Assembly (NCBI RefSeq): GCF_000685865.1
Contig: NZ_JMKS01000003.1
Location: 868,001-932,000 of the forward strand
From: Exiguobacterium antarcticum DSM 14480
Lineage (GTDB): Bacteria; Bacillota; Bacilli; Exiguobacteriales; Exiguobacteriaceae
Direction: 5' to 3'
DNA length: 64,000 bases
Below are positions 1-64,000 of the stretch, piece after piece. Under the pieces are notes generated by a model. It worked only from the letters and a program-made list of their open reading frames with translations, did not search any database and was not told the DNA's origin. The position numbers and the translations under genes were made by a program. Each line of letters opens with the position of its first letter. The first letter of the stretch is position 1.

Positions 1-729
1 AAACGTAAACAAGAAAATCACCGTCGACAACGCATTGATTTTCATGGAAATCCCTTGTCGTGCGAGTGAATAGATTTCAACGGATAAGGTCGTAAAACCA
101 TTTCCGGTGACAAAGAATGTCACGGCGAAATCATCCAGCGAATACGTGAGTGCCGTAAAGAACCCGGCAAATATCCCTGGTGTGATGTAGGGTAAGATGA
201 CTTTCGTCAAGACGTCGAATCGGCTTGCTCCTAAATCACGCGCTGCATCGACGAGTGTCGGACTCATCTCCTGGAGTTTCGGAAGAACGAGAATGACGAC
301 AATCGGGACGGAAAACGCGATGTGTGACAACAAGACTGACGTAAAGCCAAGCTGAATGCCAAGCATCGTAAAGAAAATCAAGAAGGACGCACCGATGATG
401 ACATCCGGACTGACGATCAAAATACTGTTTAACGTCAACAGTGACGTCTCGATTCGTTTCTTACGGACCGCTTGAATTCCAATCGCTCCTAAGACACCGA
501 TAATCGTCGAGATCGCCGCTGACAACAGCGCGATGACCAGCGTATTCAAGACGATGATCAAGAGACGGGAGTCTTGGAACACTTCTTTATACCAGTCCCA
601 CGTAAAGGAATCAAAATTCGTCATGTTGTCGGCACTGTTAAAAGAATAAAATGCGAGATAGAAAATCGGTGCGTACAAGATGATGAAGACACCAATCAAG
701 TATAGATTCGCTAATTTGAGTCGTTTCAT
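1..729 (-). CDS. potC: Spermidine/putrescine ABC transporter permease PotC (3' end outside window)
   Basis: Inner-membrane permease subunit of a polyamine importer. The reading frame starts at ATG 729-727, overlapping the potB stop by one base (TGATG), and runs to the left edge without a stop, so the C-terminus is missing. The translation starts MKRLKLANLY and shows several hydrophobic membrane segments. It also has the permease coupling-loop (EAA-type) sequence DAARDLGASRFDVLTKVILP, which docks onto the ATPase. It is the last visible gene of the regulator-potA-potB-potC operon; the substrate-binding potD would be expected just off the left edge. The PotC assignment rests on the loop, the length so far and the gene order. 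Confidence 0.93.
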   Translation of the reverse strand, partial: MKRLKLANLYLIGVFIILYAPIFYLAFYSFNSADNMTNFDSFTWDWYKEVFQDSRLLIIVLNTLVIALLSAAISTIIGVLGAIGIQAVRKKRIETSLLTLNSILIVSPDVIIGASFLIFFTMLGIQLGFTSVLLSHIAFSVPIVVILVLPKLQEMSPTLVDAARDLGASRFDVLTKVILPYITPGIFAGFFTALTYSLDDFAVTFFVTGNGFTTLSVEIYSLARQGISMKINALSTVIFLFTF

Positions 730-1535
730 CACGTTGTCGCTCCTTTCTTCCGTTTCGTACTCGTCAAAGCAAGAATGATCGCCATCGCGATGATCAGGAA
801 GACGGCAATCGTCGCGCCCATGCCCCAGTTCTGTGTGACAAGAAACTGTTGCTCAATCGCCGTTCCCAGTGTAATGACACGATTCCCGGCAATCAGTCGT
901 GTAATCATGAACAACGACAAGGCCGGAATGAAGACGAGTTGACAGCCTGATTTCACTCCGTCGAGGGTCAACGGGAAGACGACACGGCGGAACGTCATGA
1001 AGTTGGATGCTCCCAGATCGCGCGCCGCAAAGACGAGGGACGGATTCAATTTTTCGATCGCATTGAAGATCGGTAAAATCATGAACGGTATGAAGATGTA
1101 GACGGAAACAAATACAAAACTGAAGTCCGTGAACAAAATCTGTTTCCGACCGATTCCGATGGCCTCAAGCGTCTGATTCGCCCATCCATAGGTACTGAAT
1201 AGACCGATGAAAGCATACGCTTTTAACAGGAGGTTAATCCAAGTCGGTAAGATGATCAATAATAACCATAATTGCTTATGTTTCGTTTTTGTCAGTAGAT
1301 AAGCCGTCGGATAACCGATGGCGAGCGAAAAGAAGGTAATCAAAAAGGCATACCAAAAGGAGCTTAACGTCATCGTCAGATAGGTCGAAGTAAAGAACTT
1401 TTGATAGTTGATGAGCGAAAAATGACCTTCGAGATCGAGAAACGAATAATAGACGACCAGGACGATCGGCGCGATGACGAACAACGCGATCCAAAAACTA
1501 TACGGAATCAGATACCAGTTGCGTGTTTTTTGCAT
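729..1535 (-). CDS. potB: Spermidine/putrescine ABC transporter permease PotB
   Basis: Second membrane permease of the polyamine importer, 268 residues with about six hydrophobic helices. The EAA-type loop reads FAARDLGASNFMTFRRVVFP, the signature for contact with the PotA ATPase. I start it at ATG 1535-1533, which overlaps the potA stop by one base; an in-frame GTG lies one codon earlier. A GAGGTG ribosome-binding site precedes the ATG. The one-base overlaps on both sides imply translational coupling within one transcript with potA and potC. Confidence 0.94.
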   Translation of the reverse strand: MQKTRNWYLIPYSFWIALFVIAPIVLVVYYSFLDLEGHFSLINYQKFFTSTYLTMTLSSFWYAFLITFFSLAIGYPTAYLLTKTKHKQLWLLLIILPTWINLLLKAYAFIGLFSTYGWANQTLEAIGIGRKQILFTDFSFVFVSVYIFIPFMILPIFNAIEKLNPSLVFAARDLGASNFMTFRRVVFPLTLDGVKSGCQLVFIPALSLFMITRLIAGNRVITLGTAIEQQFLVTQNWGMGATIAVFLIIAMAIILALTSTKRKKGATT

Positions 1536-2629
1536 CACAGCACCTCGTCATATGACTCAAGTCGTTTATCGAATTCCTCTTCCGTCTCATTTAGACGCAT
1601 GACATGAATCGCTTCCGGATCGAACGTCAGTCCAATCTGTTCGCCGACGATCGCTTTTTTTGTACTATGGACAAGCCACTCGTTTCCGACGTCATCCATA
1701 CAAGCGATCTCATAGTGCACACCGCGGAACAGTTGTGAATCGACGGTGACACGTAATTTCCCTTGGGCGACGCTCGTGATTTCCAAGTCTTCCGGACGAA
1801 TGACGATTTCAACCGGTTCATTCAATTCAAGCCCCCGGTCGACACAATCAAACTCGTTTTCCGCAAACGACACACGGTAGTCGGTCAACATCCGTCCCGG
1901 GATGATGTTCGACTCGCCGATGAAGTCAGCGACGAAACGGTTGATCGGTTCATCGTAGATGTCCGTCGGTGTACCGGACTGTTGGATCAGACCATGGTTG
2001 AGGACAAAAATTTCATCCGACATCGCAAGCGCCTCTTCTTGGTCATGGGTGACGAAGATGAACGTGATGCCAAGACGTCGTTGCAGATCGCGTAGTTCAT
2101 ACTGCATCTCCGTCCGAAGCTTCAAATCAAGGGCTGATAACGGTTCATCAAGCAGGATGACTTCCGGCTCGTTGACGATTGCCCGGGCAATTGCCACGCG
2201 CTGACGTTGTCCACCTGACATTTCCGTGATTTCACGGTTCTCATAACCGGACAAGTTGACGAACTTCAAGGCATCGAGGACCCGCGTCTTGACCTCTGCT
2301 TCCTTCATCTTTTTGATCCGTAAACCAAACGCGATGTTTTCAAAAACATTGAGATGCGGAAACAAGGCATAGTCCTGAAAGACCGTATTGACTTGTCGTT
2401 TGTTCGCCGGGACGTCATTGATTCGTCTACCATTAAACAGAATATCGCCTTCTGTCGCCTCGGTAAATCCAGCAATCAGTCGTAAGACGGTCGTTTTCCC
2501 GCAACCGGATGGTCCGAGCAACGTATAAAATTTCCCCCGTTCGATTTCAAAACTGACCCGATCAAGGACGGTCTGATCGTCAAAACGTTTTGTCACATCT
2601 GTAAATTGGATGATGGTGTTATCTGCCAA
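1535..2629 (-). CDS. potA: Spermidine/putrescine ABC transporter ATP-binding protein PotA
   Basis: ATPase of the polyamine importer, 364 residues. Visible motifs are Walker [10 protein letters not shown], the ABC signature [14 protein letters not shown], Walker [13 protein letters not shown] and the switch histidine in [12 protein letters not shown]. The C-terminal third is a TOBE-type regulatory domain containing VIRPEDLE. The open frame extends much further upstream, but the extension overlaps the regulator gene and has no family resemblance. I therefore choose TTG 2629-2627, which sits 8 bases behind a consensus AAGGAGG (2638-2644) and gives the usual family length. The stop overlaps the potB start. 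Confidence 0.93.
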
Positions 2630-2642
2630 GTCCTGTTCCTCC

Positions 2643-3188
2643 TTATAAATACGAATCAGTTGCTGTGACGAGTACCTTCGTATCCGTCTCCGACTCATTT
2701 CGTAATTGATGAATTTCAGAAGCTTTATAATAGAATGTCTCGCCTTGTGTCGCAATAAAGGATTCGTGTCCCAGTCGTAACGTGACGCGTCCTTCGAGAA
2801 CGAAAACAAACGTTTCTGACCCCGACGGTTCATAGGCTTTAAATGCGCCTCCGGGTGCCAAATGCAACAAGACCGGTTCCATTTCCTTCTCATTCGATTC
2901 CGGAATCAGCCAGGTCACATGATACCCCTGCTCCGGATCCGCATAACTCGTGACATCTTTTTCTGTATAAACGACTTTCTGATTTAACGTATCCTCATCA
3001 AAAAAATCTTTTGCCGAGATGCCGAGTACTTCCAAGAGACTAAACAACGTCTCGATCGAAGGGGAGCTGATCTCCCGTTCAATTTGTGAGATGTATCCTT
3101 TACTCAAATCCGTTCTCTCTCCAAGCTCCTCTTGCGTCAAACCTTTTTGAAGACGCAGATTCTTGATTTTATTGCCAATCGTCCGCAA
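2643..3188 (-). CDS. XRE-family regulator with C-terminal cupin (PuuR-like), heading the pot operon
   Basis: 181 residues. The N-terminal helix-turn-helix (about residues 8-62) contains [20 protein letters not shown] and [13 protein letters not shown], typical of XRE repressors. The C-terminal part (about 110-180) is a small beta-barrel cupin ([26 protein letters not shown]) that in PuuR-type proteins senses a small ligand. The start is TTG 3188-3186 behind AGGAGGG. The stop lies inside the potA ribosome-binding site, so the two genes are almost certainly cotranscribed and the regulator probably controls its own polyamine operon. Ligand identity is inferred from context only. Confidence 0.88.
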
Positions 3189-3254
3189 TCCACGCCCTCC
3201 TTTCTTTCACTCAGTTTAGTATAAGATGACTTAAAGTTTACTAATTACGTACCG

Positions 3255-3284
3255 ATTATAGCGTATCCCATCAGTTAATCAACT
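3255..3284 (-). promoter_or_regulatory. Promoter and possible operator of the pot operon
   Basis: On the minus strand TTGATT (3282-3277), a 16-base spacer and TATAAT (3260-3255) form a good sigma-A promoter upstream of the regulator gene. The -35 box lies in an inverted repeat AGTT-AATC-AACT (3273-3284), a plausible autoregulatory operator. Two direct copies of AGTTTA(G/C)TA lie between promoter and gene (about 3219-3243). The operator role is inferred. Confidence 0.55.
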
Positions 3285-3311
3285 AAAATGTTTTAATTCC
3301 CAAAGGTTCAT

Positions 3312-3340
3312 TTGACAGCGATAACGCTTGCACCTACAAT
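3312..3340 (+). promoter_or_regulatory. Sigma-A promoter of the degV gene
   Basis: TTGACA (3312-3317), a spacer of exactly 17 bases and TACAAT (3335-3340) precede the DegV gene by about 33 bases, with an AAGGAGG ribosome-binding site in between. This is one of the clearest housekeeping promoters in the window. Confidence 0.75.
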
Positions 3341-3373
3341 TAATATCAGGTACTAAAACAAGGAGGAAACAGC

Positions 3374-4219
3374 ATGAAGATTGCATGGATTACAGACAGT
3401 ACGACCATTTTACCGGACTCGATTTCTGCACGCGATGATTTGACCGTCGTCCCGCTTCTCGTCATGAAGGACGGCGAAAGTTTTATCGATGGCGTCGACG
3501 TCCAAGCGGAAACGGTGTATGAATGGATCGACGCCAAGCATAAGATCACGACAAGCCAACCTTCGATCGGAACATTCACCGAGCACTACGAACGTTTAAA
3601 AGAGCACTATGATATCGGTTTTGCGATCCATTTATCGAGCGAACTCAGCGGAACGTATAATGCCTCCGTCCAAGGAGCTGAGATTGCTGGATTCCGGTTG
3701 ATTGCGATCGATTCCCGTTGCGGCATCTACCCGGCAGGTCAACTGTTGGCAGAAGCGATGGAACTTGCAGCAACCGGCATGTCGGTTGAAGAGATCGAAC
3801 AGCACATCCTTGAACGCCGCTTCGATCACCATATCGAATTCACTGTCGCCAATCTGGATCAACTGCAGGCGGGTGGACGGATTTCCTCAACCAAGGCGTT
3901 CGTCGGCAACTTACTGCAGCTCCGTCCCTTGTTCCATTTTGAAGATGGAAAAATCGTTCCGTATCAGACGGTCCGGACGTTCAAAAAAGCGCATGCGAAA
4001 CTGTATGATCACCTCGTCGAAATGCTTGAAAGTGGTACCGTCACCGATGTCTCCTTGTTCCACGCAGCGGCTTATGACTTAGCACTCGAATGGAAAACGA
4101 GTCTCGAAAAACGGTTTGATGTGACGATTCGGATCGATCATTTGACGCCTGTCCTCGGTTCCCATACCGGAAACCCGGCCATCGGGATGTCGTTTTTGAA
4201 TCCAACGAGCCGACGCTGA
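3374..4219 (+). CDS. DegV family fatty-acid-binding protein
   Basis: 281 residues with the DegV fold signatures: the N-terminal IAWITDSTT, DGESFIDGVDV, the TSQPSIGTF segment that contacts the lipid carboxylate, SSELSGTYNA, and the late HTGNPAIGMSF. Proteins of this family bind a fatty acid; in Firmicutes several (FakB type) present it to the FakA kinase for incorporation into phospholipid. No fakA neighbour is present here, so the precise partner is not shown. ATG follows AAGGAGGAAACAGC and its own strong promoter; a terminator-like hairpin follows. Confidence 0.92.
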   Translation: MKIAWITDSTTILPDSISARDDLTVVPLLVMKDGESFIDGVDVQAETVYEWIDAKHKITTSQPSIGTFTEHYERLKEHYDIGFAIHLSSELSGTYNASVQGAEIAGFRLIAIDSRCGIYPAGQLLAEAMELAATGMSVEEIEQHILERRFDHHIEFTVANLDQLQAGGRISSTKAFVGNLLQLRPLFHFEDGKIVPYQTVRTFKKAHAKLYDHLVEMLESGTVTDVSLFHAAAYDLALEWKTSLEKRFDVTIRIDHLTPVLGSHTGNPAIGMSFLNPTSRR

Positions 4220-4244
4220 TGTCTAAAGAGTAACTAATCCGGGT

Positions 4245-4275
4245 AAACCTCCTTTAGAGATTAAAGGAGGTTTTT
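4245..4275 (+). terminator. Perfect 12-bp hairpin: degV terminator that also contains the next gene's ribosome-binding site
   Basis: AAACCTCCTTTA (4245-4256), a 5-base loop and TAAAGGAGGTTT (4262-4273) are perfectly complementary and are followed by two more T, so the helix runs into a T5 tract. The AAAGGAGG in the right arm is the Shine-Dalgarno sequence of the TTG-started gene at 4279. The same element could terminate degV transcription and hide the ribosome-binding site in read-through transcripts. Confidence 0.7.
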
Positions 4276-4278
4276 GAC

Positions 4279-5007
4279 TTGAAAAACAAATGGATTTGGC
4301 TCAACTGGCTTGGTTTTGTCTTTACGATTGCGGTCAATGCGTTAGACGGTGGAAAAACAGGTCGTATCTCGGATACGATTTCAACCTTGTTCAAACCCGC
4401 AGGTTACGCCTTTTCGATTTGGGGATTGATTTATGCTGTTTTACTCGTCTGGTTAATCATGCAGACGATTCCGAAGTTCAAGGAACATGAGATCGCCAAA
4501 AAAATCGGACCCTGGTTCTTGATCAGCTGTCTCTTTAATGCGGCTTGGATTGTAACGTTCTCTTTCAAACTATTTCCATTGTCCGTCGTCGTCATCGTCG
4601 GTCTGTTACTTTCGTTGATCGTCATCTACTCGAAGATTGACCGCGAGACAAAAGCGTTACGTTTTAAATTACCGTTTTCGTTATATCTTGGTTGGGTGTC
4701 TGTTGCGACGATCGCCAACATCTTCTTGACGCTTGATACAGAAAACATCAACTCGTTGCTCGGCATCGGTGACGCCGGTTGGACGATGATCATGTTGGGT
4801 GTGGGTGTTATCGTCGCGTTATTGTTCATGTTCGCCAACCGCGATCCGATTTATCCACTCGTCTTCGTTTGGGCATACATCGCAATCAATTTCCAGTCCG
4901 ATAACGGACTTGTCGATACAGTCGTGCTTGGAAGCGTCGTCGTCTTGCTTGCCGGATATGTCTTCCTGCTCGTTCGGATGCGTCGTCAAGTCCACGTGAG
5001 CAAGTAA
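4279..5007 (+). CDS. TspO/MBR-related (tryptophan-rich sensory protein-like) membrane protein
   Basis: 242 residues with about seven hydrophobic helices. The segment FKPAGYAFSIWGLIYAVLLV is the diagnostic early motif of the family often annotated as tryptophan-rich sensory protein, a distant relative of TspO/CrtK; FNAAWIVTF in the third helix also fits. The biochemical role of the Firmicutes branch is not established. The start is TTG 4279 with an ideal AAAGGAGG 8 bases upstream; that site lies in the right arm of the preceding hairpin, so translation may depend on opening it. No enzyme active site is recognisable. Confidence 0.75.
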   Translation: MKNKWIWLNWLGFVFTIAVNALDGGKTGRISDTISTLFKPAGYAFSIWGLIYAVLLVWLIMQTIPKFKEHEIAKKIGPWFLISCLFNAAWIVTFSFKLFPLSVVVIVGLLLSLIVIYSKIDRETKALRFKLPFSLYLGWVSVATIANIFLTLDTENINSLLGIGDAGWTMIMLGVGVIVALLFMFANRDPIYPLVFVWAYIAINFQSDNGLVDTVVLGSVVVLLAGYVFLLVRMRRQVHVSK

Positions 5008-5057
5008 CGTTATTTCTCACTCATTTCGTCGTATACTGAACAAAAGGAGTGAATGTC

Positions 5058-5405
5058 ATGCACATCACATTTACAGAAACCGCCCTCGATCGAATTGATC
5101 AGTTACGCGGTGACACAGCAGGTCAATTGCATCTTTATTACGATACTGAGGGCTGCGGTTGCGGGAACTCTGGTATCTTCAGCATACGTCTAGTACCAGC
5201 CGCAACAAGCGAAGATATGACGATCGACTCAAATGTTGGTCCCGTCCTCGTCAAACGATGGTCCAGTCATTTTCTCGATCAAGAGATGACCCTTGACTAC
5301 AACGCTGAGAAAAAATCATTGATTCTAAAAAGTGACGGTCAATATTTCAATACGAACGTCCTTGTCACGGATCAAACCGGTTGCCAATTGACAGTCAATC
5401 GATAA
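5058..5405 (+). CDS. YqkB-like protein of the HesB/IscA-related Fe-S biosynthesis family
   Basis: 115 residues resembling Bacillus YqkB, classed with HesB/IscA-type Fe-S biogenesis proteins. It begins MHITFTETALDRI and carries a cysteine-rich turn DTEGCGCGNSGIF at about residues 30-42, the likely metal-binding element. The C-terminal CG-x-C of true A-type carriers is missing, so a carrier role is uncertain. I use ATG 5058 rather than the in-frame GTG at 5049, because AAAAGGAG overlaps the GTG and is correctly spaced only for the ATG. A strong terminator follows. Confidence 0.8.
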   Translation: MHITFTETALDRIDQLRGDTAGQLHLYYDTEGCGCGNSGIFSIRLVPAATSEDMTIDSNVGPVLVKRWSSHFLDQEMTLDYNAEKKSLILKSDGQYFNTNVLVTDQTGCQLTVNR

Positions 5406-5416
5406 CCCCATACAAA

Positions 5417-5452
5417 AAAGGCAGCCTCCCTTGTGGAAGCTGCCTTTGTATT
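5417..5452 (+). terminator. Intrinsic terminator after the YqkB-like gene
   Basis: AAAGGCAGC (5417-5425) pairs with GCTGCCTTT (5439-5447), with an inner TCC/GGA. The 210 bases between here and the end of the minus-strand c-di-GMP gene at 5663 hold no gene I can support. Confidence 0.8.
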
Positions 5453-5662
5453 GTGATGGACAGACAGGTAGTGTGTCGAGTAGAAGGCGGAGTCGTCTAT
5501 CTAAATGTACTGCGATTCTGTCTGCATCTTGCACAAGTCGAACAAATCCCTGCCCGGAATCTGTTCATGAAGCGATTGCGTCCCCCATGATCGCACGCAT
5601 ATTCCTTGCATGCTTATCTAGTATACGTAAAAAAGAGCGCACTGGATTTAAGCGATGTGTTC

Positions 5663-7705
5663 TCAAACGACATCCAGCACCGTTCGTTCGATCGTCTGCT
5701 GATCCAGATCCTTGACGTTGACCGGGCGGCTATAATAATACCCTTGACCATAATCACAGCCCAGCCGTTTCAGGAACTCGTGTTGTTCCAGCGTTTCGAC
5801 ACCTTCCGCGACCACTTCGATCCCAAGACTTTTCGCAAGCTGGATGATCATCTCCGTGATTGCTGTTCCTCGTTCGTCATGCGGCACTTCATCGATAAAC
5901 GACTTGTCGATCTTCAAGATATCGATCGGCAGGTGCTTGAGGTGGGTCAGTGACGACAGACCAGTGCCAAAATCGTCCAGTGCAATCGTCAGACTTAACT
6001 GCTTCAACTCTCCGAGCATCAACAAGGCACGGTCGAGGTTCTCCATGACAGAGGTTTCCGTGATCTCGAGCTGTAACTGAAGTTCTCCCCCATTCTTTAA
6101 CGAATGATGAACGATCTCCTTAATCATCAAGTTATGCGATTCGGACCGAAAATGCATCGCTGAGAGATTGACGGATACTTGACGGATGAAATGATTTTCT
6201 TCACGCCATAGTTCCATCTGATTCACGGTTTCTTGCAGCACCCATTGTGTCAGACGGTGAATGAGACTGTATTTTTCAGCAAGCGGAATGAACTCAGCAG
6301 GTGAAATGAACCCGAATTTCGGATGATTCCAATGAATCAGGACTTCCGCCTGTTCGACCTTTCCTGTCGCAAGAGCGATTTTCGGTTGATAGACCAGATT
6401 AAATTCCTTGAAATCCGTCATCGCCCGACGTAACGAACCGACGATTTGCTGTTCCCGGCGATCGGAATGGCGGGTTTCATCATAGATGACGAAGCGGTCC
6501 CGTCCTTCATTTTTCCCGGCACGTAACGCACTTTCCATCTGACCAATCCGCATCTCTAACGTATCGTCTACATTCGGAACGATGATGCCAATCGTCGCTG
6601 TCAGATGAATTTCTTGACCTTCCAGTACAATCGGCTGTCGAATCGCTTCGAGTACCTGCGTGAATGCTTCTTCTAACTGATCTGGAGGAATGTTTTTAAT
6701 CAAGAAAAACTGGGTTCCGTTGTATCGAATACAAGCTTCATCCTCCCCCAGCAATCCTTTGATTCGGTCTGCGAATTGGCGAATCACCGTATCCCCTTGA
6801 TCGAATCCAAATGTATCATTAATCCATTTGTACCCATCCAAATCAAGTAACGCCATCGTCATGTGTTGTTTGGTCCGGCTATACTGGGCATCAACTTTTT
6901 CCATATGATAATCGAGCCAACGGCGATTATGCAATCCCGTTAAATGATCCGTGTAGGCCATCATCTGCAAGGCACGTCGTTCGAGGTGAATATAGAGACC
7001 GACGATCAAAATGATGATGAAGAAGACGGGAATCGCGACGTCACCTAAAATATTCGATGTGACCGGGCGGTCCGCAATCTCAAGTGCCGACGACTCTGGG
7101 ATACAAAACGTCGTTCCTAACATGCCGACATAGTGCATCGTCGAGATCGCAAATCCCATCAACACCGCAACGGGAATCAGGATCCGTTTTTTATTGACGT
7201 GACGTGTCATGTACAGAAGCAGCAAGGCGACATACGCCACTGTGACGGCAATCAGGATCGATAAGGTGAACAATGCCGCATCATACCGGATATCTCCGTT
7301 AAACTGTACCGCCATCATGCCTAAATAATGCATCATCGCAATCCCGATTCCGACCAATGTGCCTGCGACGATGACTTTCTGACGCGTCAATTCCGAATAA
7401 TATAATAAATAAAACGCAATCCAGGCTGCCGTGACAGCAGGAACGATGGATAAAAACATCAAGACCCAGTCATAACTGACCGGTACAGCTAATTCAAACG
7501 CCCCCATCCCGACGAAATGCATGCCCCAAATGGACAGTCCCATCGTGATGGATGACAAAAATAGAGCTCGTTTTTTTAAAGAGACCGCTTTTGCGAGTCG
7601 ACGATTTAATTCAAGTGAGGCATAGGATCCGACGATGGCGACGATGACCGATAGGATGACCAATGTCTCTTCATAGTGTTTCGTTAAGATGATCCATTCA
7701 TTCAT
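5663..7705 (-). CDS. MHYT sensor - degenerate GGDEF - EAL protein (probable c-di-GMP phosphodiesterase)
   Basis: 680 residues. Residues about 1-245 form a seven-helix MHYT membrane sensor with the repeats MHFVGM, MHYLGM and MHYVGM; metal or gas sensing is proposed for this family. A GGDEF domain follows (about 255-415), but its signature is NGTQF (near residue 330), so cyclase activity is unlikely. The EAL domain (about 430-675) keeps the glutamate in EVL, LEITETSVM, ALDDFGTGLSS, LKIDKSFI and VVAEGVET, so c-di-GMP hydrolysis is plausible with the GGDEF as a regulatory GTP site. ATG 7705 follows AAGAGAGG. It appears monocistronic. Confidence 0.9.
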   Translation of the reverse strand: MNEWIILTKHYEETLVILSVIVAIVGSYASLELNRRLAKAVSLKKRALFLSSITMGLSIWGMHFVGMGAFELAVPVSYDWVLMFLSIVPAVTAAWIAFYLLYYSELTRQKVIVAGTLVGIGIAMMHYLGMMAVQFNGDIRYDAALFTLSILIAVTVAYVALLLLYMTRHVNKKRILIPVAVLMGFAISTMHYVGMLGTTFCIPESSALEIADRPVTSNILGDVAIPVFFIIILIVGLYIHLERRALQMMAYTDHLTGLHNRRWLDYHMEKVDAQYSRTKQHMTMALLDLDGYKWINDTFGFDQGDTVIRQFADRIKGLLGEDEACIRYNGTQFFLIKNIPPDQLEEAFTQVLEAIRQPIVLEGQEIHLTATIGIIVPNVDDTLEMRIGQMESALRAGKNEGRDRFVIYDETRHSDRREQQIVGSLRRAMTDFKEFNLVYQPKIALATGKVEQAEVLIHWNHPKFGFISPAEFIPLAEKYSLIHRLTQWVLQETVNQMELWREENHFIRQVSVNLSAMHFRSESHNLMIKEIVHHSLKNGGELQLQLEITETSVMENLDRALLMLGELKQLSLTIALDDFGTGLSSLTHLKHLPIDILKIDKSFIDEVPHDERGTAITEMIIQLAKSLGIEVVAEGVETLEQHEFLKRLGCDYGQGYYYSRPVNVKDLDQQTIERTVLDVV

Positions 7706-7838
7706 GGTAAGTGCCTCTCTTTTGGACTGACATTCCTATTAGTATCGTCTACTTCCCCTCATTTCTTCAGTCTTCTCATGAAATTTCGTAAGAATGGGTC
7801 TGTTTTTTCTAAAATAGAAGATTAAACTCAAGAAAGAC

Positions 7839-7866
7839 AAAAAAAGATGCCGGGATTCCGGCATCT
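7839..7866 (-). terminator. Terminator of the sigma/anti-sigma operon
   Basis: Reading the minus strand, AGATGCCGG and CCGGCATCT (7858-7866 and 7845-7853) form a 9-bp stem with a 4-base loop followed by a run of seven T, immediately after the anti-sigma stop. Confidence 0.85.
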
Positions 7867-7881
7867 GACTATCGTATCGAT

Positions 7882-8634
7882 TTATAGAGCAACGGACGCG
7901 ACGACTTCGCCGGTCGGCTTTTCTAGATCTGGTTCTGGTTCGACGGTGATGGCGACGGCATCAATCGTTCCGTCTCCTTTTAGCGGGAAGACCGCTGCTG
8001 CTTCTCCGTCTTTTTCGATGACACCGTTCGCGCGTGGTGTATCTCCTTGAATCGTCCACAGCTGGTACAATTCACCTTCTTTTAGCGGTGGCAAATCTTT
8101 TAGTTGGACGAGCATGTATTCTTTTTCGTCTTTCGTGAAAATCATGCTCGATCCTTTAATGGATGCCGTACTTTCAAAGTTTCCCATTCCTTTGACTTCG
8201 TCCATCGCGAATTCTTCTGTCGGAGAAGGGTCCTCCTGTGACAGGAAGTACGCGTTGGCACCAAGCGACAGGATTAAGGCCGCTGCGATACTCATCAACC
8301 AACCCAGTGGGACCGCACGTTTTTTCTGTTTTTGCGTCCGAGCCGATTCCAGCTCAGACACTTGGGGGTTTTCCTTGCGCGCTGATTCTGCAGAAGCAGG
8401 TGTCATCGGTTCATTCGTTGATCCGAGAACCTCCCCAAGGATTCTTGATTTCATGCCTGTCGGTATCGGTCGTTCCGGAAGTGATTCCGCGATGGGCAGC
8501 ATCAATTCTTGCATCTCTTGAAGCGTCTGTTTGCAATCGTCACAAGTCGCCAAGTGTGCTTCGAACGCGTCGCGATTGGTAGCCGATAATGTTCCGTTGA
8601 AGTAGTCAATTAAATCATGACAACGTTCTTCCAT
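7882..8634 (-). CDS. Anti-sigma factor with zinc finger and RskA-type C-terminal domain
   Basis: 250 residues. The N-terminal zinc-binding anti-sigma domain shows HLATCDDCKQTL (H-x3-C-x2-C) at about residues 27-38, which clamps the partner sigma factor. A single membrane helix (about 105-125, LGWLMSIAAALILSLGANAY) is followed by an extracytoplasmic RskA-like domain (LPPLKEGELYQLWTI, AVAITVEPEPDLEKPTGEVV). The start ATG 8634-8632 overlaps the sigma stop by one base (TGATG) behind GGGAGGG, so the pair is translationally coupled. It probably sequesters the adjacent ECF sigma factor until a cell-surface or redox signal releases it. Confidence 0.9.
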   Translation of the reverse strand: MEERCHDLIDYFNGTLSATNRDAFEAHLATCDDCKQTLQEMQELMLPIAESLPERPIPTGMKSRILGEVLGSTNEPMTPASAESARKENPQVSELESARTQKQKKRAVPLGWLMSIAAALILSLGANAYFLSQEDPSPTEEFAMDEVKGMGNFESTASIKGSSMIFTKDEKEYMLVQLKDLPPLKEGELYQLWTIQGDTPRANGVIEKDGEAAAVFPLKGDGTIDAVAITVEPEPDLEKPTGEVVASVAL

Positions 8635-9179
8635 CAACGTTCCCTCCCGTCTAATAATTTCCGAAGTGCCTGAATTGCACTCCTGATTCTTGTTTTTACC
8701 GTTCCGAGCGGTAATTTCAATTGATCTGAAATTTGTTGTTGCGTTAACCCTGTAAAATAAACGAGTTCAATTAACTCTTGTTGATCTGGTTTCAATTCAC
8801 TGACGGCATCTCGGACTTCAGATGCGGTTTCACGCTGGATGACCGTTCGTTCGACTGGTTCATCGTATCCGCCGTCGCGCTCTTCGACTTCAATCGTCGG
8901 CTGTCGTTTTTCACGTCTTAAACAGTCCAGCGCGGCGTTGCGGGTAATCGTTAATATCCAAGAGGAGAATTTCCCTTTATCGGTATTAAAGTCGACCCGT
9001 CCATTCCATATCTTCATCCAGACTTCCTGAATGACTTCTTCTGATAATCGATCATTGTTCGTAAAGCGATGAGCGAATGAGAACAATAGCCTTTCGTACT
9101 TTTCGTACAGCACTTCGAGAGCTTGTTCATCTCCACTGCGCATCTGATGATAAAGCGATTCATCGGATTGAGTATGCAT
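8634..9179 (-). CDS. ECF-type RNA polymerase sigma factor (SigK-like)
   Basis: 181 residues with sigma region 2 (about 20-90: LYEKYERLLFSFAHRF, EEVIQEVWMKIW, FSSWILTITRNAALD) and region 4 (about 120-175: LKPDQQELIELVYFTGLTQQQISDQLKLPLGTVKTRI) joined by an acidic linker. It directs transcription of a small regulon when released by the coupled RskA-type anti-sigma factor. ATG 9179 follows AAGGAGGAGAAGG. Upstream on the minus strand TTGCGT, 16 bases and TATGAT could be its promoter. The regulon is unknown. Confidence 0.92.
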   Translation of the reverse strand: MHTQSDESLYHQMRSGDEQALEVLYEKYERLLFSFAHRFTNNDRLSEEVIQEVWMKIWNGRVDFNTDKGKFSSWILTITRNAALDCLRREKRQPTIEVEERDGGYDEPVERTVIQRETASEVRDAVSELKPDQQELIELVYFTGLTQQQISDQLKLPLGTVKTRIRSAIQALRKLLDGRER

Positions 9180-9326
9180 CCTTCTCCTCCTTGTGATCAG
9201 TCAGCCTTATCATATAGTATACGCAAGCTGACGCAAAATCGTTTTAGTTTTAGTTTTTTCTCAATTTTTGTCCACCACATCCATATTCCCTATTCTACTA
9301 AAAAATATAGCTCGAAAGCGGCTAGA

Positions 9327-9356
9327 TTGACAATAATACCGTGATGGGCATAGCAT
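9327..9356 (+). promoter_or_regulatory. Candidate promoter and operator of cstR
   Basis: TTGACA (9327-9332), an 18-base spacer and TAGCAT (9351-9356) lie 47 bases upstream of cstR. The spacer contains ATACC-(N4)-TGGGCAT (9336-9351), an imperfect inverted repeat resembling the G/C-flanked operators of CsoR/CstR proteins. Autoregulation is inferred. Confidence 0.45.
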
Positions 9357-9402
9357 AAAGGTATCGAATAGACGGATTGCATCTTAGAATGGAGGAAAAT
9401 GA

Positions 9403-9666
9403 ATGGATTACGATCGTAAAATGAAAAATCGGGTCAGTCGGATCGAAGGACAACTCCGTGGTATTTTACGGATGATGGAAGAAGGACAGGATTGCCGGGA
9501 CGTCATCACGCAATTGTCGGCGACTCGTTCTGCCATCGACCGGACGATTGGTGTCGTCGTCAGCTCGAACTTGATTGAATGCGTGAAAGAAGCCGAACAG
9601 TCCGGTGAAGGTGATACCGAAGAATTGGTCAAGGAAGCGGTAAATCTGTTAGTAAAAAGCCGCTGA
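9403..9666 (+). CDS. cstR: CsoR-family regulator of CstR (persulfide-sensing) type
   Basis: 87-residue all-alpha DUF156 repressor. The two key cysteines fall at Cys31 (GQDCRDVITQLSATRSAI) and Cys60 (NLIEC), the positions used by Staphylococcus CstR to form per- and polysulfide links. The CsoR copper-ligand histidine four residues before the second cysteine is Asn56. That argues against copper sensing and for sulfide/persulfide sensing. It is monocistronic: a terminator follows at once and no rhodanese, sulfide:quinone reductase or transporter is adjacent. The family is clear; the signal is inferred from the residue pattern. Confidence 0.85.
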   Translation: MDYDRKMKNRVSRIEGQLRGILRMMEEGQDCRDVITQLSATRSAIDRTIGVVVSSNLIECVKEAEQSGEGDTEELVKEAVNLLVKSR

Positions 9667-9688
9667 AAAAAATAGAGGTTTTCCCTCA

Positions 9689-9726
9689 AAAAAAGCTGTT
9701 CCGATCATAAGTCGGAGCAGCTTTTG
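9689..9726. terminator. Bidirectional terminator between cstR and the phosphodiester glycosidase gene
   Basis: AAAAGCTGTTCCGA and TCGGAGCAGCTTTT form a 14-bp stem with one G-T pair, flanked by A-rich and T-rich tracts, so it can serve both convergent genes. Confidence 0.85.
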
Positions 9727-9761
9727 TTTAATATTAGTATAACACTTCATACTGTGTATGT

Positions 9762-11960
9762 TTAGCGCCATGCCTTCAATTGATCGAGATACACTTTACT
9801 TTTTTGCACCGTTCCTTTTTTCTTTACGTCCGTTTCTACAAAATACAGCGATTGTATCTGAATTGGGGCAGGCCATGTCGGATCCAGCTTTGCTTGAACA
9901 GTTTTGAACCCTGTCCAGTCGACCCGTTTCACGAAATCGACCGTATGACTTCGTCCTCCCGCATCCTTCAACTGCGCACGTAACCATGGTGCTTTCTGAT
10001 CACCATATACATCAAGGGACAATCTTGTTGCAGGCGAAGTAATCTTCCACTTCGCGTTCGTGATATACATGGCTCCATTTTGCTTGGACCAACCGGAATA
10101 GTTGTATGTCAGCTTAAGCGCTGACCGACCTGCTGACTTTTGCTCTGTACTTAACATTGTCGAATAACTGGATACATAGGGCGATTTCGATAGATAGACG
10201 CCGCTTTCAAAGGAATCAATCACCGTTGATTGATTCGTAGAAGTTGTCGGTGCCGTCACAGTAATCGGAAGTGATACCATTTGTCCGCCTGCTGATAATG
10301 TAAGTACGGTTTTCCCAGGTTTCTTAGCTGTCAAAACATCATTAGAAATCGTGCTGATTGGTTGTTTCAGCTGATATTTCTTTTCATTTAATGGAATCGT
10401 GACTTTCCGGCCATTCAACCATCCATCACTCGTCAAGCGGACCTTCTGACCGACTTTTAGAAGTAGGGGTTTTCCGCCGTTAAAGGTCATTCCTGATAAA
10501 CGGTTCGTGATATTGATCGTGACCGACCGTTTGATTTGATCAACCGCCAATTGTCCTGTCCACTTTCCGGGTTGAAGTGGCGCTTTTACAGTCATCCCGC
10601 TAACACCTGTACCGGATAATATTATTTTCTTCTGATTCACATCAATTGGTTGACTGTTTCTGTCGGTCAACTTGATGGTCAACTGACGCGTTTCACCCAC
10701 ATACAACTCCGGTTGCTCAGGAATAATCATATAGGCGACTTTTTTTTCCGGAACATAGCGTGTTGAAACGATTAAACTGTTTGTGATGGATCGACTTCTT
10801 CCATCTGCCGGAACGTTTACTGTTCGAACCGGAAACTCACCGGCCCGTCGGACCACCATCTCCGTCGATCCGCCTCCATCAAATGCTAACGCTGAAACAG
10901 CACCTAACTGCTTCATCCGCGCAACTGCTTCGAGCATCGTGAATCCTTTTGATGTCGTTCTTCCTTGGTCCACTGTTACGATATGAACCGTTTGATCCGC
11001 TGTCACACCAATCAATGTCCGTGCCTTTCGGACAATCATCAAGAAACGATCATGATTTTCAGAAAGTGCATTCAGATCTAGACCAATTCCTTCTTTGACA
11101 AGCCAGTTGTATCCGGAAACGGCCTCCTCAATGTCATTTCTTACTTGTAGATTTGACATTTGAATGAGATTGAACTGAGTCGTCACATGCTTTTCTTTCA
11201 CCAAGTCGAGTAACGGTTTCTTTTGTTTACCGAACGCCACCAATACGACTCCATCTGCCGGAATCGATATATTCGATCGAAAAGTCGTTTCTGCCCGATC
11301 TACTGTCCACGAATAGCGTTGTCCTAATTTAAAGGCTCTAACCGAACTTCCCTTCATCGTCACGATTGCCACTTCTTTTTTCATCGCATCCGATAATCCC
11401 ACGAAATTGATTTTTTTAGATACATGGTGGGCATTTGTAAAAATACCAATTCGATTATCCAGATTTTCATTTCGGTTAACAGAATGAATTGTCAGGGACC
11501 GTGCTGAAGACTTTAATGTTCCGACAACGCCATAAGAACCGATTTCCGGTTTTCCTTGTCCATTTATGACAAACGAAGGAAATTTAAGTGCAGACTCTTT
11601 GACACTATGGCTGACGAGTACTGCATTCTGCTGGATTTGTAAGCCAATTGGTAAACCACTTGCAACTTTGTACATATCAGCATTAACGGCAGCAACTACA
11701 CGATTTCCGGATGCAGTAGATCGACTTACTTGAGAAGGCAGTGATTCGGTGGCTAGTACATGATCACGCCCTTTCATCGTCGCAAAGCGATTACCTAACC
11801 CCGGTGCTACCGTAATTTGTTGAATCGTCTGTGGAATACCTGACGTATTTTCTTGTTTCGTCGTATAGTCGACACCTCTAGAAATCGTCTCAGCATGTGT
11901 TTTTTCTTGCTGAATCGTTACACCTAGCAACAATATAAAAATACATAATTTAGTTTTCAC
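9762..11960 (-). CDS. Secreted phosphodiester glycosidase (NAGPA/DUF2233 family)
   Basis: 732 residues beginning with a cleavable signal peptide (MKTKLCIFILLLGVTIQQ, cleavage near HAETIS). The NAGPA-type domain occupies about residues 60-410, with NADMY near 93 and the signature LAFDGGGSTEM near 362. Relatives hydrolyse sugar-1-phosphodiester bonds, and bacterial members act on exopolysaccharide or teichoic-acid phosphodiesters. Residues about 410-570 look like beta-rich Ig-like modules (PEQPELYVGETRQLTI). The C-terminal 160 residues resemble a carbohydrate-binding jelly roll (SFESGVYLSKSPYVSSYSTM). Substrate is unknown; the distant TagF-like and polysaccharide genes make a wall polymer plausible. 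Confidence 0.82.
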   Translation of the reverse strand: MKTKLCIFILLLGVTIQQEKTHAETISRGVDYTTKQENTSGIPQTIQQITVAPGLGNRFATMKGRDHVLATESLPSQVSRSTASGNRVVAAVNADMYKVASGLPIGLQIQQNAVLVSHSVKESALKFPSFVINGQGKPEIGSYGVVGTLKSSARSLTIHSVNRNENLDNRIGIFTNAHHVSKKINFVGLSDAMKKEVAIVTMKGSSVRAFKLGQRYSWTVDRAETTFRSNISIPADGVVLVAFGKQKKPLLDLVKEKHVTTQFNLIQMSNLQVRNDIEEAVSGYNWLVKEGIGLDLNALSENHDRFLMIVRKARTLIGVTADQTVHIVTVDQGRTTSKGFTMLEAVARMKQLGAVSALAFDGGGSTEMVVRRAGEFPVRTVNVPADGRSRSITNSLIVSTRYVPEKKVAYMIIPEQPELYVGETRQLTIKLTDRNSQPIDVNQKKIILSGTGVSGMTVKAPLQPGKWTGQLAVDQIKRSVTINITNRLSGMTFNGGKPLLLKVGQKVRLTSDGWLNGRKVTIPLNEKKYQLKQPISTISNDVLTAKKPGKTVLTLSAGGQMVSLPITVTAPTTSTNQSTVIDSFESGVYLSKSPYVSSYSTMLSTEQKSAGRSALKLTYNYSGWSKQNGAMYITNAKWKITSPATRLSLDVYGDQKAPWLRAQLKDAGGRSHTVDFVKRVDWTGFKTVQAKLDPTWPAPIQIQSLYFVETDVKKKGTVQKSKVYLDQLKAWR

Positions 11961-12091
11961 AAAACACCTCCATCATACATTATGACTTTTTAAGTAAAAA
12001 AATGACATATTTAATTTAATGTTTTGTTTTTAAGATAAAAAGGAACTATTAAATGCGTACCTGAAGTGAATCGAACGAGGAGGAATCGAAC

Positions 12092-12616
12092 ATGACCACC
12101 TATCAGCTCGATCAAGACCACAGCTCCATCACGTTCACAGTCAAACATATGATGATTTCAAAGGTAAAAGGTGAATTCCGTGATTTTACGTTTGATGTCA
12201 GCGGTGAAGCCCATGATTTAGAAAATGCATCTGCCGTCGTGACGATTCCCGTCGCAACGATTGACACACGAAGTAACGATCGGGACACCCATTTGAAATC
12301 AGCTGACTTTTTTGATGTCGAACAGTATCCGAACATTACTTACCGCGTGACATCGTTTAAAAAACACGCGGGTGACGAATACGAAGTAACCGGTGATTTG
12401 ACGATTAAGGACGTGACGCGGACAGAAACGTTTAAGGTCGAGTATGAAGGCAGTGGTGTCGATCCTTGGGGAAATACACGGTCCGGCTTTGAAGTAGATG
12501 GGAAAATCAAACGTGAAGATTACAGCTTGACGTGGAACGTTGCGCTTGAAGCCGGTGGTGTCCTAGTCGGTAGTGACGTCAAGTTCCAGTTGCATCTCGA
12601 ATTCATTCACGCTTAA
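12092..12616 (+). CDS. YceI family lipid-binding protein
   Basis: 174 residues, cytoplasmic form without signal peptide. Typical YceI sequence throughout: YQLDQDHSSITFTVKHMMISKVKGEF at the start (given here as the region of residues 3-28), HLKSADFFDVEQYPNITY and GDLTIKDVTRTETF. The family forms an eight-stranded barrel holding a polyisoprenoid in some members. ATG follows GAGGAGGAATCGAAC. The SMP-30 gene follows 33 bases later in the same direction, so the two may be cotranscribed. Physiological role unknown. Confidence 0.92.
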   Translation: MTTYQLDQDHSSITFTVKHMMISKVKGEFRDFTFDVSGEAHDLENASAVVTIPVATIDTRSNDRDTHLKSADFFDVEQYPNITYRVTSFKKHAGDEYEVTGDLTIKDVTRTETFKVEYEGSGVDPWGNTRSGFEVDGKIKREDYSLTWNVALEAGGVLVGSDVKFQLHLEFIHA

Positions 12617-12649
12617 TCAGAGGTAACAGCACTTGAAGGGGGAAATGAA

Positions 12650-13453
12650 ATGACAGTATCGCTCTTTATCGATGTCTCATGTAAGACAGGTGAATCACCG
12701 GTCTATGATGAAAAAACAAAACGATTTTATTTCGTTGATATTCCGAATCAACTCTTCTTTTCATATGACTTAACGACAGAAGCACTAAAACCGTATCAAT
12801 TACCAAGTGCAATCACATCAATTGCTTTGACGGATGCCCCTGATTTCCTTCGGGTCACATCTGCCCACGGCTTCGGTACATTTGATTTAAAAGAAGGGCA
12901 TCTTTCGCTTGAAACGAAATTGACACTTCCTGACTCCGACCGAATGAATGACGGGAAACTTGATCCGTCTGGTCAATATGTAGCCGGTAGTATCAATGAA
13001 GAAGACGGTGAGACCGCTTCGCTTTATCGGTTGCGTCATGACGGTTCAGTCGATGTCCTACTCGAGAACCTCACGAATTCAAATGGTCTCGTCTGGTCGG
13101 ATGACGGAAAGACGTTTTATCATATCGATACACCGACTAAAAAAGTCTACGCCTTTGATTATGCAGCGGATCAACCGTTAACGAATCGTCGTGTTGCGAT
13201 CGATTTGGAAGAGGAAGACGGATTCCCGGACGGTATGACAAAAGACACGGACGGTCACGTCTTCATCGCCCATTATGCAGGCTCATGCCTGACACGTTGG
13301 AATCTTGAAACAGGCGAAAAGCTCGACCATGTAGAATTTCCTGTTTCCAATCCGACATGTCCGATTTTGTATGAAGACCGTTTGCTCGTTACGACGGCCG
13401 CAGACGGTGACGACTCGGAACATGCTGGTGCAGTTTTTGAAGTCACATACTGA
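12650..13453 (+). CDS. SMP-30/gluconolactonase-like beta-propeller protein
   Basis: 267 residues of a six-bladed propeller of the SMP-30/regucalcin/lactonase family. Recognisable are the metal-ligand glutamate in KTGESPVYDEKT, the RMNDGKLDPSGQYVAGS segment with the conserved Asn and Asp, NSNGLVWSDDGKTFYHIDT, and FPDGMTKDTDGHVFIAHY. Such enzymes hydrolyse sugar or other lactones using a divalent metal. ATG follows AAGGGGGAAATGAA. The terminator comes ten bases after the stop. Substrate not predictable from sequence. Confidence 0.88.
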   Translation: MTVSLFIDVSCKTGESPVYDEKTKRFYFVDIPNQLFFSYDLTTEALKPYQLPSAITSIALTDAPDFLRVTSAHGFGTFDLKEGHLSLETKLTLPDSDRMNDGKLDPSGQYVAGSINEEDGETASLYRLRHDGSVDVLLENLTNSNGLVWSDDGKTFYHIDTPTKKVYAFDYAADQPLTNRRVAIDLEEEDGFPDGMTKDTDGHVFIAHYAGSCLTRWNLETGEKLDHVEFPVSNPTCPILYEDRLLVTTAADGDDSEHAGAVFEVTY

Positions 13454-13462
13454 CCATTTTTT

Positions 13463-13488
13463 ACTCCCTCATCAGGGAGTTTTTTTTG
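13463..13488 (+). terminator. Terminator after the SMP-30 gene
   Basis: ACTCCCT (13463-13469), loop CATC and AGGGAGT (13474-13480) followed by eight T in all. Confidence 0.85.
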
Positions 13489-13556
13489 TGGACGGCTGTA
13501 TCAAAACAGGCGATACTGAAAAAGAAGCGAATACTTTGACGAGGGAGTGTAACTGG

Positions 13557-14285
13557 ATGCATATTTCAACGATCGAACGACTTCATCAACTGCAAACGAC
13601 CCCGTCCTTTTTCCCGGTCAACTGTTACTTATTTGAAGAGGCAGACAGCTTAACCTTGATTGACACGGGAATCTCACTGAATGCAAAAGCGATTTATTCC
13701 GTCATCAAATCTTTTGATAAACCGTTACAGTCCATCATTTTGACGCATGCGCATGCGGATCACGTCGGTTCTCTGGATTTCTTAGCGAGTGCGTTCCCGC
13801 TCGCTGAAGTCTCGATCAGCTACCGGGATGCCGCCCTGCTCAGTGGTGACGACTCCTTACGCGAAGGCGAAACGACGCCTCTTAAAGGCGGTATTCCGAA
13901 AAACATCAAAACGCGTCCTGACCGTTTACTTGAGAGCGGTCAACAGATCGGCAGTTTAAGTATCATCGCGTCACCCGGTCATACGCCCGGCTCGATTTCC
14001 CTTTGGCATGAAGGCAGTCGGACACTGATTGCGGGGGATGCCTTTCAGACACAAGGTGGCTTAGCCGTATCCGGCGATACACGCTGGCAGTTCCCCTTCC
14101 CGTCTCTTGCGACATGGGATAAGGAAGTGGCACTTCAGTCTGCCCATCAGCTGACCGAATTAACACCTGACGTGTTAGCGGTCGGACACGGTCCGCTCGT
14201 CATCGCGCCGAGCTTTGATATGCGACAAGCCGTTGATCGGTTCGAACAGCTGTTGTCTTCAAAAAAACGAAATGGCTATGCCTGA
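13557..14285 (+). CDS. Metallo-beta-lactamase-fold hydrolase
   Basis: 242 residues. The zinc-binding motif reads THAHADHVGSLD (H-x-H-x-D-H), with further ligands in SPGHTPGSISLW, AGDAF and VGHGP. The fold covers hydrolases such as glyoxalase II, lactonases and RNases; this short form is a generic hydrolase. The frame is open far upstream through the preceding terminator, so I use ATG 13557 behind GAGGGA. It ends in a bidirectional terminator shared with the glucosidase. Substrate unknown. Confidence 0.9.
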   Translation: MHISTIERLHQLQTTPSFFPVNCYLFEEADSLTLIDTGISLNAKAIYSVIKSFDKPLQSIILTHAHADHVGSLDFLASAFPLAEVSISYRDAALLSGDDSLREGETTPLKGGIPKNIKTRPDRLLESGQQIGSLSIIASPGHTPGSISLWHEGSRTLIAGDAFQTQGGLAVSGDTRWQFPFPSLATWDKEVALQSAHQLTELTPDVLAVGHGPLVIAPSFDMRQAVDRFEQLLSSKKRNGYA

Positions 14286-14296
14286 CAAATGTCCAC

Positions 14297-14361
14297 AAAA
14301 AAACCGGACCCTTTCCCTGCTGATCGAGTTACGATCAGGAGCAGAACAGGTCCGTTTTTTT
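14297..14361. terminator. Bidirectional terminator between the MBL hydrolase and glucosidase genes
   Basis: A run of seven A, GGACC, an inner arm CTGATCG...CGATCAG, GGTCC and a run of seven T form a long hairpin usable by both convergent genes. Confidence 0.8.
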
Positions 14362-14370
14362 GTATATGCC

Positions 14371-15984
14371 TTAATGTACTTTGTATTGGTACAGACGTGC
14401 TTCGTACGGCGCGAACTGCTTGTGATCGTGCACTTCATGGTTCGTTAGCAGTAACTGTTCTTCCGGTAAAGCAAACGTCGTCGTGACCGGTTCATCATGG
14501 ACATTTAAAATCACACGCCATGTCACACCGTCGAGTTCCCGCTCATAAACATACAAATACGGATCTTGAATCGCTAAATCACGATAGACACCGTAGACCA
14601 TGACAGGATGTGTTTTCCGCAAGGCAATCAGGATGCGGTAAAAGGCGAGAACTGAGTTTTGATCTTGTTCCGCTGCCTCCACATTGATGTCGAGGTAGTT
14701 CGGATTGACCGTCATCCAAGGATTGGTAGACTCCGTAAACCCTGCTGATTGGCGTGCACTCCATTGCATCGGTGTCCGTGAATTATCCCGTGCCCGCATC
14801 TGCATCGAAGACAGGACCGTACCGGGCGATTCTCCAGCTGCAATGCGTTCTGCGTATTGATTCCGAAACGCCACGTCCTGATAGGCGTCTGGATCAGAAA
14901 ATCGGATACCGGTCATCCCGATTTCTTCGCCTTGATAGATGTACGGGATACCGGGTAACGTGTGCAACATCAGTCCTAGTAACTTCGCACTTTCAATCCG
15001 ATACCGTTCGCTCCCGAACCGCGTCACCTGACGGGTATGGTCATGATTGTTCAGGAACTGGGATGCTACACCGTGCGGATACAACGCTTCATACCATTGT
15101 TTTTGAATTTGTTTAAACCGCGGTAAGTCCATCGTCTCCATGTCATCCGCCACTTCGAAATGAAACAGTGTCCGTAGTTCGTTCCGGTCTTCCCCGACAT
15201 ACAGTAAACCATCTTCCGGTCCGACGAATGGAATCTCACCGACCGTAAAGAGATCCGTTCCGGCAAGGACTTCTTGGTGCATTTCTTGTAAAAAGTCATG
15301 GACACCCGGCTGATTGCCTAAGTAAGACAAATCGAGTGGATTTTCCACATCATCAAACGTCGCTCGTTTCTTAATCAAATTGATGACGTCCATCCGGAAG
15401 CCATCGATCCCTTTGTCTGTCCACCAACGCATCATCGTATAGATGGCTTGGCGCACGTCTCGGTTCTCCCAGTTCAAGTCCGGCTGTTCGGAGGCAAACG
15501 AATGGAAATAATATTGCGCGCGCGTCTCATCCCACGTCCAGGGGCTCGGTGCAAAATAGGAGCGCCAGTTATTCGGAGGTGTCCCTTTTACCCCGTCCTG
15601 CCAAATGTACCAGTCCGCCTTTTCGCTCGACTTGCTACTTCGCGACTCCTCGAACCAAGCGTGTTGGTCACTCGTATGGTTGACGACGAGATCAAGAATC
15701 AGTTTTAAGCCCCGCTCATGGGCTGCCGCAATCAATTCCTCCAAATCGGACAGCGTGCCCGCCTTTTCCATGATCGTGTAATAGTCGGAAATATCGTATC
15801 CGTTATCGACATCGGGTGATGTATAACAGGGGTTCAACCAAATGACATCCACACCGAGCGACGCGATGTAATCCAACTTTTCGATTACTCCCTGCAAATC
15901 CCCCATCCCGTCTCCGTTCGAGTCCTTAAAACTGCGCCAATACACTTGATAGATAACGGCTTCTTTCCACCAGGCTTGGTTCAC
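14371..15984 (-). CDS. GH13 alpha-glucosidase, probably oligo-1,6-glucosidase
   Basis: 537 residues, usual length for GH13 subfamily 31. The (beta/alpha)8 barrel begins at WWKEAVIYQVYWRSF. The catalytic triad is nucleophile Asp199 (GFRMDVIN), acid/base Glu250 (VGEIPF) and transition-state Asp315 (LNNHDHTRQ). The residue after the nucleophile is Val200, which in this subfamily marks specificity for alpha-1,6 bonds (isomaltose type) rather than alpha-1,4. No signal peptide, so it acts in the cytoplasm on imported oligosaccharides. Trehalose-6-phosphate hydrolase is the main alternative. It stands alone, with no adjacent sugar transporter. Confidence 0.9.
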   Translation of the reverse strand: MNQAWWKEAVIYQVYWRSFKDSNGDGMGDLQGVIEKLDYIASLGVDVIWLNPCYTSPDVDNGYDISDYYTIMEKAGTLSDLEELIAAAHERGLKLILDLVVNHTSDQHAWFEESRSSKSSEKADWYIWQDGVKGTPPNNWRSYFAPSPWTWDETRAQYYFHSFASEQPDLNWENRDVRQAIYTMMRWWTDKGIDGFRMDVINLIKKRATFDDVENPLDLSYLGNQPGVHDFLQEMHQEVLAGTDLFTVGEIPFVGPEDGLLYVGEDRNELRTLFHFEVADDMETMDLPRFKQIQKQWYEALYPHGVASQFLNNHDHTRQVTRFGSERYRIESAKLLGLMLHTLPGIPYIYQGEEIGMTGIRFSDPDAYQDVAFRNQYAERIAAGESPGTVLSSMQMRARDNSRTPMQWSARQSAGFTESTNPWMTVNPNYLDINVEAAEQDQNSVLAFYRILIALRKTHPVMVYGVYRDLAIQDPYLYVYERELDGVTWRVILNVHDEPVTTTFALPEEQLLLTNHEVHDHKQFAPYEARLYQYKVH

Positions 15985-16147
15985 TCGCTCATCTCCTTCG
16001 TTAGACAGATCCGTTCCTGTTTAGTGTATCAAAAAGAATCAGACCATCGGTTATTTTTACCAATTATCAACGATTATTAAAAAACTCTTTTATTTTTTCT
16101 GAAAATTCGTTATCCTTGACGACAATACCTAACAAGGAGGAACACAG

Positions 16148-17335
16148 ATGAAACACTTCGCCCCATCGATTGCGATTGATCGTTTGCCCGCTCCGGTCTT
16201 TGCCGAACTCGCCCAGCGGATCGGTGCCGTCAAAGCCGCTGGTCATGACGTCATTACGCTTGGTCAAGGAACACCGGACCAAACGACACCTGTACATATT
16301 CTAGATGCCTTGAAAGAGGCGATTGACGACTCGACCAACCTACAGTATCCCCCATTTCGTGGACATGATTTCTTAAAGCAGGCCGTTGCCGACTTTTATC
16401 AAAAAGAATTTGGTGTATCGGTCGATCCCGCTTCTGAAGTCGCCATTCTGCTCGGCAGCAAAGCCGGCATCGTCGCTTTGCCGCAAACGATCGTCAACCC
16501 CGGTGAAGGTGTCATCGTCCCGGATCCCGGTTACCCGGATTACTTGTCTGGTGCAGCACTGGCGGGTGCTTATCCGATCACGCTGCCGCTCCTTGCGGAA
16601 AATGCCTTCTTACCTGACTACAATCTACTCGATACGACGGACGTCGAACGCGCCCGGATGCTGTTCCTCAACTATCCAAGCAATCCGACCGGTGCGACGG
16701 CAACGGCAGAAGCGTTTGAGCAGACCGTCGCCTTCGCTGACGCCAACGACATCTGCGTCGTCCATGACTTAGCCTACGGCGGCATTAGCTTTGACGGTCC
16801 GACACGAAGCTTCCTCCAGACAGAGGGTGCAAAAAACGTCGGCATCGAACTGTTTTCGTTATCCAAACGCTTTAACATGTCCGGTTTCCGGATTGCCTTT
16901 GCGATCGGTAATCCATCCGTCATCGCAAGCATTGAAACGTACCAGGAACACTTATACGTCAGCGCCTTCACACCGATCCAACACGCAGCGACCGTCGCGC
17001 TTTCGAGTGACCAGACGTGCGTCCGTGAGCTGAGCGCCTTGTATGAAGCGCGCCGTGACGCCTTGTTTGGCCAACTCAAAGAAATCGGTTGGGAAGGTCC
17101 GGTCCCGGGTGGTTCGTTCTTCGTCTGGTTGCCGGTCCCATCCGCTTTCACCTCACAAAGCTTCACCGACCACTTACTGGACGAGGCGCATGTCGCGGTC
17201 ACACCGGGACATTTCTTTGGTGAATACGGCGAAGGATATGTCCGGATCAGCTTGATTGCCGACGCCGAACGATTGGTCGAAGCCGTCCAACGGATTGGTC
17301 AATTACATCTGTTTTCAGAGACCGTTGCGGAATAA
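16148..17335 (+). CDS. mtnE: Methionine-salvage aminotransferase MtnE
   Basis: 395-residue PLP-dependent class I aminotransferase very similar in plan to Bacillus subtilis MtnE (YkrV): HDVITLGQGTPDQTTP, GSKAGIVALPQ, VPDPGYPDY, LNYPSNPTGA, VVHDLAYG and SLSKRFNMSGFR with the PLP lysine at Lys240. MtnE transaminates 4-methylthio-2-oxobutanoate to methionine in the last salvage step. It lies directly before the S-box riboswitch and metNIQ, which supports a methionine role, but its own leader (16020-16147) has no S-box signature. ATG follows AAGGAGGAACACAG. The other mtn genes are not in this window. Confidence 0.85.
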   Translation: MKHFAPSIAIDRLPAPVFAELAQRIGAVKAAGHDVITLGQGTPDQTTPVHILDALKEAIDDSTNLQYPPFRGHDFLKQAVADFYQKEFGVSVDPASEVAILLGSKAGIVALPQTIVNPGEGVIVPDPGYPDYLSGAALAGAYPITLPLLAENAFLPDYNLLDTTDVERARMLFLNYPSNPTGATATAEAFEQTVAFADANDICVVHDLAYGGISFDGPTRSFLQTEGAKNVGIELFSLSKRFNMSGFRIAFAIGNPSVIASIETYQEHLYVSAFTPIQHAATVALSSDQTCVRELSALYEARRDALFGQLKEIGWEGPVPGGSFFVWLPVPSAFTSQSFTDHLLDEAHVAVTPGHFFGEYGEGYVRISLIADAERLVEAVQRIGQLHLFSETVAE

Positions 17336-17349
17336 TTCTGAAAAAACGT

Positions 17350-17379
17350 TTGACAGATGGGAATGATTTCCGTTAAAGT
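17350..17379 (+). promoter_or_regulatory. Promoter of metNIQ
   Basis: TTGACA (17350-17355), 18 bases and TAAAGT (17374-17379), followed within about 20 bases by the 5' side of the S-box aptamer. It begins inside the mtnE-metN gap, so metNIQ can be transcribed apart from mtnE. Confidence 0.6.
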
Positions 17380-17397
17380 AAATCCCAACAGCATAAC

Positions 17398-17500
17398 TAC
17401 TTATCGAGAGCGACCGAGGGAATAGGCCCAACGACGTCCGGCAACCACCTTTAAGGAACGGTGCCACATCCTACAGAATGTTTCATTCTGAGAGATAAGT
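17398..17500 (+). ncRNA. SAM-I (S-box) riboswitch
   Basis: The closing helix P1 is made by ACTTATCGAGAG (from 17398) and GAGATAAGT (ends 17500). Between them are the conserved S-box elements GACCGAGGGAATAGGCCC, GTCCGGCAACC and AAGGAACGGTGCCA in the right order and spacing. S-adenosylmethionine binding stabilises P1 and favours the downstream terminator, shutting off metNIQ when methionine/SAM is plentiful. Confidence 0.96.
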
Positions 17501-17520
17501 TACGAAATCTTACACTTCGT

Positions 17521-17564
17521 CGCTTTTTTCTGGTTGCTCTTAACTAGAAAAAGGCGATTTTTTT
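17521..17564 (+). terminator. Riboswitch-controlled terminator before metN
   Basis: CGCTTTTTTCTGGTT and AACTAGAAAAAGGCG form a long stem with a 6-base loop, followed by A and seven T. It is the expression platform of the S-box. Confidence 0.9.
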
Positions 17565-17583
17565 GTATAGGGAGGAAAGACAG

Positions 17584-18597
17584 ATGATTGAATTCAAAGG
17601 AATCACCAAACGGTTTGTCCGGGACCGGACACCGATTTTCGCTCTACGTGATGTCAACTTAACGATTCAACAAGGTGAAATCTTTGGCATCATCGGCGAA
17701 TCTGGTGCCGAAAAAAGTACATTACTCCGTTTAATCAACGGACTCGAAACACCGACCCAAGGGACGGTCAAAGTATCCGGTGTCAAACTGTCCGATTTAT
17801 CCAAAGGTAGTCTAAGGGAGTTGCGCCTAAAGATCGGGATGATCTTTCAACATTTCCAATTGATTCAATCCCGGAACGTTTCCGACAACATCGCGTTCGC
17901 TTTAAAAGCAGCTGGCGTCAAACGCAGTGAGTTTCCAAACCGGATCAAGGAACTCGTCGCCCTTGTCGGACTGGAAGGATTCGAAACGAATTTCCCGAGC
18001 CAACTCAGTGGTGGTCAAAAGCAACGTGTCGGGATTGCGCGTGCGCTTGCCAACAATCCAAGTGTCCTGTTATGTGACGAGGCGACCTCGGCACTGGACC
18101 CTGTCACGACCTTACAAATTCTCGATCTCCTGAAGGACTTGAATGAACGGCTCGGCTTGACGATCATTTTGATCACCCACGAGATCGAAGTCGTCAAACA
18201 GATTTGCCATCGCGTTGCCGTCATGGCGCACGGTGAAGTCGTAGAGGTCGCAAGTACCTATGACATATTCAGTCAACCTGCACACGCGGTCACAAAACAT
18301 TATGTCGATACGGCGTTGCAAATCGAGTTGCCGGAACGGATACTTCGGACGACACCGGGAAAAATCATCCGCCTGCAATTCACGGGTGAAAAGACCGGTG
18401 AAAGTACGTTGTCGGAAGCGATTAAACAGTTTGACATCTCCGTCAGCATCCTCCACGGCAAGGTCGATTATATCCAAAACGTCGCCTTCGGAGTCCTGAT
18501 CGTCAGCCTGACCGGTCCGACGCTTCACGTGAATAAGGCCCTGACATGGCTTGAAGAACAACTCCACACACTTGAGGTGATCCAGGATGTGGCTTGA
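17584..18597 (+). CDS. metN: Methionine ABC transporter ATP-binding protein MetN (altered Walker A)
   Basis: 337 residues. ABC ATPase domain (about 1-240) with signature LSGGQKQRVGIARA, Walker B VLLCDEATSALD and ITHEIEVVKQ, then the C-terminal NIL/ACT-like methionine-sensing domain (about 260-335). The Walker A reads GESGAEKST: residue 43, normally Gly (GxSGAGKST), is encoded GAA (17710-17712) instead of GGN. A glutamate in the phosphate-binding loop next to Lys44 would be expected to impair ATP binding, yet the rest of the gene is intact. ATG 17584 follows GGAGGAAAG. The last 11 bases overlap metI. Confidence 0.93.
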   Translation: MIEFKGITKRFVRDRTPIFALRDVNLTIQQGEIFGIIGESGAEKSTLLRLINGLETPTQGTVKVSGVKLSDLSKGSLRELRLKIGMIFQHFQLIQSRNVSDNIAFALKAAGVKRSEFPNRIKELVALVGLEGFETNFPSQLSGGQKQRVGIARALANNPSVLLCDEATSALDPVTTLQILDLLKDLNERLGLTIILITHEIEVVKQICHRVAVMAHGEVVEVASTYDIFSQPAHAVTKHYVDTALQIELPERILRTTPGKIIRLQFTGEKTGESTLSEAIKQFDISVSILHGKVDYIQNVAFGVLIVSLTGPTLHVNKALTWLEEQLHTLEVIQDVA

Positions 18598-19252
18598 ACG
18601 AATCGAAACCATGTTACCGGATCTTACAAAAGCTTTAGCCGAGACCGCCCTAATGGTCGGGATTTCACTGGGCTTCGCTCTCGTCGTCGGCATTCCACTC
18701 GGAATTTTACTTTTCATCACGGACCGGGGACTGTTTTTCCAAAACGTCTTCGTTCGAAGTATTTTGGACTTTTTCGTCAATATCGTTCGGTCGTTACCGT
18801 TCATCATCCTGCTCGTCGCGTTAATTCCACTGACACAACTGTTACTGGATAACACGATCGGACCGACAGCCGCTTCCGTCAGCCTGAGTGTTGCCGCCAT
18901 CCCGTTCCTCGCCCGACTGGTCGAGACATCACTCCGTGAGATTCCACCGGGATTGATTGAGGCAGCCGAAGCTTGTGGGGCCACACCGTTCCGGATCATC
19001 ATCAGTGCCCTGTTACCGGAAGCGCTTCCCGGGATTATCCAAGCCGTTACCTTGACGACAATCAGCTTGATCGGTTTTTCCGCCATGGCGGGTATCGTCG
19101 GTGGCGGTGGTGTCGGTGACCTTGCCATCCGCTTCGGTTATTACCGGTACGACAATGTCGTCATGATTGTGACGATCGTCGTCCTCGTCATCATTGTTCA
19201 AAGTATTCAAGGGCTCGGCAACGTACTCGCCCGCCGTGCTGATAAACGTTAA
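18587..19252 (+). CDS. metI: Methionine ABC transporter permease MetI
   Basis: 221-residue membrane permease with five hydrophobic helices. Conserved MetI segments: NIVRSLPFIILLVALIPLTQ, GPTAASVSLSVAAIPFLAR, the coupling loop EAAEACGATPFRII and FSAMAGIVGGGGVGDLAIRFGY. It forms the homodimeric channel of the D/L-methionine importer. The start lies inside the last codons of metN, so the two are translationally coupled. Confidence 0.95.
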   Translation: MWLERIETMLPDLTKALAETALMVGISLGFALVVGIPLGILLFITDRGLFFQNVFVRSILDFFVNIVRSLPFIILLVALIPLTQLLLDNTIGPTAASVSLSVAAIPFLARLVETSLREIPPGLIEAAEACGATPFRIIISALLPEALPGIIQAVTLTTISLIGFSAMAGIVGGGGVGDLAIRFGYYRYDNVVMIVTIVVLVIIVQSIQGLGNVLARRADKR

Positions 19253-19286
19253 CCACAAATAGAGAATCGTAAGGGAGAGAATGAAT

Positions 19287-20102
19287 ATGAAAAAACGTTA
19301 TGCCTTTTTAGCAACAGGATTACTCGGAGCCGGCATTCTTGCCGGTTGTGGCGACAGCAGTGCCAAAGAAGAAAACAAATCCATTAAGATCGGAGCGACA
19401 AGCGGTCCTTACAGCGACATGGTGAAAGAAGCGATTCAGCCTGGTCTTGAAAAGAAAGGGTACGACGTTGAGATCGTTGAGTTCGGGGATTATATTCAAC
19501 CGAACATCGCGCTTGGCAGCGGTGACATCGACGCCAACTTGTTCCAACATTCGATTTATCTGAAGACATTTGCGAAGGAAAAGAACCTCGATCTCAAAGG
19601 ACTGATTACCGTCCCGACAGCTCCAATGGGACTATACAGCAAATCCTACAAGTCTCTTGATGATGTCAAAACGGGAGCGGAAGTCGCGACACCAAACGAT
19701 CCGACGAACCAGGCCCGCGCACTGAACCTGCTGGCTGAACAAGGTTGGATTGAATTGAAAGCTGACACGGACCCGTTGACGGTTTCTGAAAAAGATATCG
19801 TCAAGAATCCGAAAAAACTTGTCATCAAACCGCTCGAAGCGGCCCAATTACCACGTGCCATTGATAGTGTCGATATCTCTGCCGTTCCAGGAAACTTTGC
19901 TTTAGCAGCGAAATTTGATTTACTCGATGCACTGGCACTTGAAAAAATGGATGAGCAGTATCGCAACCTGGTCGCCATCAAAACTTCTAATGAAGATAAA
20001 CAACTGGCAAAAGACTTGACGGCTGTCGTCAAATCGGATGACTTTAATGCCGTCATTGAAAAGTCATTCAAAGGATTCAGTAAACCGGATTGGGTAAAAT
20101 AA
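19287..20102 (+). CDS. metQ: Methionine-binding lipoprotein MetQ
   Basis: 271 residues (273 from the alternative ATG at 19281). Lipoprotein signal peptide with lipobox LAGC, so the mature protein is tethered by an acylated cysteine outside the membrane. NlpA/MetQ family features: IKIGATSGPYSDMVKEA, VEIVEFGDYIQPNIALGSGDIDAN, LFQHSIYLK and ATPNDPTNQARAL. It delivers methionine to MetNI. I prefer ATG 19287, which is 9 bases from AGGGAG; ATG 19281 is only 3 bases away. A terminator follows. Confidence 0.95.
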   Translation: MKKRYAFLATGLLGAGILAGCGDSSAKEENKSIKIGATSGPYSDMVKEAIQPGLEKKGYDVEIVEFGDYIQPNIALGSGDIDANLFQHSIYLKTFAKEKNLDLKGLITVPTAPMGLYSKSYKSLDDVKTGAEVATPNDPTNQARALNLLAEQGWIELKADTDPLTVSEKDIVKNPKKLVIKPLEAAQLPRAIDSVDISAVPGNFALAAKFDLLDALALEKMDEQYRNLVAIKTSNEDKQLAKDLTAVVKSDDFNAVIEKSFKGFSKPDWVK

Positions 20103-20135
20103 TCTAAGTTTTCCGATCGATTCATGAACGCCTCA

Positions 20136-20199
20136 TAAAAACCCTCTACATCTCTCCACGTCCTTTTTTCAAGGATGGAAATGATGGAGAGGGTTTTTG
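20136..20199 (+). terminator. Terminator of the metNIQ operon
   Basis: AAAAACCCTCT pairs with AGAGGGTTTTT across a further imperfect stem (TCTCCACGTCC with GGATGGAAATGATGGAGA), followed by T. Confidence 0.75.
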
Positions 20200-20230
20200 A
20201 GTGAAACAATTATCGTAAATCTGACGTCAC

Positions 20231-20350
20231 GGCTTCCGCTCGACTTCTACGGGAAAAGGAAGCTTCGCTTCCGTCAGGAACAGGCGAGACCCGGTCATCG
20301 AACAGATGACCACGGCTTGCGTTCCGCCCGAGAAAAGCGAGTGGAAAAAG
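20231..20350 (+). repeat. Intergenic stem-loop repeat, copy A
   Basis: Contains the shared core GACTTCTACGGGAAAA (20242-20257), a local hairpin GGAAGCTTCGCTTCC and CGTCAGGAACAGGCGAGACCC-like sequence. The same core occurs at 38.04, 42.89 and, inverted, 60.2 kb. Short open frames crossing it have no coding support. It fills the gap between the convergent metQ and CAP genes. Confidence 0.65.
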
Positions 20351-20385
20351 ACGGGACAGCAAACAGGACAGTATTCTTCTCATCA

Positions 20386-20425
20386 AAAAAACCTCAATCC
20401 TGCTTTCGCAAAATTGAGGTTATGC
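20386..20425 (-). terminator. Terminator of the CAP-domain gene
   Basis: On the minus strand AACCTCAAT (20421-20413) pairs with ATTGAGGTT (20398-20390), followed by a run of T. Confidence 0.75.
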
Positions 20426-20440
20426 TTACTATTTAGTGTT

Positions 20441-21319
20441 TCAAGGCGTTCGGAAATTAATCGTGAAGTACGGCGAGTTGTCACGGAACGATACACCGAC
20501 ATCCGCCTGTTTGAAGGTCTTGTTCATGATGTTGTCGCGGTGTCCTTTTGAATTCATCAAGCCCCAGTGTGCCGCAAAGACATTCGGATAGCCCATCGAC
20601 AGATTTTCTCCAGCTGCCGAGAAGCGGATCCCTTTTTCTTTCATCCGTTTAAACGGGTCGCGTCCTTGTGGATCGGTATGGGAAAAGAAATTATTTTTCG
20701 CCATGTTCTCACTGTGGGCTCGTGTGACAGGTTTTAATGCATTATACGGTGTAAGGGCTCCGAGCTTATAATCGGCCCGGTCCCAGTTCATCAGACGCAA
20801 CATCAACTTCTCATCGGTTGTCCGTAACGCACTGGAAGCCGTTCCATAGAAACCACTTTTCTTCGCTTCAACAACCTTTGGAATCGCAAGTGTCGCTTTG
20901 ACCTTATTGCCGTCATGTTGGTCAAAGAAATACGTCACGTACCGGTCATTTTTTTCATAGACCGCCGCGTGATCGAGGTTCAACAAATAATTCGTATTCC
21001 CCTTCCGGTACGACTTGACGGCCTTCCAGCCTTTTTTCGCAAGCGTCGCTTCCGTATCTTTGTTCAAGACAGCCCCTTGCGTCGTCACACCGTTTTTCGA
21101 ACGGTACTTTCCGTAATCCTTGCCGTCTTTCGTCAACGCCACGAACTCCTCTGTTGCCGTCCGCCTGACTTCCCAGTCATAACCCGGGTATTCACTTGTA
21201 TATCGATCAATCAGCGTTCCTCCACTTTTCGGATACTCCGCTTCTGCTTGTTCCATCGGCGTGTTCTCATAACTAAAGAAAGCGACCGCTGCTACTCCGA
21301 GCACTAACCACTTTTTCAT
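20441..21319 (-). CDS. Secreted CAP/SCP-domain protein with CAP-associated domain
   Basis: 292 residues. The N-terminus MKKWLVLGVAAVAFF is a signal or anchor helix. Residues about 40-160 match the CAP-associated domain found in Bacillus YlbC-type proteins (GWKAVKSYRKGNTNYLLNLD). The CAP domain follows (about 170-290): LGALTPYNALKPVTRAHSENM, NNFFSHTDPQGRDPF, AGENLSMGY and GHRDNIMN, with the usual His and Glu. Bacterial CAP proteins are exported but their activity is mostly undefined. Downstream are its terminator and repeat copy A. Confidence 0.87.
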   Translation of the reverse strand: MKKWLVLGVAAVAFFSYENTPMEQAEAEYPKSGGTLIDRYTSEYPGYDWEVRRTATEEFVALTKDGKDYGKYRSKNGVTTQGAVLNKDTEATLAKKGWKAVKSYRKGNTNYLLNLDHAAVYEKNDRYVTYFFDQHDGNKVKATLAIPKVVEAKKSGFYGTASSALRTTDEKLMLRLMNWDRADYKLGALTPYNALKPVTRAHSENMAKNNFFSHTDPQGRDPFKRMKEKGIRFSAAGENLSMGYPNVFAAHWGLMNSKGHRDNIMNKTFKQADVGVSFRDNSPYFTINFRTP

Positions 21320-21674
21320 GTGTATTTCGCCTCCTCATGTGTCTCATTCCCCTAATTTTAAAAGAAATTCATCGTTTCGAACAGCGTGAGTCTCTATTTG
21401 GCATCAAATCACATGATTGCGTTTGTTTTTTCACAGATTCGACACATTCTTACCTTTTCGCCCAAAAGAGGTCTGACGTCTTTATTCATCACATTCTTAT
21501 CTCATTATCATACATAAAATAAACTATTCTTTACCTGTTGTTAAAATGTGTGAAGATTCTTTTATTTTGTTTCAATGGAATTGTTGTTGCCGTTCCAGAA
21601 AAGCCTCGCTATCATTAAACTTCGTAAGGAAAAACAAACTCTGCCCTATACCATTAACTTCAAAGGAGTATGCC
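21320..21674. other. Gene-free divergent region between the CAP gene and a small membrane-protein gene
   Basis: About 355 AT-rich bases carrying the upstream regions of two divergent genes. On the minus strand TATGAT near 21510 is a possible -10, without a convincing -35. I see no gene, RNA or repeat in it. Confidence 0.4.
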
Positions 21675-22031
21675 ATGATTCTGCTTTATTTCATCTATGA
21701 ATCGATCACGTTTCTGCCGATTCAACAATACTTGTTTTCCGGATGGTTGATTTTAGTCTTACTGACGGTATCCTTTAGTCTTGCCAATGCTCACGAAGAA
21801 GTCCATATCAGTCAGCGATTTGGTTTTGAACTTCTTGTACCAGGTGTCGGTCACTTATTGCGTAAACAATTCATTGCTGGCTTAGCCATCATTCTATTAT
21901 TGATCATCATCCACTTCACTTATATGTTCCGTGTGATCCCTTTACACCTCGCTTTACTACTTACTCTTTCCATCAGTCTGCTGTCTTTTTTCTCACTTTT
22001 TATCCGAACAGACAAAAAAGCGGACAATTAA
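21675..22031 (+). CDS. Small membrane protein, unknown function
   Basis: 118 residues. A hydrophobic helix (about 15-40, including SGWLILVLLTVSFSLA) is followed by HEEVHISQRFGFELLVPGVGHLLRKQF and then two further helices (about 68-85 and 90-112). The GVGHLLRKQF segment resembles the short amphipathic motif before membrane segments in small TM2-like proteins, but I would not assign a family. ATG 21675 follows AAAGGAG. The stop codon lies in the loop of a bidirectional terminator. Confidence 0.7.
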   Translation: MILLYFIYESITFLPIQQYLFSGWLILVLLTVSFSLANAHEEVHISQRFGFELLVPGVGHLLRKQFIAGLAIILLLIIIHFTYMFRVIPLHLALLLTLSISLLSFFSLFIRTDKKADN

Positions 22032-22043
22032 GTCCGCTTTTTT
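22014..22043. terminator. Bidirectional terminator enclosing a stop codon
   Basis: AAAAAAGCGGAC (22014-22025), loop AATTAA and GTCCGCTTTTTT (22032-22043): a perfect 12-bp stem whose loop contains the TAA of the small membrane-protein gene. It also ends the convergent nuclease gene. Confidence 0.9.
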
Positions 22044-22053
22044 TATTTTGCTA

Positions 22054-24801
22054 TTAGTATTTCGTTGTTTCTTTTAATTTATAACCATTTGATAATTCGA
22101 GCCAGATCGTTTTTCCTTTTTTCGTTTTCACTTGGATATACGGGCGACCCTGGGAGACACGTAATTCAAGTAGATCCCCTTGTTGATCGGCATGGGTTTC
22201 GCTCGCTTTATCCCACTTCCCAGCAAGTTGACGTTCAATGAAGATATGTTTTCCTTTTTGAACGGCACGCCATTTTCCAATTTCCGCTTTTCCGTTGACC
22301 GCAACAGCACTTTCCATCCCTTGAATCGAGATGATTGCCGGGTCATGGTCACTTGCACTACCGTCTGCTTCCATATAATCCGAGTTGATGTTGACGATAT
22401 CAGAAGAGGTATACGGTTTTAGATTTTTTGAAATCAAGACGTGGTCGAGCACTTGGGCATTTCCGTTATAGATGTATGAATAACGTTCAGATTTTGGAAG
22501 GTCATCGACCGTGTTCCAGAGGTTGTCCCCTTTTAAGATATCAAGTGTTTTCGAGAACTGGAAGTCGTTTAAGTCACCGAGAACGACGACATTTGAATCT
22601 TTCACTTCTGTTTCGAGCTCATTGACGAAATCTTGAACGATTTTGGCAATCGCATGGCGCTGGACTTCACTCTTACGAACGACCGGTTGATTTTTACCGA
22701 AATCTGCTCCGTCGCCACCTTTTGAGTTAAAGTGGTTGGCGATGACGTGATATGACTCACCCTTGAAGATGAATTCTCCAACAAGTGGTTTCCGCGAACT
22801 CGCAAAGTTCGGATCCGTTGGCTGAATACGTCCCGGGTTTTTCGTCACTTTACCATTCTCAACCGCGACCGCTTCCGTTGCTGTCCCTTTTTCACCTGGC
22901 GCAAGTGAAACGCGTGCCGGGTTGTACAAGAAGCCAACACGAATGTTTCCACCTGGCTGTCCACCATCTTTTTTATCTTCCGGTGCGATATCCGTATACG
23001 CATAACGAACACCTGTCTTCGCTTCAATCGCGGCAATCAATGTCTCAAACGATTTTGATGCATCGACTGTCCCACTGTCTGTTGCTCCGTCGTTGTCTTG
23101 CATTTCCGTCAATCCGACGATATCCGGTGTTTTTAAGAAAGTCGCGATTCCTTCTGAAACACGGTCGACCTTCCCGGCATTTGCCGTCGAAGCAAAGTTC
23201 TCGACGTTATATGAGGCGACGGTCAGACGCGAGTCACCCGTTTCGATGTTCGTCGGTTGGCGATCGACTTCACTCGTAATCAATGTCGGTAAATCCACTG
23301 CTTTGGCAAGAACTTTGTAGGCCGAATAGTTGTAACTCATGACCCCTTCAATCGTCCCTTCAAAACGATCACCTGATTTGGCACGGTATGAGCTGCTTCC
23401 CATCTCGACGAACAGACGCTCCGGGTTGACGTTATCTGCCGTTAAGATAGGTGTTCCGCGTTTCGTGTAGTCCTTATTCGCCGTCTGTGTCCGGACTGGA
23501 ATCGTCCGGTTCGCTTGTGGACCTGTGACGACCGCGTTCGGAAGTGCGACACGCATCCCTTCGACACTTTCATATAAATCGATTGCGTCTTCTGCTGGAT
23601 CGAATTCGGCAAACGAATCATTATCGACGACTTGCGTCGGAATCAAGACACCATTTTCCCCGAGAACGACACTTGCTGGCAATCCTGTATTCAAGGCACC
23701 CTTGACGAGATTGACCGTACTGATTTCTGTAACGGCAAGATCCGTATCGAATTTGTCACTGTATCCGCCAAGCAGCCATTCCTTGACGTAACCTGTCGTT
23801 GCGACCGTTTGTCCGATGGCAGCACCATGGTTTTTCGCATAAACCAAGACACCTTCTGATGTTTTACTGTTGTTATCTGGATTCGGGTCTTGCATGTAGA
23901 AGTTGTTTGCATCGACGATATATGTGACGACACCTGTCGTCCGGACGAGTTGATCCGCGTATGGAGACGTATGGGCGACACCTTGAATACTGCTGATTTT
24001 TGTGATTGGCGGAGCGATGTAGTATTTGAATGTCGAGACGGCCGACGATTTGCCGTCTTTGATTGCGATTGCTTGAATCGTCAGTTCGTCATTGATCGTG
24101 ATCGGACCTGAGTAAACCGGACTTTCTGCCGTTGGTGTCGAACCGTCGATCGTGTAGTGAATTTTTCCTTCACCTGTCAACGTGACCTGATCACCACGTT
24201 CGACTTCTCCGACCGGTGATGCTGTTGGTGCGACTAAGATGTCTCCTGCTTCAGCAGCATGTGTTCCGAGATCCGTCAGCGTATCGACCGGGAAGCTTGT
24301 CCACTGCGACGGTTCGTACGTTTTTGATCCTGATGTCACGTTCGTCTTCCGGACGAGTGTCGTATCTTTTGCAAAGTCGGTACTTGATCCGACCGGTCCG
24401 ATGATGTCGAGGACGACATCGCCTTTTTTCAAGGCGACCGGATCATTTCCGTTAAAATTCAATGATCCTGTTGTTTGTTGTGCTTTCCCTTTGATGTCCG
24501 CATTCGCACTTGAGTTCGCGATGACAAACGTTTTGCCCGGATCAATCGTCCCTGAGAGCGTGATTTTTGCTTCCGTTGGTCCACCATTCGTATATTGAAC
24601 AAGCGTGTAATCAGCTAAGTTGATGATTTGCCCCGAACCATTGTAAATCTCGATCGCTTTGTTGTTACTCGATCCTTCTATGTACTCGGACAAGATGACG
24701 CCTTCGCCTTCTGCCCCGACCGTGATTCCTGCTTGTGGAAGAATTCCTGCTGTTAACGCTCCGACCAATGCCCACTTCCCAAACGTACTGCCGTTCTTCA
24801 T
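22054..24801 (-). CDS. Secreted ExeM/NucH-family extracellular endonuclease
   Basis: 915 residues with signal peptide (GALTAGILPQAGITVGA). Domain order: lamin-tail domain (about 30-150, ILSEYIEGSSNNKAIEIYNG), chitobiase C-terminal-like beta domain (about 195-262, YTIDGSTPTAESPVYSGP), OB-fold nucleic-acid-binding region (about 265-500), then the endonuclease/exonuclease/phosphatase catalytic domain (about 527-825). Catalytic motifs are LTVASYNVENF, GLTEMQDNDG, VVLGDLNDF and the final SDHDPAII. The last 80 residues look like an SH3-type wall-binding module. It degrades extracellular DNA, for nutrient use or biofilm turnover. ATG 24801 follows a GGGGGT site; the structured RNA lies upstream. Confidence 0.9.
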   Translation of the reverse strand: MKNGSTFGKWALVGALTAGILPQAGITVGAEGEGVILSEYIEGSSNNKAIEIYNGSGQIINLADYTLVQYTNGGPTEAKITLSGTIDPGKTFVIANSSANADIKGKAQQTTGSLNFNGNDPVALKKGDVVLDIIGPVGSSTDFAKDTTLVRKTNVTSGSKTYEPSQWTSFPVDTLTDLGTHAAEAGDILVAPTASPVGEVERGDQVTLTGEGKIHYTIDGSTPTAESPVYSGPITINDELTIQAIAIKDGKSSAVSTFKYYIAPPITKISSIQGVAHTSPYADQLVRTTGVVTYIVDANNFYMQDPNPDNNSKTSEGVLVYAKNHGAAIGQTVATTGYVKEWLLGGYSDKFDTDLAVTEISTVNLVKGALNTGLPASVVLGENGVLIPTQVVDNDSFAEFDPAEDAIDLYESVEGMRVALPNAVVTGPQANRTIPVRTQTANKDYTKRGTPILTADNVNPERLFVEMGSSSYRAKSGDRFEGTIEGVMSYNYSAYKVLAKAVDLPTLITSEVDRQPTNIETGDSRLTVASYNVENFASTANAGKVDRVSEGIATFLKTPDIVGLTEMQDNDGATDSGTVDASKSFETLIAAIEAKTGVRYAYTDIAPEDKKDGGQPGGNIRVGFLYNPARVSLAPGEKGTATEAVAVENGKVTKNPGRIQPTDPNFASSRKPLVGEFIFKGESYHVIANHFNSKGGDGADFGKNQPVVRKSEVQRHAIAKIVQDFVNELETEVKDSNVVVLGDLNDFQFSKTLDILKGDNLWNTVDDLPKSERYSYIYNGNAQVLDHVLISKNLKPYTSSDIVNINSDYMEADGSASDHDPAIISIQGMESAVAVNGKAEIGKWRAVQKGKHIFIERQLAGKWDKASETHADQQGDLLELRVSQGRPYIQVKTKKGKTIWLELSNGYKLKETTKY

Positions 24802-24994
24802 GATGTTGACCCCCTATGAATTTTCTGACACTTCTTTATATTATCAGATATATTTGCTAACAGTGTATGTTTTATGTAAAAAAAGACCCTAATATTCGTA
24901 AAAGAATTAATTGTTAACGCTTACAAAAAATAATCATTCGTCTTTACATATATCCTCACTCCTTTTGTTTGTTACAAGGATTAAAAAAAGACAT

Positions 24995-25016
24995 AAAAAA
25001 AACGCCTTCTCAGCGT
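24995..25016 (-). terminator. Terminator at the 3' end of the structured RNA
   Basis: On the minus strand ACGC (25016-25013), a 7-base loop and GCGT (25005-25002) followed by a run of eight T. The stem is short, so termination strength is uncertain; an A-run upstream can add A-U pairs. Confidence 0.55.
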
Positions 25017-25397
25017 GTCTGTTTTTTTAGGTGTCATGAGAATCGAGGATACAGGTGATCAAAACACCTGAAACGACGAAAGCCCTACCTCTCTTTCGTT
25101 GTTACGGCTCCTTGGCCGCGCCAGCTGAATCAAGCGTTTTAGCAAGAATCAAGTTACGCCTTACGTTGCGTATTTACTGGGATTTTTAGAATTTCGCTCG
25201 GAATGAGCTGAAAAGTATCGAATGGAAGGTTTATCTTGCTGGGTCAACTTCTTCTAGATGAACAGAAGAAGGACAAAATAAAAGCGATGACTTATGTCTG
25301 ACTCATTTGTCAGTAAGGTCTAAAAATCCTGACCTGATTATTAAATTGTGTATTTAGTGATGGATTCTCACATGAGTGATCATCCCCGATTCATGAC
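24995..25397 (-). ncRNA. Unassigned large structured RNA (about 365-400 nt)
   Basis: Not coding on either strand. Read on the minus strand, the 5' segment GTCATGAATCGGGGAT (25397-25382) pairs with the 3' segment ATCCTCGATTCTCATGAC (25050-25033): 16 pairs, one G-U and a 2-base bulge. That helix closes a 365-nt RNA. Inside are at least eight local hairpins: AGGTC/GACCT, CTGAC/GTCAG, CTTCTTCT/AGAAGAAG, GCTC/GAGC, TACGC/GCGTA, CGGC/GCCG, ACGAAAG/CTTTCGT and CAGGTG/CACCTG. A consensus promoter would start transcription at the first base of the closing helix, and a short stem plus eight U follows. Motifs of RNase P, tmRNA, SRP and S-box RNAs are absent. A large cis-acting leader of the nuclease gene is the main alternative to a free RNA. 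Confidence 0.75.
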
Positions 25398-25404
25398 AAA
25401 ATTT

Positions 25405-25434
25405 ATTATATCACATTTTATTTTATAAAGTCAA
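25405..25434 (-). promoter_or_regulatory. Strong sigma-A promoter of the structured RNA
   Basis: On the minus strand TTGACT (25434-25429), an 18-base AT-rich spacer and a perfect TATAAT (25410-25405). The expected start about 7 bases downstream (near 25398) coincides with the first paired base of the closing helix. Confidence 0.8.
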
Positions 25435-25560
25435 TCTTTTTCTAGGAATATCTATTTTCACAAAAACGGTTCGACGTTGATTCGCCTTTAAAAAATCGGT
25501 ATCGTTAAGTGAACGCTATTCCTAACGACATTATTATAGAAGAAAAGAGGTTTTAGAGAG

Positions 25561-27594
25561 ATGGCGACGAACCGATTGATCCATGAAAAGAGTCCCTACT
25601 TGCTTCAACATGCTACGAATCCTGTTGACTGGTACCCGTGGGGAGAAGAAGCGTTCTCCCTCGCCCGAGCGACGAACAAACCGATCTTCTTATCGATTGG
25701 TTATTCGACCTGTCACTGGTGCCATGTCCTGGCGCATGAAAGTTTTGAGGATGAAGAGACGGCACGTATGCTCAACGAGCGTTTCGTCTCGATTAAAGTC
25801 GATCGTGAAGAACGTCCGGATATCGATCAGATTTACATGACGGCAGCACAACTGATGAACGGCCAAGGCGGTTGGCCCCTAAGCGTTTTTCTGTCACCTG
25901 ATCAGACTCCGTTTTACATCGGGACCTATTTTCCGAAGACACCTCAATTCAACCGTCCCAGCTTTCGCCAGGTCATCTTGCAACTGAGTGAACATTACCG
26001 GACGGACCCGGAAAAAATCAAACGTGTTGGGAATGAACTCATTCAAGCATTGACGGATGTGACGTCCGCTGACACAACAGGTCAATTGGACGACACACTG
26101 ATTCATGACACATTTGATCAAGCGATGCGTCAGTTTGATGTCCAGAATGGAGGATTTGGCGAAGCGCCGAAGTTCCCATCCCCATCACTGCTGACATTCC
26201 TGCTTGATTACTACCGGTTCGCAGAAGATGAAACGGCTTTGCAGATGGTCATGCGGACGCTGACGGCGATGCGCGATGGTGGAATCACCGATCAGATTGG
26301 TTTTGGTCTTTGTCGATACACAGTCGATGAACGATGGGACGTTCCGCACTTCGAAAAAATGCTGTATGACAATGCTTTATTCGCGACGTTATGCATCGAG
26401 ACGTATCAAGTGTCCGGTCGTGAACGCTTCAAACAGTATGCGGAAGAAGTGTTTACGTACATCGAACGCGATTTGTTGTCTCCGGACGGTGCCTTTTACT
26501 CTGCAGAAGACGCGGACAGCGAAGGGCGTGAAGGGACGTTTTATACGTTCACCTATGACGAGCTCCTCGATGTCCTTGGCGAAGACGCCCTTTTCCCACG
26601 GTTTTATCAAGCTACGCCGCAAGGAAACTTCGACGGCCGGAATGTCTTTCGACGGACCAATCAATCCGTTCAACAATTTGCAGACGATAACGGACGGACC
26701 GTTCAGAAAACATTGTTCCAACTCGAACAAGAACGACAGACCTTACTCCATGTCCGCAGTCAACGCATCCGCCCATTTCGAGATGACAAAATCCTGACGG
26801 CTTGGAACGCCTTGATGATTTCCGCCTATGCGAAGGCGGGACGGGTGTTTGATGACCACCACTACACGGATGTCGCAATACGCGCTTTGACGTTCCTCGA
26901 GACCCATCTGATGGATGACGATCGGTTGCGCGTCCGTTATCGGGAAGGTCACATCCAAGGAAATGGGTTTCTGGACGACTACAGTTTTTTGACGGAAGCC
27001 TATCTGGAATTACATCAAACGACGCAACAGACCGTTTATATCCAGCAAGCACTCCGCCTGACGGATCGAATGATTCAGGACTTTGGTGATGAGCAGGGTA
27101 GCTTTTTCTTTACTTCTGTCGAGGAGGAGACGCTGCTCGTACGCCCAAAAGATATATATGACGGTGTGAAGCCGGCTGGAAACAGCACCGCTGTCTTGAA
27201 TCTCATTCGTCTGTCACAGCTGACAGGGCGAACGGATTATCGCGAGTGTGCCCAGCACGTCTTTTCGGCACTTGCTTTGGAAGTCGCGTCACAGCCAACC
27301 GGTTTCGCAAGTTTATTAAGTGCCTATGTCCGGACCTGGTTAGAACCAAAAGAATTAATCATGTTGACGGATTCACTCGAAACGATTGGACCGTTCTTGG
27401 CAGACCTTCATAAACGACGTTTGCCGGAACTTTCGGTGCTCGCCGGCAAAAAAGAGACGCTTCTAAAAGTCGCCCCCTTTATCGCGGACTATGATCTCAT
27501 CGATTCGCGCCCAACTGCTTATCTGTGCCAAGACTTTCAGTGTGAACGCCCGACAACGAACCTCTCGGAACTCCTCCATCAGATCATCGAATGA
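25561..27594 (+). CDS. YyaL-like thioredoxin-domain protein (DUF255 / SSP411 family)
   Basis: 677 residues. The N-terminal thioredoxin-like domain (about 1-165) begins [25 protein letters not shown] (region of residues 3-27) and has the C-x-x-C pair Cys51/Cys54 in STCHWCHV. The rest (about 190-670) is an (alpha/alpha)6 barrel resembling sugar epimerases and glucosidases: [38 protein letters not shown] and [10 protein letters not shown]. The family is widespread, and its function is unproven. ATG 25561 follows GAGAG. Monocistronic, with its own terminator. Confidence 0.92.
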
Positions 27595-27601
27595 TTCGAT
27601 T

Positions 27602-27632
27602 CCCTTCTGTTTCCTGAAACAGAAGGGTTTTT
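27602..27632 (+). terminator. Terminator after yyaL
   Basis: CCCTTCTGTTTC, loop CT, GAAACAGAAGGG: a perfect 12-bp stem followed by five T. Confidence 0.9.
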
Positions 27633-27792
27633 CAAAAAACTAAACCCCTTTTTTCAAAAAAAATCTAAATATACTGTAGATAAATGTTTTATTGTCGATA
27701 GTAAGAATAGGCAAATTAATTTCACACCTCAGAATTGACATCCTAGAGCCCGATACGTCTTCGGACAAATTCTAACTAGGAGGATACGATCT

Positions 27793-30700
27793 TTGAACAC
27801 GACACTATTCACGAAAACCTTGAAGATGCTGGTCAGCTTCATTATGGTCCTCGGCATTCTCGTTTCTTACAGCCCCTCACTTGAGGCCGCGACGACGAAA
27901 GCAACGACCTATCGTTTGTCTACCGATACTTATCTGTATGACAAAACGACATCTTCACGGAAACGCTTGTTGACGATCAAGACCGGAACTATCGTTTCAT
28001 CCACGTATGTGTCGTCTTCTGGCTACTTCAGAAGAGTTACATACAACGGAAAAACGGGATATGTCGCGTCAAAATATCTAGTAGCATACGACAAGAAAGA
28101 AAGCATCACGGGACAACGTTTTCTCGTCTCGAAAAAGACGACGCTTCACAAATCAGCGTCGACGACAGCTTCTGTCATCGCGACATTAAATGAACAGGAT
28201 GCGTACTACAGCTCACAAAAGATCACGAATTCATTGGGCGAAGTTTGGTACCGCGTGACGTATGACGGTCAGACCGCTTATGTTCGTTCGCTCAACGCAA
28301 CACCAATCAGCTACACGAAGTTATCAAAAACGACGTTGACGACGACAGATGGTTACATTTTGCGTCAGTATGCCGGGACTGCTTACCCCCGCCAGCTCGT
28401 CGTTCCAACCGGGACATCGCTTCAGACGACGGGACGCATTGGTGACTGGTACAATGTCACGTATGCTAAAAAGTCAGGCTACATGCATAAGGCAGCATTC
28501 GTCGGTTCATCGAAACAAGAAATTACGACGATTCCAGAAACAACCTTCAAGACAAAAGTTTCGACAGTTTTGTACGATACGACGATTGGCACAAAACGCC
28601 CACTCGTGACGATTCCAAGCGGATCCATCGTCAAATCGACCGCTTTATCCGGTCTCTACCATCGTGTCACATACAATGGGAAAACAGGCTATGTCTTAAC
28701 CGCAACACTTGCTGAATACACGACGACTGTGAAATTAGCATCATCTCGTTTCCTATTATCAACTGCAGTCGAGATTAAAACAAAACCACTTTCATCTAGT
28801 ACGACACTTGTCAGTTTACAAACAGGCAATGTCTACTACACGACCCAACTCGTGACGAATTCGACGGGCGAACAGTGGCACAAAATCTCAAAAGACGGCA
28901 AGAGTGGTTACGTCAAAGTCAATCAAGGAAAAACGATCAAGTATTATACAGCTCACGATCTTTCTTTGAAAACAACGACGGCGACTTCCCTTCACTCGTA
29001 TGCCGGTCCTTCTTACGGTGTCGTCAAAACGATTCCAAGTGGTACCGTCATCAAGATCCAAGGTCAAATCGGAAACTGGTATAAAGTATCGTTCGACGGG
29101 AAATCAGGTTACGCGTCAGGTGCGACCTTCACCGATCATGTGATGACACAATCGATTCCAACAACGGACTTCAAGCTTAAAACAGACGTCGCGATGAAAG
29201 CCGCGCCAAAAGCAACGGCGACGACGATCACGACGCTCAGAACAAACGATATCTACCAAACCAATCAACTCGTTACGAACGGTTCGTCGAAATGGCACCG
29301 TGTGACAAAAGACGGTCAGACAGGTTACATCCCGGTCGACCAAGGTACACCGGTTTCCTATGCACCGGAAAATATGGCGATGAAGGCTACGGCTACTACA
29401 GCATTGCATACATATGCGGGTAATTCGTATGCGACTATCGCAACGATTACGAATGGGACAAGCATCCAGGTCATCGGAAAAATCCAAGACTGGTATAAAG
29501 TTTCGTCAAGCGGAAAAACAGGTTATGTGCCTGCGAACACGATGACGGAACTGATCACGAAAAAGACACTTCCCGCTTCTCGATTCGTCTTATCGAAATC
29601 GGTCGATGTCAAAACATCGCATCACTCGACAGCCGACACGTTAACGACTTTGACGGCAAGTGACGTCTACTATACGACACAACTTGTCACGAACGGTCGT
29701 TCCGAACAATGGCACCGGATGACGATCAACGGCAAAACGGGTTACGTTCGCGTCAACCAAGGAACGCCGATCGCTTACAAAGCAGTCTCAGCAACGAAGT
29801 ATAAAACATCTAGTTCGACGCCGCTTCGTTCGTACGCCGGTCCTTCTTACGCTGCCGTCACGACGATTCCGGGTAATACCGTCATCACCGTAACGGGACA
29901 AGTCGGGAATTGGATGAAGATCACCTATGGTGGGAAAAGCGGTTATGCCGCTGTTTCGACATTAAGTGAATTTACGGAAACAAAAGTAATTCCGGAAGCC
30001 CGGTTCTTGCTTGATGCACCAATCGCTGTCAAAAGTGATGCGAAAGATTCCGCAAGCACGATCACAACTTTAAACAAAGGCAATGTCTACACGACAAAAA
30101 CGCTCGTCACGACGTCTGCAAACGCACAGTGGCACCAAGTAACCGTCAACGGAAAAACAGGTTACATTAAACTGGGGCAATCGACTTCACCAATCAGTTA
30201 CGAGCCGATCGAAAAATCGTTTGTCCGGGCGACCGGCACGACTTCGCTCCGGTCCTATGTCGGTGATGCGTATCAGCTAGTTACCTCGATTCCAATTGAT
30301 ACGGTATTACCCGTCACAGGGAAAATCGGCAACTGGTATGAAGTTTCTTACGAAGGGAAGACGCTTTATGCGTACAACGGGACACTCGTCATGACGTCGT
30401 CGAAATTAAATATCTACAATTCAGTTGCGACGCCGTATACGTTTGACAGTTTCATCAGTGCCCAGATGAAACTGAACCCACCACCCCAGACGGACCTGTA
30501 CGCTTTAAAACTGATGTATGTCAGTGCGGATTATGTTCGACTCGGTGGTGCCCTCGATCCTGTCAACGGAACGATTGCAACCGTCACAGCGACGACACCA
30601 CTCAACATCCGGTCTGGTGCGACGACTGCGAGTCACGTCTACGGTCAGTTCAAACCGAGCACGATGATCAAGGTCTATCAAAACGTCAGTGGCTTCTACA

Positions 30701-31377
30701 CGACGTATCCGCGTGTCTATACATCCACTACACGCTATTCAACGATTTATTGGTTGAACGCGCTCGAAGCGGATGTCCGTAACGCTTCGGATCCACTGAA
30801 AGTCGATCGCCAATCATCGGCTTACTATCAATTCCTTGATTTATCAAAATCAACAGGCGCAACGGCTGCGACACTGAACAAGATCCTCGCGACAAAAGGC
30901 ATCTTCGGGAAGTGTACGACAGGGAGCTGCGGACAAGCCTTCATCGATGCGGGAGCAAAGTATTCGTTGAATGAAGCATACTTGATCTCACATGCCTTGC
31001 TTGAGACCGGTAATGGGACTTCAACACTTGCAACAGGTGTCGTCTGGAACGGACGGACTGTCTATAACATGTACGGCATCGGTGCGTACGATTACGACGC
31101 CATCAACACAGGCGCAGCCTATGCTTACAGCCAAGGCTGGTTCACACCGGAAGCCGCCATCATCGGTGGTGCTGAATTCATCAGTACGAAATATGTGCAT
31201 AATCAATATGATCAAAACACACTCTACAAGATGCGTTGGAGTCCGATGCGCCCTGGTGTTCACCAGTACGCGACGGATATGGGCTGGGCGGTCAAACAAA
31301 CGACTCAGATCTATAACCTCTATCAACAGATGGAAAGTTACACGGCTGTCTTCGATATTCCAGTCTTCGCGCGTTAA
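27793..31377 (+). CDS. Large secreted wall hydrolase: 12 SH3b-like modules plus glucosaminidase
   Basis: 1194 residues, TTG start behind AGGAGG. Signal peptide ends near SLEAATT. Residues about 35-900 hold twelve SH3b-type modules of mainly two alternating kinds. One has RFLL...VKT...QLVTN...QWH...GYVKVNQG; the other has LxSYAGPSY...GNWYKVS...GYA. The C-terminal domain (about 1010-1190) matches the LytG-type N-acetylglucosaminidase fold, with the catalytic glutamate in SHALLETGNG at Glu1071 and a YNMYGIGA segment. It likely cleaves glycan strands while the modules bind wall polymers. It is followed by a terminator; no regulator is adjacent. Confidence 0.9.
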   Translation: MNTTLFTKTLKMLVSFIMVLGILVSYSPSLEAATTKATTYRLSTDTYLYDKTTSSRKRLLTIKTGTIVSSTYVSSSGYFRRVTYNGKTGYVASKYLVAYDKKESITGQRFLVSKKTTLHKSASTTASVIATLNEQDAYYSSQKITNSLGEVWYRVTYDGQTAYVRSLNATPISYTKLSKTTLTTTDGYILRQYAGTAYPRQLVVPTGTSLQTTGRIGDWYNVTYAKKSGYMHKAAFVGSSKQEITTIPETTFKTKVSTVLYDTTIGTKRPLVTIPSGSIVKSTALSGLYHRVTYNGKTGYVLTATLAEYTTTVKLASSRFLLSTAVEIKTKPLSSSTTLVSLQTGNVYYTTQLVTNSTGEQWHKISKDGKSGYVKVNQGKTIKYYTAHDLSLKTTTATSLHSYAGPSYGVVKTIPSGTVIKIQGQIGNWYKVSFDGKSGYASGATFTDHVMTQSIPTTDFKLKTDVAMKAAPKATATTITTLRTNDIYQTNQLVTNGSSKWHRVTKDGQTGYIPVDQGTPVSYAPENMAMKATATTALHTYAGNSYATIATITNGTSIQVIGKIQDWYKVSSSGKTGYVPANTMTELITKKTLPASRFVLSKSVDVKTSHHSTADTLTTLTASDVYYTTQLVTNGRSEQWHRMTINGKTGYVRVNQGTPIAYKAVSATKYKTSSSTPLRSYAGPSYAAVTTIPGNTVITVTGQVGNWMKITYGGKSGYAAVSTLSEFTETKVIPEARFLLDAPIAVKSDAKDSASTITTLNKGNVYTTKTLVTTSANAQWHQVTVNGKTGYIKLGQSTSPISYEPIEKSFVRATGTTSLRSYVGDAYQLVTSIPIDTVLPVTGKIGNWYEVSYEGKTLYAYNGTLVMTSSKLNIYNSVATPYTFDSFISAQMKLNPPPQTDLYALKLMYVSADYVRLGGALDPVNGTIATVTATTPLNIRSGATTASHVYGQFKPSTMIKVYQNVSGFYTTYPRVYTSTTRYSTIYWLNALEADVRNASDPLKVDRQSSAYYQFLDLSKSTGATAATLNKILATKGIFGKCTTGSCGQAFIDAGAKYSLNEAYLISHALLETGNGTSTLATGVVWNGRTVYNMYGIGAYDYDAINTGAAYAYSQGWFTPEAAIIGGAEFISTKYVHNQYDQNTLYKMRWSPMRPGVHQYATDMGWAVKQTTQIYNLYQQMESYTAVFDIPVFAR

Positions 31378-31387
31378 ACCATACAAC

Positions 31388-31434
31388 AAAACATCCCGAC
31401 ACTGAATCCATCGATTCGGTGCCGGGATGTTTTT
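31388..31434 (+). terminator. Terminator after the glucosaminidase gene
   Basis: AAAACATCCCG...GAATC, loop, GATTC...CGGGATG followed by five T; a long stem with two mismatches. Confidence 0.9.
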
Positions 31435-31534
31435 GTTAGTTCAACCGTCCGCTGTAAACCATCCATCCTTCATCTGAATGGAACACATCCTTTCAGCAGG
31501 AAATCGGGCTACGGTTTTTTTGAACAAACAAGAC

Positions 31535-31729
31535 TTAAGATTGTTCATTCCATTTGGTCTGGACCGTCAAAGGAGCTAGCATCGTCACCCAAAGGGCAAC
31601 CACTCCAGAAACAAGAATCACAATATCGCGTTCGAATCCGAGGGTCAGCAAAACCATACAACTTGTGATCAGGACAAGACAAAGCGTCACGATCATGACA
31701 ACACGCGATTGTTTCAACATCTTTCTCAT
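31535..31729 (-). CDS. Small two-helix membrane protein, unknown
   Basis: 64 residues starting MRKMLKQSRVVM. Two hydrophobic segments (about 11-31, MIVTLCLVLITSCMVLLTLG, and 36-54) separated by the charged FERD turn, and a short polar tail. The frame opens 8 codons earlier, but AAGGAG lies inside that extension at the right distance for ATG 31729. No homologue recognised. It is flanked by the glucosaminidase terminator and the divergent glutathione peroxidase gene. Confidence 0.6.
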   Translation of the reverse strand: MRKMLKQSRVVMIVTLCLVLITSCMVLLTLGFERDIVILVSGVVALWVTMLAPLTVQTKWNEQS

Positions 31730-31899
31730 GTGGCATCTCTCCTTTCCTTCCAAAGTATTTTGTAGTCTACCAAATTTTGCAGAAATTCAGGTGTGCTGAC
31801 ACTTGATTGTGACAGATTTGTCATCGGACAGCCGTTATTCAGGCGAAATTCAAACCCGTTTGGTACACTGATTTTAAGACCATAAGGGGGAATCATCAG

Positions 31900-32379
31900 A
31901 TGTTACAAGAACAGACTTTTCAACGGATTGACGGAACCGAAGCAACGTTACAGGATTATCCGGGACAAGCCTGGCTGATCGTCAATACAGCAAGTAAATG
32001 TGGCTTGACACCGCAGTTCGAAGGACTGGAGCAACTCCATCAAGATTATCGGAAACAAGGACTCGTCGTCCTCGGTTTTCCCTGTAACCAGTTCGCCGCT
32101 CAAGACCCGGGGACAGATGAAGAAATTCAAAGTTTCTGCCAAATGAACTACGGCGTGACATTCCCTGTTTTCTCAAAAATCGACGTCAACGGTGAAACGG
32201 CACACCCTCTGTTCGCCGAGCTGAAGGCACTTGCACCAAACACGACGGGCGAGCAGGATATCGAATGGAACTTCACGAAATTTTTAGTGACGCGTGACGG
32301 GGAAGTGACTCGTTTTGCGCCGAAAACGAACCCGACTGATTTGGTGGCCGCCATCGAGCGGATCGTCGTCCCTGTCTAA
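31900..32379 (+). CDS. Glutathione peroxidase-family thiol peroxidase
   Basis: 159 residues. The peroxidatic residue is Cys34 in NTASKCGLTPQF (Cys in place of selenocysteine), followed by GFPCNQFAAQDPGTDEEI with the family Gln and a second cysteine, and WNFTKFLV with the conserved Trp and Asn. Firmicute members use thioredoxin rather than glutathione to reduce hydroperoxides. ATG follows AAGGGGGAATCATCAG. Monocistronic with a strong terminator. Confidence 0.94.
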   Translation: MLQEQTFQRIDGTEATLQDYPGQAWLIVNTASKCGLTPQFEGLEQLHQDYRKQGLVVLGFPCNQFAAQDPGTDEEIQSFCQMNYGVTFPVFSKIDVNGETAHPLFAELKALAPNTTGEQDIEWNFTKFLVTRDGEVTRFAPKTNPTDLVAAIERIVVPV

Positions 32380-32402
32380 AGTCGATTTAACCAACAAATC
32401 AC

Positions 32403-32446
32403 AAAAAAAGTTCTATTTCGATGATCCATCGAAATAGAACTTTTTT
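32403..32446. terminator. Bidirectional terminator between gpx and a convergent unknown gene
   Basis: AAAAAAGTTCTATTTCGATG and CATCGAAATAGAACTTTTTT form a perfect 20-bp stem with a 4-base loop. Confidence 0.9.
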
Positions 32447-32470
32447 GAGGTCGGATTCATCCAGATCCAC

Positions 32471-33040
32471 TCAAGGTGTTCCCGGTTCTAAGTGTCCTTT
32501 GATCATTTCTTCCGCCAATACTTTGACGTCTTCGACATCCCGCATTTCCGTGAATGGATGTCCCCAGACGTCCAGCCACTCGATTTCTTCGATCGGTTGC
32601 GTCCGGAAACGTTTTCCGGTCGGTTCAAAAGAAGCAGCCGCCGTCGATTCAAAGGCGGCATATTTTAACAACCACGGTTTGTCGAGTAATAATTTTGTCG
32701 TCTGTTTCGCCTGTTTGAACATCACGTCCCCGACTAGAACGATCGGATCAAATCGTTCGTGTAACGGATGGGTATATTGCACCGAGACGATCAACGCATG
32801 GTTTGAGACCTTCTCATTTTGACGGGTGTAGGACCGTGTCAGAAAATGCGGGACAAGGGATTCTGCACTGTCCTTTGTTTGATGGATACTTAATCCATGT
32901 TCCGTTTGGACGACGTCCGGAAGAATCGGCTCATATCCCCGATTGGCGAGTTGTTGGTCGAGCTCCTTAAATAACAATAATGTATGTTCGACGAGTGCCC
33001 GCACTTGCCGAAACGAGAGTTGAATCGACTGATTGATCAT
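32471..33040 (-). CDS. Conserved-looking soluble protein, function not recognised
   Basis: 189 residues without membrane segments or signal peptide. The N-terminal half is helical (LSFRQVRALVEHTLLLFKEL). The middle HALIVSVQYTHPLHERFDPIVLVGDVMF looks like a beta sheet, and the tail IEWLDVWGHPFTEMRDVEDV is acidic. Codon use resembles its neighbours, so it is probably real. It stands alone between the gpx terminator and the glycerate kinase gene. I do not recognise a family. Confidence 0.65.
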   Translation of the reverse strand: MINQSIQLSFRQVRALVEHTLLLFKELDQQLANRGYEPILPDVVQTEHGLSIHQTKDSAESLVPHFLTRSYTRQNEKVSNHALIVSVQYTHPLHERFDPIVLVGDVMFKQAKQTTKLLLDKPWLLKYAAFESTAAASFEPTGKRFRTQPIEEIEWLDVWGHPFTEMRDVEDVKVLAEEMIKGHLEPGTP

Positions 33041-33163
33041 GATTGTGACCTGCCTTCCAATTGATAGAGTAGTATAACTTCTTTTACCCTAAGCCGCAGT
33101 CCTTCATTCCTGTTCCCTCCAACCATTCCCCTAAATTAAAGAAATTGTCTTTTGTTGTCCCGT

Positions 33164-34231
33164 TCATCTCGTCATGAGCCGTCGGACGATTTGTTCCGCA
33201 CGTCGCGTCAGCCGTTTTTTCGTGATGACTGGGTCAAGCGTCGTTTCTTCGTCCGGGTCATGAATCGTTTCGCATACCGATGCTTGTTCCAACCGTTCGG
33301 TGACCTCTCCTGCGAGCAGGATGCACGGGACGCTCGAGCGATTTGCGAAAGCGACGACCGTTGCCGGAAGTTTTCCCATCATTGTTTGGCGATCAATCCG
33401 CCCCTCTCCTGTCCAGACATAATCAGCTCGCTTGATGCGTTCTTCTGCATCGATCACCCGTAAGATATAGGCTGCTCCCGAATCAATTGAAGCACCAAGT
33501 GCGTAAGCCGCTCCGCCCAGTCCTCCGGCAGCACCCGCTCCCGGCACCCGATCGATTCCAAGCTGTTTTCCGATGTCTCCCAGACGCGTATCCAACTGTT
33601 CGATTTCTTGTACCGTCAATCCTTTTTGAGGTCCAAACACGTGGGCAGCCCCCCTTTTCCCGGCATACGTCGCGGTGACGTCCGCCAAGACATGTAAGCC
33701 GTCAATCTCTTTCGGCAATCGGATCTGCTTCGTCTCAAGCAGCGGGTTCGTCTGCCAAGGAATCGGCTGGCCGGTTTGCGTCAACAGGTCAGCGCCCAGT
33801 TCGAACAAAAAACCAAGCCCCCCGTCAGTCGTTGCCGTGCCACCTAAGGCAAGAAACATCTCCGAGACATTCGTTTCTAAGACGTGTCGAACAAGCCGCC
33901 CGACACCTCGTGTATCTAGTAACAGCGCAGCCTCTTCCGATCGTTTCAAGTACAGCCCACAGATTGTCGCGACTTCGATCACGGCGGTCTGACCTTTTTG
34001 GACATAGGTTACCTGAATCGGACGACCGGCTAAGTCAATCGTCGTCGCTGTTAGTTCTCGAAATCCATTCGCGGATAACGCTTCAAGCGTCCCTTCGCCC
34101 CCGTCCGCCACAGGACTCCAGTCGATCGTCGCGTCAGGGTCCGCGCTTAAAATACCCGTCCGGATGGCACGCGCTGCGTCAGACGAACTCAAACAGCCTT
34201 TGAAGCTGTCGATGCAGATGAAGTGATGCAT
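33164..34231 (-). CDS. Glycerate kinase (GarK/GlxK family)
   Basis: 355 residues. Family signatures: the opening FICIDSFKGCLSSSDAARAI, the active-site PVADGGEGTLEAL near residue 50, ALGGTATTDGGLGFLFELG near 130 and the PGAGAAGGLGGAAYALG loop near 235-250. It phosphorylates D-glycerate (to 2-phosphoglycerate in this family), feeding glycolysis. The frame extends 13 codons upstream, but GGGAGGA fits ATG 34231. It is divergent from the TagF-like gene and has no other glyoxylate or glycerate genes nearby. Confidence 0.93.
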   Translation of the reverse strand: MHHFICIDSFKGCLSSSDAARAIRTGILSADPDATIDWSPVADGGEGTLEALSANGFRELTATTIDLAGRPIQVTYVQKGQTAVIEVATICGLYLKRSEEAALLLDTRGVGRLVRHVLETNVSEMFLALGGTATTDGGLGFLFELGADLLTQTGQPIPWQTNPLLETKQIRLPKEIDGLHVLADVTATYAGKRGAAHVFGPQKGLTVQEIEQLDTRLGDIGKQLGIDRVPGAGAAGGLGGAAYALGASIDSGAAYILRVIDAEERIKRADYVWTGEGRIDRQTMMGKLPATVVAFANRSSVPCILLAGEVTERLEQASVCETIHDPDEETTLDPVITKKRLTRRAEQIVRRLMTR

Positions 34232-34287
34232 TCGGATTCCTCCCAATTCATGTGTCTCAATTTTTCCCATCCAAAAAAATTAAAATA

Positions 34288-34296
34288 TGATATGAT
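34288..34296 (+). promoter_or_regulatory. Extended -10 promoter of the TagF-like gene
   Basis: TGATATGAT fits the TGnTATNNT extended -10 form; no convincing -35 is present, which is tolerated with an extended -10. Expected start about 34303, just before the leader palindrome. Confidence 0.45.
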
Positions 34297-34321
34297 AATT
34301 GTCATGCACACGACACGTTTT

Positions 34322-34355
34322 GTTTGTTTTCGACGTCGAAAACAAACGATTTTTT
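34322..34355 (+). terminator. Leader palindrome with T-tract (possible attenuator) before the TagF-like gene
   Basis: A perfect 26-base palindrome (34322-34347; halves GTTTGTTTTCGAC and GTCGAAAACAAAC) followed by GA and six T. It lies between the promoter and the AGGAGG of the gene, so it could act as an intrinsic terminator/attenuator or as a protein-binding site. Confidence 0.55.
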
Positions 34356-34374
34356 CATGAGGAGGTCCTATTCT

Positions 34375-37300
34375 GTGAGTCTTTCAAAAACATTACTACG
34401 GATGGCACGATTCGGAAATTCGATTTTGCCAAAACCGAAAAAAACAACTTCACGTCGCACCAAGTTCAAACAAGTTTTGCAACTTGACTCGACATTCCAA
34501 GAACATACCATTACCGGTCAACTGTCTGACCCGGCGGTGATGGTCGAATCCTTGCTGATTCGCGATCACCAGTTAAATGAGGTCATCGAATTACGCAATA
34601 CCCATACGACAGGCGGCAGTCATTTTTCATTTTCACTGACGCATGACGTGTTGCCGACTCTCGTCGACCGCGTTTTGAAAAACAAGAGTCTCACCGAGCA
34701 AGAAACGGCATCGCTTGAAGAAATAGCGGAAGACGAACTGACCGCAGTAGAAGCAGATGAGTCCGAAGATACAACGGAAATGGAATCCGATCTACCTTCC
34801 GGACGTTTTTCGTTTTGGCTCAAATTTTCGAAACATCTAGCCGATTTCCAACCCACGACGCTCGAGAAGTGGGAAACAAACGGCTTACCGAGTCGCGCCA
34901 CGATTACCGATGAGCTCTTCACACGTGAAATCATTCTCGGTCGTTTTTCGGAAACACGGATTGCCGCTCCCTTAAAGCCGTTGATTGATCCGGATTTCCA
35001 ACATACCGCCCACCTGTATACAGACCTCAAAGGCAATCTGCGGATTTTGTTGAATAAAGAACCAAAAGTCAAACCGAAGATGCAAATCGATTTGATTGAT
35101 TGTCCCGTCGCCGATCAAACGGAAATCAAAGGGAAAATCTTCACTCGGCATGCCTTTATCCAAAAAGGAACGTTACAGCTCGTTCACCGGGAAACGGGTG
35201 AGCAGATTCCCGTGCCGATTGACTGGGTTTATGACAATGTCCGCAGTGCCGACAAATTTGGTCTCTACCGGTATACGTACCGGACCGTCATCGACTGGAC
35301 CCGTCTGCACCGCGAACATCAGGTCCTGCAGGAAGGAATCTATGACGCGTTTGTCGCGCTTGAGTATTATCACCGAGCTGAATCGACATTGCTTCGTCTC
35401 GGACGGGCGCGTTACATCACACGTCAATTGACGCCGGAGACACGGGGTCAGGGCGAGGCGACGACGATGCATATCATCCCGTACTTCACGGTCGGTCATC
35501 GGAATCTCTCGTTTGAGATGACCGAATTCACCAATGACAATTATACGTATTTGAACCACATGATGAAATTTGCACCCCTGTATCGCCTGTTTGCCGAAAA
35601 GAATACCTGGCTCGTCGGGGAACGTCCTTACAAAGCACAAGACAATGGGTATCATTTCTTTAAATATATGCGTGAGACATACCCGGACCGTCCTGTCTAT
35701 TATGTCATCGATCCCGATTCGAACGAATACGATCAAGTCGAACAACTTGGTCATGCGTTACCGTTCAAGTCCAAGGAACATATCTATCATGCCTTGATGG
35801 CGAAAAAAGTCATTGGGACACACCATGCGGAATACCTGTATCCCCTAAAATCCGAACCGTTTAAACGGAAGATGAAAGCGGATCGGATTTTCATCCAACA
35901 TGGTGTCCTTGGTACCAAAAATATGGATGACCAGTACGGAAAATTTGCACCGGCCTTTGATACGGATTTATTCCTCGTCAGTTCAGAACGGGAAAAACGG
36001 CTGGTGACACAAGACATGGGCTACCCGGAACGTGAAGTCCGGATTACCGGTCTGTCCCGTTTCGATGCCCTGCTTCGAAAGGACGTTGAGGTCAAACGCC
36101 AGATGTTGATCATCCCGACATGGCGTTCGTGGTTACAAACTCCACTCCAATTTTTTGAGTCGGAGTATTATCAACAGTACCAAACGCTGCTTTCAAGTGA
36201 TCGACTCCACAAGTTCGCTGCAGAGCAGCAACTCGAAATCGTCTTTTGTCTCCATCCGAACATGCAACAATACACGAGTCACTTTGAAAACTTACCGATC
36301 ACCGTCATTCATCAAGGCGAACGCGATGTCCAAGGCTTGATGAAAGAAAGCCTGCTCCTCGTGACGGACTATTCGAGTGTTGCGTTCGATTTCAGCTTCT
36401 TGAATCGTCCGGTTCATTACTTCCAGTTCGACCCGATTCGGTTCATCGGACCAAAAGGTTCTTATCTCGATTTGGAACAGGAGTTGCCTGGTCGGATTTC
36501 ATCGACGCTTGATGAACTGTTTGAAGATCTTGAGGCGACCGCCGCACGTTCATTTTTGATGGCACCTGAATATCAGGCACGTGCTGCAGCATTCTTGCAA
36601 CCGGTCGAATCGTCGTACTCGGAAAAAATTCTGCAGACGATCGTCGATTATAAAAAGAAACGGAGTTGGATCGAACAGATTCAGACAGCAGAAGCGGCCA
36701 ACATTCTTTTCCGCCTGTATCGTCGAAGCCGGTTCTACTTCCCATCAATGAAATTTGCATACCGGTTGATGCAACGATTGCCGGTCGACCCGAAACTCGT
36801 TGTCTTTGAGAGTGGACTCGGTAAACAATATTCCGACAGTCCACGTTATATCTATGAGGAACTGAAACACCAGAACCTCGACTATAAAGTCGTCTGGGTC
36901 TATCACAAACGTCTCTACCTCGGTGACCCGAACGCTAAAGTCATCAAACGGTTATCGCCCGCTTATTTCTATTATCTGGCGACGGCAAAGTTCTGGGTCA
37001 ACAACCAAAACTTCCCGCATTACTTCAGACGCCGGGAAGAGACGACCTATATCCAGACCTGGCACGGAACGCCGCTGAAGAAGATGTTGTTTGATTTAGA
37101 CGAGATTCACGGACGGGACGCAGGCTATGTCGACCGGGTCACGAACTCGATTAACCAGTGGAGTGTCCTCTTGTCACCGAGTTCGTATGCGTCGACGATC
37201 TTCAAGAGTGCCTTCCGCTACGACGGACCGATTTTCGAATCCGGTTATCCCCGGAACGATTTGTTCTTCTCGAACAATCAACCGAAGACCATCGAGACGA

Positions 37301-37920
37301 TCCGGACGAAACTGCAATTGTCGGACGATAAAAAGGTCATCTTATACGCGCCGACCTTCCGTGATCATCAGTCGCTTGGCAAAGGGAAGTTCTTCTTTGA
37401 TTATCCGTTTGATTTTGACCGTGTCGCAGAAGCGTTAGGTGACGAATACGTCTTCCTGATTCGGACGCACGTCCTCGTGACGAAGAAGCCGAGCATTCCA
37501 GCTGAACACCGTGAGCGCTTCATCGATGTCACGAGTTATCCTGACATTCAAGAACTGTATCTAGTCACGGATCTGTTGATTACCGACTATTCGTCCGTGT
37601 TCTTTGATTTCGCCAACATGAACCGGCCAATGTTCTTTTATGCGTACGATCTTGATTTGTATCGCGATACCTTACGTGGTTTTTATCTTGACTACTACAA
37701 GGATTTGCCAGGACCGATTCTTGAAACAGAAGATGCGTTCATCGAAGCCTTATCCGATATCAAACGACTGGCGAACGACTACCAGTCGCAACTCGACACT
37801 TTCCGCGAAGCCTATTGCGCGATGGAAGACGGGTTGGCCGCATCACGTGTCGTTGATACGTTTTTTGCAGAGGACGCACTGGACGTAACCGAACAACCGG
37901 ATGGCAGTTATTCCGTTTGA
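34375..37920 (+). CDS. Double-domain CDP-glycerol:glycerophosphate glycerophosphotransferase (TagF-like)
   Basis: 1181 residues from GTG 34375 (GAGGAGG 10 bases upstream; the frame is open 17 codons earlier without a site). Residues about 1-400 are an N-terminal extension with an acidic stretch. Two complete Glyphos_transf domains follow: about 405-740 (IQHGVLGTKNM near 507, VTDYSSVAFDF near 663) and about 805-1165 (TWHGTPLKKM near 896, ITDYSSVFFDF near 1070). Each repeats the paired histidine and serine motifs. Family members transfer glycerol-phosphate or ribitol-phosphate from CDP-polyol to build wall teichoic acid. Normal TagF has one such domain in about 750 residues. No other tag/tar gene is adjacent. 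Confidence 0.88.
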   Translation: MSLSKTLLRMARFGNSILPKPKKTTSRRTKFKQVLQLDSTFQEHTITGQLSDPAVMVESLLIRDHQLNEVIELRNTHTTGGSHFSFSLTHDVLPTLVDRVLKNKSLTEQETASLEEIAEDELTAVEADESEDTTEMESDLPSGRFSFWLKFSKHLADFQPTTLEKWETNGLPSRATITDELFTREIILGRFSETRIAAPLKPLIDPDFQHTAHLYTDLKGNLRILLNKEPKVKPKMQIDLIDCPVADQTEIKGKIFTRHAFIQKGTLQLVHRETGEQIPVPIDWVYDNVRSADKFGLYRYTYRTVIDWTRLHREHQVLQEGIYDAFVALEYYHRAESTLLRLGRARYITRQLTPETRGQGEATTMHIIPYFTVGHRNLSFEMTEFTNDNYTYLNHMMKFAPLYRLFAEKNTWLVGERPYKAQDNGYHFFKYMRETYPDRPVYYVIDPDSNEYDQVEQLGHALPFKSKEHIYHALMAKKVIGTHHAEYLYPLKSEPFKRKMKADRIFIQHGVLGTKNMDDQYGKFAPAFDTDLFLVSSEREKRLVTQDMGYPEREVRITGLSRFDALLRKDVEVKRQMLIIPTWRSWLQTPLQFFESEYYQQYQTLLSSDRLHKFAAEQQLEIVFCLHPNMQQYTSHFENLPITVIHQGERDVQGLMKESLLLVTDYSSVAFDFSFLNRPVHYFQFDPIRFIGPKGSYLDLEQELPGRISSTLDELFEDLEATAARSFLMAPEYQARAAAFLQPVESSYSEKILQTIVDYKKKRSWIEQIQTAEAANILFRLYRRSRFYFPSMKFAYRLMQRLPVDPKLVVFESGLGKQYSDSPRYIYEELKHQNLDYKVVWVYHKRLYLGDPNAKVIKRLSPAYFYYLATAKFWVNNQNFPHYFRRREETTYIQTWHGTPLKKMLFDLDEIHGRDAGYVDRVTNSINQWSVLLSPSSYASTIFKSAFRYDGPIFESGYPRNDLFFSNNQPKTIETIRTKLQLSDDKKVILYAPTFRDHQSLGKGKFFFDYPFDFDRVAEALGDEYVFLIRTHVLVTKKPSIPAEHRERFIDVTSYPDIQELYLVTDLLITDYSSVFFDFANMNRPMFFYAYDLDLYRDTLRGFYLDYYKDLPGPILETEDAFIEALSDIKRLANDYQSQLDTFREAYCAMEDGLAASRVVDTFFAEDALDVTEQPDGSYSV

Positions 37921-37984
37921 GTAGTGCTACCAGCTAACATGACAGCAAAAGAGACTGACTCAAACGTCACTCTCTATACAAAAA

Positions 37985-38019
37985 ATAAGGGTGGCAGATG
38001 ACAAGTCTGCCACCCTTAT
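37985..38019 (+). terminator. Hairpin downstream of the TagF-like gene
   Basis: ATAAGGGTGGCAGA and TCTGCCACCCTTAT, a perfect 14-bp stem with a 7-base loop. No T-tract follows on the plus strand, but an A-run precedes it; it may belong to the repeat element. Confidence 0.55.
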
Positions 38020-38030
38020 CTCGTTCAAAA

Positions 38031-38129
38031 GGAATCACTCGCTTCACGCGAACGCCTACAGGAAAAAGCGTAAACGTACGCTGTCAGAGACATAAGCCTG
38101 AGGAAAGCGCGTGAAAAAAGAGTGACTCC
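38031..38129 (+). repeat. Intergenic stem-loop repeat, copy B
   Basis: Outer arms GGAATCACTC and GAGTGACTCC, then TTCACGCG and CGCGTGAA. The core is CCTACAGGAAAAAGCG, a small hairpin and CTGTCAGAGACA, alignable with copies A, C and D. Confidence 0.65.
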
Positions 38130-38276
38130 TTTTTTGGCGTCCCCCCGTCTGAATTCAAAGGTTACAGACGATCTGCTTTTGATTTGATTTCCAATTAATG
38201 TTATTCTGAATAAGATATTCAAAAATACGATTCATCTTAACCAATATACTCTTGAGTTCGTTAGGAGGGCTTGTCA

Positions 38277-38966
38277 ATGGAACGTTGTTCACTTTGCGGA
38301 ACCCCTTTAGAAACAGACGAGACAGCGTGTTCCTACTGCAAACACCCTGTCCTCAAAAAAATAAAAACACTGGACCCACCGAATCCCCCTTCGTCCAGTC
38401 GACGCTTGTTATCCTTCATCACCGTGTTCGTCATCGGTCTTGGATCTGTCGGCACCTGGTACGGGCTGACGCAAACGGAATCCACGCACACGACGCTTGC
38501 TCCGCCTGTTCAGGCTTCACCGATAGCAGACTGGTCCGATGAAATGTCTGCCTATAACCAAACCTATTCGTCAGAAGACCCACCGGCGTCTTACGACGTC
38601 CTGAAATTTGTCCGCCAGTATACGAAAACAGTGCCGGAAACCGCCACCTATTCGAAAACAACGGATACGCTTGAGACGTTCTCGGCGATTCAATTCGCGA
38701 CGCTCGAGACGTTTCATTCGGAAGTCGCCGCCTTACAGACGATTCAAGCTGCGTCTGACAGCCCGATTCCTCCCCGTCCGCACACCGTTGACTTCGAACG
38801 GTTTGTTTCAAATGGCGCATCGTTTCAAATCAAGACGGTCGAGACGTATCAACTGACCCGATCAGCCGGTCAACATCTGGTCACGTATGATGTCCGGTAC
38901 AACGTTCGGTTACATACGGATCATCTGCAAATCACACATATCGTCCGCACGGAGGTGAAGGCATGA
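38277..38966 (+). CDS. Zinc-ribbon membrane protein with extracytoplasmic domain (TcaA/YvbJ-like plan)
   Basis: 229 residues. The N-terminus MERCSLCGTPLETDETACSYC (four cysteines as two C-x2-C pairs within residues 4-21) is a small zinc ribbon. A single membrane helix follows (about 40-62, LLSFITVFVIGLGSVGTWYG), then an extracytoplasmic domain of about 165 residues with no recognised motif. The plan resembles TcaA/YvbJ-type envelope-stress proteins, but sequence identity is not established. ATG 38277 is 7 bases from AGGAGGG. The stop overlaps the start of the lipoprotein gene (ATGA), so they form a pair. Confidence 0.7.
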   Translation: MERCSLCGTPLETDETACSYCKHPVLKKIKTLDPPNPPSSSRRLLSFITVFVIGLGSVGTWYGLTQTESTHTTLAPPVQASPIADWSDEMSAYNQTYSSEDPPASYDVLKFVRQYTKTVPETATYSKTTDTLETFSAIQFATLETFHSEVAALQTIQAASDSPIPPRPHTVDFERFVSNGASFQIKTVETYQLTRSAGQHLVTYDVRYNVRLHTDHLQITHIVRTEVKA

Positions 38967-39592
38967 AACAATTCGTGATCATTCTGTTTTGTGTCCTGTT
39001 GGCTGGTTGTACAGAAGTGCCGCCATCCGGCGTCCAGTCCGAACTCGAGCTCGGACAGTACACGCAAGCCGTCGATCAATCGACACGCCAAGATACGATG
39101 CACGATCCTGCCAAACTGATGGTGCAGCTTGAAACGGCATTAGCGAGCTATCACTTCAAAGAAGTCGTTAAGATTGCCCGGACGATCGACCAACTCGCCT
39201 TGGCGCAAGACAATCCAATCCGGCTCCGGGCAAAGTCCCTTCAATTAAGCGCAGAAGCGATGCTTGTTCAGCTGAAACAAGTCGAAGGTACCTATCAAAT
39301 CGAACGGAGTACACTCGATACCGGTCTGAAAGAACGATCGTTTCCTGCGACCGGACAAATTGACGTCTCCTTCGCGAAACGTGATGGGCTGGTTGCAACG
39401 ATTGACTATCAAGACTTTGGAATGGTTGAGGCACCACGCAATGATACGGAATCGATTCGGTTTGAACCGGATTTGTCCGCCCGCCTCGCCTTATCGGAAG
39501 GTCTTGTCAGTTACGTCTTTAACCGATCCGGTTTTACACTAACGTTCGAAGGTCCCGGCGGAAAATTGGTCTATCAATTGAAAAAAATTTAA
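38963..39592 (+). CDS. Lipoprotein partner of the zinc-ribbon protein, unknown
   Basis: 209 residues with a lipoprotein signal (MKQFVIILFCVLLAGC), acylated at Cys16. The mature part is mixed helical (about 45-100) then beta (about 110-205) without a recognised family. It overlaps the preceding gene by 4 bases and ends in a long terminator, so the two proteins are a cotranscribed membrane-anchored pair and may interact outside the membrane. Confidence 0.7.
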   Translation: MKQFVIILFCVLLAGCTEVPPSGVQSELELGQYTQAVDQSTRQDTMHDPAKLMVQLETALASYHFKEVVKIARTIDQLALAQDNPIRLRAKSLQLSAEAMLVQLKQVEGTYQIERSTLDTGLKERSFPATGQIDVSFAKRDGLVATIDYQDFGMVEAPRNDTESIRFEPDLSARLALSEGLVSYVFNRSGFTLTFEGPGGKLVYQLKKI

Positions 39593-39606
39593 GCAGAACA
39601 TGATAC

Positions 39607-39657
39607 AAAAAACGAACGGGTTCTCTCAATCAAATGAGAGAACCCGTTCGTTTTTTT
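39607..39657. terminator. Bidirectional terminator
   Basis: AAAAAACGAACGGGTTCTCT and AGAGAACCCGTTCGTTTTTT: a very long perfect stem between convergent genes. Confidence 0.92.
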
Positions 39658-39694
39658 GTGTTGTCCCGGACGACAGGACCGGTTTGAGTATGCC

Positions 39695-40603
39695 TTACAA
39701 TTCGTCCAACCGTTTGACGACTTCCGCGCAGAGCTCGTGCGTCGCTAAGCTGTCGGCTCCCGTGACGGATGCTGACGGATGCCCGTGGACCGTCTCGATG
39801 AACGCATCGACCATCTCGACGAACCCACGTCGTTTTAACGTCGGTTCCCAGTTATCGAGTGGTACGCGTAACGTACCTGATTTCGTCATCTGTTCGACCG
39901 ATGTCACATCCGTTGCAATCCGTTTTTCGTGTGGTCCCATCACTTCGACCCGTTCTTCCGTCACCCCGTTGTTCCGGTTCATGATCCCGATCGCCGTGAT
40001 GCCGTTTGCTTCGAACTGGATCGTGACATGGTGTAATAGACCGTCCTCTTTTTTGCCGCGGACTTGCAGGTTCTCGATTTTCCCGCGTCCCGTCAAGAAA
40101 CGAAGCGTATCCGCGACATGGACAAAATCGTCAAAGATAAACGTCTTCGCATCTTCGATGAAGGAAGTCCGATTTTTTTGCATGACGATTACGTTCGGCT
40201 CTTTGACTTCAAGCAAGGCACGGTGCGCCGAGGCAAACCGGCGATTGAATCCCGTGATGAAATGTAGCCCCTGTTCTTCCGCTTGTTCCGTCAACGCCCG
40301 GACTTCTTCGACTTCGAGCGAAACCGGTTTATCGATATAGATATGGATACCTGCTGCCAGTAACTGTTTTGCCTGCTTCGCATGCACCTTTGTCGCCGAA
40401 TGGATCAGCGCGACTTGAATGCCGCTTGCGATGACATCTTCGATCGAATGATACGTCCCAGCGAAACGGTATGCCGATCGTAACCGTTCGGCTTTTTCTT
40501 GATCTGCCGAAACGAGATAGACCTCTAGATCTGTCCGTTCTGCATAAACGGGCAGATAGGCTTTTTGTGCGATGTCCCCTAAACCGATGACTGCTATTTT
40601 CAT
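39695..40603 (-). CDS. Gfo/Idh/MocA family NAD(P)-dependent oxidoreductase
   Basis: 302 residues. Rossmann start MKIAVIGLGDIAQKAYLPVY, then the family motif in IYIDKPVSLEVEEV (EKP-type, with Lys as catalytic base) near residue 95. The C-terminal substrate domain includes FITGFNRRFASAH and FDDFVHVADTLRFL. Members oxidise or reduce sugars, inositols or bile pigments; substrate cannot be deduced. The frame is open 19 codons earlier, but AGGAGGG fits ATG 40603. Monocistronic. Confidence 0.92.
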   Translation of the reverse strand: MKIAVIGLGDIAQKAYLPVYAERTDLEVYLVSADQEKAERLRSAYRFAGTYHSIEDVIASGIQVALIHSATKVHAKQAKQLLAAGIHIYIDKPVSLEVEEVRALTEQAEEQGLHFITGFNRRFASAHRALLEVKEPNVIVMQKNRTSFIEDAKTFIFDDFVHVADTLRFLTGRGKIENLQVRGKKEDGLLHHVTIQFEANGITAIGIMNRNNGVTEERVEVMGPHEKRIATDVTSVEQMTKSGTLRVPLDNWEPTLKRRGFVEMVDAFIETVHGHPSASVTGADSLATHELCAEVVKRLDEL

Positions 40604-40763
40604 TTGTTTCCCTCCTGTGACGTGTCTTTTGCTCTCATTCCCTATGTTACCGGGTTTCATGCCTGTGGTGTATGCTGAAGTAATTTTTTTGAAAAAAAAG
40701 AGAATTTCCTTTTTTTGCTTTATGATAAGAACATATTTTGCAAAAGGAGGGAATGAGATTTTT

Positions 40764-42017
40764 ATGAAGTCATTATTCAGGATTTGTTTGACACTCGTCC
40801 TACTTATTACATTATGTCTCCCAGCCTTACCTGCCCAAGCTGCCAGCTATCAGGTCATCGTCACATCGACGATTGGTGCGAACATCCGGACGAAACCAAG
40901 CACGAGTTCATCAGCGACGATCACACGTCGGGCCCCGTACAAAGCGAAGTTCACTGCCGTTTCCTATTCAAACGGCTGGTACAAGATCAAGGACGGAAAT
41001 GCTTATCGGTATCTGTCGAACCAAGTCGCAGCCAAAGTCGGGACAAGTTCCGTCAAGACGTACAAAATCATCGTCTACTCGACGGCAGGAGCCAATGTCC
41101 GCACGTCGCCAAGTACGGCCTCTTCTAAAAATATCAAACGGCATGCTACATACAAGTCAAAATTCAATGCCGTCTCTTACTCGAATGGCTGGTACAAGGT
41201 CAAAGGGAAGGTCAACTACTACTATGTCTCAAACCAGGTCGCTAAAAAACTGACGACGAGTGCACCTGCCTCGTCAAGTGGAAGTTATCCAGTTGCTTCG
41301 ATGCGGTACTTCAAACTCGGATCGTCCGGCTATGAGCTGACGAAAGAAAGTTTTGCCCGTCGTTACCCGGCAAGCACGACGAAATTATTGACAGCTGTCG
41401 TCGCCTATGACGCAGCTGCCAAAAAAGGAACGCTTGATCAGACGTTCACCTTAACGTATTCGATGTTATCCGTCCCTGCCGGCAGCAGTTCAGCTGGTTT
41501 CCGGTCCGGTGACAAAGTCACGATGCGCCAACTGTTGAACGGGATGCTGATCCGGTCCGGCAATGACGCAGCGAAAGCCATCGCGGTCCGGACAGCTGGT
41601 TCTGAATCCAAATTCGTTTCGCTGATGAACAATCGGGCGAGCGGCATCGGTATGTCAGCGAGTCATTTCATGAACCCGCACGGTTTTTATCACCCAAGTC
41701 ACTACACGACGGCAGCTGATATGCAGAAGCTTGCCAACACCTATGCCAAATACAGCTACTTGATGACGGTCAGCGGACGTAAATCGTACCAGACCGCCGT
41801 TAAAGGACCGTATGCACGAACATTGACGTGGTACCATACAAACACGTCGCTTCCGGGAGACACGCGTGTCTACGCCAGCAAGACGGGATACACGCCGGAA
41901 TCTGCTTACACACGTGTCTTCTTCATCAAAAAAGGGTCGACGCGTTATGGTCTCGTTACATTAAAAGGAACGTTACCACAAACAGAAACGACGTTACGCT
42001 CGGTCCTCAATCGTTAA
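40764..42017 (+). CDS. Secreted D-alanyl-D-alanine carboxypeptidase with two SH3b domains
   Basis: 417 residues. Signal peptide ends at AQAAS. Two SH3b modules (about 30-95 and 100-165) share GANIRTKPST/GANVRTSPST and FNAVSYSNGWYKV-type sequence. The S11 peptidase domain (about 180-415) has the active serine Ser204 and Lys207 in PASTTKLLTA, Ser265-Gly-Asn267 and the Lys373-Thr-Gly box. It trims pentapeptide stems of peptidoglycan outside the membrane. The open frame begins 64 codons earlier, but ATG 40764 follows AAAGGAGG and starts the signal peptide. Confidence 0.93.
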   Translation: MKSLFRICLTLVLLITLCLPALPAQAASYQVIVTSTIGANIRTKPSTSSSATITRRAPYKAKFTAVSYSNGWYKIKDGNAYRYLSNQVAAKVGTSSVKTYKIIVYSTAGANVRTSPSTASSKNIKRHATYKSKFNAVSYSNGWYKVKGKVNYYYVSNQVAKKLTTSAPASSSGSYPVASMRYFKLGSSGYELTKESFARRYPASTTKLLTAVVAYDAAAKKGTLDQTFTLTYSMLSVPAGSSSAGFRSGDKVTMRQLLNGMLIRSGNDAAKAIAVRTAGSESKFVSLMNNRASGIGMSASHFMNPHGFYHPSHYTTAADMQKLANTYAKYSYLMTVSGRKSYQTAVKGPYARTLTWYHTNTSLPGDTRVYASKTGYTPESAYTRVFFIKKGSTRYGLVTLKGTLPQTETTLRSVLNR

Positions 42018-42018
42018 G

Positions 42019-42070
42019 AACAGACTCTTGGGTTCGCTTTCTTCTGAAAGTGATCGCAAGAGTCTGTTTT
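42019..42070 (+). terminator. Terminator after the carboxypeptidase gene
   Basis: AACAGACTCTTG and CAAGAGTCTGTT form a 12-bp outer stem with an inner CTTTC/GAAAG hairpin, then T. Confidence 0.8.
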
Positions 42071-42137
42071 CGTTTGATTTCTCCTTAAAAATTTACTTGC
42101 ATTGGAAGCGAATTCATCATATGGTTAAGCTAACAAT

Positions 42138-42153
42138 CAGACGTCTGACGTCT
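42138..42153 (+). promoter_or_regulatory. Palindromic site in the amiS leader
   Basis: CAGACGTCTG (42138-42147) overlaps AGACGT-CTG-ACGTCT (42139-42153), two nested inverted repeats 6 bases before the GGAGG. A regulator-binding site is possible; not proven. Confidence 0.35.
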
Positions 42154-42169
42154 TAACGGAGGAATTCAT

Positions 42170-42781
42170 GTGGGAAATGTAAGTTTGTTATTCGGGGGCG
42201 TAGCGCTCTTTTTAAATAGTCTGTCGTTATTCGGGAAAGTCGATCTAAAAAGTGCGGGGCTGTTCAGCTTATTGACCGGTTTACTGCAGACGTTCATCGC
42301 GACATGGCTCGTGATTGAAGCAGCCGGTGATCCCGCTTTGACCTTCGGATATGCGAGCATCTATCTGTTTGCGTTTACGTACCTGTATGTCGGGATCACG
42401 TTTTTATTTGGACTCGACGGCAGTGGCGTCGGTTGGTTTTCTTTGTTCGTCGCCATCGCCGCCCTCTTTTATGCTGGTGTCAGCTTCAGTACCGGTGACT
42501 GGATGGGTGGGACGACATGGTTATTCTGGGTCATTCTCTGGGGACTCTTTTTCCTTGGTATGGGGCTGAACATGCCAATCGATGCCTTGACGGCACGTGT
42601 CGCCATCGTACTCAGCTGGTTGACGTTGATCGTTCCGGCGCTCGTCGGACTTCGTTTCGGTACGACAAGTGCAAACTATCAACTCGTTTGGAGTGCAGCA
42701 GCAATCATGACGACCGTCTATTTTATCTATTCTGCAATCAAATTAGTACCCGCCCGTAATTCCATCCGTTCCAAAAATTAA
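42170..42781 (+). CDS. AmiS/UreI-family urea/amide channel
   Basis: 203 residues with six to seven hydrophobic helices. Matches the AmiS/UreI family: VSLLFGGVALFLNSLSLFGKV, YLFAFTYLYVGITFLFGLDG, FWVILWGLFFLGMG. These channels admit urea or short-chain amides. No urease or amidase genes are present in the window. The frame requires GTG 42170; GGAGG lies 7 bases upstream. An overlapping ATG two bases earlier encodes only four codons before a stop, so the start is an unusual ATGTG overlap. Confidence 0.85.
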   Translation: MGNVSLLFGGVALFLNSLSLFGKVDLKSAGLFSLLTGLLQTFIATWLVIEAAGDPALTFGYASIYLFAFTYLYVGITFLFGLDGSGVGWFSLFVAIAALFYAGVSFSTGDWMGGTTWLFWVILWGLFFLGMGLNMPIDALTARVAIVLSWLTLIVPALVGLRFGTTSANYQLVWSAAAIMTTVYFIYSAIKLVPARNSIRSKN

Positions 42782-43072
42782 AACAGACCGTTCAGGTTCA
42801 CTTAAGCATCGGTTTTATACAAAGTAGGGAGGTGGATATCAAAATCCGCCTCCCTGCTTTCATTTCAAAAAAATCATGTGATGCACGAGACTCCTGCAGG
42901 AAAAAACGCAAGTCGGCTTGCGCTGTCAAAGACAAACAAGCCAGTGGAGAAAAAATGATTCTTTTTGAATCCTCCTCTTTACTTGGGAAGAAATCATTCA
43001 ATTCACGCGATGCGTAAAAGAAAAAGTAAGCCCTTTTTGATTCAGCCCCGATTTGTTTAAGAAAAATGTTCG
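42782..43072. repeat. Gene-free spacer with hairpin and repeat copy C
   Basis: GGGAGGTGGAT (42827-42837) pairs with ATCCGCCTCCC (42844-42854). Copy C follows (about 42862-42976): arms TTTCAAAAAAATCAT and ATGATTCTTTTTGAA, core GACTCCTGCAGGAAAA, a hairpin ACGCAAG/CTTGCG and GCTGTCAAAGACA. A degenerate partial copy follows to about 43050, ending TTTTTGATTCAGCCCCG. Confidence 0.65.
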
Positions 43073-44017
43073 TCATTGAAGCTCGGTCTGTAACGTCGTT
43101 TGGACCTGTTTCAGGGAACCGTCCGTCGGATGCCAATAATAAATGTCATCCGCCTCAATTCCACCACTTCCTTCAAGGGACAGGGTCTCGACGTTTTTTA
43201 AACTGGTCCGGTAATCGGTTGCCAGTTTCCGAACGACCGGAAACGGGATGTCGGTCTTGACGTTTTTACCAAGAACACGCAAGACGTCATTGAAACGGAC
43301 CAGTGAAAAACCTGCCGTCAACTTGTCCGCGACGGCTTGGACGACTTGCCGCTGACGGATCTGTCGCCCAAAGTCGCCTCGCGGATCGTCATAACGCATC
43401 CGCGCATAGGCGAGTGCTTCTTTGCCGTTTAACGCTAACTCTCCTTTGGGGAACTGCATCTCGTAATAAGAGAAATTGATATCATTTTCGACCGTCACCC
43501 CGTCGACTGCGTCCACTAAGTCTGTGAAGCCATCGAGATTGATCTCTGCAAAGTAGTCGATTCGCAGATCCAGTAAATGTTCGACGGTCTCGCGTGCCAT
43601 CTCTGGTCCACCAAACGCATAGGCGTGATTGATCTTATCCGTTGAACCATTGCCGATGATCTCCGTTTTCAAGTCACGGGGAATACTGAGCATCTTGCTC
43701 GTACCGTTTGCAGGATTGACGGTCACGACGATGATCGTATCACTTCTGCCCGCTTCATTGCCGCGTTGGTCGACACCCAGCAATAAAAACGATAATGCTT
43801 TCGATTCGGTTGGTTTGTCTGACTGCTTATCCTTATCCGGTTGGTCCGTATCCGGTTGGCTCGATGCTGCCGTTTCGACACTCGCTTGAACCGGGACATC
43901 GACTTTCCCTTCCTCAACCGTCTGACTGTCCTGATGATAGACGTACCCACCTGATCCGAAAAAAACGAGCAACCCGATACCAAACAGCGTTAAGATCAGC
44001 CACTTCCATTTTCTCAT
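43073..44017 (-). CDS. LytR-CpsA-Psr (LCP) family polymer-wall ligase
   Basis: 314 residues: cytoplasmic start, one membrane helix (about 5-25, WLILTLFGIGLLVFFGSGG), a polar linker, and the LCP domain (about 75-290). Motifs: LLLGVDQRGNEAGRSDTIIV, MLSIPRDLKTEI, DKINHAYAFGGPEMA and MRYDDPRGDFGRQIRQRQV, with the arginines and aspartates that hold the polyprenyl pyrophosphate. LCP enzymes attach wall teichoic acid or capsule to peptidoglycan. As last gene of the polysaccharide operon it is the likely anchoring enzyme. Confidence 0.92.
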   Translation of the reverse strand: MRKWKWLILTLFGIGLLVFFGSGGYVYHQDSQTVEEGKVDVPVQASVETAASSQPDTDQPDKDKQSDKPTESKALSFLLLGVDQRGNEAGRSDTIIVVTVNPANGTSKMLSIPRDLKTEIIGNGSTDKINHAYAFGGPEMARETVEHLLDLRIDYFAEINLDGFTDLVDAVDGVTVENDINFSYYEMQFPKGELALNGKEALAYARMRYDDPRGDFGRQIRQRQVVQAVADKLTAGFSLVRFNDVLRVLGKNVKTDIPFPVVRKLATDYRTSLKNVETLSLEGSGGIEADDIYYWHPTDGSLKQVQTTLQTELQ

Positions 44018-44051
44018 GTTGATTTCCCCTTCTCTTTCGGATCAAGTCGAT

Positions 44052-44795
44052 TTACGATGGCCGCTGGTCTGAGACGATCATCACGGCGTTACTCCAACTG
44101 CCGAATAACGCTGTGATGACACCGATACTCGGCGTATCCCGTCCCGCACTGAATTGTTGATAATGGGCAATCGTCAAACCGTCCAGTTCATCTGCTGCTT
44201 CTGTCAGGATACGCAGGACTTCCTCTTCCGTCCAGCGTTTACGCGGTTGTTCGATACCGATGATTTCTAACGCATTACTCCAGGATCCGTACCGTCTCGC
44301 GATGGTCGCGACGGTCGGGCGGTTTTTTCCAGCTGCCCATTTCGTATAGGTCTGACTTGTCAAAACAGGTAAGAGTTCTTGTGCTTCGAGTAACGATTCG
44401 ATGATCCGGCGCTCCATCTCTTGCACCCGTTCCTTTAGGATTTCTGCTTCCGATAATGCCTGCTGCCACGAGTTGAATTGATGGACGATATCGGTCAAGC
44501 TCGGCGCCTGATGTTGCTGAGCCCATTCACGGTACGTCGCACTCGTGAAGGGTTCCAGTTCCTCCTTCGCAGCGCGTAAGGCCTCGATGATATCCGATTT
44601 GGTAAAGGCTACACGAACGTGACCGATTCCGGCTCGTTCGAGAGCAATTTGCCAAGATCCGAATAAAATCAGGATTTCTGCGACGCTTGGATACTGTGTA
44701 TTCAGTTGCCAGCGAAAGTAGGTATTTGCCGTCAGTTCATTTTTCCCGTTCGCAGCGAGACGGAGTGCTTCAATCGCTTCCTCCAAATCGCTCAT
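44052..44795 (-). CDS. Four-repeat GSW protein A (homing-endonuclease-associated-repeat-like, no nuclease)
   Basis: 247 residues made almost entirely of four repeats of about 62 residues. Each ends in a G/N-S-W-x-x-A-(L/V) motif: Trp48, 110, 172, 234. The internal plan is helix - T-Y-x-x-W/F - PS-(hydrophobic)-x-x-I-x-x-x-F - GSW. This pattern resembles the homing-endonuclease-associated repeat (HNH_repeat), a putative DNA-binding unit, but no HNH or other nuclease motif is present. It aligns end to end with the protein at 59249-60007 (PTVATIARRYGSW versus PTVATIARKYGSW). ATG 44795 follows GGGAGGGAG. It lies in the polysaccharide operon between the aminotransferase and LCP genes; a regulatory role is inferred. 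Confidence 0.75.
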   Translation of the reverse strand: MSDLEEAIEALRLAANGKNELTANTYFRWQLNTQYPSVAEILILFGSWQIALERAGIGHVRVAFTKSDIIEALRAAKEELEPFTSATYREWAQQHQAPSLTDIVHQFNSWQQALSEAEILKERVQEMERRIIESLLEAQELLPVLTSQTYTKWAAGKNRPTVATIARRYGSWSNALEIIGIEQPRKRWTEEEVLRILTEAADELDGLTIAHYQQFSAGRDTPSIGVITALFGSWSNAVMIVSDQRPS

Positions 44796-44818
44796 CACGA
44801 TGTCTCCCTCCCATACAT

Positions 44819-45973
44819 TCATAGCTGAACATTTCGCCGAACGTCTTCAATGAGTCCTTGACGAACCGAACGGATGACCAGTGCCTGCTCGGTAAACGTC
44901 ATTTGCGAAGCAGACGGCAGACAGATCCCTTCTTCAAACAAACGACGGCTGACGTCCATGTCATTCGCCGTGATGTACGGCACATCCCGGTAGACCGGCT
45001 GCAGGTGCATCGGTTTCCATACGGGACGCGACTCAATATTTTTTTGTTGCAACTGTTGAATCAATTGATCCCGCTGCTCCATTCCACCGGGTACCGTCAA
45101 TGCCGTCAGCCACCGATTCGCCCGACTACCGGTGATTTCCTGTTGGTAGTGACGTGCCTCGACGCCGTCAAACGCTCGGACATAGCGGTTGAAAATCGTC
45201 CGGCGTGCTTTGACCCGGTCCTCGATCACCTCGAGTTGTCCCCGTCCGATGCCAGCCGATACGTTACTCATCCGGTAATTAAAGCCGACTTCCGTATGCT
45301 CGTAATGTAAGACCGGTTGTCGGGCCTGCGTCGCGAGATAAAACGCCCGTTCGATCAAACCTGTATCAGACGAGACCAACATCCCGCCGCTTGACGTCGT
45401 AATGATCTTGTTGCCGTTAAACGAGTAGATACCAAACGTACCGAATGTCCCTGTCATCCGACCATTGATGGTCGACCCTAACGATTCCGCTGCGTCTTCG
45501 ATCAACGGTACATCGTATTCCTCACAGATCGCTGCAAGCTCCTCGATTTTTGCAACGACCCCGTACAGGTGAACGACGATGACGGCTTTAGGGAGCTGGC
45601 CACGTGTCGCCGCTTGAATCATCGCCCGGCGCAAGGCGGCAGGTGACATGTTCCACGTGTCCGGTTCTGAATCAATCAAGACCGGGCGTGCACCGACGTA
45701 CCTGATCGGGTTCGTCGAGGCGATGAAGGTCAAGGACTGACAGAAGACATCATCTCCGACCGTCACGCCAAGCGTCGCTAACGCTAAATGGATGGCAGCC
45801 GTCCCGCTGCTCGTCGCAAGTGCAGCCTCTGCCCCACTATAGGCGCGGATTCCCGCTTCGAAGGCTTCGACGTTCGGACCAAGCGGCGCCACCCAGTTCG
45901 TTTCGAGTGCTTCCGTGACATATTGTATTTCCTGACCACTGAGATGCGGGATTGATAATGGGATGCGTTTCAT
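44819..45973 (-). CDS. DegT/DnrJ/EryC1-family sugar aminotransferase
   Basis: 384 residues. PLP enzyme with substrate-family signature PLSIPHLSGQEIQYVTEAL at the start, ALATSSGTAAIHLAL near 55, LIEDAAESLGS near 160 and the PLP lysine Lys189 in SFNGNKIITTSSGG. It aminates keto-sugar nucleotides, most likely the 4-keto product of the CapD-type dehydratase encoded in the same operon, as PglE/EpsN do. It overlaps the FemAB-like gene by 4 bases. Confidence 0.92.
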   Translation of the reverse strand: MKRIPLSIPHLSGQEIQYVTEALETNWVAPLGPNVEAFEAGIRAYSGAEAALATSSGTAAIHLALATLGVTVGDDVFCQSLTFIASTNPIRYVGARPVLIDSEPDTWNMSPAALRRAMIQAATRGQLPKAVIVVHLYGVVAKIEELAAICEEYDVPLIEDAAESLGSTINGRMTGTFGTFGIYSFNGNKIITTSSGGMLVSSDTGLIERAFYLATQARQPVLHYEHTEVGFNYRMSNVSAGIGRGQLEVIEDRVKARRTIFNRYVRAFDGVEARHYQQEITGSRANRWLTALTVPGGMEQRDQLIQQLQQKNIESRPVWKPMHLQPVYRDVPYITANDMDVSRRLFEEGICLPSASQMTFTEQALVIRSVRQGLIEDVRRNVQL

Positions 45974-47037
45974 GATGACTCCCCCCTTATTCGTGACAGC
46001 TGACGCACTGGGGTCCGGTATAACGGAAACCAGTCCTGCGATGATGATCCGTGATGCTTCAAGTGCCGGTTCGATAATTGTTCGTATACCACTGGATTTA
46101 AGATCGATGTTCCAAGGCTGAACACGGTCTGCAGATCACTGAAGGAACGTTTGTAAGCGAGTAAGCTGTCGGTATTTTCCCGTGTCGTCCCGCCACCAAG
46201 ATGAAGGGCGGTTTTTCCGAGGTGTTTTGCCCGGCGGATCATCTCGGCGAACAACAGATGATTCGGTCGGGCGGCGAGCTCCGCTGGATCAGACGCCCCG
46301 AGGTGATAATGGGCGAATTGTTGTCCGTAGAGGACGATGCAGCCAGCGATGATCGTTTCGTGTCGTTCGGCGACGAGCAATTCTGCCGGTAAGCGTCCGT
46401 CTTGCAGTTGCTGAAAGTAATCATCGTTGAAGTAATAGCGGGCATCGGCCTGACGTTTATCCATCGTCAACCGGTACAGATGGATAAAGCTTGCATATTC
46501 TTCCGGGCGGGCAACCCGGACCGTCACTTCTTCACGCCGGGCTTTTTTGATGTTCCGCCGGGTCATCGAGGAAAAACGCTTTTCAATTACGTCTATCGGA
46601 TCCGTCAATTGGATCGTCACCGTCTGTTGGATTACTTGGGTACGGTCACACCAGGCTTGACCCAGTTCGTCATTCTTGAGAACCGGGTGAAACCGGACTG
46701 TTTCCGTGATGATTTGTTCGGCGTGACAGTACTCGAGAAAGTGACGTCGGACCTCCTGAACTTGATCAGTCGACCACACTCCGATGAAGACCGGTCCACC
46801 GTAACCGTAGGGAGTCGTGATGTCTTGAAGATTCGTTCCATCGATTGTTCGTTTCAGGTATGGGTAAATCAGGATGCCGAATTCTGTCGGATAGATATAC
46901 ATCTCTGGTACGGCCGCTTTTTCTTCTGCCAGTTCAAAATAGGCGTATTCGTAATAACAATCTAAAGCGTAACGCGCGACGAGGGCATTCCATTCCCGCG
47001 GATCATGGATCAATCGTTCAGCGCTTAACGACATCAT
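45970..47037 (-). CDS. FemAB-like / GNAT-fold acyltransferase
   Basis: 355 residues. Two GNAT-like halves typical of FemABX and related transferases: the N-terminal part has EYAYFELAEEKAAVPEMYIYP and the second MTRRNIKKARREEVTV, LYRLTMDKRQADARYYF and GCIVLYGQQFAHYHLGAS, then LHLGGGTTRENTDSLLAYKRSF. FemABX proteins transfer amino acids from tRNA; close relatives in polysaccharide loci are thought to acylate sugars. Here it sits between the sugar transferase and aminotransferase, so N-acylation of the new amino sugar is the favoured inference. ATG 47037 (a second ATG follows) overlaps the upstream gene by 20 bases. Confidence 0.8.
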   Translation of the reverse strand: MMSLSAERLIHDPREWNALVARYALDCYYEYAYFELAEEKAAVPEMYIYPTEFGILIYPYLKRTIDGTNLQDITTPYGYGGPVFIGVWSTDQVQEVRRHFLEYCHAEQIITETVRFHPVLKNDELGQAWCDRTQVIQQTVTIQLTDPIDVIEKRFSSMTRRNIKKARREEVTVRVARPEEYASFIHLYRLTMDKRQADARYYFNDDYFQQLQDGRLPAELLVAERHETIIAGCIVLYGQQFAHYHLGASDPAELAARPNHLLFAEMIRRAKHLGKTALHLGGGTTRENTDSLLAYKRSFSDLQTVFSLGTSILNPVVYEQLSNRHLKHHGSSSQDWFPLYRTPVRQLSRIRGESS

Positions 47038-47638
47038 GATCGACACCCCCATCGAGACCTTTGAATTCACCCATCCCCGTCTGATGATCGGTCGAGTTCC
47101 CCTCTGATAAGACCACGATCTTAACGGTCTTCAAGAGGATATACAGATCGAGTCGGAACGTCTGGTTTGCTGCGTACCACTGATCCTGCTCGAGCCGTTC
47201 TTGCCAGGTCGTCGCGTTTCGTCCGTGAATCTGCGCCCAACCGGTCAAGCCGGGCAGAACATCATGTCGCGTCATCTGCTCTTTCGTATAGTGGTTCAAG
47301 TAACTGACGAGCAATGGGCGTGGTCCGACGAAACTCATCTGTCCCCGGAGAATGTTAAAAAACTGCGGGATTTCATCCAGGCTCAACCGCCGAATCCATT
47401 CAACGGATTTCGGAATCCGCTCGGCGTCCGGCAAAAGTCTGCCATCCGCATCGGTCTCGTTCGACATCGTCCGGAATTTATAGATCTTAAACAGTTCACC
47501 TTTATACCCGGGACGCACCTGGTTGAAGAAAATCGGGCGTCCGAGCTTCGTGTAGATGAAGAGGGCGACGAACAGGTAGACCGGCAGCAGGACGATGATG
47601 GCGAGTAGACTGACTGTGAAATCGAATGTCCGTTTCAT
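47018..47638 (-). CDS. PglC/EpsL-type undecaprenyl-phosphate sugar phosphotransferase
   Basis: 206 residues, the minimal monotopic form. Re-entrant membrane helix MKRTFDFTVSLLAIIVLLPVYLFVALFIY (region of residues 1-29), then GRPIFFNQVRPGYKGELFKIYKFRTM, the Asp-Glu catalytic pair in RRLSLDEIPQFFNIL, MSFVGPRPLL and GLTGWAQIHGRN. It moves a sugar-1-phosphate from UDP-sugar to undecaprenyl phosphate, starting repeat-unit assembly. The frame opens 19 codons earlier, but AAAGGAGG fits ATG 47638. Confidence 0.94.
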   Translation of the reverse strand: MKRTFDFTVSLLAIIVLLPVYLFVALFIYTKLGRPIFFNQVRPGYKGELFKIYKFRTMSNETDADGRLLPDAERIPKSVEWIRRLSLDEIPQFFNILRGQMSFVGPRPLLVSYLNHYTKEQMTRHDVLPGLTGWAQIHGRNATTWQERLEQDQWYAANQTFRLDLYILLKTVKIVVLSEGNSTDHQTGMGEFKGLDGGVDHDVVKR

Positions 47639-47654
47639 GGTGGCGTCCTCCTTT

Positions 47655-48764
47655 TTATAAGGTCGAAAAGAGATCGAGTTGCCGCTTGATGACATCTGCT
47701 TCGTTAAAGTGTTTCATCGCCCGTTCAAAACCGGCCCGTCCCATTTCCGATGCCGCGTCTGGATTCTGAACGAGATCGAGCATCCGTCGGGCCAACTGCT
47801 GTTCATCCCGAACCTCGATCAAATAACCGGTCGTCCCTTCGATGACTTCTTCTCGGCAACCACGGATATTCGTCGCGATGACCGGTTTTGCCGTCGCCAT
47901 CGCCTCGATGATCGAGCGTGGAACGCCTTCACGATGTGAGGGAAGAACAAAGGCATCGACTTGATGCAGAAGCGCCGGTACATCTTCGACGAAACCGAGA
48001 TAATCGATGTTCGGAATCTCGCGGATCCGTTTCATGAACGTATGTTTCGTCGTCTGATCCCGTTCACTTGCCATCATTTCACCCGCAATCATCAGCCGGA
48101 CGTCCGGTTGTGACGCGACGACCTCTTCAAAGGCATTCAGCAGTTCAAGAATGCCCTTTTCTTCGACGATCCGTCCGATGAATAAAAATGTGAACCCACC
48201 ATCCGTCTGACGTGGACGGGGATAAAAGCGGGTCAAATCAATCCCGTTTCCGAGGTGCATCAGACGCGTCGTGTTTTTGAACCGTTTCCGGTTCGCCAGT
48301 TCATAATCTTCGGCACTTTGGAGCAACAGATAATCCGTTGCGAACCGGGCGAGCCATTTCTCGACGGAGTACGTCAGCTGATAGGTGACCCGCCCCATCT
48401 GTTCGTGGAAATAAAAACCGTGCGCCGTATAGACGATGTGTTTCGTCCCGGCCCGTTTGGCAGCGACCCGTCCGAGCGCCGCCGCGACCGGTGTATGGAC
48501 ATGCACGGCGTCGTACTGTTCATCTTTTAAGATCTGGACGATCGAACGAATCGTCTTCCAGTTACTTGTCCAGTCGATTTTCCGTTCGATCGGGATATCA
48601 TGCATCGTAAAACCTTGGGCGGCCAGTTTTGCCGCCGCTCCCGTATCGGCGCAGGCAATCCCGACATCGTGTCCGGCATTTTTGAGAGCGAGCAACAAGG
48701 GCTGGAGCATCGTTTCCGCCGTCGTATCAAGGGCGCAGACTTGGAGGATTTTCAGAGTCGCCAT
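47655..48764 (-). CDS. GT4-family glycosyltransferase (EpsD-like)
   Basis: 369 residues, two Rossmann domains (GT-B). N-terminal ILQVCALDTTAETMLQPLLLALKNAGHDV and AVHVHTPVAAALGRV. The C-terminal donor site has FTFLFIGRIVEEKGILELLNAF and the E-x7-E motif in PSHREGVPRSIIEAMATAKPVI. It adds a sugar to the lipid-linked acceptor on the cytoplasmic face. It is the only classical glycosyltransferase in the operon, suggesting a short repeat unit or other transferases elsewhere. It overlaps the dehydrogenase gene by 13 bases. Confidence 0.92.
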   Translation of the reverse strand: MATLKILQVCALDTTAETMLQPLLLALKNAGHDVGIACADTGAAAKLAAQGFTMHDIPIERKIDWTSNWKTIRSIVQILKDEQYDAVHVHTPVAAALGRVAAKRAGTKHIVYTAHGFYFHEQMGRVTYQLTYSVEKWLARFATDYLLLQSAEDYELANRKRFKNTTRLMHLGNGIDLTRFYPRPRQTDGGFTFLFIGRIVEEKGILELLNAFEEVVASQPDVRLMIAGEMMASERDQTTKHTFMKRIREIPNIDYLGFVEDVPALLHQVDAFVLPSHREGVPRSIIEAMATAKPVIATNIRGCREEVIEGTTGYLIEVRDEQQLARRMLDLVQNPDAASEMGRAGFERAMKHFNEADVIKRQLDLFSTL

Positions 48765-50095
48765 AAATGCACCCCTTCCGGCTTGTCTGCTGGTGTCAAC
48801 ATGCCTTTGATATCGATGACGATGCCGCGACCGACTTTGAGCAGGTGTTGCGCAAGCAGCCAGTTGCCTTCGACGTACTCTTCATGCGAGACCGCGAAGA
48901 TGACGACATCGGCCGGTTTTAAGTCGGGCAGGTCTACGAGATGGATGCCGTATTCTCGTTGTGCCTCTTCTTTTGCGACGAGCCGGTCCGCCACTTGGAC
49001 TTCAATCCCGAACTCTTCGATTTCCTTGACGAGGTTCGCGACTTTTGAATTCCGGATATCACTGACGTTTTCCTTAAACGATAGACCAAGGACGGTCACG
49101 CGAGCCCCGAGGACGGGCATGTTTTGTTTGATCAGATTCTTGACGAGCGACGTTGCGATGAACCGCCCCATCGTGTCATTGATCCGGCGTCCCGCCAAGA
49201 TGACTTCCGGGTGGTAGCCGAGTGATTCCGCCTTCATCGTCAAGTAGAACGGATCGACGCCGATACAATGACCACCGACGAGCCCCGGGCGAAACGGAAG
49301 GAAGTTCCACTTCGTCCCGGCGGCTTCGAGGACTTCGAGTGTATCAATGTTCATCCGATCAAAGATGATCGCCAGTTCGTTCATCAAGGCGATGTTCAAA
49401 TCACGTTGCGTATTTTCGATGATCTTTGCTGCTTCCGCGACCTTGATCGATGAGGCCCGATGAACACCGGCTTCAACGACCGCTTCGTACACTTCCGCGA
49501 CGATGTCGAGCGTTTCTTCGTTTTGAGCGGAGACGATTTTCTTGATTGTCTTGAACGTATGCTCGTGATCACCGGGATTGATCCGTTCCGGCGAGTAGCC
49601 GACAAAGAAGTCGACACCGGCCTGAAGTCCTGATGCTTCCTCGAGGACCGGGATACAATCTTCCTCGGTCGCACCGGGATAGACCGTTGATTCATAGACG
49701 ACGATGTCGCCTTTGTTCAGTTGTCGTCCGACGAGGTGCGAGGCACGAAGGAGCGGTGTCAAGTCCGGCTGGTTCTGGGCGTTGATCGGTGTCGGGACGG
49801 CGATGATGATGAAGTCGCTTGCCTGCAAGGCTCCTGCGTCCGTCACGTACTCGACTTCTGCATTCTTCAGGACGAATGGACTGAGTTCGAGTGTCGCGTC
49901 AATGCCTTCTTTTAGTTCCGCGACCCGCTGCTCCTTGATATCAAAGCCGATGACTTCCGTTTTTTCACCAAAGGCGACGGCGACGGGAAGACCGACGTAG
50001 CCGAGGCCGACGACGGCAATCGAACGGTTGGCGATAGGGAGTGATCGTGTTTCGGCTGCTGTCGTATCTATGATGTGTTTGACTGCCTTATTCAT
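48752..50095 (-). CDS. UDP-sugar 6-dehydrogenase (TviB/WbpO/CapL-like)
   Basis: 447 residues of the UDP-glucose/GDP-mannose dehydrogenase superfamily. NAD-binding VVGLGYVGLPVAVAFG, VPTPINAQNQPDLTPL, YESTVYPGATEEDCIP, and the catalytic cysteine in GLVGGHCIGVDPFYL. The C-terminal NAD domain has VLGLSFKENVSDIRNSKV. Sequence details favour the subgroup oxidising UDP-GlcNAc or UDP-GalNAc to uronates rather than UDP-glucose, but this needs an alignment. It partners with the epimerase two genes upstream in the operon. Confidence 0.9.
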   Translation of the reverse strand: MNKAVKHIIDTTAAETRSLPIANRSIAVVGLGYVGLPVAVAFGEKTEVIGFDIKEQRVAELKEGIDATLELSPFVLKNAEVEYVTDAGALQASDFIIIAVPTPINAQNQPDLTPLLRASHLVGRQLNKGDIVVYESTVYPGATEEDCIPVLEEASGLQAGVDFFVGYSPERINPGDHEHTFKTIKKIVSAQNEETLDIVAEVYEAVVEAGVHRASSIKVAEAAKIIENTQRDLNIALMNELAIIFDRMNIDTLEVLEAAGTKWNFLPFRPGLVGGHCIGVDPFYLTMKAESLGYHPEVILAGRRINDTMGRFIATSLVKNLIKQNMPVLGARVTVLGLSFKENVSDIRNSKVANLVKEIEEFGIEVQVADRLVAKEEAQREYGIHLVDLPDLKPADVVIFAVSHEEYVEGNWLLAQHLLKVGRGIVIDIKGMLTPADKPEGVHLWRL

Positions 50096-50107
50096 GATGG
50101 ATTCCTC

Positions 50108-51457
50108 CTATTTCATCGACTGCCTGACGATCAGTGTTTTACCATTCGGTTCCTGCTTCATCTGCCGGACGGGCTCGAGCGTCACCTGCATCGAGGAACC
50201 GAGGAGCTTGTGCATCTCGCGTAATAAGATCTTTTCGTGTTTCGGTACAAACAATTGTTCATCCGGAATGTAGCGGAGCGTCACTTGATTCAGCGCGTAC
50301 TGCTCGACTTGTAAGCGTAAGACCGAGTTCGGTAATTCGCGGGCAATCGTCGTGATGTCTCCTTCGAATACTTTGCCCCGCTTTTCGCTGACGATATAGC
50401 TCGTGCCGCGACCGTCAATCGACTCGATGATCGGACCATTCAAGCCGCAGGTACACTGGTCGTGACTCAGCGTCATCCGGTCGCCGATCCGGTAACGGAT
50501 CAGCGGCGTCCCGCGGGTCGTAAAACAGGTGACGACGACTTCCCCGCCCTCTCCGTATGGTTCAATGATGCCGGTCTCGTGATGGAGGTGCAGCTTCCGC
50601 TCACGACACTCCGAGATGATCGGTGCCCCTTCCGACGAACCGTACTGATCGAAGACGGGTGCTTGGAAGGCTTCTTCGAGCAGGCGCCGCATCTCGGGTG
50701 TCACCGTTTCCGCTGTTGGAAAGATCGCGGTCAACTTAAAATCAAGTTGAATCTTGTGTTTGAGCATGTACAGCGCAATTTCAAGCATCGCCGTTGGTGT
50801 CCCGTCAAGTGCCGCCGGTCGGAACCGGTTCAACTCTTCGATATACGCCGGTAAATTTTCTTCCTTCATGTGGAAAATCGATAACAACAGTTGATTCAAC
50901 GGACGGTTCATCCGCCAGAAGATCGGTTTTTTCTGATCAACCGCCGTCAAGGTCCGACCCGTGAAACTCGCCCGCCGCATGCCGGAATAAAATCCATGTA
51001 ACTCTTTGAAGTAATCGAGATGCGCCATCCGTTCTTGGACATCCTCTCGCATGAAGGCGACTTGAAGTGATTTTCCGCTCGTACCGCCAGTCCGCCCGCG
51101 GACCGGGGCGTCGATGTTTGACAGGAATGCTGCGTTTTGTTGCCTGAGCGTCTCCTTCTCAAGCACCGGTATCGTCTGTAACTGATCCAGTGAGGTGAAG
51201 GGGAGTCGAATATCATGTTCTTGAAACAGTTTTTGGTAGTACGGTGTATGTGTCTGAACGAATAACAGAAAGGCATTCAATCGCTCGAGCTGTTCAATCC
51301 GGTAGTCGATCGTTCGATCTTTTTCTCTTAATTCTTTGATTTTTTCCTCATAACCCATACCATATCGTTCCTGCATCAACTTTTTCCCGTAAAGAGAAGT
51401 TAAGATATTCTGAATGAATATCGGGGATTTATAATACAACTCTTCTTTAAGCGCCAT
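50108..51457 (-). CDS. CapK/PaaK-like adenylate-forming enzyme
   Basis: 449 residues. Adenylate-forming motifs: RGRTGGTSGKSLQVAF (phosphate loop), PTAETVTPEMRRLLEEAF, FDQYGSSEGAPI (the aromatic-G-S-S-E motif) and PLIRYRIGDRM. Relatives (phenylacetate-CoA ligase, CapK, AAMP-dependent ligases of capsule clusters) activate a carboxylic acid as an acyl-adenylate or CoA ester. In this operon it may supply an activated acid for decorating the polymer. Substrate unknown. It overlaps the epimerase gene by 11 bases. Confidence 0.87.
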   Translation of the reverse strand: MALKEELYYKSPIFIQNILTSLYGKKLMQERYGMGYEEKIKELREKDRTIDYRIEQLERLNAFLLFVQTHTPYYQKLFQEHDIRLPFTSLDQLQTIPVLEKETLRQQNAAFLSNIDAPVRGRTGGTSGKSLQVAFMREDVQERMAHLDYFKELHGFYSGMRRASFTGRTLTAVDQKKPIFWRMNRPLNQLLLSIFHMKEENLPAYIEELNRFRPAALDGTPTAMLEIALYMLKHKIQLDFKLTAIFPTAETVTPEMRRLLEEAFQAPVFDQYGSSEGAPIISECRERKLHLHHETGIIEPYGEGGEVVVTCFTTRGTPLIRYRIGDRMTLSHDQCTCGLNGPIIESIDGRGTSYIVSEKRGKVFEGDITTIARELPNSVLRLQVEQYALNQVTLRYIPDEQLFVPKHEKILLREMHKLLGSSMQVTLEPVRQMKQEPNGKTLIVRQSMK

Positions 51458-52484
51458 CTTGAACTCCCTCCTTCAGCCGATAATACTGTTCATACCAGTC
51501 GATGAATGCATGGACGCCTGCTTCGATCGTCGTCTGTGGACGATAACCGATTGTTTCAAACAAGGACTCCACATCCGCAAAACTTTCCGGCACATCACCC
51601 GCTTGGAGTGGTAATTCATGTTTGATGGCTTTTTTACCGAGCCGCTGTTCAATCAAGGCGACGAATTCGTTCAGTCGGATCGGGCTATGACTGCCGATGT
51701 TGAAGACACGATACGGGACGAAACTTCGGTCGGGAAGTGGATTCGCTTTATCAAATTGGGGATCCGCAACCGGCTCCGTCTGCATCAGCCGATAGATGCT
51801 TTCGATGATGTCGTCGACATACGTGAAGTCGCGTCCCATCTCACCGTAGTTGTACAGGTCGATCGGTTGACCGTTCGCGATCGCTTCCGTGAACTTGAAC
51901 AGGGCCATGTCCGGACGTCCCCACGGTCCATAGACGCTGAAGAAGCGAAGACCGGTCGTTTTGATCCCGTAAAGACTGCTGTACGTATGCGCCATCAGTT
52001 CGTTCGCTTTTTTCGAAGCGGCGTAGAGACTGAGTGGATGGTCGACCGCATCCGTCGTCGCAAACGGCATCTTCGTATTCGAACCGTAAACGGAACTCGA
52101 TGAGGCGTAGATCAGTTGCTCGACCGGATGATGACGACAGGCTTCAAGAATCGACAGGAAACCGACGATGTTCGAGGTGATGTAGACGTCCGGCCGATCG
52201 ATGCTGTACCGGACACCGGCTTGGGCCGCCAGATGGAGGACCAAATCAATCTGTTCTGTCGCAAAGATCTGATCGACCGCTTCGGTATCTTCTAGAGAAA
52301 CGCGGTAAAACGTGTAACGGCTTGGATCGAGTTCGATCAACCGAGCCTCTTTGAGCGTCGGATCATAATAATCGTTGACTTCATCCAGCCCGACGACCCG
52401 GTACCCTTCTGCTAAAAAACGACGTGCCGCATGAAATCCAATGAATCCTGCAATCCCGGTAATTAAAATCGTTTTATTCTGCAC
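51447..52484 (-). CDS. NAD-dependent UDP-uronate 4-epimerase (CapI / UDP-glucuronate epimerase type)
   Basis: 345 residues from GTG 52484 (AGGAGG 10 bases upstream); the extension before it lacks a site. Short-chain dehydrogenase fold: ILITGIAGFIGFHAARRF, LVLHLAAQAGVRYSIDRP, catalytic Ser and Y-x-x-x-K in YASSSSVYGSN and YAASKKANELM, and TGLRFFSVYGPWGRPDMALF typical of the CapI/UDP-GlcA 4-epimerase group. It would interconvert gluco- and galacto-uronic UDP-sugars made by the neighbouring dehydrogenase. It overlaps the polymerase gene by 11 bases. Confidence 0.9.
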   Translation of the reverse strand: MQNKTILITGIAGFIGFHAARRFLAEGYRVVGLDEVNDYYDPTLKEARLIELDPSRYTFYRVSLEDTEAVDQIFATEQIDLVLHLAAQAGVRYSIDRPDVYITSNIVGFLSILEACRHHPVEQLIYASSSSVYGSNTKMPFATTDAVDHPLSLYAASKKANELMAHTYSSLYGIKTTGLRFFSVYGPWGRPDMALFKFTEAIANGQPIDLYNYGEMGRDFTYVDDIIESIYRLMQTEPVADPQFDKANPLPDRSFVPYRVFNIGSHSPIRLNEFVALIEQRLGKKAIKHELPLQAGDVPESFADVESLFETIGYRPQTTIEAGVHAFIDWYEQYYRLKEGVQDGA

Positions 52485-53766
52485 GTTTCTCGACCTCCTC
52501 GAAGTGATGAAGCACCTGATAGCGGATGTAATGAATCGATGTATACACAATCAACAGCATCGGAAACAGTTTGTAGCGGTGGCGAATCGCCGTTCCAACA
52601 TTCCCCGTCCCAAGGCCAAAGATGACGGCATTGACGAGAAACAGAAGCAACATGAACAGAAGCACACTGCCAAAAGGATGTTGTTTCAGATACTTCAGGT
52701 GCAGGATCGTCAGACCAAACAGCACGAGATAAAACACCGCGTCCGCGAAGAAAATCGCGATGTTCATCACGCTCGACCATTGCCACGGAAACGGTGAAAA
52801 CAGGAAGTAGATCATCCGGAGCGGTGCGTACAAGATCATGTCGAACGGTCCTGTCACGGTCAGTCCGTTCAGATAGGCGGAACCCCCACGGTCGTAACTC
52901 ATCCCGCTGAACAGTTGCCCGTTTTGTGAGACATGGGTGAATTTCGCGAACAACACTTCCTGGAAGCTGTAGACGATAAAACCGACGATGACGACCTGGA
53001 CGAGTAAACGCTGGACTTTCGACGCTTCGAAATCCATCCGCTGCGTCTCGTGATTGTAGAAGGAAAAGTAGACGAGAAGGACCAGAATCCCGACTGCAAG
53101 CCCTGAATGGAACATCGTACTGATGAAATAGCCCGTATAGGCGAGTGCCAAATCCATCATCGACTTGTGCATCGTCCAGCGCACCATATAGTACAAGGTA
53201 TAGACGATCCCGATCGCCACCAGTTGATCACGTAAGAGGATGGGTGAGAGCAACAACCCTTGCGCGAAGAAAGCGAACATCCCAGTTACAATCAGCACGT
53301 AATGCATCGGTAACTTCAGTAACATCAGGGTTTTCGAAAAGATGACGATCGAGACGACACCGAGAATGACATTAAAATACTGGGCCAACATCCGCTCCGG
53401 TCCGAAGGCGAGATAAAAGAGACCAAGAAACTTCGAATAGCTACCCCGAACGACTTCATTGAACATCGTCGGATCGGTATAGATCAACAACCCTTCCAAA
53501 TGGAATGCCTCCGTATCGTCACCGCTATGTGGTGGGAGCCGGAACAGTTCCAAATCGACTAACATCAACGTCAACCGGAGCAGGAAAGCTGTCACGAAAA
53601 TCAGAAACAGCGGTGTCGTGTCCGCCTGTTTCAGCAGATAAAACATCAACAGGACCGAGTTGACGGCAAGAACGGTCGCGACGTAACCTTCAGAAGTCAA
53701 AAAGAGCGGTCGGACCAGTTGACTGATCAATGCTTCAAGGACAACGACAATCAGGATCGGCCGCAT
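52474..53766 (-). CDS. Polysaccharide polymerase (Wzy/EpsG-like membrane protein)
   Basis: 430 residues with about ten or more hydrophobic helices, for example MRPILIVVVLEALISQLV, HYVLIVTGMFAFFAQGLLL and FGSVLLFMLLLFLVNAVIFG, and a large loop after helix two. No strict sequence signature; assignment rests on topology, length and position between Wzx and sugar-nucleotide genes. Such proteins join lipid-linked repeat units outside the membrane. ATG 53766 follows AAAGGAGGAG; the frame is open 12 codons earlier. Confidence 0.75.
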   Translation of the reverse strand: MRPILIVVVLEALISQLVRPLFLTSEGYVATVLAVNSVLLMFYLLKQADTTPLFLIFVTAFLLRLTLMLVDLELFRLPPHSGDDTEAFHLEGLLIYTDPTMFNEVVRGSYSKFLGLFYLAFGPERMLAQYFNVILGVVSIVIFSKTLMLLKLPMHYVLIVTGMFAFFAQGLLLSPILLRDQLVAIGIVYTLYYMVRWTMHKSMMDLALAYTGYFISTMFHSGLAVGILVLLVYFSFYNHETQRMDFEASKVQRLLVQVVIVGFIVYSFQEVLFAKFTHVSQNGQLFSGMSYDRGGSAYLNGLTVTGPFDMILYAPLRMIYFLFSPFPWQWSSVMNIAIFFADAVFYLVLFGLTILHLKYLKQHPFGSVLLFMLLLFLVNAVIFGLGTGNVGTAIRHRYKLFPMLLIVYTSIHYIRYQVLHHFEEVEKRAE

Positions 53767-53779
53767 GTTTTCTCCTCCT

Positions 53780-55042
53780 TTAGCTACTTTGTTCGATCGC
53801 AAGTGCCAGTTTCCGGGGATACAATGAACGATAGAGCGCCGGAATCAACAGAACGATCTGGGTGACGGCACATAAACCATACGCAGTCGTCGCACCGTAT
53901 AATCCATACATCGGAATCAAGATGCTGCAGGCGACGATGTTGACGACGACACTGCCGAAGATGGCGATCGTCTGGACCCGGAATTGCTGAAATCCGGTCA
54001 ACAACGCTTGAACGACGGTCGAGTTATAGAAAAAGAGCGACGCGATCATCATCAGGACAAAAATCGTATGGTACTGGACGAATGAAGCATTGTAGAAGAT
54101 CGTCAGTCCCCACTTCCCAAAAAAGATTGATCCGATGATGAGTAAGATCCCGACCGTATTCGTCATCAGTAGCATCGAGCGGGTCAGCTTCCGCAGCTCC
54201 GGTAAACTTTGCCGTTCACCACTTTCAGATGAAAAGTTTGGCAACAAGACGGCGACAAGCGAATGGATGAAAAGACTGCCCAGAACAAGGAGATAGGCGA
54301 TACTCGCGTAGTAGCCCAGTTCTTCCGTCCCGATCGCATGGCCGACGAACAGGCGGGGAATGTTGGCATTCAAGGCAATCAACAAGGCAACGAAGCCGAG
54401 CGGGACGGCTTTGATGAACAGTTGACGTCCCGTCTGATACCGCTCGCTCATCAGCTGGTTTTCGAATCCATGACCGACACGCCGGACGGTCGGTAAATCG
54501 TAAAGAATCAGCATGATCAGGTTGCCGGCGACCAAAGCGAGAACGAAACCATGAATCGAATGGGTCGTGAACAGAATCAAGGCCGCGCCCGAGACGTTGA
54601 CAAGACTTCGGAAGATCTTCGAGATAGCGACTTCCTTGAAGGCCATGTGTCCTTGTAAGAATCCGTAGGCGAGATCCGCAAACGACTCCATGTACTTATT
54701 CAGGTAGACGAGTAACGTCAGCCACAGAATGTCGGCTTCTCCGAAGAAATAATAGACGACGAGAAGGACAAAGACGCCGACCGTCAATAAGGAAAATCGT
54801 GTTTTGATGAACAAATTGAAGTTTTTTAACCCCGACCGTTCCGCTGTCAAAATCGTACTGGCATTCAGCCAACAAAACATGACGATCGGTGCCGTCAAGG
54901 CGAGCGCATAATTGAAGTAACCGATGTTGAGTGGTGTACTCCATTTGATCAACAGCGTCAAAATCATCCATTGATGGAGCGAATAAGCGGTATCGGCGAT
55001 GAAGATGAGATTAAAACGTGATAGTTGCCGGGCTGATTTCAT
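53780..55042 (-). CDS. Wzx-type polysaccharide flippase (MOP superfamily)
   Basis: 420 residues with about twelve hydrophobic helices distributed over the whole length, for example FVALLIALNANIPRLFVGHAIG, ELGYYASIAYLLVLGSLFIHS and FYNSTVVQALLTGFQQFRVQ. The layout matches the O-antigen/teichoic export branch of the MOP flippases. It flips undecaprenyl-pyrophosphate-linked repeat units to the outer face. ATG 55042 follows GAGGGGGAGACGAT. Neighbours on both sides are polymerase and dehydratase genes, spaced 12-13 bases. Confidence 0.88.
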   Translation of the reverse strand: MKSARQLSRFNLIFIADTAYSLHQWMILTLLIKWSTPLNIGYFNYALALTAPIVMFCWLNASTILTAERSGLKNFNLFIKTRFSLLTVGVFVLLVVYYFFGEADILWLTLLVYLNKYMESFADLAYGFLQGHMAFKEVAISKIFRSLVNVSGAALILFTTHSIHGFVLALVAGNLIMLILYDLPTVRRVGHGFENQLMSERYQTGRQLFIKAVPLGFVALLIALNANIPRLFVGHAIGTEELGYYASIAYLLVLGSLFIHSLVAVLLPNFSSESGERQSLPELRKLTRSMLLMTNTVGILLIIGSIFFGKWGLTIFYNASFVQYHTIFVLMMIASLFFYNSTVVQALLTGFQQFRVQTIAIFGSVVVNIVACSILIPMYGLYGATTAYGLCAVTQIVLLIPALYRSLYPRKLALAIEQSS

Positions 55043-55054
55043 ATCGTCTCCCCC

Positions 55055-56926
55055 TCATTCCCGGGCGATCCGAATCGCCGGTGGAATCGTTTCCGGCATC
55101 TTGTCGGTTCGATTCGTCGCTTCTAGTAGATACGTCCGTAAGGCTTGTTCATCATCAATGGCTGACGCGATGTTGCGTAGATACGGATCAATCGATCCGA
55201 ACGGGCATGTCTTCCCGACGAGAATCTTCTCGAAGACCCGCTCTTCATGGACCTCCTCCGTTGCGAGTAACTCTTCATATAACTTTTCACCTTTACGAAT
55301 ACCGCTGTAGACGATTGGAATCTGCTCTTCCGTAAAACCACTCAAGTGAATCAAGTTGCGGGCCAGGGTCGTGATGTTGACTGGTTCTCCCATATCGAGG
55401 ACAAACACTTCGCCCCCTTCAGCGAGAACACTCGCTTGGATGACGAGCCGGCTTGCCTCTGGAATCGTCATGAAGTAACGGGTCATCGCGGGATCGGTCA
55501 CGGTGATCGGACCACCCTTTGCGATTTGTTCCTTAAAGAGAGGAATGACGGACCCGCGGCTCCCAAGGACATTTCCGAACCGGACGACGGCAAAGGTCGT
55601 TTGACTGTTCCTTGCGATCTGTTGGATCACCATCTCGGCAATCCGTTTCGTCGCCCCCATCACACTCGTCGGATTGACCGCCTTATCGGTCGAAATCATG
55701 ACGACCCGGTTGACGCCGGCTGCTTCTGCTGCCAAGGCGACGTTACGTGTGCCGTAGACATTGTTTTTGACCGCTTCACTTGGGTTATCCTCCATCAGCG
55801 GCACATGTTTATGGGCGGCTGCGTGATAGACGAGATCCGGTTTGAAGCGGTGCATCACGTCCATCATCCGGTCCGCATCCTGGACATCGGCGATGACCGA
55901 ATGTAACGTAATCCCTTCCGTTTCTGCTTCGAGTTCTCGCCGGATCAGATAGATACTGTTTTCACCATGACCCAGTAAAATGAGGTGTTCCGGTTTAAAC
56001 TTCACAAGTTGGCGACAAATTTCTGATCCGATCGACCCACCCGCACCCGTCACGAGGACCGTCGCCTGACTGACGCTTTTTTCAATTTCCGTGATATCGA
56101 GTTCGACCGGCTCCCGTCCGAGTAGATCGGCGATCGATACTTCCCGGATTTGATTGACGGAGACTTGACCGGAGGCCAGTTCGACGAGCATCGGTAACGT
56201 ATGCGCTTCGACCTTCGTCTGTTTGATCCGGTTCAGCAGGCTGACCCGGTCGGGATAGGACAAGGACGGAATCGCCAGGACGACGGCTTCGATTTTGAAT
56301 TCTTCGATGATACATTCGAGCTGCTCGATCGTACCGATGACCGGTACACCATGGATCATCATCCCCTTTAGTTCCGGCAAATCATCGAGGAGTCCGACGA
56401 CGTTCAGGATATGCGCCTTTTTCTGTTTCAACTCTTTCGTGATCATCTGTCCTGAGGCACCGGCACCGATGATTAAGGTCCGTTTCCCAAGCGTCCGATT
56501 TTCTCGTTTCAGCTCAAGGCTGCGTCCGCGGATCAACAGTCGGACGAACAAGATCCCATTCAGGACAAGACCGGTCTGGAGAAAGACGGCTCGTTCGACG
56601 GCAAAGTCGAATAATGCATATTCGAGTCCGAGTAGGACGAAGCTGCTCGCGACGACGACGACGAGTAAGACACCTAAGTCCCGAAGACTCGCATACCGCC
56701 AGATGATTTGATAAAAGCGCATCCAGTGAGCGACAAGCGTCAGTGCGACCCATTGAATCAAGGCGATTTCGATGGCATCCATCAGTTCAAAGTTTGCCGT
56801 GAGATTGAGAGGGTTAAAGAAATAGAAGGTCACGACGGTCGCTGCGATGATGACTGCAGCGTCGATCAACCGGAGCAGACCGATCTTGACATGTCTGCGG
56901 TACTGCTGAAACGGTGGGGGTTGCAT
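55055..56926 (-). CDS. CapD/EpsC/PglF-type UDP-GlcNAc 4,6-dehydratase
   Basis: 623 residues. Four N-terminal membrane helices (about 10-125), a first Rossmann-like CoA-binding domain (TLIIGAGASGQMITKEL near 150) and the SDR dehydratase domain (about 285-580) with VLVTGAGGSIGSEICRQL, HAAAHKHVPLMEDNP, MISTDKAVNPTSVMGATKR and FAVVRFGNVLGSRGSVIPLF. The large membrane form makes UDP-2-acetamido-4-keto-2,4,6-trideoxyglucose, the substrate for the DegT aminotransferase in this operon. ATG follows AGGAGGAGCAAATC. Confidence 0.93.
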   Translation of the reverse strand: MQPPPFQQYRRHVKIGLLRLIDAAVIIAATVVTFYFFNPLNLTANFELMDAIEIALIQWVALTLVAHWMRFYQIIWRYASLRDLGVLLVVVVASSFVLLGLEYALFDFAVERAVFLQTGLVLNGILFVRLLIRGRSLELKRENRTLGKRTLIIGAGASGQMITKELKQKKAHILNVVGLLDDLPELKGMMIHGVPVIGTIEQLECIIEEFKIEAVVLAIPSLSYPDRVSLLNRIKQTKVEAHTLPMLVELASGQVSVNQIREVSIADLLGREPVELDITEIEKSVSQATVLVTGAGGSIGSEICRQLVKFKPEHLILLGHGENSIYLIRRELEAETEGITLHSVIADVQDADRMMDVMHRFKPDLVYHAAAHKHVPLMEDNPSEAVKNNVYGTRNVALAAEAAGVNRVVMISTDKAVNPTSVMGATKRIAEMVIQQIARNSQTTFAVVRFGNVLGSRGSVIPLFKEQIAKGGPITVTDPAMTRYFMTIPEASRLVIQASVLAEGGEVFVLDMGEPVNITTLARNLIHLSGFTEEQIPIVYSGIRKGEKLYEELLATEEVHEERVFEKILVGKTCPFGSIDPYLRNIASAIDDEQALRTYLLEATNRTDKMPETIPPAIRIARE

Positions 56927-56948
56927 GATTTGCTCCTCCTTTCTCGAG

Positions 56949-57599
56949 TCAAGAACGGCTCGGACGGCTGACAGCTTGCGGATAGGCGGTTTCTTTCGTT
57001 TCTTCAGTGACTGACTTTTTTCCGAGCGCCCGAGAATAGACGATCAATAAACCGAATAAGAGACCGAGGATTCCGCCGATCGCCGTGTTCATCAGGATGT
57101 TCGGGGAGACCGGTTTAGTCGGGATCCGGGCAGTCGAGAAGACTTCCGTACTGCTCGTTTTGATCAACTGTGGGACATAATCCTGAAAGACTTCTGTCAT
57201 CGTATTGGCTTGAATCGCCGCTTGCTCGGCCGACCGATCGGTGACCGATAAGGCGATGACTTGGGAATCCAAGTTACTTGCGACGGTCAGGCGATCCGTC
57301 AAATCGAAGATCCGTTTATCGGTCACGTCCATCTTCTGGGCGACTTGATCGATGACTTCGGGGCTTCTTAAAATATCCTGATAGGTACTGACGAGCGTCG
57401 TCGTCGATGTCGTTTCCGCATTTGCCTGCGGGACGACAAGGATGTAAGCGGTCGCTTCATACGTCGGCGGAATCACGTAGGTGCTGACGGCATATCCGGC
57501 ACCCGCTAATAACATGGCCAGTAAGCAAAAAATCCACCAGCCTTTTTTTAATGTCGTCACATGGTCGCTGAATGTCTTTTTTTGATGAATGGAATTCAC
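56949..57599 (-). CDS. Wzz/YveK-type polysaccharide chain-length protein
   Basis: 216 residues with two membrane helices (about 20-43, WWIFCLLAMLLAGAGYAVST, and 165-185, NTAIGGILGLLFGLLIVY) around an external domain (PPTYEATAYILV). The proline-rich motif before the second helix is PTKPVSPNILMN. It normally modulates chain length and activates a tyrosine autokinase (YwqD/EpsB), but no such kinase gene is adjacent. It starts at GTG 57599 behind AAAGAGGTG; the upstream extension is not family-like. First gene of the 13-gene operon. Confidence 0.88.
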   Translation of the reverse strand: MNSIHQKKTFSDHVTTLKKGWWIFCLLAMLLAGAGYAVSTYVIPPTYEATAYILVVPQANAETTSTTTLVSTYQDILRSPEVIDQVAQKMDVTDKRIFDLTDRLTVASNLDSQVIALSVTDRSAEQAAIQANTMTEVFQDYVPQLIKTSSTEVFSTARIPTKPVSPNILMNTAIGGILGLLFGLLIVYSRALGKKSVTEETKETAYPQAVSRPSRS

Positions 57600-57927
57600 G
57601 TGGTTCACCTCTTTCTCGTTACCTGACACGTTCGCTGGACATTGGTTATGGTTACACCTTATTTCCAAACGGCTACCAAAACAATTAGAGCTTGATGGAA
57701 ATGATTATATTTTTTTGAGGAGTCATCATGCTTGCGTATCGTTAGTTCATCGAAAAAGATTGTTTCACGAAAAAAAGACGATTCACATAAAAATGATCGC
57801 CGTTCCATCAAAATCATCCGCTAAATGTGCATGATGTTCGATAATTTGAGGGTAAATACAAATTTGATGATTAAGAACCCGTAAAATCGGTAATAAGTCC
57901 TATATGAAGGGTGGATGAATACTAGTA
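57600..57927. other. Divergent promoter region between the polysaccharide operon and the O-antigen-ligase-like gene
   Basis: 328 AT-rich bases without a credible gene. It should hold the promoters of two divergent units, but I find no pair of -35/-10 boxes with good match and spacing on either strand. A short frame (ATG 57915) overlaps the start of the following gene and is probably chance. Confidence 0.4.
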
Positions 57928-59217
57928 ATGATGTTAAAATCAGTCAATATACCTGAATCGATTGGCTTATTCATCCTGACACTTTGGATTACGATCGATT
58001 TATGGACACGTCCGTTATCGTTCACGGATGAAGTCCTGCCGAATCACTGGAATGTACTGATCACACTCGTCTATCTCGTTCTATTTATCGTTTTTTATCT
58101 CGTCACCCGTCCCATCTATTTCCCACCACGTGCTTGGACACAACGACTCGTTACCTTATTTTTACTGTATGTCACGTTTCACACCATCATGTTTCTGTTT
58201 CGTCCAGCTACCGCTTCTTCGCTTTCGTTACTCCATCTGTTTACGACGTGGCTTTTTGTCATCATCGTCCTATCGCTCACGGCTCGTCCATTCGCTCGTT
58301 GGTTTCAACTGTTGAACCTCATTCTTTTATACCAAGCCTTATGTCTTGCAGCTTATGCCTTACTTGTTTCGTTCGGACAGGAATATGTACCGATTGATAA
58401 CATCCAATCGTTACGACTCGGTCCGATTTCCCTATCACAGCTTTATGTCGGGGAACAAGGTGGTTTTCTCCGGTCGGCCAGTCTGACCAATAATCCGAAT
58501 GCGTTTGCGGCCTGGCTCGTCCCCGGTGGTCTGATCGCCTGGATGTATGTCTTACAAGCAATCGCTCGACGTAGCCTTCGGTCGCTCGTCTTTTTCGGAT
58601 TGGTCCTGTCGTTGATTTTCATCGGTTTATTACTAAGTGCTTCTCAGACTGGCATTTACTCATTTTGTTTGCTCGCGTTGTTGACGACCCTTTTGCTGAT
58701 TCCAGAAAAACGATTGCGGTACCAGGTCACCGGTCTTTACCTGTTAGGTGCCGGTATTCTGATTGGTTCCATCTCTTTCAACAATGCATTGTTTGCGCAA
58801 TTGATCAGTCTCAACGGACGTAGTGCGTTATGGCAAGCCGGTCTGAGCGCTTCCACGGATCGACTTTGGTTTGGACACGGTCTAGGTTCTTCTGTCGTCG
58901 GACTCGAACAACAACTCGGACCAAGCACACTCTATACGTTCCACAGTACACCGATCGTCTATCTATATGAATTCGGGTTAATCGGTCTGTTGCTGTATCT
59001 CGCTTCATTCCTCTTGATTCTTGTCCGGTTCATTCGGGATTACCGTCACGACGATTCCTTATCGGTCATCTTGTTGTTACTCAGCCTTTGGTTGCTGTTG
59101 CTGCAGTTCACAGAAAGTGTCCTGATTCGACCAAGCGGATTTTATTTCATCTGGCTCAGCTTTTTGATTTATGCGACACGCCGTCGCACGACCTCACAAG
59201 AAAGTACCCACACCTAG
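57928..59217 (+). CDS. O-antigen ligase/polymerase-like membrane protein (WaaL superfamily)
   Basis: 429 residues with about eleven helices and a larger external loop near the C-terminal third (STDRLWFGHGLGSSVVGLEQQLG, region near residues 310-330). This loop pattern plus TNNPNAFAAWLVPGG fits the O-antigen ligase superfamily. Members join or polymerise glycans using undecaprenyl-linked donors. It is transcribed away from the main operon and could be a second polymerase or a ligase. ATG 57928 (another ATG one codon later) is rather far from a weak AAGGGTGG. The GSW-repeat gene follows 31 bases later. Confidence 0.78.
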   Translation: MMLKSVNIPESIGLFILTLWITIDLWTRPLSFTDEVLPNHWNVLITLVYLVLFIVFYLVTRPIYFPPRAWTQRLVTLFLLYVTFHTIMFLFRPATASSLSLLHLFTTWLFVIIVLSLTARPFARWFQLLNLILLYQALCLAAYALLVSFGQEYVPIDNIQSLRLGPISLSQLYVGEQGGFLRSASLTNNPNAFAAWLVPGGLIAWMYVLQAIARRSLRSLVFFGLVLSLIFIGLLLSASQTGIYSFCLLALLTTLLLIPEKRLRYQVTGLYLLGAGILIGSISFNNALFAQLISLNGRSALWQAGLSASTDRLWFGHGLGSSVVGLEQQLGPSTLYTFHSTPIVYLYEFGLIGLLLYLASFLLILVRFIRDYRHDDSLSVILLLLSLWLLLLQFTESVLIRPSGFYFIWLSFLIYATRRRTTSQESTHT

Positions 59218-59248
59218 ACGAACACCTACACGAAAGGGGTATGACATC

Positions 59249-60007
59249 ATGAAGAAATGGACAGAACAACAAGTAATCGATAGCTTAATCGAAGCGAGTA
59301 TCGCCTATCCTGCCTTAGATGCAAAAACGTACGCCCGCTGGTCTACCGGAAAAGAAATCCCGTCGATCACGACGATCATCAACGTGTTTGGTTCATGGCG
59401 TGAAGCGCTACATGCTGCTGGATTGTCATCGATCCGCCCGTACTATTCCGATCAGGAAATCCTTGCGTTCATCAAAGAAGCATCGGAACGTCTGCATCCC
59501 TTCCACAGCAACAGTTACCGGGAATGGGCAAAAGCGAAACATGGTCCCTCATTGACGTTAATCAATCTACGTTTCGGGTCATGGTCACGGGCCCTTGAGG
59601 AAGCACATATCGAGATGACTCGTTCGATCTGTATGACGGAAGAACGCATCATCAACGCGCTCCTCGAAGCATCGGACGTCCTTCCGCGCTTAACGACCCA
59701 GACCTATTCGATTTGGGCGCAGGAAAACGGACATCCGACGGTCGCGACGATTGCCCGAAAGTATGGGTCGTGGGTCGATGCCCTCACTTGCCTCGACATT
59801 GCACCACCACGCCGGAAGTGGGTCGAAGAGGATGTGCTCGATGCGTTGACACAAGCCCAGCGCGAGCTCCCTTCTCTCAGCATCATCCATTACCGGAAGT
59901 GGGCTGAAGGACGGTCTGTCCCAAGCACGTCGACCATCAACGCCTTATTCGGGAGCTGGACATCGGCGGTCCAGTGTTTGAAACGAGCCCGGATTTCGAT
60001 TTCTTAA
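59249..60007 (+). CDS. Four-repeat GSW protein B (paralogue of the protein at 44052-44795)
   Basis: 252 residues built of four units of about 62 residues. GSW motifs lie at residues 48, 110, 173 and 235, each preceded by W/T-x-PS-(T/L)-x-x-I-x-x-x-F/Y. It aligns with the minus-strand paralogue over its whole length. The homing-endonuclease-associated repeat is the nearest pattern I know; no catalytic motif is present. The high basic content (RPPRRKW, KRARIS) fits nucleic-acid binding. ATG 59249 follows AAAGGGG; the open frame upstream overlaps the previous gene. It is cotranscribed with the O-antigen-ligase-like gene. Function inferred as regulator. Confidence 0.75.
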   Translation: MKKWTEQQVIDSLIEASIAYPALDAKTYARWSTGKEIPSITTIINVFGSWREALHAAGLSSIRPYYSDQEILAFIKEASERLHPFHSNSYREWAKAKHGPSLTLINLRFGSWSRALEEAHIEMTRSICMTEERIINALLEASDVLPRLTTQTYSIWAQENGHPTVATIARKYGSWVDALTCLDIAPPRRKWVEEDVLDALTQAQRELPSLSIIHYRKWAEGRSVPSTSTINALFGSWTSAVQCLKRARISIS

Positions 60008-60022
60008 CGTAGTTGTTTTCAC

Positions 60023-60412
60023 AAAAAAAGGGGCTGACTCATAAGTCAGGTCAAAATCAATCCTTCTAACGGACGTGTCCGACATCCTCCCTTTCCATGG
60101 GCGGAAGGTAAGCCGCGGCAGCCCGCATTCTTTGCGGTCATGCCGGGCCTTACCTATTCCTGACGGATCCTGACGGAAGCGCTAATCGTGTTTCCTTTTC
60201 CCATAGGAGTCGAGGATGAACGTTTCCGTCCTCCATCAATCAAATGGCCGATGATCCCATCTTTTCACGGGATCATCGGCCATTTCTATGCAAATTCTTA
60301 TGGTTTACGAAAGAAAAGGGAGTTGGATTTTCGGATCAAACACCGGAAATCCAACTCCCTTCATTCATTTTAATCGAGAGACGCCCTCAATTTTGAGTCA
60401 GCCTCGTTTTTT
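60023..60412. repeat. Complex inverted-repeat element (copy D region)
   Basis: Bounded by AAAAAAAGGGGCTGACTCA (60023-60041) and TGAGTCAGCCTCGTTTTTTT (60394-60413), an inverted pair about 370 bases apart. Inside are a nested hairpin starting GGTAAG (about 60107-60154), a reverse-orientation copy of the repeat core (TTTTCCCATAGGAGTCGAGG, near 60196-60215), a perfect 17-bp hairpin (60242-60258 with 60269-60285) and a 15-bp perfect hairpin (60316-60330 with 60347-60361). No gene. Confidence 0.65.
60242..60361. terminator. Two long hairpins between convergent genes
   Basis: The hairpins AAATGGCCGATGATCCC/GGGATCATCGGCCATTT and AAGGGAGTTGGATTT/AAATCCAACTCCCTT lie between the convergent GSW-repeat and ATP-grasp genes and could terminate either, though neither has a clean T-tract. 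Confidence 0.5.
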
Positions 60413-60418
60413 TGGCGC

Positions 60419-61423
60419 TTACCGTTTGATGTGTTGCAGTTCGACCGCTGAAATCAACGTGACAGCATCATGTTTTAACATATACAGATCACCTGCATAT
60501 TGCCCGATTTGCGGCAGGTTGGCTTGGTGCAGTAAATTGCGGAACAGTTGTGCCGGGAAATTGACACCACACGCACACGCATACGCATACGCATGAGGAT
60601 ACCCCCCACCAAACCGTGGATTGATTTCTGACAGATACAGCGTCCCCGCAACATCAAACAGATCAAAATCAAGTGGACCGACCAGCCCGGAATCTTCTAA
60701 CACATGTTCAATCCATTCGAAAACATCTTCCCGGACAACCGAACGGCTTTTGTCGGTCTCCCCGGCCCGCATCGTCAACTTTTCCTTGATGAAAATTGAT
60801 GTGACTTGGCCCGATATCAAATCCACATAGGCGTCGACACCAAGCTCTTGACCAACCAGTAGTTCTTGAACGATCAAATCCGTATTCTTCAAAAATAACT
60901 GCTCCACCTCTTCGAACGTCTCGACCTGTCTGACTTCGATGCTGGCACTTCCGCTACGCGGTTTGACGAATACCGGTAAGTGGACTTCTCCTAAAGAAAG
61001 CGCTTCGCGAAACGGCTCCAGTGCCTGATACGTTCTCGCGTGGGCGATTCCTTGACCGAGACAATACTCATACATTGTATATTTATCAAAGCAGAGCTGA
61101 CACGCTTCAGAAGGCGAGACGACAACCGTCACACCCAGTGCTTCGAAACGTTCAGCCGCTTGTGCCAATAAACCGAGTTCCGGATCAATCAGTGACATGA
61201 TCGCGGTCACACCTTCCGCCTGACATAATTGTAATAAATGATCGATGTAATCAACCTCATCTATCCTCGGTACGATGTAATGTTGATCCGTCATGTATAA
61301 TGCTGGTGCTAATGGATTACAATCCGCAGTGCTGACACGTCCCGTCTTAAATTCGTTGACAAAGTATTCGACCAGTTTCGCGCGACGACCGGCGCTCGTG
61401 ATTAATAGATGAGGTCCTTGCAT
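60419..61423 (-). CDS. ATP-grasp ligase of carbamoyl-phosphate-synthase-like type
   Basis: 334 residues. N-terminal Rossmann-like domain (LLITSAGRRAKLVEYF), DKYTMYEYC linker, then the ATP-grasp fold (about 120-300) with the ATP-binding FVKPRSGSASIEVRQV, IVQELLVGQELGVDAYV and the metal-binding LSEINPRFGGGYPHAYAY. Such enzymes join a carboxylate to an amine or thiol. A run of four 6-base units (60571-60594) encodes the alternating A-Y/A-C stretch after the metal site. ATG 61423 follows GGGAG. Substrate unknown; closeness to the polysaccharide locus is suggestive only. Confidence 0.85.
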   Translation of the reverse strand: MQGPHLLITSAGRRAKLVEYFVNEFKTGRVSTADCNPLAPALYMTDQHYIVPRIDEVDYIDHLLQLCQAEGVTAIMSLIDPELGLLAQAAERFEALGVTVVVSPSEACQLCFDKYTMYEYCLGQGIAHARTYQALEPFREALSLGEVHLPVFVKPRSGSASIEVRQVETFEEVEQLFLKNTDLIVQELLVGQELGVDAYVDLISGQVTSIFIKEKLTMRAGETDKSRSVVREDVFEWIEHVLEDSGLVGPLDFDLFDVAGTLYLSEINPRFGGGYPHAYAYACACGVNFPAQLFRNLLHQANLPQIGQYAGDLYMLKHDAVTLISAVELQHIKR

Positions 61424-61518
61424 GCGATTCACTCCCTTTTGTTAATCGTGTTAGCCTTAATGATTCGACCTCACCGCGTGAACACCTGCTGACTTTTAAA
61501 AAAACTAGGACAGAAGAC

Positions 61519-62013
61519 TTATATCCGGGCTAAATGTTTTTTTGTCTTTTTTTTCCAAAATGAAAAATACAATACAATACCAACCAAGGCACCGGTTCCA
61601 TCGAGCAAGACATCTTGAATCAGTCCCGTCCGTCCGCCTGTCAAAATCTGATGGAACTCGTCAAAGACAGCTATCGTGACGGCTACCGTGTACGCAAATA
61701 GTCCCGCCAACAGGTAAGGACGAAGCAACCGTATGGTCAGATCAATCAGCGCGATCCCAAGGACGATGAAAATCGAGACATGAGCAGCCTTTCGAATAAA
61801 AAATTCGACGAATCCGGACGCCCCCAGTGCTGCGACACTAACCTCTCCGTGATAATCAAACGAAATGAACCGCAACCGTTCAACAAAATCTAAATTCAAG
61901 TATCGGGACAAACCGGGTTTTAAGGATTGCTCTTCATACGGCATCGAACTCGATATGAACAAGATGATGACAATCAACAATGTCACATAACCGGACCAAG
62001 GAATTTTTTTCAA
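61519..62013 (-). CDS. VanZ-family membrane protein
   Basis: 164 residues, about four helices. VanZ signatures: LFISSSMPYEEQSL after the first helix, FFIRKAAHVSIFIVLGIAL with the conserved K-x-x-H, and AVFDEFHQILTGGRTGLIQDVLLDGTGALVGI (region of residues about 115-146) with D-E-x-x-Q. The family includes the teicoplanin-resistance protein VanZ; most members have unknown roles in the envelope. The frame opens 41 codons upstream, but AAAGGAGG fits TTG 62013, which begins just before the first helix. Confidence 0.87.
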   Translation of the reverse strand: MKKIPWSGYVTLLIVIILFISSSMPYEEQSLKPGLSRYLNLDFVERLRFISFDYHGEVSVAALGASGFVEFFIRKAAHVSIFIVLGIALIDLTIRLLRPYLLAGLFAYTVAVTIAVFDEFHQILTGGRTGLIQDVLLDGTGALVGIVLYFSFWKKKTKKHLARI

Positions 62014-62241
62014 TATGTCTACCTCCTTTATTTCTCTTGTATTAGAATAGCATGTTCTTTTTTTAGCGATTCCTAAATTCTCCAAAACAATAAATGTTTT
62101 CTGAATTTTCGACCCATTACATACATAATCATGCAATTATTTTTTTATAAAAACTTTTTTTTACATTTTATAGGTTTGCGCTATAATGAAAATGGTTATT
62201 TAGTACTATATGCAAGGAATCAAGAATAGGAGTTGAGCCCT

Positions 62242-62661
62242 GTGAAACGTGCGCTCGGAAAAAAAATCATGCAATTACGTAAACAACATCAATACACCCA
62301 AAAACATTTGGCAGAGCGATGCGGAGAAACCGTCACATCGATTTCTGCCTACGAACGTGGTCAGCGTATGCCAAGTCCGCAAACATTGGAACGACTTGCA
62401 CTTGCTTTGAACACGACAGTGATTGATCTGATTGACCCTCAGTATGTCCAACATCCTTCGTTGCAGGAGTTCATGGCTCAGTCTCTCGAGCCGACTCAAC
62501 CACTTGATTTCAAACTCGTCCTAGAAGATGTCCTCGTCCACCTAACACTTTCGACCGAAGTCTATTTTGACGGGCGTCTACTTACTCAAGAAGTGCGGGA
62601 CCAGATGGCAACGTCGATCAATCAAGCCTTGCAACAAGGATTACAATCAATCAAAGTTTAA
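62242..62661 (+). CDS. XRE-family DNA-binding regulator
   Basis: 139 residues. The helix-turn-helix occupies about residues 4-60: LGKKIMQLRKQHQYTQKHLAERCG and VTSISAYERGQRMPSPQTLERLALAL. The C-terminal half (QSLEPTQPLDFKLVLEDVLVHLTLS) has no recognised sensor. GTG 62242 is 10 bases from AGGAG; the alternative TTG 62233 would overlap that site. It is divergent from VanZ and monocistronic. Target genes unknown; SinR-like control of neighbouring envelope genes is a possibility only. Confidence 0.88.
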   Translation: MKRALGKKIMQLRKQHQYTQKHLAERCGETVTSISAYERGQRMPSPQTLERLALALNTTVIDLIDPQYVQHPSLQEFMAQSLEPTQPLDFKLVLEDVLVHLTLSTEVYFDGRLLTQEVRDQMATSINQALQQGLQSIKV

Positions 62662-62671
62662 ATCCCAGCAC

Positions 62672-62728
62672 AAAAACACGATGAGAAGCGAACAGGATTC
62701 TTCCTGTACACGTCTCATCGTGTTTTTT
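62672..62728. terminator. Bidirectional terminator after the XRE gene
   Basis: AAAAACACGATGAGA and TCTCATCGTGTTTTTT with an inner ACAGGA/TCCTGT hairpin. Confidence 0.85.
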
Positions 62729-62736
62729 CATACACC

Positions 62737-63054
62737 TTAATCGGACTTCAAGACATGATGAATGTACAACTGTCCTTCTTCATATGTCGCTTCCATCATT
62801 CGGCTAAAAAAAGGGGATTTCGATGTTTTTTCTGCCAAAAAAACGCGTTCAAAGCGACTATGTGCTTGACTGACAAAACTGAGTTTCAGTTCCCGTTCGG
62901 TTGACTTGAACGTCAGATGCGTTCCGGTATGACCAAAAGCGTCCGGAAGAACTTGTTTCTCGATGAACCGAAACGTTTCTTCTGGAAACAATGCTGTGAT
63001 AAAGGATAAACAACTGGCTTGTAACGTTTTTGCTTGTGCCGTCTTCTCATCCAT
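62737..63054 (-). CDS. Small cytoplasmic protein, unknown
   Basis: 105 residues, no membrane segment. Alpha/beta character: a helical start (KTAQAKTLQASCLSFITALF), then HLTFKSTERELKLSFVSQ strands and ATYEEGQLYIHHVL at the end. No family recognised. It is convergent with the XRE gene via the shared terminator. The ribosome-binding region upstream (AGGATAGG) is modest. Confidence 0.55.
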   Translation of the reverse strand: MDEKTAQAKTLQASCLSFITALFPEETFRFIEKQVLPDAFGHTGTHLTFKSTERELKLSFVSQAHSRFERVFLAEKTSKSPFFSRMMEATYEEGQLYIHHVLKSD

Positions 63055-63192
63055 AATATCTACCTATCCTCCGTTTGTATGTTGGCATCGTAAAACTGAC
63101 TATTAAGTACTGCTTTCTTTAATACCCCACCTTTAGACCTAGTTAAACTAGTATTCAAAATATTTATATCCAATTTGAGGAATTTTTTTGTC

Positions 63193-63230
63193 AAAAAAGA
63201 TTCTGTGCCCGATGGACACAGAATCTTTTT
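63193..63230 (-). terminator. Terminator of the rightmost gene
   Basis: On the minus strand AAAGATTCTGTG and CACAGAATCTTT form a 12-bp stem with a 9-base loop, followed by six T in all. Confidence 0.9.
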
Positions 63231-63233
63231 CTT

Positions 63234-63977
63234 TCACCCGAGTTTATCCAACTCCAGAATAGTGACCGTTTTACCGGCGTATAAGGTTCGTCCAGTATAA
63301 CGGGACAGTTTCGCGAACTCAAATAATGTATCCGGCTCATACAGATGCTCGACCATGTAGCTGACCTTCTCATCCTCTCCTGATTTCAGATACAGATTAA
63401 AGATCAGTCGATTGTTGTCGACCTTCTGACCATAAAATAACGTACAATCTTGAATTCGTCGTGAAGCGATCGGTTGGACATGTTGTTTCAAATAGTTTGC
63501 ATTATGGATGTTGACGAGCAATTGTCCCTCTGTCGTCAACAGCTGTCGTACGTTTCGGAAAAACAATAACAGTTCTCCCCGTGAATATCGTGCAATCGTC
63601 GTTCCGGGTAAAACGATTTTATCAAAGGCACCGCTTCCCATCACATCAATCAGCTCATTACTCAGTCCATAGACGCGATTCAAATAACGAGAAGAAATTC
63701 CGGCGATCCGGTTCAGTTCCGGTTCGACGAGATAAAGATCGTACCCTTCCTGACATAAGGTATTAAATAAATTCGGTGAAAAGGCCCCATATAACAGAAC
63801 GCGATCTTCTTTTTGTAAGTAACGACGATACAACATCAATTCATCGATTTCCGGTAACGCGGATGTTTCTTGGTAAAGGGCGACGAACCGATCGTCAGCA
63901 AACAGATTATTGAGGACTTGAACACGTGAATAGCTCCCTTTTCGTGAAAACGGGCCAAATAATAATGGGTTATCCAT
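63234..63977 (-). CDS. Possible SAM-methyltransferase-fold protein, unknown substrate
   Basis: 247 residues. The middle resembles a class I methyltransferase core: RVLLYGAFSPNLFNTL in place of motif I, LYLVEPELNRI as an acidic post-I strand, FDKIVLPGTTIARYS as motif IV and LLTTEGQLLVNIHN as motif V-VI. The glycine-rich loop of motif I is not conserved, so enzymatic activity is doubtful. It starts at ATG 63977 close to the right edge, and any upstream operon partner lies outside the window. Confidence 0.5.
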   Translation of the reverse strand: MDNPLLFGPFSRKGSYSRVQVLNNLFADDRFVALYQETSALPEIDELMLYRRYLQKEDRVLLYGAFSPNLFNTLCQEGYDLYLVEPELNRIAGISSRYLNRVYGLSNELIDVMGSGAFDKIVLPGTTIARYSRGELLLFFRNVRQLLTTEGQLLVNIHNANYLKQHVQPIASRRIQDCTLFYGQKVDNNRLIFNLYLKSGEDEKVSYMVEHLYEPDTLFEFAKLSRYTGRTLYAGKTVTILELDKLG

Positions 63978-64000
63978 GATAAATCAACTCCTTGTACGTC

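Follow-up and report, generated by a model that had tools for sequence, protein, structure and literature searches.

The question raised by this locus is whether the region 24995-25434 of the window (the whole stretch of 64,000 nucleotides analysed here, from Exiguobacterium antarcticum DSM 14480) encodes a free structured RNA or the very large leader of a nuclease gene, and to which family such an RNA would belong. A reading of the sequence alone (the sequence-only reading) had described a structured RNA extending from a promoter to a terminator on the minus strand, without any recognised family.

Predicted transcription unit

The features of the predicted unit and its two neighbours are the following:

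25429..25434, minus strand: -35 hexamer TTGACT (11/12 matches together with the -10 hexamer)
25405..25410, minus strand: -10 hexamer TATAAT with TG in front (promoter scan)
24995..25397, minus strand: predicted RNA of about 400 nt (5' end placed from the -10 hexamer, 3' end from the T-run)
24995..25019, minus strand: intrinsic terminator, a 5-pair stem (25016-25002) followed by T8
22054..24801, minus strand: downstream gene, LTD / endonuclease-exonuclease-phosphatase protein (Pfam), the secreted nuclease of the sequence-only reading
25561..27594, plus strand: divergent upstream gene, DsbH/DUF255 thioredoxin-domain protein (Pfam)

The promoter TTGACT-18-TATAAT (25434-25405), with its extended TG, and the short stem followed by eight T were both found again where they had been proposed. 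Sites of both kinds are not uncommon when only their number is considered: the region contains three promoter-like sites against 2.1 +/- 1.6 in shuffled sequences and two terminator-like sites against 0.5 +/- 0.7. The lack of a coding frame also holds: no ORF of at least 60 amino acids overlaps 24995-25434. For the predicted RNA the folding energy is -114.6 kcal/mol, whereas shuffled sequences average -89.7 +/- 5.6 kcal/mol (z -4.43), and none of 100 shuffles was as good, which confirms a structured, non-coding RNA predicted from promoter to terminator on the minus strand. The region is present in all 18 relatives searched within the genus, with 79-98% identity. Among 16 relatives searched for the neighbouring DsbH-like protein, the more distant ones retain only 61-64% identity. 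The domains of the nuclease and of DsbH, like those of Amj and CarD mentioned below, were assigned by Pfam.

A conserved three-way junction

The conserved part of the predicted RNA comprises three helices, named P1, P2 and P3:

25055..25141, minus strand: three-way-junction core (match of the model R1, E 4.2e-25; the R1 alignment includes this sequence)
25130..25140, minus strand: 5' strand of P1, AAAACGCTTGA (five bases paired in the model, the remainder being a genus-own extension by eye)
25061..25071, minus strand: 3' strand of P1, TCAGGTGTTTT (alignment and model)
25105..25120, minus strand: P2 hairpin (both-sided changes at 5/5 pairs, 84 distinct rows)
25075..25100, minus strand: P3 hairpin with the conserved loop AGAGGTAGGG (both-sided changes at 6/8 pairs)
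25052..25070, minus strand: alternative perfect hairpin CAGGTGTTTTGATCACCTG overlapping the 3' strand of P1 (identical in 19/19 genus genomes)

An alignment of 87 cores was realized from 115 loci after exclusion of 28 near-duplicates. By tally it spans 53 genera of the class, and the genus of the window is represented by six rows. A structure of 18 pairs (five in P1, five in P2 and eight in P3) was named by hand from this alignment. In the R1 class defined in this way, 94.4% of the cells are paired, and 15 of the 18 pairs change on both sides (263 cells), with P1, P2 and P3 all backed by compensatory changes. None of 500 shuffles reaches any of the five measures used, and slid partners pair in 29-50% of cells, a comparison that favours the 18-pair structure because it was read from the alignment under test. 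Comparison of the cores shows that a predicted three-way junction of about 75 nt is conserved on the minus strand. The nucleotides of the junction and loops are near-invariant in the alignment, with unpaired stretches around UUCACACUGG, AAGGA and AGAGGUAGGG; the junction of the window itself has AACAAC where most other copies have AAGGA. The hairpin CAGGTGTTTTGATCACCTG would compete with P1 and may form a conformational switch.

Strand of the RNA and the Rfam family BsrC

The Rfam scan of the window at the gathering thresholds gave two matches. One is a SAM riboswitch (RF00162; 17398-17501, plus strand, 84.6 bits), distant from this locus. The other covers the junction:

25063..25148, plus strand: match of Rfam BsrC (RF01410), 73.3 bits, antisense to the predicted RNA

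The BsrC score is above the gathering score of 38 bits and all 87 positions of the model are matched; the core of the window obtains an E value of 7.7e-13 with RF01410, against 4.2e-25 with R1, a model whose alignment includes it. The absence of a recognised family claimed by the sequence-only reading was thus mistaken, and a confident Rfam match exists as to the letter, but on the strand opposite to the predicted RNA. The same reading had noted that motifs of RNase P, tmRNA, SRP, 6S, OLE and S-box RNAs are lacking, rightly so: at this locus none of these models, SAM riboswitch included, matches in the Rfam scan, where only BsrC (plus strand) reaches its threshold.

The 87 cores were folded with RNAalifold in both orientations. 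The sense orientation (minus strand in the window) gives -13.04 kcal/mol and 17 pairs, 14 of them with compensatory changes, whereas the reverse-complemented cores give -1.82 kcal/mol and three pairs. In the 17 sense pairs, 222 cells are G-U or U-G (A-C on the other strand) and 20 are A-C or C-A, an excess favoured by the fact that the pairs were picked on the sense strand. These consensus energies and the compensatory changes in 15 of 18 pairs back the choice of the minus strand, and comparative folding thus favours the strand opposite to that of the BsrC model. RF01410 appears to model the complement of the RNA that folds. The two entries share the same DNA segment (25063-25148, 73.3 bits; ydaG-ydaH in B. 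subtilis); Rfam describes one hairpin over 87 nt, whereas a three-way junction within a longer unit is predicted here on the opposite strand. An antisense transcript may exist alongside the sense RNA, given the Rfam entry on the other strand. No paper naming RF01410 was found, nor any correction of the BsrC strand in a literature from which subscription journals were largely out of reach, and BsrC is absent from the accessible text of PMC6429828 and PMC4342826.

Pairing of the ends and architecture of the units

The helix joining the 5' and 3' ends of the predicted RNA was recovered with slightly longer strands than those proposed from the sequence alone:

25378..25397, minus strand: closing helix, 5' strand (fold; architecture common to other families)
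25033..25052, minus strand: closing helix, 3' strand (fold)

Its 5' strand is nearly invariant within the genus (9 of 19 rows viewed), so that the genus alone gives no compensatory change there. The pairing of the ends was scored across families by two methods. In the stricter one, a helix score, 21 loci were listed, L064 was left out because no terminator was entered, and 20 were scored; terminator starts were set by eye before scoring, as were the start offsets of L116 and L052. Over these 20 selected loci, units with a promoter and a terminator, the 5' end pairs with the sequence just ahead of the terminator better than with swapped partners: the mean for own pairs is 25.4 against 19.6 +/- 0.87 (0 of 50,000 permutations). 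Without the window's own locus (L001) the values are 25.0 and 19.8 (0 of 20,000 permutations), and the test was also repeated without L001 and L056. Taken one by one, only 6 of the 20 loci reach p < 0.05 when compared with shuffled sequences. The looser duplex test allowed large loops and gave a weaker signal: 28 loci were listed, 10 without a detected terminator were dropped, and among the 18 scored four have p < 0.05 (mean z -0.65, permutation p 0.001). Between the two tests L023, L034, L044, L055, L058, L067, L083 and L086 were dropped, L044 and L086 after having been scored in the looser test, and L052 was added. As to whether the closing helix is kept in relatives, the ends thus pair across families in the R1 class, over 20 selected loci, although the genus by itself shows no covariation.

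A switch proposed near the terminator, in which AGGTGT would pair alternatively with ACACCT, was rejected: ACCTAA follows the closing helix in only 7 of 19 genus genomes, and AACCAA or AACTAA in the other 12.

In 18 other loci the length of the unit was roughly estimated at 216-576 nt. Short forms have a predicted start 99-125 nt ahead of the P3 loop, and L078 and L081 display the consensus promoter TTGACA-17-TATAAT upstream of the core. Over 62 loci the mean of the best promoter score upstream is 8.73, compared with 7.92 for the reverse strand downstream; promoters are thus above the control on average, not at every locus. In the short-form group a further helix would enclose the core, with its 5' motif in 20 of 22 loci and a five-of-five partner in 20 of 20 (offsets of 12-20 in 19 loci and 0 in L115), a suggestive arrangement and no test, since the best partner was taken within 60 nt. 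A CU-rich 5' region was considered as a general Csp-binding tract and discarded, the mean pyrimidine content being only 0.54-0.58 (40 loci).

Proposed nature of the RNA

The probable explanation, in our opinion, is an autonomous minus-strand non-coding RNA gene belonging to a Bacilli-wide class filed in complement as BsrC, the junction of which would bind a partner in trans. Strand, fold and, generally, autonomy are supported by the comparison of related loci. The closed ends would protect and shape the RNA. The near-invariance of the unpaired stretches UUCACACUGG, AAGGA and AGAGGUAGGG suggests that the junction is a putative binding site of the partner acting in trans. An RNA-binding protein and the translation machinery are its likeliest candidates, and the RNA would then act as a regulator or as the scaffold of a ribonucleoprotein.

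A bolder and rather doubtful version would make it an RNP-forming or catalytic class of the rank of 6S and OLE, hidden by the complementary entry, with a divergent cis-acting prophage branch near hammerheads. OLE is a large orphan structured RNA of Gram-positive bacteria, and like such RNAs the present one is predicted to be long, structured, non-coding, widely kept and a unit of its own; it differs by the lack of any Rfam match to OLE or to other large classes at the locus and by a conserved part reduced to a compact junction of about 75 nt. With 6S RNA it shares a unit of a few hundred nucleotides with paired ends, but no 6S match was found at the locus and the shape of 6S RNA is one long bulged rod, whereas a branched junction with conserved loops is predicted here.

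Genomic context

The main alternative, which we regard as unlikely although it survives better than the others, is a cis-regulatory element whose junction would be an aptamer or sensor for the next gene, the nuclease here and csp elsewhere. The genes around the RNA were compared in 195 loci with distinct 90-nt cores, using simple gene calls of our own. Outside the genus, both neighbours were called in 182 loci: the downstream gene is on the same strand in 92 and on the opposite strand in 90, and its identity varies. A same-strand gene downstream is thus not consistent, as it would be for a leader or riboswitch, and the RNA is not generally a leader. In the window the terminator, moreover, separates the RNA from the nuclease gene. 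Of the two possibilities left by the sequence-only reading, the free RNA is retained and the nuclease leader becomes improbable; as a general explanation the latter is rejected.

Within the genus, the nuclease gene is found downstream in 19 of 19 genomes (the match of L002 begins only at residue 47), which favours the cis element. The distance from the P3 loop to the start of the nuclease is about 290-320 nt in L001-L009; in L010-L019 it reaches about 450-460 nt, and this longer spacing in 10 of 19 genomes speaks against the cis element. Among the 195 loci, the largest cluster of neighbours is csp-like with 40 members, of which 22 are downstream on the same strand, 8 downstream on the opposite strand and 10 upstream on the same strand. 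In the 22 loci, where the csp-like gene mostly begins 97-290 nt after the core, some copies may therefore be leaders. A further long hairpin was seen by eye between RNA and csp in 10 of 13 such loci viewed, and divergent prophage-like copies closely precede a Shine-Dalgarno sequence and a start codon, also by eye (L176, L177, L183, L184, L185 around 1430-1600, L187:7408-7500 and L188:6973-7064).

The second cluster is CarD, with 21 members, 20 upstream and one downstream, all on the same strand. Since neighbour loci share ancestry, the sizes of these clusters are not counts of events. The adjacency to csp and carD suggests a control linked to RNA chaperones or to the cold response. According to the accessible part of PMC8307031, csp 5' leaders carry cold-shock boxes; the RNA resembles them in preceding csp on the same strand in some Bacilli, but most of its copies are not before csp, and the likeness noted is one of position.

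Two observations concern these neighbours. The hairpin between RNA and csp reads AUUCACAUAU...AUAUGUGAAU or similar, then UAUUUAC...GUAAAUA or similar (L035, L042, L043, L048, L055, L069, L071, L075, L089 and L097), and looks like a separate csp leader element. The pair formed by carD and the RNA is very similar across several families (L026, L027, L030, L031, L117 and L189:6957-7044); together with a 95-bit copy on an IMG/VR contig, this similarity suggests lateral movement.

A divergent prophage-like branch

A search with R1 in 12 chosen genomes added 17 matches, all weak (E 2.6e-4 to 7.8e-11), 15 of which became loci. Most of these 15 divergent loci display UGGCGCAG..GGA.CUGCAA.GG and AGAGGU.GGG or a related loop (by eye). 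L172 looks like a stand-alone copy that has diverged, and the status of L173 is doubtful. The prophage-like type also occurs on two IMG/VR contigs; it is a third that has the 95-bit copy, of chromosomal type. The two proteins adjoining the copy of L176 have no Pfam match, and L187 carries, by reading, YqaJ- and RecT-like genes.

These loci raise the idea that the three-way junction, with its conserved loops, is a self-cleaving ribozyme or the relic of one, found in prophage-like loci near type II hammerheads. The 17 divergent matches, the near-invariant junction and loop nucleotides and the presence of Hammerhead_II above its Rfam threshold next to L177 and L185, among 15 scanned loci, are in its favour. 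We judge it improbable: the known ribozyme models of Rfam have no match at the locus of the window, the junction itself has no Rfam match in L171-L186, and the predicted promoter-terminator unit counts against it, because stand-alone units are unusual for self-cleaving motifs.

The copies of Bacillus subtilis and published data

The genome G396, which we take to be that of B. subtilis strain 168, contains two copies on a contig of 4,215,606 bases. RF01410 matches 474413-474499 (minus) and 559894-559980 (plus), and the R1 sense cores are on the opposite strands at 474420-474507 (plus) and 559886-559973 (minus). The first copy sits between ydaG, presumably so from the sequence of the encoded protein, and amj, of which we take ydaH to be the older name; both genes run in the same direction as the sense core, on the plus strand. 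A promoter chosen by eye, TTGTGT-17-TATTAT, places the start at 474,266 (the -10 hexamer plus seven bases), and with a terminator ending at 474,649 the predicted unit measures about 384 nt.

The accessible part of an Hfq co-immunoprecipitation study (PMC3574147) reports a 'bsrC' peak at 474265-474410 with a ratio of 53.6, strand information being lost. The left edge of this peak and the predicted start differ by a single base. The ratio is the highest among the sRNA rows of its Table 1 that were available, and would speak for a base-pairing sRNA dependent on Hfq. Such a role is hardly likely in our view. The peak covers the 5' region and stops before the core (474410 against 474420), and Hfq is not detected in every host: at least six genomes bearing the RNA have no Hfq match (G028, G097, G110, G120, G130 and G170), which makes Hfq unlikely as an obligatory partner. 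CsrA, another conceivable partner, was detected in 179 of 299 genomes and, from a reading of both lists, is missing from about 20 genomes bearing the RNA (e.g. G028 and G067).

In strand-resolved tiling arrays, as far as the available text of PMC2784878 goes, bsrC is joined with the upstream gene; both flanking genes being on the plus strand, the joined segment must be the sense one. The second bsrC which BSGatlas places between cspC and ydeB (PMC8208703, accessible part) is the second copy found here. In the accessible text of PMC4634765, a BsrC homologue is undetected by dRNA-seq of B. amyloliquefaciens FZB42, and the expression of BsrC in B. subtilis is cited as restricted to the vegetative phase.

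The least credible explanation of all would keep BsrC, in the plus-strand orientation given by Rfam, as the functional RNA and make the minus-strand fold its mirror image. In its favour are the score of 73.3 bits, above the gathering threshold of 38, a plus-strand promoter-like site (10/12) at 24825-24854 and a 322-nt transcript of Paenibacillus riograndensis labelled BsrC by Rfam (PMC5670726, whose accessible part does not say on which strand of the model it lies). Against it, the alignment in that orientation folds at only -1.8 kcal/mol and forms 3 pairs. The closing helix, the terminators and the best of the promoters all read on the minus strand, no plus-strand terminator was found in 24750-25600, and the joined segment of B. 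subtilis fits the sense strand.

Distribution

The RNA is not restricted to the genus of the window and is Bacilli-wide. The sense model R1 matches 155 of 299 Bacilli genomes, belonging to 63 of 118 genera, and RF01410 matches 152 of the same number. Three of the 155 (G123, G231 and G250; E 3e-6 to 2e-4) are weak and phage-like or doubtful. In a sample of 299 genomes from the phylum, 10 match R1 and all ten belong to the class of the window, an outcome that depends on how much of the sample comes from other classes. The bearers named among the first 80 of 119 stretches include Paenibacillus, Bacillus, Priestia, Neobacillus, Metabacillus, Halobacillus, Alkalihalophilus and Alkalibacterium. If the strand assignment is true, about half of the sampled Bacilli genomes, B. 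subtilis included, carry a conserved structured RNA placed on the wrong strand by the Rfam model, so that automatic annotation and strand-specific data would have been read against the wrong model and a widespread RNA of the Bacilli may have been overlooked. The assignment lends itself to a direct test in B. subtilis, and it would offer a way into a conserved function of RNA in the vicinity of cold-shock and carD genes.

In the sister genus g2, of the same family as the genus of the window, R1 has no match in any of 14 genomes (G019-G024 and eight others). The RNA is thus dispensable there, and its absence is a natural loss or replacement. Finally, a contig titled Pseudomonas sp. ISL-84 (L232:4448-4490) is present among the matches listed; this record is probably mislabelled, mixed or contaminated.
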